DNA of 28,970 bases, from the IMG/VR virus record IMGVR_UViG_3300044633_000266, positions 1-28,970 of that record; one strand, given 5' to 3'. The translations under genes and the position numbers were made by a program. The stretch comes from a virus. Below, piece after piece: positions 1-28,970 of this stretch (positions are counted from its first letter, which is position 1; each line of letters starts with the position of its first letter). The notes under the pieces are model-generated. The model ran no database searches, had not been told where the DNA came from, and saw only the letters and a list, made by a program, of their open reading frames with translations.

Positions 1-1
1 C

Positions 2-148
2 ATGTGTGAGTTCGCCCTGCGCGACTGTCACGAGGCTCTTGCCATCAACAAGGACATGGCGACAGATCACCCCTACTACATCAAGCTGTGGGCAGAGATC
101 GACGCCATCCGTGAACGTCAACTCAAAATCTCGAAGGTGGCAGCATGA
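2..148 (+). CDS. Hypothetical protein, possibly 5'-truncated
   Basis: A 48-codon open frame begins with ATG at the second base and ends in TGA at 146-148. The peptide is acidic and Cys/His-containing at its start (MCEFALRDCHEALAI) and ends in a basic helix-like stretch. Because only one base precedes the ATG, I cannot tell whether this Met is the true start or an internal residue of a longer gene. It is supported mainly by the 4-nt ATGA overlap with the next gene, which continues along this operon. No family is recognised. Confidence 0.5.
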   Translation: MCEFALRDCHEALAINKDMATDHPYYIKLWAEIDAIRERQLKISKVAA

Positions 149-300
149 AGACCCACATCTACACCTACATTGCCATCGTCATCTGGGCTGTGGCTTCTGT
201 ACTGGTGCTGCTGTACGCACCGAGGACGAACAACCCAACAGACTGCCAAGAGTTGGCGCAACCAGAGCAGGACGACTGCAAAGCAAGGAGAAGGTTATGA
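145..300 (+). CDS. Small single-helix membrane protein
   Basis: This 51-aa protein has a short N-terminus (MKTHIYTY) and one hydrophobic segment at about residues 6-25 (IYTYIAIVIWAVASVLVLLY). A polar tail follows with two Cys (positions 34 and 45) and a basic end. The layout suggests an inner-membrane protein with a cytoplasmic N-terminus, or a lipid-free signal-anchor protein. It starts inside the stop of the upstream gene (ATGA) and its own stop overlaps the next start, so it is probably translated by coupling. Such miniature membrane proteins are common in phage early or accessory clusters, and the function is unknown. Confidence 0.6.
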   Translation: MKTHIYTYIAIVIWAVASVLVLLYAPRTNNPTDCQELAQPEQDDCKARRRL

Positions 301-740
301 CACCAGAACAAACACTCGACTGGCTGGCCGAGCAACACAAGAGCCAGTGCAATGAGAGCCGTCCTGTTCAGGAGTGGATTCGCAGCATGAAGTCGATGCT
401 GCCAGCACCTGTGCAGGAGCCTGAGTCGTTTGAGCAATGGAATGCCAAACAGCATGGCGACCCGGAAGAAATCGGGTTCCTGCAAGCCTTGCGAATTGCA
501 TATTGCTCTGGGCAAGACAGTGTGACCAAAGCCACATCACCCGCAGCACAGCCTGCACCGCCTGAATGCCAGACAGAAGCCGAGAAGACTGCGTTTGCTT
601 TTGGTTGGTGGAAGGCGCTGGAGTCTGTGCGACAGCCAGCAGTCCCCGATGCCTTTGGAACGCGAGAGGGTGAGCATCCCCAATATGTGCAAGGCTGGAA
701 CGATTGCAGAGCAGAGATGCTGGGAGGGGTGAAGCCATGA
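297..740 (+). CDS. Hypothetical phage protein
   Basis: A 147-aa protein starts at ATG 297, chosen because a clear AGGAG lies at 286-290 and the start overlaps the previous stop by 4 nt. The open frame extends upstream to position 6, but that part overlaps two other genes. The N-terminus reads MTPEQTLDWLAEQ, and the C-terminal half holds a phrase EKTAFAFGWWKALESVRQP followed by a Trp-containing acidic end. It is soluble, with no Cys pattern or transmembrane helix apparent. No family is recognised; it is one of a run of small coupled genes upstream of the terminases. Confidence 0.65.
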   Translation: MTPEQTLDWLAEQHKSQCNESRPVQEWIRSMKSMLPAPVQEPESFEQWNAKQHGDPEEIGFLQALRIAYCSGQDSVTKATSPAAQPAPPECQTEAEKTAFAFGWWKALESVRQPAVPDAFGTREGEHPQYVQGWNDCRAEMLGGVKP

Positions 741-892
741 CCTGTGAGCACCAATGGCGGCGCGTCCTTAGCTTCATTTGCCCACGCGAACAGCAGCGGC
801 GCTATGAGTGTCAAACTTGCGGTTTGCGGATTGTATGTTTTGAAGGGCCGATAAAAGCCATCGAAGCCAAACTTAAGGAGAAGAACACATGA
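737..892 (+). CDS. Small zinc-ribbon-like protein
   Basis: This 51-aa protein (start MTCEHQW) has paired metal-ligand candidates: Cys3/His5 near the N-terminus and Cys25/Cys28 in ECQTCG, with Cys15 between them. That spacing fits a minimal zinc ribbon. The C-terminal helix is basic (KAIEAKLKEKN). The start at 737 overlaps the upstream stop by 4 nt; a start in the same frame at 704 would lie inside the previous gene and is less likely. A nucleic-acid or protein-binding adaptor role is an inference from the fold type only. Confidence 0.6.
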   Translation: MTCEHQWRRVLSFICPREQQRRYECQTCGLRIVCFEGPIKAIEAKLKEKNT

Positions 893-1107
893 GAGACACG
901 ATAGACATGGCCCGTGAGGCAAACATTGTTCCGTACATTGTTGGTCCGACCAATGCGGAATATCTTGAACGCCTCAAAGCCTTTGAAGCCCTTGTTCGTG
1001 CTGATGAGCGTGAGGCGTGTGCAAAGGTGTGCGAGGACGTCAGTGAGCAATTTCACGCTCACGCGATGGACTGCGCTGCGGCCATTCGAGCAAGGGGGAA
1101 CACATGA
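889..1107 (+). CDS. Hypothetical protein with RADEREACAKVCE motif
   Basis: This 72-aa protein overlaps its upstream neighbour by 4 nt and has a good ribosome site (AAGGAG at 875-880). Its centre contains the phrase VRADEREACAKVCEDV. From memory, similar phrases recur in many small phage and prophage proteins of unknown function. The C-terminus is Ala-rich with a second Cys (MDCAAAIRA). It is probably helical and soluble. A second in-frame ATG at 907 is possible but less well placed. The function is unknown. Confidence 0.65.
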   Translation: MRDTIDMAREANIVPYIVGPTNAEYLERLKAFEALVRADEREACAKVCEDVSEQFHAHAMDCAAAIRARGNT

Positions 1108-1202
1108 CCATCTGGCCCTTCCCTCAATTTCCGCTGCCTGATCCCAAAGACAATAGACCACCAAAATTCAACCCTGAAAACTACGAGGACTCACCATGGT
1201 GA
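1104..1202 (+). CDS. Very small Pro-rich ORF (32 aa)
   Basis: A 32-codon frame begins MTIWPFPQFPLPDPK and ends in TGA at 1200-1202. It starts with a 4-nt overlap to the upstream gene, and AAGGGGG at 1092-1098 could serve as a ribosome site. Its end overlaps the next start at 1196 by 7 nt, so it fills an otherwise non-coding gap in a chain of overlapping genes. The composition (Pro, aromatic and Asn-rich) does not look like random translation, but the frame is so short that it may only mediate translational coupling. Confidence 0.45.
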   Translation: MTIWPFPQFPLPDPKDNRPPKFNPENYEDSPW

Positions 1203-1477
1203 CCGCAAAGAAGACCCCAGCCAAGAAAACACCCGCCAAAAAGGTAGCTGCCAAGCAGGCACCCGCCAAGAAAGCCGTCAAACAGGCCAAGGAAGCCCCA
1301 AAAGCCAACGAGCCTACCTTCTCCATGCCCCAAGAGGTTAAAGACTGGATAGAGCGTGCAAATTCCATGATCCAGCACCTGCGTGGCAAGGTCGAGCAAC
1401 TGGAGGAGGAAAACAAGAACCTCAAGAGCTATCGCAAATTCGCAGAACAGAAAATCTTAGGAGCCAGCTATGAGTGA
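1196..1477 (+). CDS. Histone-H1-tail-like Lys/Ala/Pro protein with coiled coil
   Basis: This 93-aa protein has two halves. Residues 1-40 are almost only Lys, Ala, Pro, Thr and Val, with repeats of the type KKTPAKK and APAKKA, resembling the DNA-binding tails of H1-like bacterial proteins. Residues 45-90 form a predicted amphipathic helix with a Leu heptad (IQHLRGKVEQLEEENKNL) that looks like a coiled coil. Together these suggest an oligomeric protein that binds DNA or RNA through flexible basic arms. It overlaps its neighbours by 7 and 8 nt. Alternatives are a transcription-affecting or genome-condensing protein, or a basic internal head protein. The binding role is inference; the sequence layout is clear. 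Confidence 0.7.
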   Translation: MVTAKKTPAKKTPAKKVAAKQAPAKKAVKQAKEAPKANEPTFSMPQEVKDWIERANSMIQHLRGKVEQLEEENKNLKSYRKFAEQKILGASYE

Positions 1478-1739
1478 AGGACCAGAGTGCCAGCAAAAGT
1501 ACAGCATGCCCACCAAGGGCCAGCTGACAATGGCCGCGCCCAAGGCAAACCACAACATCACCTTCATGAACGCCGAAGGGTACGAGGTGGGCACCATGGA
1601 CTTCAATGGACCCGGTTTGTCCTTTGAGGGTGTGGCCGACGAGAGCGCCATCGTGTTCATGGACTGGGTCGCAAAGAAGTTCAGCGCGAGACTCCAAGAG
1701 GAGTACGACCGTGGCTTCAAGGACGGGAAGGCCAAATGA
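1470..1739 (+). CDS. Hypothetical protein
   Basis: An 89-aa soluble protein. The middle (NHNITFMNAEGYEVGTMDFNGPGLSFEG) looks like a short beta-sheet unit, and the C-terminus is helical and ends in EEYDRGFKDGKAK. It starts 8 nt inside the upstream gene and its stop overlaps the next start by 4 nt. No family is recognised, and nothing points to catalysis. Confidence 0.6.
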   Translation: MSEGPECQQKYSMPTKGQLTMAAPKANHNITFMNAEGYEVGTMDFNGPGLSFEGVADESAIVFMDWVAKKFSARLQEEYDRGFKDGKAK

Positions 1740-1975
1740 AGCGCTTCCTGATCTGCGCAGGAGACCACAGACAGGCAGACACTCTGGCATGGACCATGAA
1801 GATGGCAAAGTCAGAGTGGTCCTACGTCGACGGCTCAGACAGACTGCTTGGCATGCGAGGCATGACTTTGCTCATGTGGGGAACATGGGAAGCCCGAAAG
1901 GATATGCCGGAAATCCTTATGACGGCCAAAGCCATGGAAATGACGGTCTTGTACGTCGACGACCGTAGAAGGTAA
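1736..1975 (+). CDS. Hypothetical protein, last of the small coupled genes
   Basis: A 79-aa protein beginning MKRFLICAGDHRQADTLA and ending in a strongly basic DDRRR tail. The alternating hydrophobic strand/helix pattern (FLICAG, MTLLMWG, MTVLYVDD) suggests a small alpha/beta fold, but I see no nucleotide-binding motif. It overlaps the previous stop by 4 nt and ends 46 nt before the terminase small subunit, where the first real gap in the cluster occurs. The function is unknown. Confidence 0.6.
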   Translation: MKRFLICAGDHRQADTLAWTMKMAKSEWSYVDGSDRLLGMRGMTLLMWGTWEARKDMPEILMTAKAMEMTVLYVDDRRR

Positions 1976-2021
1976 ACTTCCAGTTATGCGCTGAAACCAT
2001 TGCGCGACAAAGGACTGGAAT

Positions 2022-2561
2022 ATGACCGAGAAGAAAAAGCCCGTGGCCGGGGAAAAGCAGGCCGCGCCAAAGAAGCCAACAGGACGACCCTCCACCTACA
2101 ACCCTGACATTGCACGCCAGATGTGTGAGCAACTCAGTGAGGGGATACCACTGAGGGAGATATGCAGACAGGAGGGGTTCCCCATGTGGAGGACGGTGTA
2201 CCTGTGGATGGCGAAAGACCCCGACCTAAATACAGCCATCGCACGCGCCCGTGACGTGGGATATGACGCCATGGCCGAGGAATGCCTCGACATCGCCGAC
2301 AACGCTGCCAATGACTGGATGGAACGGCTGGACGCCGAGGGCGTGCCTGTGGGCTGGCAAGTCAACGGGGACAGCATCCAGCGCTCCAAGCTGCGGATCG
2401 AGACCCGACTGAAGCTGCTGGCGAAGTTCAACCCAAAGCGCTACGGTGACAAGATCGTCCACGCCGGGGATGACGTGAACCCGGTGGTGATCGAGAACAA
2501 CCACAACGTCTTCGGGGAGCTGCTCAAGAACCTGAAGATGAAAAGGCAGGCCGAGCAGTGA
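2022..2561 (+). CDS. terS: Terminase small subunit
   Basis: A 179-aa protein with the usual features of one phage small-terminase type. It has a basic disordered start, then GRPSTYNPDIA at about residues 26-36, leading into a helix-turn-helix (about 37-70, PLREICRQEGFPMWRTVYLWM). A central helical oligomerisation region follows, and it ends in RLKLLAKFNPKRYGDKI and a polar tail. Small terminases recognise the packaging site on concatemeric DNA and form a ring that regulates the large subunit. The immediate downstream neighbour is terL, which supports the call. An AAAGGAC ribosome site lies at 2009-2015. The gene ends at 2561, directly against a 17-bp palindrome. Confidence 0.85.
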   Translation: MTEKKKPVAGEKQAAPKKPTGRPSTYNPDIARQMCEQLSEGIPLREICRQEGFPMWRTVYLWMAKDPDLNTAIARARDVGYDAMAEECLDIADNAANDWMERLDAEGVPVGWQVNGDSIQRSKLRIETRLKLLAKFNPKRYGDKIVHAGDDVNPVVIENNHNVFGELLKNLKMKRQAEQ

Positions 2562-2562
2562 A

Positions 2563-2579
2563 TACTAGTCGGACTAGTA
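2563..2579. repeat. Dispersed palindrome, copy 1 (between terS and terL)
   Basis: The sequence is TACTAGTCGGACTAGTA, a perfect inverted repeat around a single central G. With its flanks, 22 bases (2561-2582) are identical to copy 4 at 12114-12135. It fills the whole gap between the terS stop and the terL ATG, and leaves terL with no recognisable ribosome site immediately upstream. Confidence 0.9.
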
Positions 2580-2580
2580 A

Positions 2581-4014
2581 ATGAGCGTCGCCCTCGACAT
2601 CCTGCTGGACGAAGAGACCCAGAAGGAATACAGCGCCCTGAGCGCCTACCAGCAGGCGGCGTTCAACTGGCAGTTCAAGTGGCTCAACGAGCAGGCGCTG
2701 AAGCACCAGATCGAGCCTGCCGGGGATTGGTGGAACATCTGGCTGCTGCTGGCTGGCCGTGGGGCTGGAAAGACCCGTGCGGCTGCCGAGACGCTGGCTG
2801 GCTGGGCCATGGAGGAGCCGAACACCCGCTGGCTGGTGTCCGCCCCCACGTCCGGCGACTTGAAAAGCACCTGCTTCGAGGGCGAGTCAGGCCTGCTGAA
2901 GGTCATCCCACCCCTGCTGATCGCCAAGTACAACTCGAGCCTGCACGAGATCACACTGGTCAACGGCAGCCTGATCAAGGGCATCCCGGCGTCCGAGCCT
3001 GAGCGCTTCCGGGGTCCGCAGTTTCACGGGGGCTGGCTGGACGAGTTGGCCGCATGGGAGTACCTGCGCGAGAGCTGGGACATGATTATGTTCGGCATCC
3101 GTCTGGGCACCCGCACCAAGCTAATCTGCTCGACCACACCCAAGCCCAAGGACGTGGTGATGGAGCTGATCGAGCGTGAGGGTGACGACGTGGTGATCAC
3201 CCGGGCCAGCACGTACAGCAACATCAAGAACCTCGCGCCGTCCTTCCAGAAGCAGATTCTCCAGTACGAGGGCACCAACCTCGGGCGGCAGGAGATTCAT
3301 GCTGAGATCATCGACCCGGAGGAGGGCGGCATCGTCAAGCGCGACTGGTTCCGCCTCTGGCCTGCCAACAAGCCCTTCCCCAAGCTCGAGTTCATCATCC
3401 AGTCCTACGACTGCGCAACCAGCGACAAGACCATCAACGACCCCACCGGCAGCATCACGTTCGGCGTGTTCAAGCCCATGGACGGCGGCATGTGCGTGAT
3501 GATCCTCGACTGCTGGCAAGAGCACCTGCAGTACCCGGACCTGCGCCCCAAGGTGATCGACGAGTTCGAGACGGTCTACGGTGAGGGCCGGGACAAGAAG
3601 CTGGTGGACGTGGTGCTGGTCGAGGACAAGTCGGCTGGCATCTCCCTTATCCAAGACTTACAGCGTGCCCACCTGCCGGTGATCGCCTACAACCCGGGCC
3701 GAGCAGACAAGGTGCAGCGCCTGTCCATCGTGGCGAACATCATCAAGGCTGGCCGTGTCTGGGTGCCTGAGTCGTCCGTGCGCAAGGGATACGTCAGGGA
3801 CTGGGCCGAGGGCATGGTCTCGCAGATATGCAGCTTCCCCGAGGGTACGGTGCACGACGAGTTCGTTGACTGCATCAGCCAAGGCCTGCGGTACCTGCGT
3901 GACGCTGGCTGGATCAGCATCGACGCACCGCCACGCGAGGACATCGAGCAAGAAGACATCACGGATGCCGAGATATTCAACATGAAGGGACGGGCCAACC
4001 CGTATGGCGCGTGA
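2581..4014 (+). CDS. terL: Terminase large subunit (packaging ATPase and nuclease)
   Basis: This 477-aa protein is a standard-length large terminase. The ATPase domain has Walker A GRGAGKT at residues 59-65, Walker B around LDE 153-155 (GGWLDELAAW), and a coupling-like TTPKPKD motif soon after. The RNase H-like nuclease domain has acidic residues at the expected spots: D277 (YDCATSDK), E348/D349 (VEDKSAG) and D426/D430 (HDEFVDC). It pumps DNA through the portal into the prohead and cuts the concatemer. The start at 2581 directly follows a palindromic repeat, with no Shine-Dalgarno in the usual window. Translation may rely on the AGG-rich end of terS (2541-2550) or on coupling. Two more repeat copies follow the stop. 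Confidence 0.95.
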   Translation: MSVALDILLDEETQKEYSALSAYQQAAFNWQFKWLNEQALKHQIEPAGDWWNIWLLLAGRGAGKTRAAAETLAGWAMEEPNTRWLVSAPTSGDLKSTCFEGESGLLKVIPPLLIAKYNSSLHEITLVNGSLIKGIPASEPERFRGPQFHGGWLDELAAWEYLRESWDMIMFGIRLGTRTKLICSTTPKPKDVVMELIEREGDDVVITRASTYSNIKNLAPSFQKQILQYEGTNLGRQEIHAEIIDPEEGGIVKRDWFRLWPANKPFPKLEFIIQSYDCATSDKTINDPTGSITFGVFKPMDGGMCVMILDCWQEHLQYPDLRPKVIDEFETVYGEGRDKKLVDVVLVEDKSAGISLIQDLQRAHLPVIAYNPGRADKVQRLSIVANIIKAGRVWVPESSVRKGYVRDWAEGMVSQICSFPEGTVHDEFVDCISQGLRYLRDAGWISIDAPPREDIEQEDITDAEIFNMKGRANPYGA

Positions 4015-4031
4015 TGCTAGTCAGACTAGTA
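4015..4031. repeat. Dispersed palindrome, copy 2 (after terL)
   Basis: The sequence TGCTAGTCAGACTAGTA abuts the terL stop. The inner 13 bases (4017-4029, CTAGTC-A-GACTAG) are perfectly palindromic, and one outer A is changed to G. The 17-mer is identical to copy 5 at 21312-21328. Confidence 0.88.
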
Positions 4032-4042
4032 AGTAGAAACCC

Positions 4043-4061
4043 GTACTAGTCAGACTAGTAC
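4043..4061. repeat. Dispersed palindrome, copy 3 (after terL)
   Basis: The sequence GTACTAGTCAGACTAGTAC is the longest perfect copy, with 9-base arms around a central A. It lies 29 bases after copy 2 in the gap between terL and the next gene, just upstream of that gene's ribosome site (GGAG at 4067-4070). Confidence 0.9.
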
Positions 4062-4076
4062 ACACTGGAGTGAAAG

Positions 4077-4295
4077 ATGGAACATGATCAGTATGTCGAA
4101 ATCAGAGTCGGTGAGAACTACGAGCGCATCATCCAGTCAGACGGCGTGCGGACCACTGTGTGCCTCAACCGGTTTGAAATCATCGCCCAGCCCAACTGCG
4201 AAGTGTGGGAGCAGCATGCTGTCCAGCACCTGCGAGAGTGGATCAGGACTCGCAAAGAAAAGGAGCTGCAGGCTGCTGGGGGTGTGCCAAGGTGA
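4077..4295 (+). CDS. Hypothetical protein between terL and the polyvalent gene
   Basis: A 72-aa protein with a plausible ribosome site (GGAG at 4067-4070). The first half looks like beta strands (YVEIRVGENYERIIQSDGVRTTVCL), and the second is a charged helix with WEQHAVQHLREWIRTRKEKEL. No family is recognised. It follows a pair of palindromic repeats and precedes a 51-base gap before the giant gene. It may be a small accessory factor of packaging or of the polyvalent protein, but nothing in the sequence shows this. Confidence 0.65.
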   Translation: MEHDQYVEIRVGENYERIIQSDGVRTTVCLNRFEIIAQPNCEVWEQHAVQHLREWIRTRKEKELQAAGGVPR

Positions 4296-4346
4296 TGGCC
4301 GCTGTACCGATTGCCCTTCAGTGCCACCCACGGGCATAATTCGGTC

Positions 4347-7300
4347 ATGAAGCCAACACAACCCACCGCCGAGCAGATGCTCGAAGAATTGCGCAACAAG
4401 GCCGTCGGCCCCAAGGAGTCATTCGACCCCATCGGCACGGCCAAGCGCAACCTGACCGGCATGTACGAGACGGCCAAGCGCATTCCCGGCAACATCCAGC
4501 GCATGGTGCAAGACCCGGTGGCCTATGCCAAGAGCATCCCCCCGGTGACCGGCGACCAGATCATGAACGCATTCGGTCCGGGCAACGTAGGCATGGCTGG
4601 CATCATGATCGGCCCCAAGGCCAAGACGTGGGACGTGGAAAGGGCATACAAGGCTGTGCAGATGGAGCACGCTGGCGCAAAGCCCGAGGAAATCTGGGCA
4701 GCGACTGGCACCTATCGTGGCCCTGAGGGCAAGTGGCGTCAGGAGATTGACGACAGCAAGGCTGTGCACCGCATGCCCTACGAAATCAAGCAGAAGGCGG
4801 CGCAGCTGGCAGAGCAGCAGGCCATGCTCAAAGCTGTGGTCAGAGAATCGCTGGCCCACGGCAAAGAGGTGGTGTCGGACCTATTCCCCAAAGAGGCCAC
4901 AGCCGCACGCAGGGACGTCAGGCAGCATGTCTCCAACATCGACGAGGAGCTGGGCGGCAACTATGGGCTGGGTCAAGACCCACGCCTGCGCGGCAACCTC
5001 ATGAAATACGGCTATGAGCACCCAGAGCTGTACGCAGCCTATCCCGAGCTGGAGAGGCATGTCTTTCGTCAAGGTGACAAAGGTGGCCCCGGCGTGCTGG
5101 GATCGCAAGAAGGCGTAGGCATTGACCTGTACTTGGAAGGCCTCGCGCAGAAGAACCCCGGCAGCACCGTGGCGCATGAGCTGCAGCACGCCATCCAGCA
5201 GATCGAGGGCACGCCCCGTGGCGGCAACACCTATGAGTTTGCTGTGACGAAGGCGCAAGCCGAAAACATGCTCAAGGGGCACAACGACGCCCTGTCTTAC
5301 ACGGCAAACCGCATTGATGAAGCGACCGACCCAGCAATCAAAGCGGACTTGCGCAAAGTCTATGACGAGTTGCTGCAAAAAAGAGAGGCCATTTCGCCAT
5401 ATGTCTCAATCGACCCATACCAAGAGTATCGAAAGCTGGGCGGAGAGGCGGAGTCACGGGCGGTGCAAGAGCGCCTGAACATGACGCCAGAGGAGCGTGC
5501 AGCCAAGTTCCCGCTAAGCTCATACGACGTGGACCCAACACAGCTGCGACTGCTGGACCAAGGGGAGCGGCTTGACATCAACAAAGCGGAAGGCGGCGCA
5601 GTGAACACACCAAGCATGGCCCAGATGAAGCTTGCACTCAACAAGCAGGGCATGTACTCACCGCTGGAGAAGGCTGCCATGGCTGTGCCACGCACCAAGG
5701 GCACGCCTGCCGAGTTCATGGCCGAGGCCAGCAAGCAGCCCGGGTTCCGCAAAGAGGAAGTGGCCGACCGCAAGATTGGCCTGCCTGAGCAGAAGATGAC
5801 CAAGGACGAGTTCCTGACTCACCTCAAGGGCCACGCATCGCCCAAGCTGATCGAGAAGGTCATTGGTGGCGACGACGAAGAGAACGAAGAGAACGGCTAC
5901 ACCCAGTACGAAGAGTACAAGCTGCCCGGTGGCACCAACTACCGTGAGGTGCTGCTGAAGACGCCATCGTTCCCCGAGAGCAAGGTCAGGCAGATCATGG
6001 AGTTGGAGTCCAACATCCGGCGCATGGACCCAGCGGACTATCCCGATGGCTACGTGCAGAACATGATCAATGGCGTGGCAAAGCTCAAGGCCGAGAAAGC
6101 TGCCATGGGCGACAACTACCAGTCAAGCCACTGGAGCGATGACCCCAACGTGCTGGCCCACATGCGCCTGAGTGACCGCTTCACACCCGGCAAGTACGGC
6201 GAGTTCATTGTGCAAACGACGAACAAGGGAAAGCCCAAAACATTGCTGTCCACTGGCACCAAGGGAACTCTTGAGCAGGCCGAGGCGTTTGCTCAGAAGA
6301 TGCGCGACCAAGGCCAAGAGGTCATGGTCAACCAAGTCGGTCCCGGCGTAGATGGCAAGAAGCTGCTGCACGTTGAAGAGATTCAATCGGACTGGCACCA
6401 GCAGGGTCGCAAAGAAGGTTACAAGGACTCGGCAAAGGCGGAGCAACACAAGGCACTTGAAGACCGCATTCAGAAGTTGCGCGACGACTTTGCAAATGAT
6501 CGTGCGCCAGAAAATCAGATCAGAGCAGAAATGATCAGCCTACGCCGACAGCAGGAAGCATTGGGCAACACTGACAACCGCATGGCCGTGCCTGACGCCC
6601 CGTTCAAGAAGTCGTGGCACGAGATGGCGATGAAGCACATCCTGAGCCACGCAGCCAAAAACGGATATGACGGCGTGGTGATCACCCCCGGGCAAGAGCA
6701 GGCGGACCGGTACGACCTGAGCAGGCACATTGACCGCATCGACTACAGCCAAAACGAAAACGGCACGATCAACTTCTCTGGCGTGAAAAACGGCAAAGAG
6801 GTGATGTCGCAGGAAAACATGCAGCCTGACGCCCTGCACCAGATGGTGGGCAAAGACCTTGCCGCCAAGATGATCAATGACGAGGGCAGTGCCCTTGCGC
6901 AACCAGCGGACCGATGGGAACCCGAAGACTCGGCTGCACCCGCATTCAAGTCCCTGTCCGGTGTCGATCTAAAGATTGGCGGCGAAGGCATGAAGGGCTT
7001 CTACGACAAGATCGTGCCCGACTACCTGAACAAGCTTGGCAAGCCCCATGGCGCTCAGGTCACCAAGATGGAAATCAAAACACCGAAGGCCGACCAGCCA
7101 GCATCAGGGGGCGAGATGGCCGAGGCTTTGAAGATGCCATGGGAAGAGTTCGCATCGCACCCTGACCGTCCACAATTGGAGAAGAAGTTCTGGGATATGC
7201 AGAGGAATGCGACCACGCCATTGCACTACTTCCCCATCACCGACAGCCTGCGCCAGCAGATCAAGAACGAAGGCCTCCCCCAATACCAAATGGGTGGCAT

Positions 7301-9575
7301 CATCAATAAAGCCGAAGGAGGCAACGTGCAACCATCAATAGCCCAAATGCGAATGGCTCTGACCAAACAGAACCCGCTCAGTATGCAGAACATCGGCGTC
7401 AACGAAGCCCCGGGCATGTCGCCAAAGATGTTCGTGTCGCCGGACAAGGGCGCAGGCTCGAACCTCCCACCACCCGGTGGTGTCGACTTGGACCTCCGCC
7501 AGCCGGGTCAGCAGCTCATGACTGCACCACCGCATGCCCCTGATCAGACGGGCGCAGCAGCCCTCGCAGCTCCTCAGGGTGGCCCAGCCCCTCAAGGTGG
7601 CGGCAACATCCTGCAAATGACCCCTCAGGGCCGCGCAATGGGTGCGATGGGTGGACAGCGCCCACCAGCTGGCCCCGGCATGCCTCAAGCACCCGGCATG
7701 GCAAAGGGCGGCTCGGCCAAGTCGGTCGACGAGATGAAGGCTGAGTTGGCCGCAAAGGACACCAGCCAAGACAAGCGCGTCACCATCAAGGCTGAAGGCT
7801 CTGGCGGCGTGAAGGGCATCGTGGTGCCCCGCCACACACTTGAGGGCAACGCCAAAGTCGGTGCCGTGGGCCTGCACGAGATGAACGAGGCACGCGCCAA
7901 GGTCTACGGTGACGAGCACCGTGAGCCTATGACCCTCAACAAGATCGCTCAAGCGCACCGCGACACACTCAAGGAGCACTTCGCCAAGCCGGTGGAAGAG
8001 CAGCAGGCAGCAGAGGCAGCCGCGCTCAAACGTCTGCGTGAAGCCAAGCACTTGGGTGCCACGGCCAACACGTTGGACGAGTCCGAGAAGATGGACACCG
8101 TGCGCCATGAGCGCGACGAGCAGGGTCGCACACACATTGGCTTTGCGTCGAAAGGTGTGGCAGGCCACGCCCTGTACACATCCGGCAAGGGCAAAGACAC
8201 CAAGTACCACGTCATCAACACCTGCCCCGGCCAGACTGAGGGTTGCGGTGGCGGCAAGGATGCCGAGGGCATCGTGGACACCAAGAAGGGAACCTGCTTC
8301 GCACCCAACGCTGAGTCGCAGTACGCTGGCGCTGCAACACGCCGTGCAGCCCACGAGCAGGCCAAGCACGATCCCAAGATGACGAACGACTGGATACTGG
8401 CCCACACCGGGTCTCTCCGCAACGCTGCACGCTTGGCAGACAAGGGCAACCAGCGCTTGTTGTTCCGCCCCAACGTGGTGGACGAGACCGACGTGTCCTC
8501 GCGCCACGCCATCCGTCACCTGAACGAGCAGCGCAAGGAAGATGGCAAGCCACCGATCATCGCCAACTCCTACGGCAAGACCAACGAGCTGCACGATCCC
8601 GAGAACGGCTACTACGTGACCCACTCGAACGTCGGCCCCAAGGTCAAGAAGGGCCAAGAGATCAGCGAGAACGTCGGGCGCGACAAGGCGCGTGTGCGCA
8701 ACACCATCATGGCTGCCGACAACAAGGGCGACTTCAAGAACGAGCAGGGCAACAATACGCCACCCAAGGGTTCGTACATGGTCACCGACGTCAAGCGAGG
8801 CTCACCCTTGGCTCAGAAGATGGAGAAGTCCATCACGCACGCCAAGTACTGGACCACTGGCCGCGCAGAGCATGAGTTGACTGCCGACGAGAAGGCAGAG
8901 GGTCCAGAGGGCCACTTCGGCGGCAACGGCAAGCCCACCACGCCAGAGAAGGCCCACTACGGCCACACAACCGTGGGCGACAAGCGCTTCGATTACCAGA
9001 AGCAGCATGTCCTGCACCCACGTCTGGTTCAAGTTGGCAACAACAAGGACGGCACACCGCACATGATCCCCACCGATTCACGGTTCAAGGACGAAGAGTT
9101 CTTGCCCAAGAATCGCTTCAAGACCAAGAACGGCAAGGACGCCGGTCACATCTTGATGACCACACCTACCGAGTCGACCAGCAACATCGGCCACCAGACA
9201 TCGTTCACGCACAACGTGAGCGACAAGCACATCGAGCACGCCCAAAACAACAACGGCGAGTACGAAATTGACAAGCCGGAAGACCAGATCAAGGCTGCAG
9301 GCAAGGAATACACCGCACCACAGTCCATCAAGTTTTATGCCGACGGCGGCAACGTCAAGTACGCTCCACGCCATCATGGCCTGAGCCACGACGACTTCCA
9401 TGCGTTCCCAGAACAGAACCTGTCCGCCCAGCGTCACTTGGCTATGCGCGGCCATGACCATGAGAAGTCCCAAACTTCAAGTTTGCCTTATCATGCAGGG
9501 GGCAAAAAGGCTGTTGTCGTCCACAAAGACATGGACACAATGCGCCTTGAAATGACCAAGAAAAAGGCCAAATGA
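4347..9575 (+). CDS. Giant multi-domain polyvalent-type protein
   Basis: About 1742 aa from ATG 4347; an in-frame TTG at 4311 is possible, and neither has a clear ribosome site. Residues about 90-410 are peptidase-like, with HELQH at 277-281 (HExxH zinc motif) and a downstream GGEAESR at 365-371 that could supply the third ligand. Residues about 470-985 carry phrases typical of phage and conjugative-element polyvalent proteins: EEIQSDWHQ (677-685), VVITPGQEQADRYDL (777-791), GMKGFYDKIVPDYL (881-894) and FPITDSLRQQI (962 on). A Pro/Gly/Gln-rich linker follows (about 1010-1115). The C-terminal 600 residues are Lys-rich with Cys1293, Cys1300 and Cys1317. KAEGG or related motifs sit at 413, 988, about 1118 and 1663. 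Polyvalent proteins are known as multi-effector proteins thought to travel with the DNA into the host; the place beside the portal fits. The exact biochemical role is unproven. Confidence 0.75.
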   Translation: MKPTQPTAEQMLEELRNKAVGPKESFDPIGTAKRNLTGMYETAKRIPGNIQRMVQDPVAYAKSIPPVTGDQIMNAFGPGNVGMAGIMIGPKAKTWDVERAYKAVQMEHAGAKPEEIWAATGTYRGPEGKWRQEIDDSKAVHRMPYEIKQKAAQLAEQQAMLKAVVRESLAHGKEVVSDLFPKEATAARRDVRQHVSNIDEELGGNYGLGQDPRLRGNLMKYGYEHPELYAAYPELERHVFRQGDKGGPGVLGSQEGVGIDLYLEGLAQKNPGSTVAHELQHAIQQIEGTPRGGNTYEFAVTKAQAENMLKGHNDALSYTANRIDEATDPAIKADLRKVYDELLQKREAISPYVSIDPYQEYRKLGGEAESRAVQERLNMTPEERAAKFPLSSYDVDPTQLRLLDQGERLDINKAEGGAVNTPSMAQMKLALNKQGMYSPLEKAAMAVPRTKGTPAEFMAEASKQPGFRKEEVADRKIGLPEQKMTKDEFLTHLKGHASPKLIEKVIGGDDEENEENGYTQYEEYKLPGGTNYREVLLKTPSFPESKVRQIMELESNIRRMDPADYPDGYVQNMINGVAKLKAEKAAMGDNYQSSHWSDDPNVLAHMRLSDRFTPGKYGEFIVQTTNKGKPKTLLSTGTKGTLEQAEAFAQKMRDQGQEVMVNQVGPGVDGKKLLHVEEIQSDWHQQGRKEGYKDSAKAEQHKALEDRIQKLRDDFANDRAPENQIRAEMISLRRQQEALGNTDNRMAVPDAPFKKSWHEMAMKHILSHAAKNGYDGVVITPGQEQADRYDLSRHIDRIDYSQNENGTINFSGVKNGKEVMSQENMQPDALHQMVGKDLAAKMINDEGSALAQPADRWEPEDSAAPAFKSLSGVDLKIGGEGMKGFYDKIVPDYLNKLGKPHGAQVTKMEIKTPKADQPASGGEMAEALKMPWEEFASHPDRPQLEKKFWDMQRNATTPLHYFPITDSLRQQIKNEGLPQYQMGGIINKAEGGNVQPSIAQMRMALTKQNPLSMQNIGVNEAPGMSPKMFVSPDKGAGSNLPPPGGVDLDLRQPGQQLMTAPPHAPDQTGAAALAAPQGGPAPQGGGNILQMTPQGRAMGAMGGQRPPAGPGMPQAPGMAKGGSAKSVDEMKAELAAKDTSQDKRVTIKAEGSGGVKGIVVPRHTLEGNAKVGAVGLHEMNEARAKVYGDEHREPMTLNKIAQAHRDTLKEHFAKPVEEQQAAEAAALKRLREAKHLGATANTLDESEKMDTVRHERDEQGRTHIGFASKGVAGHALYTSGKGKDTKYHVINTCPGQTEGCGGGKDAEGIVDTKKGTCFAPNAESQYAGAATRRAAHEQAKHDPKMTNDWILAHTGSLRNAARLADKGNQRLLFRPNVVDETDVSSRHAIRHLNEQRKEDGKPPIIANSYGKTNELHDPENGYYVTHSNVGPKVKKGQEISENVGRDKARVRNTIMAADNKGDFKNEQGNNTPPKGSYMVTDVKRGSPLAQKMEKSITHAKYWTTGRAEHELTADEKAEGPEGHFGGNGKPTTPEKAHYGHTTVGDKRFDYQKQHVLHPRLVQVGNNKDGTPHMIPTDSRFKDEEFLPKNRFKTKNGKDAGHILMTTPTESTSNIGHQTSFTHNVSDKHIEHAQNNNGEYEIDKPEDQIKAAGKEYTAPQSIKFYADGGNVKYAPRHHGLSHDDFHAFPEQNLSAQRHLAMRGHDHEKSQTSSLPYHAGGKKAVVVHKDMDTMRLEMTKKKAK

Positions 9576-12028
9576 TGTCAGACCAAACGCAAGACAATTA
9601 CCCGATTGAAGAGCAAGAAGACGGCAGCGCTGTCGTTGATCTTCCCGAGATTGAAACGGAAGAGCAGCCCGACGGCTCGGCCATCGTTCAATTGGATGAC
9701 GGCCCCGAGTTCAACCCTGACTTCTACGACAACCTCGCGGACTCGATTGATCAAGGCACCCTGACATCCCTGTCGTTCCGGTACCTTGACCTGCTGGAGA
9801 CCGACAAAGAGGCGCGTTCACTGCGCGACAAGCAGTACGAAGAGGGCATCCGTCGCACCGGCATGGGCAACGACGCCCCGGGTGGCGCGACGTTCATGGG
9901 CGCATCCAAAGTGGTGCACCCCGTCATGGCCGAGGGCTGCGTTGACTTTGCATCCCGGGCCATCAAAGAGATGTTCCCGCCAGACGGCCCAGTCAAGACC
10001 AAAGTGCTTGGCAAGATGGACGACGACAAAGCGGCCAAGGCAGAGCGCAAGCGTGACTACCTGAACTGGCAGATCACTGACCAGATCGAAGAATTCAAGG
10101 ACGAGCAAGAGCAGCTGTTGACCCAGCTGCCTCTGGGCGGCTCCCAGTACTTCAAGATTTGGTTTGATGACCAGAAGAAGCGCCCGTGCGTGGAGTTCCT
10201 GCCCATCGACCGGGTGATCCTGCCATTCGCTGCCACCAACTTCTACACGGCCCAGCGTGCCGCTGAAGTGCACGAGTTGACGCAGTACGAGTTCGAGCGC
10301 CGCATCCGCACTGGCATGTACCGCGACATCAGCTACGTCAAGGCCAGCCAGACTCTCGACCAGAACAAAGTCGAGCAGGCCAACAACAAGGTCGAAGGCA
10401 AGCAGTTCGAGGACAACAAGGACGGGCTGCGCAAGGTCTATCACATCTACACCTACCTTGAGCTGGAAGACGACAACCAAACCAAGGGCGAGATGGCCCC
10501 CTACATCCTCATGGTCGATGAACTCGACAACGAGGTGGTTGGCCTGTACCGCAACTGGGAAGAGCAAGACGAGACCATGACCAAGCTGGACTGGGTCGTC
10601 GAGTTCAAATTCATCCCATGGCGCGGCGCATACGCCATTGGCTTGCCTCACCTCATCGGCGGTCTCAGCGCGGCCTTGACGGGCGCTCTGCGTGCCTTGC
10701 TGGACACTGCGCACATCAACAACTCGGCCACGATGCTGAAGTTGAAGGGCGCGAAGATCAGCGGCCAGAGCCAGCAGGTTGACGTCACCCAGATCATCGA
10801 GATCGAAGGCGCACCCGGCGTGCAGGACATCCGCCAGATCGCCATGCCCATGCCGTTCAACCCGCCAAGCCCAGTGCTGTTCCAGCTGCTGGGTTGGCTG
10901 GACAAGGCAGCCAAGGGCGTGGTCACCACCAGCGAAGAGAAGATCGCCGACATCAACGCCAACGCCCCGGTGGGCACCACGCAGGCATTGATCGAGCAGG
11001 GCGCTGCGGTGTTCTCTTCGATCCATGCACGCATGCACGACTCGCAAGCCCGTGTGCTGAAGATTCTGTGCCGACTGAACCGCTGGCACTTTGACGAGAT
11101 GCAAAAGGGTGACGTTGTCGCCGACTTGGAAGTCACTCGCAATGACTTCGCCAAGAACACCGATGTGGTGCCTGTGTCTGACCCTCACATCTTCAGTGAG
11201 ACGCAGCGTATGGCCCAGATTCAGGCCGTCATTGCACGTTCTGACAAGCACCCCGAGCTGTACAACGCCAAGGCCGTGGAAGAGCGCCTGCTCAAGCAGA
11301 TGAAGGTCGCCAACATCAACGAGTTGCTCAAGGACGCACCAGCGCCGGAGCAGCGCACATCGGCGGACGAGAACGCAGCCTTGCTGATCGGCCAAGCCGC
11401 CTACGCCTACATCCAACAGGACCACATCGCGCACATTCAGGACCACCTGCAGTTTGCGATGAACCCGTTCTTGGGCCAGTCGCCGTTCGCCGACCCGAAC
11501 TACATTGGCAACTTGATCGAGCACCTCAAGCAGCACATGACGCTGTGGTACCTGAACCGCTCCAACGGCTATGTGGAGCAGTCGATGGGCAAGCCTGTGG
11601 ACGACTACGACCACCCAGAGTTGACCTCCACCATCGACAAGGTCTACACGACCGTGGGCGCTCATGTGATGATGGACACCGAAGAGGTCTTCGGGCAGTT
11701 CCAGCAAGCCCTGCAAGCCCTCGTGCAGATGGCCGAGCAGCGCAAACAGCAAGGTCAGCAGCTGCCTCCAGATGCTCAGGTGGTCAAAGACACCAGCATG
11801 GCCGAGACACAGCGCAAAGCCGCCAAGGATCAGGCCGACAACCAGTACAAGCAGGTTAAGCTGCAGCAGGAAATGCAAGAACACCTCGACGACAATCGGA
11901 CCAAGGTTGACATCGAGAACTCAAAATTGACGCACGAGACCATTCAGAATGTCGCTCAAGCTCAATTCCCTGCGGCATCCGCCGCTTTCGACATGCCACC
12001 TCAAGGAGAACCAAATGGCAACATCTGA
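9572..12028 (+). CDS. Portal protein
   Basis: An 818-aa protein, in the size range of large podovirus-type portals (P22/N4-like scale). After an acidic N-terminus it has a long mixed domain with KEMFPPDGPVKTKVLG and LLTQLPLGGSQYFKIWFDD, a core around GAYAIGLPHLIGGLSAALTGALRALLD (a likely tunnel-lining helix region), and a Gln-rich coiled C-terminal barrel-like segment (about 700-800). The dodecameric portal forms the DNA entry vertex and docks TerL and the connector. Its position after terL and before scaffold and capsid supports the call. It overlaps the giant gene by 4 nt (start 9572 or 9575). Its N-terminus carries the phrase DGSA-x-V twice (residues 17-22 and 34-39), also present in the scaffold-like protein. 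Confidence 0.85.
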   Translation: MMSDQTQDNYPIEEQEDGSAVVDLPEIETEEQPDGSAIVQLDDGPEFNPDFYDNLADSIDQGTLTSLSFRYLDLLETDKEARSLRDKQYEEGIRRTGMGNDAPGGATFMGASKVVHPVMAEGCVDFASRAIKEMFPPDGPVKTKVLGKMDDDKAAKAERKRDYLNWQITDQIEEFKDEQEQLLTQLPLGGSQYFKIWFDDQKKRPCVEFLPIDRVILPFAATNFYTAQRAAEVHELTQYEFERRIRTGMYRDISYVKASQTLDQNKVEQANNKVEGKQFEDNKDGLRKVYHIYTYLELEDDNQTKGEMAPYILMVDELDNEVVGLYRNWEEQDETMTKLDWVVEFKFIPWRGAYAIGLPHLIGGLSAALTGALRALLDTAHINNSATMLKLKGAKISGQSQQVDVTQIIEIEGAPGVQDIRQIAMPMPFNPPSPVLFQLLGWLDKAAKGVVTTSEEKIADINANAPVGTTQALIEQGAAVFSSIHARMHDSQARVLKILCRLNRWHFDEMQKGDVVADLEVTRNDFAKNTDVVPVSDPHIFSETQRMAQIQAVIARSDKHPELYNAKAVEERLLKQMKVANINELLKDAPAPEQRTSADENAALLIGQAAYAYIQQDHIAHIQDHLQFAMNPFLGQSPFADPNYIGNLIEHLKQHMTLWYLNRSNGYVEQSMGKPVDDYDHPELTSTIDKVYTTVGAHVMMDTEEVFGQFQQALQALVQMAEQRKQQGQQLPPDAQVVKDTSMAETQRKAAKDQADNQYKQVKLQQEMQEHLDDNRTKVDIENSKLTHETIQNVAQAQFPAASAAFDMPPQGEPNGNI

Positions 12029-12170
12029 TCAAGAACAAAAGGGCGTCAACGTGCCCCAGCACAAGCGTCTCGCCATGGGTGAGAAGCTGGACGGCCAGTC
12101 CATGAAGGGCGGAAATACTAGTCGGACTAGTAAATCCTCCGGTGGCCTGTCGCAAGCCAAGAAAAAATGA
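12015..12170 (+). CDS. Small basic hypothetical protein carrying a palindrome copy
   Basis: A 51-aa protein starts at ATG 12015 with a strong AAGGAG at 12003-12008 and overlaps the portal end by 14 nt. It is polar and basic (MATSDQEQKGVNVPQHKRLAMGEK near the start, ending SQAKKK). Palindrome copy 4 lies inside the gene and encodes N-T-S-R-T-S-K, placed between two Gly-Ser-rich stretches, so the insertion kept the frame. The last base pairs overlap the next start by 4 nt. The function is unknown; being beside the portal hints at a minor head role, but this is a guess. Confidence 0.65.
   Translation: MATSDQEQKGVNVPQHKRLAMGEKLDGQSMKGGNTSRTSKSSGGLSQAKKK
12116..12132. repeat. Dispersed palindrome, copy 4 (inside a coding gene)
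   Basis: TACTAGTCGGACTAGTA is a perfect inverted repeat around G. It is identical to copy 1, including two flanking A on the left and AAT continuing on the right. It is read in frame within the small gene after the portal. Confidence 0.9.
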
Positions 12171-12346
12171 TTGACGCTCTGATCCACAGGATCAAACTCA
12201 GGCAGGCCCAGATTCAGGAATCCCTCGCAAAGGGCATTCCTGCGTCTTGGGATGCCTACCAACGCATGGTCGGTGAGCACAATGGTCTTCAAGAGGCCAT
12301 GAACATGATCGATGCTATGCTCGACGAAGAAAAAAACAGAGATTGA
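12167..12346 (+). CDS. Small helical (coiled-coil) protein
   Basis: A 59-aa gene starting at ATG 12167, overlapping the upstream stop by 4 nt, and ending in TGA at 12344-12346. The translation (MIDALIHRIKLRQAQIQESL... ending DAMLDEEKNRD) is almost wholly helical with regular hydrophobic spacing, so a small coiled-coil or helical-hairpin protein is likely. It has no Cys or transmembrane segment. Its place between portal and co-chaperonin suggests a morphogenesis helper, but no family is certain. Confidence 0.65.
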   Translation: MIDALIHRIKLRQAQIQESLAKGIPASWDAYQRMVGEHNGLQEAMNMIDAMLDEEKNRD

Positions 12347-12347
12347 A

Positions 12348-12382
12348 GCCCCGCTCCGGGGCGAGACCGCGCTGAAAAGCGC
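12348..12382 (+). other. Two consecutive RNA hairpins in the gap before the co-chaperonin gene
   Basis: GCCCCG-CTC-CGGGGC (12348-12362) forms a 6-bp perfect stem, and GCGC-TGAAAA-GCGC (12369-12382) a second small stem. No U-tract follows, so a classic intrinsic terminator is not supported. They may slow RNA decay or processing in the 75-base gap. Confidence 0.4.
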
Positions 12383-12421
12383 ATAACGATGCACCTGCAA
12401 TATGGTGTCAAGGAGAGAGCG

Positions 12422-12877
12422 ATGAGTGAGAAAGAGAAAATCCCAACAATTGACGGCGCTGCGCAAGTATCGGACCCTCAAGAGTTGGCGTGGGCGTTTC
12501 CAGAAGTCAATCCCGGCCAAGTCCCCTTCGGTGGGCGCGTGATTGTCCAGCTGCGTCGAATCAAAAAGACGTCTGGCCGGATCATCATCGTGGATGAGAC
12601 CAAGGAAAACGAAAAGTGGAACAACATGATCGGCAAGGTCGTGGCTTTTGGCCCTCTGGCCTACAAAAACCGCGACACGATGCAGTCTTGGCCTGAAGGC
12701 AGCTGGGCGCAGGTCGGAGATTTTGTCCGTGTGCCACGCTGGGGCGGTGATCGCTGGGAACGACGTGTCCCGGGCGAGGAATCAACCGAAGACCCCGTGC
12801 TTTTCATGACCATCAACGACCACGAATTGATTTCGCGGATCACAGATGACCCACTTTCATTCAAAGCCTACGTTTAA
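12422..12877 (+). CDS. GroES-like co-chaperonin
   Basis: A 151-aa protein from ATG 12422 with a strong AAGGAG site. Residues about 34-138 follow the Cpn10 pattern: an opening strand VPFGGRVIVQLRRIKKTSGRIIIVD, a turn with GKVVAFGPLAY, then WAQVGDFVRVPRWGGDRW, and a closing strand VLFMTINDHELISRI like the end of GroES (open, reactive beta ladder). The region between residues about 46 and 70 would hold the mobile loop. It has about 30 extra N-terminal residues. Known phage examples are T4 gp31 and its relatives, which replace GroES so that GroEL can fold the larger capsid protein. The position upstream of the scaffold and capsid genes fits that role. No GroEL is present. I am fairly but not fully sure of the family. 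Confidence 0.65.
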   Translation: MSEKEKIPTIDGAAQVSDPQELAWAFPEVNPGQVPFGGRVIVQLRRIKKTSGRIIIVDETKENEKWNNMIGKVVAFGPLAYKNRDTMQSWPEGSWAQVGDFVRVPRWGGDRWERRVPGEESTEDPVLFMTINDHELISRITDDPLSFKAYV

Positions 12878-12886
12878 GAGGTAAAA

Positions 12887-13867
12887 ATGGCCGATTCCAA
12901 AGAAAAAACAGACGACATCGAGATTGTTGAGGGCCAAGACGGCTCCGCAACCGTCGATTTGCCCGACACTCTGCTTGACGGCGTTGAAGGCGATGATGCG
13001 CAGGGCAAAGCAGAAGGTGGCCGAGCCTCCGATGACGATGCCGACCACCCAGATGACGACGAAGAACTCCGTCAGGCAAAGCGCAACCGTCGCCGCGCCA
13101 AAAAGGACTTGATTCGCAAGACGAATCAGGAAAAGGACGTCCGCCTGACCCAGCTGCAGCGCGAGAACGAAGAGTTCAAGCGTCGACTGGGCCAACTGGA
13201 GCGCAACACCAAGTCAGAGCAGCTGACTCGCATCGACAAGAACCTCGAAGACGCTCAGGTCCGCATCGAATACGCCAAGATGAAGCTGGCCGAGGCCACT
13301 CAGAACGGCGACGGGCAGGCCATGGTCGAGGCTCAGACCCTCTGGAACACCGCGCAAGAGGAGGCACGCCAGCTCTCCTCCATGCGCCAGCAGGCGGACC
13401 AAGAGCTGCGCAAGCCCCAGCGCAACAACGACGCTCCGGACCCCGCTGTCCAGAAGCTTGCCACTAGGTGGATGCGCAAAAACGACTGGTACAACCCAGA
13501 CGCTACGGACACGGACAGCCGTGTCGCAAAAAAGATTGACGAGTTGATGGTGACTCAAGGCTGGAACCCTTCCGACCCAGATTACTGGGACGAGTTGGAC
13601 GCCCGTTTGCAAAAAGAGTTGCCACATCGCTACAATGATCACACTGACGACGAACCCCGTGATGTCAGACGACCAAGGAATGTTGTGGGAAGTGCAGGAC
13701 GCGAAGCTTCAGCCTCATACGGTGGCTCCAATCGCAGCCAATTTGTTTTGTCGCCCGACCGAGTCAAGGCGATGAAAGAAGTTGGCGCGTGGGACAACCC
13801 TGAGCGCAAAGCACGAATGGTCAAGCAGTTCATTGAATTCGACCGCCAGAACGGTCGCCGCAACTAA
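12887..13867 (+). CDS. Scaffolding-like head assembly protein
   Basis: A 326-aa, highly charged protein. Its acidic N-terminus (about 1-65, many Asp/Glu) includes DGSATVDLP at 18-26. Then comes a basic stretch (KRNRRRAKKD), a long coiled-coil region (about 85-180), a structured piece around WMRKNDWYNPDATDTD, and a basic C-terminus ending ERKARMVKQFIEFDRQNGRRN. The acidic-coiled-basic order and the place just before the capsid genes are what is known for phage scaffold proteins, whose basic C-terminus binds coat protein. The ribosome site is AAGAGGT at 12876-12882. No prohead protease is visible nearby, so release rather than cleavage is likely. The call rests on composition and position. Confidence 0.7.
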   Translation: MADSKEKTDDIEIVEGQDGSATVDLPDTLLDGVEGDDAQGKAEGGRASDDDADHPDDDEELRQAKRNRRRAKKDLIRKTNQEKDVRLTQLQRENEEFKRRLGQLERNTKSEQLTRIDKNLEDAQVRIEYAKMKLAEATQNGDGQAMVEAQTLWNTAQEEARQLSSMRQQADQELRKPQRNNDAPDPAVQKLATRWMRKNDWYNPDATDTDSRVAKKIDELMVTQGWNPSDPDYWDELDARLQKELPHRYNDHTDDEPRDVRRPRNVVGSAGREASASYGGSNRSQFVLSPDRVKAMKEVGAWDNPERKARMVKQFIEFDRQNGRRN

Positions 13868-13885
13868 ATCTAAGGGGAAAACATC

Positions 13886-14431
13886 ATGGAATCACGTCTC
13901 AAAAAATCTCTGGGTGCTGGTGGCCGCAATGACCGCGCAAGCGAGGACGCAAGTCGCCAAGCTCCCGAAGAAAAGTTCGCTTCTACACAGGAACGTCGCA
14001 AGATGTGGAGTGAGGAGTGGACGCAATCAGCATTGCCAAAACTGCCCAACATGGATGGGTGGCACCTTTGCTGGCTCTCGACAACCAACAGCTACGACAG
14101 CATCGATAAGCGGATTCGCCTTGGGTACGTTCCAGTTAAATCTGAAGAGTTACCCGGCTATGAAGACTATCGCGTGAAGTCTGGTGAGCATGTTGGATAC
14201 ATCTCTTGCAACGAAATGCTGTTGTTCAAGTTGCCCATGGATATTTACCAAGAAGTCATGACTCACATGCACCACGAGAAACCTCGTGAAGAGGCAGAGA
14301 AGATTCGTGTCCAATTGGAAAACCTCCAAGGTCAGCGTGACAGCAATGGCCGTTCGCTCATGAGCGTCGAAGGTGAAGGTATTGGCTCTATTGAACAGCA
14401 CCCAAACCGCAACCCCGTATTTTCGGGATAA
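13886..14431 (+). CDS. Hypothetical head-region protein
   Basis: A 181-aa soluble protein with a strong AAGGGG site upstream. The start is basic and disordered. The centre has a conserved-looking phrase HLCWLSTTNSYDSIDKRI followed by RLGYVPVKSEELPGYEDYRV, then a helical C-terminal part. In phages with this gene order I recall a protein of this kind between the scaffold and decoration genes, with no assigned function. Likely a minor virion or assembly factor. Confidence 0.65.
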   Translation: MESRLKKSLGAGGRNDRASEDASRQAPEEKFASTQERRKMWSEEWTQSALPKLPNMDGWHLCWLSTTNSYDSIDKRIRLGYVPVKSEELPGYEDYRVKSGEHVGYISCNEMLLFKLPMDIYQEVMTHMHHEKPREEAEKIRVQLENLQGQRDSNGRSLMSVEGEGIGSIEQHPNRNPVFSG

Positions 14432-14444
14432 CAAGGAGTTTTAA

Positions 14445-15041
14445 ATGAGTACTACCTCTGCTCCGTTTGGTCTGCGCCCAGCGTTCCACCCCTCCGGTCT
14501 GGATCGCGCACAAGCGCTGGCTAACGGCATCGTTTCGGGCTACGCCTCGAGCATTTTGAAGGGCCAACCCGTCCAGTACGGCACAACCGCAAACAGTGGC
14601 ACCCTCGGTACCATCATCGCTGCTGGAGCCACTGGCGCTATCGCTGGTGCTTTTGCTGGCGTGCAATGGACTGACACCACTGGCCGCGCCCGTGTGTCGA
14701 ACTATTGGCCTGCAAACACTGCGTACACCGCAGGTACTTGCGTCGCTTACTTCTACAACGACCAAAACATCGTTTACGAAATCCAAGCTGACGGCTCGAT
14801 GGCTCAAACCACCATCGGCAACGAGTTCAACTTCACCAACATCACCGCTGGTTCCACTGTGACCGGTCTGTCGCAAGCCACTCTTGGCTCTGCTACTGCC
14901 GTCGGCAATGGCGTTCAAGGTCAGTTGCGTGTCGTCGATCTCGCGCCCTACCCGGGCAATGACTGGGGTGATGCGTACACAATCGTGCGCGTTGTTGTCG
15001 CCAACTCGCAATTCTTCGGTGCCACCACCGCAATTGCTTAA
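14445..15041 (+). CDS. Putative head decoration protein
   Basis: A 198-aa protein, beta-rich and Thr/Gly/Ala-rich, without charged coiled coils. The start reads MSTTSAPFGLRPAFHPSG and the C-terminal third has LRVVDLAPYPGNDWGDAYTI. The composition resembles capsid-stabilising or surface-decorating proteins, which are usually encoded beside the coat gene. Here it sits directly before the major capsid gene and has an AAGGAG site. An alternative is a minor capsid or head fibre protein. I base this on position and composition only. Confidence 0.55.
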   Translation: MSTTSAPFGLRPAFHPSGLDRAQALANGIVSGYASSILKGQPVQYGTTANSGTLGTIIAAGATGAIAGAFAGVQWTDTTGRARVSNYWPANTAYTAGTCVAYFYNDQNIVYEIQADGSMAQTTIGNEFNFTNITAGSTVTGLSQATLGSATAVGNGVQGQLRVVDLAPYPGNDWGDAYTIVRVVVANSQFFGATTAIA

Positions 15042-15060
15042 ACAAGCCAAGGAGTAAAAA

Positions 15061-15975
15061 ATGGCCGCACCAATGCGCAGTACGGACTTCCGTTCCATCG
15101 TTGAGCCTATCCTCAACGAATGTTTTGACGGTGTCTATGACCAACGTGCCGACGAGTGGAGCCGTGTGTTCCGCGAAGAAGACGGTATCCCACGCAACTA
15201 CCACGAAGAACCCGTCTTGTACGGTTTCGGCGCGGCACCTCAGTTGGCCGACGGCACTCCCGTGACGTACCAACAAGGTGGTGTGTTGTTCTTGAAGCGC
15301 TACCTGTACAAAGTGTACGGTCTCGCTTTCGCCTTGACCAAGGTCTTGGTGGAAGACGGCGACCACATCCGTATCGGTCAAGTGTATGCACGCCATCTGG
15401 CTCAGTCTCTGGTGGAAACCAAAGAACTGTTGGCCGCGAACGTGCTGAACACTGCCTTCAACAGCGCCTACCCCGGTGGCGACGGCGTCTCGCTGATCAA
15501 CACCGCCCACCCCATTGTCAATGGCACCTTCAGCAACCAGTTGGCTACCGCCGCTGTGCTGTCGCAGACTTCTTTGGAGCAGATGCTGATCCAAATTCGT
15601 CAAGCTGTGGACAACAACGGCAAGAAGATTCGTTTGGTCCCACGTCAACTGATCGTGGCTCCCGGCAACATCTTCCAAGCCGAAGTGCTGTTGAAGTCGG
15701 TACTGCGTACCGGCAACGCCAACAACGACATCAACCCCATCAAGTCCATCGGCTTGCTGGACGAGGGTGCCGCTGTTCTGTCGCGTTTGACATCCAGCAC
15801 CGCATGGTGGGTTCAGACCGATGCACCAGAAGGCTTCAAGCTGCTGATGCGCCGTCGTCTGGAGAAGACCATGGAAGGTGACTTCGAGACTGACACTATG
15901 CGCTACAAGGCGACAGAGCGTTACGACCTCGGCTTCACCGATCCACGTTGCGCCTACGGTACCCCCGGTATCTAA
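15061..15975 (+). CDS. Major capsid protein (HK97-fold, gpT-like type)
   Basis: A 304-aa protein with a strong AAGGAG site. It has a helical N-terminal arm (MRSTDFRSIVEPILNECFDGVY), then a spine-helix-like region IRIGQVYARHLAQSLVETKELLAANVLN with GDGVSLINTAHPIVNG, then VPRQLIVAPGNIFQAEVLLKSV. The end reads YKATERYDLGFTDPRCAYGTPGI. These phrases match the Mu gpT-like group of HK97-fold capsid proteins. It builds the icosahedral shell together with the scaffold and portal. A GC-rich UUCG hairpin lies directly after the stop. No N-terminal propeptide or delta-domain protease site is apparent. Confidence 0.85.
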   Translation: MAAPMRSTDFRSIVEPILNECFDGVYDQRADEWSRVFREEDGIPRNYHEEPVLYGFGAAPQLADGTPVTYQQGGVLFLKRYLYKVYGLAFALTKVLVEDGDHIRIGQVYARHLAQSLVETKELLAANVLNTAFNSAYPGGDGVSLINTAHPIVNGTFSNQLATAAVLSQTSLEQMLIQIRQAVDNNGKKIRLVPRQLIVAPGNIFQAEVLLKSVLRTGNANNDINPIKSIGLLDEGAAVLSRLTSSTAWWVQTDAPEGFKLLMRRRLEKTMEGDFETDTMRYKATERYDLGFTDPRCAYGTPGI

Positions 15976-15982
15976 TCAACAA

Positions 15983-16000
15983 GGGGGGCTTCGGCTCCCC
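15983..16000 (+). terminator. UUCG hairpin after the major capsid gene
   Basis: GGGGGGC-TTCG-GCTCCCC forms a 7-bp stem (one G.U pair) capped by a UUCG tetraloop just after the capsid stop. It lacks a strong U-tract (TCGTTA follows), so it may be a partial terminator or an RNA-stability hairpin that raises capsid mRNA levels relative to downstream genes. Confidence 0.6.
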
Positions 16001-16018
16001 TCGTTACAGGAGTAAAAA

Positions 16019-16468
16019 ATGTCTCAAACCTATTTTGGTTCGACCCTCCGAGCAGGCTCCGGTACTTTGACTGACTCTGTTGATGGCGGCTTTGTCGTCA
16101 TGATGCAGACCACCACTGTCACCACTGCCTCCGCAGGCACAGCTACCAGCGCATCCGTCTTCATCCCTACATATTCGCAAATTGTCGACATCATTGTTGA
16201 CACTGTGCAAAATGAAGCGGTGGGCGGTGGCACTGCTACAGCGATTGCAATGACCGTTGGCACAGCAGCCGCAGGCACACAGTACGTGTCCTCGACTGAC
16301 GTGATTGCCGGTGGCCGCATCGCTTTGACCTTTACCGCTGCTCAATTGGCCGCGATGGCAGACGTTGGCACAAACCAAAGCGTCTTCATCACCGTTGACC
16401 CCAACGGCACGATCTCCACAACTCAGGGCATCTACCGCTTGACAGTGGTTTACGCTCAGAAAGTTTAA
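16019..16468 (+). CDS. Putative virion structural protein
   Basis: A 149-aa beta-rich protein, Thr/Ala/Gly/Val-rich, with GTYA-like strand repeats (TTTVTTASAGTATSASVF) and a C-terminal strand YRLTVVYAQKV. It has no Cys, helix-rich region or transmembrane segment. Its position directly after the capsid gene, with an AGGAGT site, suggests a second decoration, head-fibre or neck protein. It is separated from the capsid gene by a UUCG hairpin. No family is recognised. Confidence 0.6.
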   Translation: MSQTYFGSTLRAGSGTLTDSVDGGFVVMMQTTTVTTASAGTATSASVFIPTYSQIVDIIVDTVQNEAVGGGTATAIAMTVGTAAAGTQYVSSTDVIAGGRIALTFTAAQLAAMADVGTNQSVFITVDPNGTISTTQGIYRLTVVYAQKV

Positions 16469-16479
16469 GGAGCATCACC

Positions 16480-17670
16480 ATGGGTCAATTCAAGCCAATG
16501 GTCAAAATGATGACCAACGAGCCTTCAGTGATCCTGAAGCTCAAAAAAGGCGGCAAGGTTGCCTCCAAAAGCGCCAAGGACGACGGCCACAAGCCCATGG
16601 CTGGTGCCAATCCTTTCGCTGATGCCGAGGCTGGCAAAGCCCCGGGCAAGCCTTCCATGGCCGAGCGTCGTCGTGCAATGAACCCCAACCAGTATGCAAG
16701 TGGCGGCAAAGTCGCTCACAAGCAAATGGGTGGTGCCATGCCTGCGACACCCGGCGCAATGCCCGGTGCAGCTGCTCCAGCTCCTGCTCCAATGCGTGCA
16801 ATGGGCCGTCAGTCCTTGGCAGGCATGCAAGCGCCTCAGCGCAATGCACGCGCCATGGCTGTTCGCAAGGCTCTGATGGGCATGAAGAAGGGTGGCTCGA
16901 CTGATGGCTGCGAGGCTCTTGAAAAAGAGTTGAAACACCACGAGTCGATGTCGGCTTCCAAGGCCCACGGCAAAGCTAATGGTGGCATCATCATGAGCAA
17001 AACCGGCAAGACCAAGATGGACACCGCCAAGAAGGGCAAGACCAATGGCACCACAGGCGAAGTCAAAGAAGGCAAGCCCGGTGGTTACAAGTCTGGCGGC
17101 AACGTCGGCGTGAAGATGGGTAATGCTGGCGGCTTTGCAAAAGGCGGCAAGGCATCTGGCCTGACCAGCGCAACAGTCGAGGGCGACGCTTGCTGGGAAA
17201 ACCGTCCTGCCAACTCAGCCAAGGCTGGCGTCAAGAACACCACCACTGGTGGCGTGAAAGAAGCCAACGCTGGCGGGTACAAGAAGGGCGGTTCAGCAAA
17301 AAAAGCCTATGCCACGGGGGGTAATGTCGTAGATGACGGGAAAGCTGAAAAGATGCCCCGTCATTTCGTCAGCAAACCTGTGGCAAACAGCTTGCAGTCC
17401 GGCACCTTCAAGAAAGGTGGCAAGGTCAATAAATTTGCCGAAGGCGACACCGTGGATGCGTCCAAGGGTGCCTATGACAAATCAATTGGCCCTGACGAGG
17501 GCGACATGGACATGGCGAAGGCCATTCGTTCCGTTCCTCGCAAACTGTATGAGACCGCCAAGGAAGGCTTCAAAAGCCTGACTGGGATGGGATCAAAGCC
17601 TGCTGGCAGCGTCACCAAGACTGAGAAATCGGTCACGGTAGCGCCCAAAAAGCGCGGCGGCACTTGCTGA
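16480..17670 (+). CDS. Gly/Lys-rich repeat protein with GG motifs
   Basis: A 396-aa low-complexity, basic protein rich in Gly, Lys and Ala. It has a recurring unit of aromatic or Lys, x, x, Gly-Gly: KKGG (22-25), YASGG (72-76), YKSGG (203-207), FAKGG (219-223), YKKGG (267-271), YATGG (277-281) and FKKGG (310-314). There is an internal duplication: TTGEVKEGKPGGYKSGG and TTGGVKEANAGGYKKGG are near-copies. An Ala/Pro/Met-rich linker lies around 85-105. It ends in a helical segment and a single terminal Cys. The same GG motif is found at domain boundaries of the giant polyvalent protein. It may be an internal head protein that is processed or ejected, but this is inference. A strong hairpin terminator follows. 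Confidence 0.6.
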   Translation: MGQFKPMVKMMTNEPSVILKLKKGGKVASKSAKDDGHKPMAGANPFADAEAGKAPGKPSMAERRRAMNPNQYASGGKVAHKQMGGAMPATPGAMPGAAAPAPAPMRAMGRQSLAGMQAPQRNARAMAVRKALMGMKKGGSTDGCEALEKELKHHESMSASKAHGKANGGIIMSKTGKTKMDTAKKGKTNGTTGEVKEGKPGGYKSGGNVGVKMGNAGGFAKGGKASGLTSATVEGDACWENRPANSAKAGVKNTTTGGVKEANAGGYKKGGSAKKAYATGGNVVDDGKAEKMPRHFVSKPVANSLQSGTFKKGGKVNKFAEGDTVDASKGAYDKSIGPDEGDMDMAKAIRSVPRKLYETAKEGFKSLTGMGSKPAGSVTKTEKSVTVAPKKRGGTC

Positions 17671-17673
17671 TAT

Positions 17674-17697
17674 GAGTGGGGGCTTCGGCCCCCGCTT
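17674..17697 (+). terminator. Strong UUCG hairpin terminator
   Basis: GGGGGC-TTCG-GCCCCC (17678-17693) is a perfect 6-bp stem with a UUCG loop. Flanking GAGT/GCTTC bases extend the pairing to about 10 bp with wobbles. It is followed by a T-rich run (TAATTTATTTT), so a rho-independent terminator downstream of the Gly/Lys-rich gene is likely. Confidence 0.75.
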
Positions 17698-17719
17698 CTA
17701 ATTTATTTTGGAGAGCCAC

Positions 17720-18499
17720 ATGGCAACCGTAATTTCATCTATTTCGCGTCAAGGCGCATATGAACCGTTCGAGTTGCAGGTCTCTCGCGGTCAAATTCAA
17801 GGCCACAGCGTGGTCATCGTGTTTGGGTACAACCCGGACGTGGATACATCTGAAGAAACAATTTGGCCTGATGGCGGTCTTATTCCGCATCCAACTGTTG
17901 CATCGGTTTTAAAAATCAGTTCATCTAGCGCCGATGACGCCTCTGCTGGCACTGGTGCGCGAACCGTTTTTATTGAAGGCGTTGACGGCAATTTCAACGT
18001 GGTAAGCGAGACCGTAATATTGAACGGTCAAACAGCAGTCAACACAACAAACTCGTACCTGTATGTGAACAGTTTTTATGTCGCTACAGTTGGCTCTGGT
18101 GGTGCAAACGCAGGCAACATCAATGCTGGTACTGGCACGGTGACATCGGGCGTCCCAGCAGTTTTGTACGACATCATCGCAATCGGCTACAACAATCGCA
18201 CCACTGGTCATTACTGCGTCCCAGCAGGCTTCACAGGCTACATGACAGAGGGTTCAATTTCTGCTGGTCAAGCCACTGGCTCGACTTCTGTCACCACCTT
18301 TCTAAAGCAACACGGCCCAGACAACATCCTGCGTGTTGGCGCGGTTGCCGCAGTAAACAACAACGCCGCTGTGTTTTCGTTTAGCCAGCCTTACATAATT
18401 CCAGAAAAGAACTGTGTGGGCGCAAGCGCAATTGGAGCCGCCGCAAACAACGCAGTGAGTTCGTACTTCAACATCATCTTGATTAAAAACGGCCCTTGA
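17720..18499 (+). CDS. Putative virion structural protein
   Basis: A 259-aa beta-rich protein from ATG 17720 with GGAGAG at 17710-17715. An in-frame TTG at 17708 overlaps the ribosome site and is rejected. The N-terminus MATVISSISRQGAYEPFELQ leads to a beta domain with VFIEGVDGNFNVVSETVILNG and YLYVNSFYVATVGSGG. I recall similar phrases in virion proteins of marine and freshwater phages of unknown place. The second half (HYCVPAGFTGYMTEG and a long Ala/Asn-rich stretch) is also beta-like. It begins right after a terminator, so it may have its own upstream signal. It may be a head-neck or fibre-base protein. Confidence 0.6.
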   Translation: MATVISSISRQGAYEPFELQVSRGQIQGHSVVIVFGYNPDVDTSEETIWPDGGLIPHPTVASVLKISSSSADDASAGTGARTVFIEGVDGNFNVVSETVILNGQTAVNTTNSYLYVNSFYVATVGSGGANAGNINAGTGTVTSGVPAVLYDIIAIGYNNRTTGHYCVPAGFTGYMTEGSISAGQATGSTSVTTFLKQHGPDNILRVGAVAAVNNNAAVFSFSQPYIIPEKNCVGASAIGAAANNAVSSYFNIILIKNGP

Positions 18500-18500
18500 T

Positions 18501-18875
18501 ATGCCTAGCAAATCACCAGCCCAACATCGTCTGATGCAAGCAGCCGCTCACACAAAGGGCGGCTTTGGTGGCGTGCCTCAGAAAGTCGGCAAAGAGTTTG
18601 TGAAGGCCGACATGGCTAAGAAGGCTGATGGTGGTGGCGTGAAGCTGTCTGTTGGCCGTGGCGAGAAGCTGCCTGCGGAGCGCGGGGCTGGGCTGACTGA
18701 AAAAGGCCGTGCCAAGTACAACCGCGAGACCGGCTCCAACTTGAAGGCTCCGCAACCTCAGGGTGGCCCTCGACGCGACTCGTTTTGCGCGAGAATGGAG
18801 CCAATTGCAAAAAGCAGCGAAGAAGGAAGCCGCTCCCGAGCCTCCATGAAGCGCTGGAACTGCCCCGGATGGTGA
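18501..18875 (+). CDS. Small basic protein with two phage-type modules
   Basis: A 124-aa basic protein. Residues 1-37 (MPSKSPAQHRLMQAAAH then GVPQKVGKEFVKAD) and residues 48-98 (LSVGRGEKLPAERGAGLTEKG then DSFCARM) each resemble small widespread phage modules of unknown function, here fused. Residues 44-47 (GGGV) form a GG linker like those in the giant protein. The SFCARM-type phrase and the final WNCPGW put Cys near the C-terminus. The start follows the upstream stop by only one base. Possible roles are a nucleic-acid-binding or internal head protein; neither is shown. Confidence 0.6.
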   Translation: MPSKSPAQHRLMQAAAHTKGGFGGVPQKVGKEFVKADMAKKADGGGVKLSVGRGEKLPAERGAGLTEKGRAKYNRETGSNLKAPQPQGGPRRDSFCARMEPIAKSSEEGSRSRASMKRWNCPGW

Positions 18876-18883
18876 GGTAACAC

Positions 18884-19942
18884 ATGGCATACAGTGGAAC
18901 AGTAGGACAGACAGTCGTATCGGTGCAGAAGTTCATCGATCAAGGCGCTCGTATGTCTGGGAAGCTGGCAGAAGAGCTGACCGTCGAGCAGGTGCAGTCT
19001 GCCAAGCAGTCCCTGTTCTTCATCTTGAGCAACCTGATCAATCAGGGCATCAACTACTGGTGCATCAACAAGAAGGTCTATGGCCTCAAGCCGGACCAGT
19101 ACGAGTATTTGCTGCCCTTGGGTGGCAACGACGTCCTGAACGCCCTGTATCGCACGATGCAGCGCCCCTCTGGGTCTGTCTCTGCATCGTCTGGCAATGC
19201 TGCCTACGCAACCGATGGTGACGTCAACACGATTGACCAACAGTCTGCGATCAACGGCAACATCACAATCAACTACGGCACCAACAATTCGATCTACGCA
19301 GGCTCGATTGGCATCTTGCCGGGTGTCAGCGGCAGCTTTCACATCCTGCTCGAGACGTCAGACGACGGCATCACATGGACGACCCTGCGCGACTGCGGTG
19401 TTGAGTCGTGGGTGAACAACGAGTGGCTGTGGTACGACATCGATCCCGGTGCCACCAAGCAGTATTACCGCATGCGCGAGACAGGCGGCAACACTTTGGC
19501 CGTGCGCGAGTTCTATGTTGGCAACAACTCGACCGAAGTCACCATGGCCCGGTTGAACCGCGACGACTACACGAACCTGCCCAACAAGAACTTTACAGCC
19601 AACCAGCCGTACCAGTACTGGTTCAACCGCACGATCCCTCAGTCGAAGATCACGCTGTGGCCTGCCCCGAGCGATCCTTTCGTGCAGATGACAATCTGGT
19701 ATTCACGCCAGATCATGGACGTGGGCGACTTGCATGGCGAGTTGGAGATTCCTCAGTATTCTTTCCAAGCCATCCAGTGCATGCTGGCTCACCAGATGAG
19801 CCTGATCCTCCCGGGCGTTGACTTGGCACGCATCACATACCTTGAAGGCCAAGCCGACAAGTACTTCATCATGATGGAGAACGAAAACCGTGATCGGTCG
19901 CCAATTTACTTTGCCCCTAACATTTCTCCGTACACCCGATGA
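18884..19942 (+). CDS. Head-tail connector-like protein with inserted discoidin-like domain
   Basis: A 352-aa protein. Residues 1-100 are helical (MAYSGTVGQTVVSVQKFIDQGAR, then LAEELTVEQVQSAKQSLFFILSNLINQ), the style of podovirus adaptor proteins (P22 gp4-like). Residues about 215-352 continue with NFTANQPYQYWFNRTIPQ and a helical end. Between them, residues about 100-215 look like an F5/8-type C (discoidin) beta sandwich: GNAAYATDGDVNT, FHILLETSDDGITWTTLRDCG, YYRMRETGG and AVREFYVGNN. That fold is known to bind sugars or proteins. Its presence inside a connector suggests an exposed neck decoration or host-contact surface. The connector role is inferred from position and the flanking helices. 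Confidence 0.6.
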   Translation: MAYSGTVGQTVVSVQKFIDQGARMSGKLAEELTVEQVQSAKQSLFFILSNLINQGINYWCINKKVYGLKPDQYEYLLPLGGNDVLNALYRTMQRPSGSVSASSGNAAYATDGDVNTIDQQSAINGNITINYGTNNSIYAGSIGILPGVSGSFHILLETSDDGITWTTLRDCGVESWVNNEWLWYDIDPGATKQYYRMRETGGNTLAVREFYVGNNSTEVTMARLNRDDYTNLPNKNFTANQPYQYWFNRTIPQSKITLWPAPSDPFVQMTIWYSRQIMDVGDLHGELEIPQYSFQAIQCMLAHQMSLILPGVDLARITYLEGQADKYFIMMENENRDRSPIYFAPNISPYTR

Positions 19943-20451
19943 GCTCACAGGTCTATTGGATTCGCGCACAGCATCATTCCGACATCACGTCCGAGGGATA
20001 TGTCGGCGTGTCCAAAAACGCCAGCAAGCGATGGATGTACGGTCACAACTGGGCCTACCGCAAGGGCAGGCACGAAAACCCCCGACTCGCAAATGCGATC
20101 TCCAAGTATGGGTGGGACAACCTGATCAAGACGGTCGTCGTGATTTCTGATGAGGCCTATTGCTACGAACTTGAGGCGAAGCTGCGCTCTGGCGAGGAAA
20201 TCGGCTGGAACCTCGCTGTTGGCGGTGGCAAGCCTCCAGTTACCAAGCCTCGCGGCCCAGACTATGTCAGCCCTCTGAAGGGCGTGCCGCGCTCAACCCC
20301 ATGGCTCGTTGGCAAAGAAAGATCAATGCCTGAAAATTTTGGCAGCTTGGGCGGCAAGGCTGGCAACGGCCGAAAGCAAACCCCTGAACAGATTGCCAAA
20401 CGAGTTGCCTCTCGGCGTGCGACATTGGCTGCACAAGGGAGGACTGTCTAA
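19939..20451 (+). CDS. Free-standing GIY-YIG homing endonuclease
   Basis: A 170-aa protein. The catalytic module shows VYWI (Tyr6), GYVG (20-23), then Arg31 in KRWMYGH and Glu79 in YELEAKLRS, followed by GWNLAVGGG, the pattern of GIY-YIG nucleases. The C-terminal part has a GG-rich region and a TPEQIAKRVASRRA helix resembling NUMOD3-like DNA-binding units. Such enzymes cut a cognate site to spread their own gene. It overlaps the connector gene by 4 nt and the next gene by 3 nt (TAATG), so it is an intergenic insertion between structural genes. The catalytic residues look intact, so it may be active. Confidence 0.75.
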   Translation: MSSQVYWIRAQHHSDITSEGYVGVSKNASKRWMYGHNWAYRKGRHENPRLANAISKYGWDNLIKTVVVISDEAYCYELEAKLRSGEEIGWNLAVGGGKPPVTKPRGPDYVSPLKGVPRSTPWLVGKERSMPENFGSLGGKAGNGRKQTPEQIAKRVASRRATLAAQGRTV

Positions 20452-20819
20452 TGCCTCGATTTTTAAACACTGAAGGCAATGCATCGATTGCGATTTTTAT
20501 TTGCGACCGGTGCAAGATGAAGCGTCCAATCGTAGAGGCCATGCCGGACCCAAACTTCCCGGGCCTCAAGGTGTGCCAGCAGGGCTGCGCGGACGAAAAA
20601 GACCCGTACCGCCTGCCTGCACGCAAGACTGAGCGCATCACTTTGCAATTTCCTCGGCCAGATGTTAGCGTGGCGACAAATGACGACGGTTTGGTGTTGA
20701 CGCCAACCGGCGAAAATATCCCCGGAGGCAATCCGAGCCAGTGGTATATCAGCACCGAAAATGGTGACGCTACGCCACAGCAAAACGGCAACACTGACAC
20801 CATCACACCGAACAACTGA
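20451..20819 (+). CDS. Zinc-ribbon virion-region protein
   Basis: A 122-aa protein overlapping the endonuclease stop (TAATG). Four Cys at 18, 21, 42 and 46 (ICDRCKMK and VCQQGC) make a likely zinc ribbon. A conserved-looking DPYRLPARKTE phrase and LQFPRPDVSV follow, and the end is disordered, polar and Gln/Asn-rich. Position between connector and fibres suggests a small neck or fibre-base protein. I recall this small Cys protein in similar phages, always as hypothetical. The metal role is inferred from Cys spacing. Confidence 0.65.
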   Translation: MPRFLNTEGNASIAIFICDRCKMKRPIVEAMPDPNFPGLKVCQQGCADEKDPYRLPARKTERITLQFPRPDVSVATNDDGLVLTPTGENIPGGNPSQWYISTENGDATPQQNGNTDTITPNN

Positions 20820-20820
20820 T

Positions 20821-23259
20821 ATGGCACAAGTAACGATCACACAACTCCCGCAGGCGAGTGCCTTAACTGGCAATGAATCAGTTCCAATCGTCCAGAACGG
20901 CGTGACGGTTCAGACGACCACGAGCGCAATTTCAGGTGCTGGTGCACTCAACTACCCGTTCCTCACTGTGGGCACGGCAGCAGGCCTCACACAGGGCAGA
21001 TACCTGTCGACTGGCGCTGGCCTGTCCTTGGATGACAACGGCCCGGGAAACACCCTTGAAATCACAATGGATGGTGCCGCATCGTCATTGAACGGCAGCA
21101 GCACCGGCATTGTCGTCAAGACCGCGCCAAATACGGTCACAGGGCGCTCTTTGGCGGTTGGGTCAGGCTTGAACATCGCCAATGGAAACGGTGTCTCTGG
21201 CGACCCCACAGTCAGTCTCGGGACGTTCTTGAGCAACTTTGTGAGCCTGACCGGCACCAGCATGCTGTCGATCCAGTCCGGCACGGTCGCCAAGGTCAGC
21301 CTGCTTCAGGTTGCTAGTCAGACTAGTATTTCGAACGGGGACGGCTCCGGCAACGTCACGATTGGCTTGGCCGACGACCTGATTGTCCCCGGCTCCGGCA
21401 GCATAACCGCGCCAAACGGCACGACGATTGAAAGAAGCGGCGGCACGGGAGCATTCCGCTACAACACCAGCCTTCAGCAGTTCGAGGGCTTCACCAACAC
21501 GGGCTGGAACCAGTTCTCGCTGACTGGTGGCGTGACCTCTTTCAGCGCTGGCGTGACCGGCTTCAGCCCAAACACCGACACCACGGGCGCGGTCACCTTG
21601 ACTGGCATCCTGAACCCGGCAAGCGGCGGCACAGGCGTCAACAACGGCACCCAGACCATCACCCTTGGCGGTAACGTGGTCACGGGCGGCGCGATGACGA
21701 CTGCGGGAACCTTGACGACTGCAGGCAACTTCACGACGTCCGGAGCATACGCCCTCACCCTGACCACCACAGGGGTCACCAACGTCACGCTGCCAAACTC
21801 TGGCACGCTGGTGACGCTGTCGGGCACAGAGACGCTCACGAACAAGACAATCAGCGGCGCAAGCAACACGCTGACCAACATCGCCAATGCCAGCCTGACG
21901 AACTCCTCGATCACTCTTGGCACCTCAACAATTGCCTTGGGCGGCACAGAGCTGGCCCCGGTAGGCCTGACATCGGTCACTCTGACGCAAAACCCCGTGT
22001 CGGCCCTGCAAGCGGCCACAAAGCAGTATGTGGACACTCTGGTGTCTTCAGGCATCACCTATCACGCACCGGTCAAGTACGAGGTTCCCGGAGGCAATCT
22101 CACGGCCACCTACAACCAGCCCGGTGGCCCGGGTGTGGGCGTGGGCGCAACGCTGACCAACGCAGGCACCTTGGTGGCCTTCACTCCTGATGGCGTGGTG
22201 GCATCTGTCAGTGACCGCATCCTGATCTACAACCAGACCAACCAGTTTGAAAACGGCGTCTACGTGGTCACGACGGTGGGTAACGGCTCCACACCTTGGG
22301 TGCTGACTCGAGCAAGCGATGCAGACACCTACGCCCTCAAAGACCCCAACGGCTTGGGCAACGGCGACGCATTCTTCGTCACCTCAGGCAACACTGGCGC
22401 TGGCGAGACCTACGTCTGCAACACGGTCGGCGTCATCACGTTTGGCACCACCGCGATCACATTCGCTCAAATCTCTGCATCGCAGGTCTACTCAGCAGGC
22501 ACCGGCCTGACGCTGTCTGGCACGCAGTTCAGCATCAGCAACACAGCGGTGACTGCCTCGTCGTATGGCGGCGCAAGTTCGGTGGCGACGTTCACCGTCA
22601 ACGCTCAGGGCCAATTGACTGCAGCAGCGACAACGGCGATTGCCATCAACGGCAACCAGATCACATCCGGCACCGTTGGGTCTTCGTACATCACTGGCTC
22701 CTACACCGGCATCACAGGTGTTGGGACTTTGACGGCTGGGACATGGAACGCAGGCGTGATCGGCGTGGACTACGGCGGCACCAGCTTCGCCTCGTACACG
22801 GTCGGCGACATGATTTATGCCTCGGGGGCCACGACGCTGTCAAAGCTCGGGATCGGCACCAACGGCTACGTCATGACCTCCAACGGGTCCGCTCCAACAT
22901 GGTCGGCTCAGTCAACGCTTTCAGTTGGCTCGGCCACAAACCTCTTGGGCGGCTCACAGGGCGGGATTGCTTACCAGTCCGGCACCAACCTGACGACATT
23001 CTTGTCGCTCGGAGCATCGGATTACGTCTTGACGGCTGGCGCTACAGCACCCCAGTATGTGGCGCAGTCAACTCTGTCCGTGGGCAGCGCGACAAACGCA
23101 ACCAACACAGCGGTCACTGTAGACACAACAAATGCAACCAATTACTTGACTTTTGTCTCAGGCACTACCGGGAACTTGCCTCAATTGGTAAACTCGTCGA
23201 TAACTTGCAACCCAAGCACCGGAGCCATGACAGGCGGGATTGCTGGCGGTTCTTTCTAA
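20821..23259 (+). CDS. Tail fibre protein with palindrome copy 5 in frame
   Basis: An 812-aa, Gly/Thr/Ser/Asn-rich beta protein from ATG 20821, one base after the upstream stop; an upstream in-frame ATG at 20761 lies inside the previous gene. The N-terminus MAQVTITQLPQASALTGNES is like virion-attachment ends of fibres. Fibre repeats include GTGVNNGTQTITLGGNVVTGG, TLTNKTISGASNTLTN (341 on) and TKQYVDTLV (400-408). Two tandem units of about 52 residues share QSTLSVGSATN, near 697 and 749. Residues 165-169 (ASQTS) are the translation of palindrome copy 5. It is probably a trimeric receptor-contact fibre. I see no C-terminal intramolecular chaperone. Confidence 0.75.
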   Translation: MAQVTITQLPQASALTGNESVPIVQNGVTVQTTTSAISGAGALNYPFLTVGTAAGLTQGRYLSTGAGLSLDDNGPGNTLEITMDGAASSLNGSSTGIVVKTAPNTVTGRSLAVGSGLNIANGNGVSGDPTVSLGTFLSNFVSLTGTSMLSIQSGTVAKVSLLQVASQTSISNGDGSGNVTIGLADDLIVPGSGSITAPNGTTIERSGGTGAFRYNTSLQQFEGFTNTGWNQFSLTGGVTSFSAGVTGFSPNTDTTGAVTLTGILNPASGGTGVNNGTQTITLGGNVVTGGAMTTAGTLTTAGNFTTSGAYALTLTTTGVTNVTLPNSGTLVTLSGTETLTNKTISGASNTLTNIANASLTNSSITLGTSTIALGGTELAPVGLTSVTLTQNPVSALQAATKQYVDTLVSSGITYHAPVKYEVPGGNLTATYNQPGGPGVGVGATLTNAGTLVAFTPDGVVASVSDRILIYNQTNQFENGVYVVTTVGNGSTPWVLTRASDADTYALKDPNGLGNGDAFFVTSGNTGAGETYVCNTVGVITFGTTAITFAQISASQVYSAGTGLTLSGTQFSISNTAVTASSYGGASSVATFTVNAQGQLTAAATTAIAINGNQITSGTVGSSYITGSYTGITGVGTLTAGTWNAGVIGVDYGGTSFASYTVGDMIYASGATTLSKLGIGTNGYVMTSNGSAPTWSAQSTLSVGSATNLLGGSQGGIAYQSGTNLTTFLSLGASDYVLTAGATAPQYVAQSTLSVGSATNATNTAVTVDTTNATNYLTFVSGTTGNLPQLVNSSITCNPSTGAMTGGIAGGSF
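21312..21328. repeat. Dispersed palindrome, copy 5 (inside the tail fibre gene)
   Basis: TGCTAGTCAGACTAGTA is identical over 17 bases to copy 2 after terL, with a perfect 13-base core palindrome (21314-21326). It is read in frame (codons 165-169) in the fibre gene. Confidence 0.9.
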
Positions 23260-23268
23260 GGAAGTGAA

Positions 23269-24138
23269 ATGGCACAAAGCGGATACACCCCAATTCTGAT
23301 TTACGCAAGCGGGACAGCCGCTGCCGTACCGTCGGCGGTGAACTTGACCAGCAGTGCGTCGGGTGCTGAATTGGCGCTGAACTACACCGACGGCAAGTTG
23401 TACTACAAGGACAACACAGGCACCGTCCAGCTGCTGATTGGCAAAAGCGGGGCAGGCATTGTCGCTGGCTCAAACACGCAGATTCAGTTCAACAACAGCG
23501 GCGTCTTTGGTGCCTCCTCTGGCCTGACTTGGGATGGCACAAACCTGATCGCAAACAGCATCAAGGACTCGGCCCTCACCTCGGGTCGAGTGACCTTTGC
23601 TGGAGCATCTGGCCTTCTGTCTGACAGCACAAACCTGACATGGAACGGGACCACACTTGCAGTGACGGGCGCATTGACCGCTACTGCGGACTCGGCCTTC
23701 ACGTCGACTGGCGCAGTCCAACTATCCTCAGGAACGACAGGACAGCGTCCTACAGGCGCTGCTGGCAAATTACGGTTCAACACCACGACTTCTGAATTTG
23801 AAGGCTACAACGGGGCAACATGGGCTTCCGTGGGTGGTTCTGCGATCAGCAACGACACCACCACTGCGACAAACCTGTATCCATTGTTTGCTTCAGCGAC
23901 AACTGGAACGGCGGCAAACGTCTACACAAGCAACGCCCAGTACTTGTTCAAGCCAAGCACTGGTGAGTTGAGTGTGAAAGCCCCACGGGCCAGCAACGGC
24001 ATCGTGGTCAACAGTGCAACAGTCTCATCGGATTACACAATTGCCGCAGGCGATAACGGCATGAGCGCTGGACCCATCTCTGTGGACTCTGGCGTGACGG
24101 TGACGGTGTCAAGTGGTTCTGTGTGGACCGTGGTGTAA
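23269..24138 (+). CDS. Tail fibre or adhesin protein
   Basis: A 289-aa beta protein with an AAGGAAG site. The N-terminus (MAQSGYTPILIYASGTAAAVPSA) is followed by LALNYTDGKLYYKDN, then GAAGKLRFNTTTSEFEGYNGATW. A parallel phrase GAFRYNTSLQQFEGFTNTGW is in the preceding fibre, so the two share a fold module. The C-terminal domain ends in VDSGVTVTVSSGSVWTVV. It is likely one of several distal fibre or baseplate-attached adhesins. It begins ten bases after the large fibre gene. Confidence 0.65.
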   Translation: MAQSGYTPILIYASGTAAAVPSAVNLTSSASGAELALNYTDGKLYYKDNTGTVQLLIGKSGAGIVAGSNTQIQFNNSGVFGASSGLTWDGTNLIANSIKDSALTSGRVTFAGASGLLSDSTNLTWNGTTLAVTGALTATADSAFTSTGAVQLSSGTTGQRPTGAAGKLRFNTTTSEFEGYNGATWASVGGSAISNDTTTATNLYPLFASATTGTAANVYTSNAQYLFKPSTGELSVKAPRASNGIVVNSATVSSDYTIAAGDNGMSAGPISVDSGVTVTVSSGSVWTVV

Positions 24139-24148
24139 AGGAAAAAAC

Positions 24149-25273
24149 ATGACAGTAGTAATTAACGGAACAACCGGCATTACGTCACCTGACGTAGACT
24201 CGTCGTTGAACGGTCTGGCATACCCGGATGCGTCATCCATGGGCTTCCGCAACCGCATCATCAACGGTGACATGCGGATTGACCAGCGTAATGCTGGGGT
24301 GAGTGTGGCTACTTCAAGCGGATCAAGTGCTTACATTGTTGATCGCTTTTTTGTTGCTTACACGCAAACCAGCAAGATGACAGGTCAGCAAAATGCTGGA
24401 GCAGTTACACCGCCTACGGGCTTTTCAAACTACCTTGGCATCACATCTTCATCTGCGTATTCTGTTGCGACTGGGGATACGTTTGGTTTATTCCATCGCG
24501 TCGAGGGGTTTAACGTAGCTGATTTTGGTTGGGGTACTGCAAACGCACAAGCCGTAACAATTTCGTTCTCGGTACGGTCAAGCCTGACAGGAACATTTGG
24601 TGGTTCACTGCAAAACGCTGATGCGAACCGTTCGTATCCGTTTACCTACACGGTTTCTGCGGCAAACACTTGGGAGCAAAAGACCATCACTGTTGCAGGA
24701 GATACCGCTGGGACTTGGGGCACAGGAAACGGCATCGGGATTCAGGTTGTCTTTGGTTTGGGTTCTGGTTCAACATTTTCGGGAACAGCCGGATCGTGGG
24801 CTGCCGGAAACTTTCGAACTACCACAGGCGCAACCTCTGTAGTCGGAACATCAGGAGCCACCTTCTACATCACAGGCGTACAGCTTGAAGCTGGCAGCGT
24901 TGCTTCCCCGTTTGAGCGCAGGGACTACGGGCGTGAGCTGATGATGTGCCAACGTTATTATTTGCGTTATTCAGCCACCTCTAGCGGCCCATTGCTTGGA
25001 TACGGCGCAGCTACTTCAACAACTGAGATTAATGCCGCTGGAAATTTTCCAGTTGAAATGAGGACTTCTCCAACTTTTGATTTTAGTTCGATACAAGCAT
25101 CAACAGCATCAGGTAGCGTGGTGTTAATAACTTCCAATAACGGGAGTACATCAACTACCAGCACATACAGACTCTTTATGGGTGCAAGTGCTGGCGGCTT
25201 AACAACAAACACCACTCCATATTTTGTTAGGTCGAACGGAACTGGTTGGATTGCATTTTCATCGGAGTTATAA
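24149..25273 (+). CDS. Tail fibre with phage-type receptor-binding module
   Basis: A 374-aa protein from ATG 24149 with an AAAGGAAA site; the in-frame GTG upstream lies inside the previous gene. It has MGFRNRIINGDMRIDQRNAG near residue 30, a beta sandwich, and QLEAGSVASPFERRDYGREL followed by MMCQRYY. That phrase pair is common in phage fibre C-domains, where the second piece closes a jelly-roll or carbohydrate-contact module. The final about 100 residues are variable. The gene is clearly more AT-rich than its neighbours after about 24300, which hints at acquisition from another phage. Confidence 0.7.
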   Translation: MTVVINGTTGITSPDVDSSLNGLAYPDASSMGFRNRIINGDMRIDQRNAGVSVATSSGSSAYIVDRFFVAYTQTSKMTGQQNAGAVTPPTGFSNYLGITSSSAYSVATGDTFGLFHRVEGFNVADFGWGTANAQAVTISFSVRSSLTGTFGGSLQNADANRSYPFTYTVSAANTWEQKTITVAGDTAGTWGTGNGIGIQVVFGLGSGSTFSGTAGSWAAGNFRTTTGATSVVGTSGATFYITGVQLEAGSVASPFERRDYGRELMMCQRYYLRYSATSSGPLLGYGAATSTTEINAAGNFPVEMRTSPTFDFSSIQASTASGSVVLITSNNGSTSTTSTYRLFMGASAGGLTTNTTPYFVRSNGTGWIAFSSEL

Positions 25274-25275
25274 AA

Positions 25276-25452
25276 ATGATTCAGTACAAATTACAAAAAA
25301 TTGAAGGCGAAGTTTGCTGTGTAACTATTGTTGGAACAATGGTTAGCACCCCCTTTGACCCGCAAAATTCAGACTACGCCGAGTACCTGAAATGGCTGGA
25401 CGATGGCAACACGCCCCTGCCAGCTGACACACCTGAAGGAACACAACCATGA
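25276..25452 (+). CDS. Small fibre-assembly-like protein
   Basis: A 58-aa protein from ATG 25276, with GGAG at 25264-25267. It starts MIQYKLQKIEGEVCCVTIV and has the phrase DYAEYLKWLDDGNTPLPAD, a pattern I recall in small tail-fibre-associated proteins (XkdW-like or fibre chaperones). Its stop overlaps the next gene by 4 nt. It probably assists folding of the neighbouring fibre. It also shares the AT-rich composition of the preceding gene's end. Confidence 0.55.
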   Translation: MIQYKLQKIEGEVCCVTIVGTMVSTPFDPQNSDYAEYLKWLDDGNTPLPADTPEGTQP

Positions 25453-26036
25453 GTCAAGTAGCTCTCTCCGGCAACGCCCTCGGCACAGGCACGTTCACGA
25501 TTGCCAGCCCCAACAGCAACACAGACCGAACACTGACGCTGCCAGACAACACTGGCACATTGGTCACGACAGGCTCAACTGCTGGCGTTTCGCAAGCCAT
25601 GTTGGCTGCGGGTGTGGCTGGGAACGGCCCTGCGTTTAGTGCCTTTAGATCAAGTACCAATCAGTCGCTTACCGCTACTGTATGGACAAAACTTCAACTC
25701 CAATCGGAAGAGTTTGATACAAACTCAAACTACGACAACGTAACGAACTACAGGTTCACGCCTACTGTTGCTGGCTATTATCAAGTTACGGGGTGTATGG
25801 AGACTACCGGCGCTCCGAATTACCAATATTTGGCTATTTACAAAAACGGTACCCTGTCTAAGCGTTCTTCGGTCGGAACTTCGCCCGGGACAAGTGTGAC
25901 TGTCGCCGCCTTAATTTATTGCAACGGTTCAACAGACTACCTTGAGCTTTACGTAAACAGCCAAGCCTCAGTAGCCGCTGTCGCAGACGCCACCGTCACG
26001 TTTTTCCAAGCCTTCCTTGCCCGGAGCGCAACATGA
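25449..26036 (+). CDS. Fibre protein with C1q-like head
   Basis: A 195-aa protein. The N-terminal 58 residues (MSQVALSGNALGTGTFTIASP and LPDNTGTLVTTGS) form a fibre-stalk module. Residues about 62-195 (FSAFRSSTNQSLTATVWTKL, then YRFTPTVAGYYQVTG and FFQAFLARS) match a C1q/TNF-like jelly roll, known in phage and bacterial adhesins as a trimeric binding head. It overlaps its neighbours by 4 nt on both sides. Receptor binding is inferred from the fold. Confidence 0.65.
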   Translation: MSQVALSGNALGTGTFTIASPNSNTDRTLTLPDNTGTLVTTGSTAGVSQAMLAAGVAGNGPAFSAFRSSTNQSLTATVWTKLQLQSEEFDTNSNYDNVTNYRFTPTVAGYYQVTGCMETTGAPNYQYLAIYKNGTLSKRSSVGTSPGTSVTVAALIYCNGSTDYLELYVNSQASVAAVADATVTFFQAFLARSAT

Positions 26037-26191
26037 CACTCCCAGAAAAAATCAAAGCCCTGTACCCTGAACTGCAAGACGCAGACTTCATGACCGTCAT
26101 CCGCTTGCAGAACGACTCTGATGGCAACGGCGACTACATTGCTGCGTGGGATCACCCCACACTGGCACGACCAACTGAGGAGCAACTGTAA
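26033..26191 (+). CDS. Small fibre-assembly-like protein
   Basis: A 52-aa protein starting at ATG 26033 inside the upstream stop and ending in TAA at 26189-26191. It reads MTLPEKIKALYPELQDADF and ends with AAWDHPTLARPTEEQL, the style of tiny proteins paired with phage fibre genes (XkdW-like, or part of a fibre chaperone). Its stop overlaps the next start (TAATG). It is a second such gene within 0.6 kb. Confidence 0.55.
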   Translation: MTLPEKIKALYPELQDADFMTVIRLQNDSDGNGDYIAAWDHPTLARPTEEQL

Positions 26192-26622
26192 TGCCTATCG
26201 AAGTAAACGGCTCAGGCACGCTGGGCGGGGTTTTGTCAATCCCCGAGAGCGTGACAATCACGGCCTCAGCGCCAACCTCCACGACCAACTACGACTACGT
26301 GACGCAGTCGGTGCAGTACTACACGACCAACGCAACCACCAACTTCACGTTGAACATTCGCGGCAACGGCTCAACAACGCTGTCCAGCCTGCTGGCGGTG
26401 GGCAAGGCCGTGACGCTGGTGTTGATGGTGACAAACGGCGGCACAGCCTACTACCCCAACGTGATCCAGATTGACGGCAGCACAATCACTCCTGAGTGGC
26501 AGGGCGGCACAGCGCCAACGGGCGGCAACGCCAACAGCATTGACGTCTACACCTTCACGGTCATCAAGACTGCAGCAACGCCCACATACGTTGTGCTGGG
26601 CGCTCAGACGCAGTTCACATAA
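26191..26622 (+). CDS. Fibre-associated beta protein
   Basis: A 143-aa protein with strands such as YVTQSVQYYTTNATTNFTLNI and TYVVLGAQTQF, and a loop with EWQGGTAPTGG. It starts MPIEVNGSGTLGGVLSIP. It is of a type common in tail tip and fibre regions, with a compact beta sandwich likely to bind or cap another fibre. It overlaps the upstream stop by one base. A terminal adhesin or fibre subunit is the best guess. Confidence 0.6.
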   Translation: MPIEVNGSGTLGGVLSIPESVTITASAPTSTTNYDYVTQSVQYYTTNATTNFTLNIRGNGSTTLSSLLAVGKAVTLVLMVTNGGTAYYPNVIQIDGSTITPEWQGGTAPTGGNANSIDVYTFTVIKTAATPTYVVLGAQTQFT

Positions 26623-26631
26623 AGGCGGGTT

Positions 26632-27444
26632 ATGCCAATCCTTACAACTCGTGCTCTCTCCAGCGCAAGGGGCTTTGGCTTCGGGGGTGGCGCACGGTTT
26701 TTGCTGACCGTCAGCACCAACCAATCCAACTTCAACCTCCGCACCTATGCGCTGGCAAACGGCTGGAACGGGAGCGCTCGGCTCATCGTGACGATCAACG
26801 GGGGTGTGACCCTCAGCAGCACCAGCACGGCCACCCCGGCGTGCACCGTCAGCGGCTCCTTCCCCGGGGGCGTGAGCCTCATCAACAACGGCCTGATCTA
26901 CGGTCGCGGGGGTAACGGGGGTGGTGGTGGAACGCTGTCTAACTACAACTCGGGAACCAACGGCGTTGCGGGTGGCGGTGGTGGAACAGCGCTTTCTGTG
27001 TCCTCCGTCATATCCATCACAAACAATGGCACCATCGGCGGCGGCGGTGGTGGTGGGGGTGGCGGGGGCGCTGCAAACCTGTACAACGCTTACGGCTGCG
27101 GCGGTGGTGGCGGTGGTGGCGGTATCGGTGTCAGTTCGGCTGGCGCTGGTGGAACCATCACCTACGGAACCGCATACCCCGGGGCTGCCGGTGGCGCAGG
27201 AACAATTAGCGCAGCGGGTGGCGGTGGCGCGGGCGGCCTGTACTCAGCCCCTTACTACGGCGGCGGCGCAGGCGGCTCGGGTGGTGGCTACGGCGCTGCT
27301 GGCGCAACCGGAGTAACGACCCCATTGGGCTACGCCACAACGTACACTTTCGGCGCTTCTGGCGGCGCGGCAGGCTCCGCTGTCACCGGAAACTCAAACG
27401 TCACGTGGGCCGTCACAGGCACGCGACTCGGACCAATCAGCTAA
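26632..27444 (+). CDS. Glycine-rich adhesin (polyglycine-type tip)
   Basis: A 270-aa protein. The first 95 residues have an attachment domain (NLRTYALANGWNGSARLIVTI, then CTVSGSFPGGVSLINNGLIYG), and residues about 95-245 contain many Gly-runs (GGNGGGGG, GGGGGGGGGGG). That is the known design of T-even-type gp38 and similar tip adhesins, where glycine runs form a polyglycine-II helix sandwich carrying variable loops between them. Here loops such as LSNYNSGTNGVA and NLYNAYGC would face the receptor. A good AAAGGCGGG site lies upstream. The fold is inferred from composition and phrase. Confidence 0.65.
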   Translation: MPILTTRALSSARGFGFGGGARFLLTVSTNQSNFNLRTYALANGWNGSARLIVTINGGVTLSSTSTATPACTVSGSFPGGVSLINNGLIYGRGGNGGGGGTLSNYNSGTNGVAGGGGGTALSVSSVISITNNGTIGGGGGGGGGGGAANLYNAYGCGGGGGGGGIGVSSAGAGGTITYGTAYPGAAGGAGTISAAGGGGAGGLYSAPYYGGGAGGSGGGYGAAGATGVTTPLGYATTYTFGASGGAAGSAVTGNSNVTWAVTGTRLGPIS

Positions 27445-27455
27445 GGAACAAAGAC

Positions 27456-27731
27456 ATGAGCATCGACTTCAACTACGAAATCATCGCGGTGGACGAGGCC
27501 GCAAAGTGCATGGAGGTGGTCTACACCGCCCAAGGTCGTCAGACTATGAACATCGGCGCACGCTTGCCTTTTGAAGGCGAGACGCTGGAGGCTGTCATCC
27601 GCATGTACGCCCCAATCCGCTACTGGGAAGAGCAAGAGCTGACCGTGGTTGCCCCTGCTGTTGGCACATCCGGATTTTTGGCCGCGCCGGTCGTCAGTGA
27701 AGTTCCGCCACCTGCAGAGCAACCAGCCTGA
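27456..27731 (+). CDS. Hypothetical fibre-cluster protein
   Basis: A 91-aa protein from ATG 27456 with AAGGAA upstream. It starts MSIDFNYEIIAVDEAAKCM and continues with YTAQGRQTMNIGARLPFEGETLEAV, ending in a Pro-rich tail. In my memory a protein of this type follows fibre genes in many phages; its function is unknown. It is acidic and soluble. It may be a chaperone or an accessory of the adhesin tip. Confidence 0.6.
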   Translation: MSIDFNYEIIAVDEAAKCMEVVYTAQGRQTMNIGARLPFEGETLEAVIRMYAPIRYWEEQELTVVAPAVGTSGFLAAPVVSEVPPPAEQPA

Positions 27732-27755
27732 CAGTCAAATTACAGGAGATAAAAA

Positions 27756-27914
27756 ATGGATGAACTAAAACTGAGCACAAGTCTGGTTAACTCGATCCTT
27801 CAATACCTTGGCGGTCGCCCATGGGTGGAGGTTGCCGGGTTGATTCAGAGCATTCAGCAGCAGGCTGCAGCGCAAGGTGCACAGCCCTCCGAAGCCCCCA
27901 AAGATCAGGAGTGA
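27756..27914 (+). CDS. Small hypothetical protein
   Basis: A 52-aa protein with a strong CAGGAGAT site. It starts MDELKLSTSLVNSILQYLGG and has a Gln-rich helix (IQSIQQQAAAQ) and an acidic end. Its stop overlaps the next start by one base (TGATG). It is conserved-looking and helical, without a membrane segment. It precedes membrane proteins, so a lysis or virion role is possible but unproven. Confidence 0.6.
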   Translation: MDELKLSTSLVNSILQYLGGRPWVEVAGLIQSIQQQAAAQGAQPSEAPKDQE

Positions 27915-28150
27915 TGGCGGACATGGAAACCCAGCAAATCTTCAATTTGATTGTCGGACTTGCGGCCTTCTTTGGCGGGTGGGTGCTCAACAACATCACC
28001 AAGGCGATTGAGCGTCTGGATGTTGATGTGCGCAACATGCCAGTGAACTACATCAGCAAGCCGGACTATCACCGCGACGTCGACGAAATCAAAAACATCT
28101 GCAAGCAGATTTTTGACAAACTGGACAACAAGGCCGACAAGCCGCAATAA
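27914..28150 (+). CDS. Membrane protein with coiled coil, holin-like candidate
   Basis: A 78-aa protein from ATG 27914. One transmembrane helix (residues about 9-27, FNLIVGLAAFFGGWVLNNI) is followed by a charged helix (KAIERLDVDV, DYHRDVDEIKNICKQIFDKLDNK) that is predicted to coil. This is the shape of class III-type holins or of haemolysin-like phage membrane proteins, but no unique motif is present. It is coupled to the gene before. No endolysin lies in the window to confirm a lysis cassette. Confidence 0.55.
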   Translation: MADMETQQIFNLIVGLAAFFGGWVLNNITKAIERLDVDVRNMPVNYISKPDYHRDVDEIKNICKQIFDKLDNKADKPQ

Positions 28151-28161
28151 CTCGATTCAAT

Positions 28162-28608
28162 ATGCTGGCCGAACTTGCTGCTGCAAACGCCGCCTTTGCG
28201 GTAATCAAGGGCGCTCTAGCCAACGGCAAAGAGCTGTCCGCGCTCGGCTCTCGGGTCTTCGACTACTTTGACAACAAGGCAGTCATTCAAGAAAAAGCCA
28301 CCAAGAAGGGTGGCGGCTCCGACATGGAAGAGTTCATGGCGCTGGAGCAACTCAAGCAGCAGGAAGAGGAGCTGCGTGAGCGCATGGTCTACGCAGGTCG
28401 CCCCGGTATGTGGGATGACTGGGTCAAGTTCCAAGCTGCCGCATCTCGCCGTCGCCGTGAGCAAAAAGAAGCCGCAGCCCGTGAAGTACTCAGACGCCAA
28501 GAACGCGCAGCAAGGCTCACCGAGCAGATCGTCTTGGGAATAGCAACCGTCATCTTGGCGGTGATGCTGATTTACGGCATCGTGTTGTATATACGGTATC
28601 TGCGATGA
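28162..28608 (+). CDS. C-terminally anchored coiled-coil membrane protein
   Basis: A 148-aa protein. After an Ala-rich helix and a Gly/Lys turn (KKGGGSD) it has a long charged coiled coil (about 55-120, with a GRPGMWDDWVKFQAAASRR piece), then one transmembrane helix at about 122-142 (IVLGIATVILAVMLIYGIVL) and a short basic tail. Tail-anchored proteins of this type occur in phage lysis and membrane-disruption clusters. The start has no obvious Shine-Dalgarno, and the next start overlaps the stop by 4 nt. Confidence 0.6.
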   Translation: MLAELAAANAAFAVIKGALANGKELSALGSRVFDYFDNKAVIQEKATKKGGGSDMEEFMALEQLKQQEEELRERMVYAGRPGMWDDWVKFQAAASRRRREQKEAAAREVLRRQERAARLTEQIVLGIATVILAVMLIYGIVLYIRYLR

Positions 28609-28970
28609 GCGACGAGAAGCTGAACGCCAACTCCACACTCGACAAAGTGCTCGGGTATGTGGACTCGCCGTTCAAGCTGTTTGCCATCTTGGTGATGGGC
28701 GTGGTGGCCTTCTCGGGTTACTTCCTGTGGCAGAACCAAGAGTTCATGCGGGACGCCTACAAAGAGTCCAAGAAGCTGCCTGAGATAAACACCAGCCGAG
28801 CAGACGATGCCAGTTCAATGCTGTTCAAAAAGACTGGTGCAACCGTGGTCGCTGTCTTTAAAGTCAATCCACTGTTTGGCAGCCGGGTGCTTTACAGGGC
28901 ATACACCAAGGATGGGCGGGATAAGTCTGTTGAGGACATTGATGTTGGCCTATTCAGCCAGAATGCGTCC
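28605..28970 (+). CDS. Membrane-anchored protein, cut by the window end
   Basis: An open frame from ATG 28605 runs to the end of the window with no stop (122 codons). It overlaps the preceding stop by 4 nt. It starts MSDEKLNANSTLDKVLGYV, has a transmembrane helix at about residues 24-44 (LFAILVMGVVAFSGYFLWQ), a charged KESKKLPEIN turn, and a soluble domain with FKKTGATVVAVFKVNPLFGS, then VLYRAYTKDGRDK. It is probably an inner-membrane protein with a periplasmic domain. It is the third membrane protein in a row, and the function is unknown. Confidence 0.65.
   Translation, partial: MSDEKLNANSTLDKVLGYVDSPFKLFAILVMGVVAFSGYFLWQNQEFMRDAYKESKKLPEINTSRADDASSMLFKKTGATVVAVFKVNPLFGSRVLYRAYTKDGRDKSVEDIDVGLFSQNAS

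Follow-up and report, generated by a model that had tools for sequence, protein, structure and literature searches.

Why should a terminase gene be surrounded by palindromes? The question is raised by a 28,970-base viral record, here called the window, which holds five copies of ACTAGTCNGACTAGT with zero to one mismatch each, three of them adjoining terL. The copies belong to a class of odd-centred palindromes of 13–19 bp, and their arm is the only palindromic one that occurs more than once in the window. A search for 13-base matches with up to three mismatches returned 15, compared to a shuffle mean of 5.7, and none of 100 shuffles reached 15; the five exact copies are far beyond chance.

The gene terS, encoding an Sf6-type small terminase (2022–2561, + strand), and terL (2581–4014, + strand) were assigned with Pfam and PHROGs, as was the portal gene. 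All five putative operator copies are given without strand. Copy 1, TACTAGTCGGACTAGTA (2563–2579), fills the 19-base gap between the terS stop (TGA, 2559–2561) and the terL ATG. Copy 2, GCTAGTCAGACTAGT (4016–4030), lies two bases past the terL stop, a place shared by relatives with several arm spellings (dialects), and is followed at a centre-to-centre distance of 29 bp by copy 3, GTACTAGTCAGACTAGTAC (4043–4061). The spacer between both post-terL palindromes, AAGTAGAAACCC (4031–4042), is conserved across dialects in several phages. Copy 4, again TACTAGTCGGACTAGTA (12116–12132), encodes TSRTS within a 51-aa open reading frame (ORF; 12015–12170) overlapping the portal gene at its end, a place common to MW202545, G002 and G013. 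Copy 5, GCTAGTCAGACTAGT (21313–21327), encodes ASQTS within the tail-fibre gene, 501 nt past the end of the upstream gene, and its position is kept in five relatives representing three dialects. The coordinates and the near-exact matches bear out the preliminary description, which had counted five copies with three flanking terL and had placed copy 1 in the terS–terL gap and copies 2 and 3 behind the terL stop.

That description had also held that copy 1 took the place of the terL ribosome site, and had judged the sequence to be compatible with insertion into a formerly coupled junction. Deletion of 2562–2580 does yield the terS TGA directly followed by the terL ATG. A four-base overlap of terS and terL (ATGA) is found in 47 relatives; copy 1 is absent from all of them, and 46 lack a Shine–Dalgarno sequence as well. 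The palindrome was, therefore, added to a coupled junction and displaced no ribosome site, so that the idea of insertion fits copy 1 and that of replacement does not. Copy 1 is an additional site particular to one lineage, set into an ATGA overlap that is ancestral and had no Shine–Dalgarno sequence to begin with. The same copy is present in L008; L041 carries a palindrome of another dialect directly before terL, an independent case. We saw no sign of the suggested exchange of terL as a cassette; instead, sites switch dialect together across the genome.

For comparison, we collected 80 viral loci by terL, and 15 contigs that are complete or present in large part. The nearest named record, MW202545.1, is an uncultured 57-kb phage (Manatee Spring) with ~81% identity over half of the query, and the Caulobacter phages RW, KcrB, RLK and GB2A are only distantly related (42% in terL). 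Relatives were also found in Burkholderiales assemblies. Sequence was sufficient for 79 of the terL loci, and in 55 of these an odd palindrome with arms of at least six bases lies within 110 nt past the terL stop, versus 3% of random windows from the same loci. Symmetry is kept while the arms vary among phages (CTAGTC, CTAATC, CTAGTT, GTAGTC, GTAATC, GGAATC, GGAGTC and others). Each genome keeps to one dialect, whose arm is the sole repeated palindromic one in 13 of the 18 contigs examined; it is missing from RW, G003 and G016. Scanning viral contigs for the exact motif returned mostly single chance matches.

The palindromes also keep their positions. Approximately 15 related phages carry them at the same codon-exact places in differing dialects: after terL, often in tandem, with 29 bp from centre to centre in 22 of 29 neighbouring pairs; in the small ORF, ~99 nt beyond the stop of the portal gene; within the tail-fibre gene, 501 nt past the upstream gene end (504 nt in G005) in the window, MW202545, G001, G005, G007 and G010; at the extreme 3′ end of an HNH-like gene of ~90 aa; and inside a gene of ~270 aa annotated as ‘parB-like’ in MW202545. 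Because the peptide encoded at the tail-fibre site changes with dialect (TSQTS/ASQTS, SSQTT or TNQIS), it is the DNA motif and not the peptide that is conserved. Random mobile palindromes were ruled out by this codon-level conservation of position. Apart from the post-terL sites, most have no recognized promoter nearby.

The ~270-aa product provides a candidate for the protein that would read these sites. It matches the PHROG ParB-like partition protein (phrog_1033, E = 1e-16), and a profile search returned PDB chains of sulfiredoxin and ParB. A structure model with a mean pLDDT of 82 retrieved ParB (2.7e-7), Noc (1.3e-6) and RK2 KorB (8qa9; 1.2e-5) in Foldseek. PHROGs, profile search and fold were all needed, since Pfam alone gave almost nothing (ParB_N only at 0.08) and returned no KorB-family match up to E = 1. 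The model comprises an N-domain with the ParB/sulfiredoxin fold, the N-terminal fold of the ParB/Noc superfamily, followed by helix–turn–helix (HTH) helices at 121–128 and 132–139, a further helix at 141–165, a disordered stretch at 168–190 and a C-terminal region (192–267) of two long helices, which is read as a probable coiled coil. The codons that hold the palindromes fall within the disordered stretch or adjoin it. As box II (GFHRY[HF]A) is closer to sulfiredoxin than to classical ParB, CTP use by the protein seems doubtful. In relatives, the gene lies about 18 kb upstream of terL, and the window fragment ends before it; from these relatives and from its own CTAGTC sites, we infer that the window phage carries the gene as well.

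Of the 80 ParB-like loci taken from viral contigs, 65 have an odd palindrome in codons 138–186, the disordered-linker region; with arms of at least six bases, the count is 62 of 80, versus 4.7% of random 144-nt windows. The remaining 15 homologues have no odd palindrome in the gene, and some have even-centred ones. Such palindromes, GTGGAAGCGCTTCCAC and GTGGTAACGTTACCAC, again inside the gene, occur in L287 (708, 747, 10495, 10528 and 18587), L304 (7648 and 7690) and L305 (10442 and 10484), whose proteins have the helices VSHTF or VSHPF. G003 (L284) encodes a ParB-like protein with a VSHTL helix and has no clear repeated palindrome in the gene or genome; in this phage, TGTAGTTAACTACA stands after terL.

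We computed mutual information for every alignment column against every site base using 50 dereplicated proteins, and the peaks fell in the DNA-binding domain. Base −3 pairs with residue 133 (z = 17.2, next 6.9), base −5 with residue 132 (z = 11.2) and base −1 with residues 151 and 155 (z = 13.5 and 11.7), while base −4 peaks with 133 and base −6 with 122 and 132. An A at −3 accompanies P (23), K (3) or H (2) at residue 133, and a G accompanies S (19) or T (15), a rule followed in 62 of 63 cases with one exception. Two natural homologues whose HTH differs mainly at this residue are those of MW202545, with S and the site CTAGTC, and of G006/L244, with P and the site CTAATC. At residue 151, K, R or N goes with C at base −1, V, I, M or L mostly with T, and D with G. 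Site and HTH are linked in one gene, yet linkage alone gives no consistent code over many changes: when the HTH and linker columns were left out of the tree, residue 133 and base −3 changed 15 times each, and each of the six independent pairs with good support conforms (sign test, p = 0.03). Independent pairs were too few for the same test of −5/132 and −1/151. Outside the ParB-like gene, we found 26 further sites in the genome’s own dialect versus 0.44 expected for a foreign dialect, and the sites in the ParB-like gene and the terL area agree in dialect in the nine contigs that hold both. A handful of residues in the ParB-like protein thus appear to predict the arm spelling, and the computed covariation points to recognition of the palindrome by a central HTH, as in the ParB/Noc superfamily. 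In ParB and Noc, residues 173 (R/Q) and 201 (G/R) read outer and inner bases (PMC7383237); judged by the motif around a conserved serine, the counterparts in the phage protein would be residues 132 and 151/155.

The post-terL sites have a further neighbour. Downstream of copies 2 and 3, a conserved sigma-70-type promoter, TTGCCC-18-CATAAT (4311–4340, + strand), fronts the structural operon. Of 74 loci, 41 have the motif G[GC]CATAAT no more than 450 nt from terL, and the stricter form GGCATAAT is present only once or twice per genome (six genomes counted). In all 29 loci with both elements, the palindromes are upstream of the late promoter, a placement that suggests that they take part in late-gene control. 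Directly upstream of the ParB-like gene, 64 of 78 loci carry a strongly conserved gene for a 66-aa YdaS-type HTH protein. Also in this part of the window, the terL–portal interval encodes a 1,754-aa protein with an LPD23 (polyvalent) domain (4311–9575), which measures 890 aa in MW202545 and 1,931 aa in G004 and is absent in RW. The structural region further contains a gene for a GroES-like co-chaperonin (12389–12877), also annotated in MW202545 and RW.

We consider it likely that the palindromes are specific loading sites (operators) of an orphan ParB-family regulator encoded by this phage group. Computed support comes from the site family, its positional conservation, the covariation of dialect and helix, and the fold; binding, clamp formation with nucleotide use, and repression of the late promoter are what we infer. 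A dimer would read both half-sites through its HTH, with residue 133 directed at bases −3 and −4, 132 at −5 and −6, and 151 and 155 at −1. Each genome would provide three to eight such sites, at least one of them inside the protein’s own gene. By analogy to KorB of RK2, the protein probably loads as a nucleotide-dependent clamp and then spreads, which may silence or time distant promoters; the most likely target would be the promoter of the structural operon, which is conserved and closely follows the post-terL sites. The preliminary description had named a regulator binding site controlling terminase levels among its options. Its direction was right, as the sites are operator-like and the phages encode a ParB-like protein, but the cause concerns neither terL nor packaging in particular. 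It had also set the case of relatives with palindromes elsewhere and none at terL against a role tied to this gene; we found many sites elsewhere, with terL sites also present. Overall, the earlier interpretation is partly supported.

Could the same protein bind the same sites to organize the genome or to mark self DNA, in a partition-, compaction- or exclusion-like role, and not to regulate transcription? The sites occur genome-wide, several in coding sequence and away from promoters, and close relatives differ in dialect as incompatibility or immunity groups do. However, the most consistent site sits just upstream of the structural promoter, a ParA-type ATPase (PF13614) was detected in none of 20 genomes, and the ParA-binding motif [LFI]G[KR]G[LFI] was absent from all 80 ParB-like proteins. 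Considering these absences together with a tyrosine integrase in only one of the 20 genomes, most of these phages are unlikely to use partition or ordinary integration, and we regard an organizing or marking role as possible though somewhat unlikely. A transcription road-block acting at sites in co-directional operons, as with the stoperators of cluster A mycobacteriophages, seems less plausible still. Stoperators are likewise dispersed in transcribed regions, with a cognate dialect for each phage (PMC6550527), but those known are asymmetric and oriented with transcription, whereas the sites described here are palindromic and few, and the single integrase gives no sign of lysogeny.

Two further explanations would dispense with the ParB-like protein, and we judge both highly improbable. 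A pac or cos packaging signal recognized by TerS, the pac-like option of the preliminary description, would account for the three window copies that adjoin terL; most sites lie elsewhere, though, at several conserved places far from this gene, and the dialect follows the ParB-like helix. Moreover, Caulobacter phage RW (MK929790.1) has a 2,940-bp direct terminal repeat (1–2940 and 59423–62362) that ends inside the N-terminal piece of terL, without palindromes or a ParB-like gene. The RW terL is split in two, with a methyltransferase gene between the pieces. Equally hard to credit are RNA hairpins, serving as terminators or processing sites, and mobile palindromic elements: the predicted stems have 7–8 bp and −5.6 to −9 kcal/mol, and copy 1 does look inserted, but there is neither a coding-strand T-run nor an Rfam match, the arms covary with the protein helix, and positions are kept across dialects. 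Among other candidates, a TrpR-like operator with ACTAGT half-sites was rejected since other dialects lack ACTAGT, GANTC/CcrM methylation since GANTC occurs in only some dialects, and N4-type hairpin promoters as a poor fit, with arms that track the protein helix.

For an orphan ParB-family regulator, the closest known mechanism would be, by analogy, that of KorB, a ParB-family clamp of RK2 that loads at OB, slides and silences distant promoters (PMC11790492). The phage palindromes are similarly dispersed and in part promoter-distal. Further parallels are the ParB-family fold, a regulator role that is presumptive on the phage side, and a nearby gene for a small HTH partner, KorA in RK2 and a YdaS-type protein in the phages. 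In contrast to KorB/OB, the phage proteins have no KorB Pfam match, YdaS is not KorA, and the sites lie inside coding genes, including the protein’s own, with diverse dialects. With ParB/parS and Noc/NBS, the phage system shares the architecture of N-domain, HTH and C-terminal dimer, and the arrangement in which the outer-base residue stands just after the recognition-helix Ser and the inner-base residue 20–28 positions further (PMC7383237); it differs in lacking ParA and the ParA motif, in its sulfiredoxin-like box II and in its odd-centred sites of 13–17 bp with many dialects. Phage-encoded ParB-CTPase-fold proteins without ParA are described in a survey (PMC12704722), which, in the portion available to us, covers folds, fusions and nucleotides and, for these phages, mentions neither operators nor scattered sites nor a recognition code. 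Cluster A stoperators are comparable in their many dispersed sites and a phage-specific consensus that matches the phage’s own protein, but they are asymmetric and oriented and serve a monomeric, non-ParB repressor in temperate phages (PMC6550527, PMC9283540).

Orphan phage ParB proteins are common, while their DNA sites are apparently undescribed; we found no account of phage ParB operators in the open-licence literature. The present data point to a likely late-gene control system in an abundant uncultured phage group. With about 20 dialects, the natural protein–site pairs open the evolution of DNA-binding specificity in the ParB/Noc/KorB family to direct tests. More speculatively, and we would not expect it to hold, the scattered loading sites, which extend into structural genes and the protein’s own, may form a fast-changing identity code of an orphan clamp in a large aquatic phage group, set by a few amino acids and with genomes switching dialect in concert. 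Co-infecting relatives would then be invisible to one another, as different immunity or incompatibility groups are. ParB-like homologues also occur in bacterial genomes (L331, L333, L334, L340, L347, L349, L370, L378 and L387), many of them of Planctomycetota, where long perfect palindromes of 15–27 bp, mostly with other arms, stand just behind the HTH codons (~codon 140). The Planctomycetes chromosome CP087563.1 encodes more than ten ParB-like paralogues with such palindromes.
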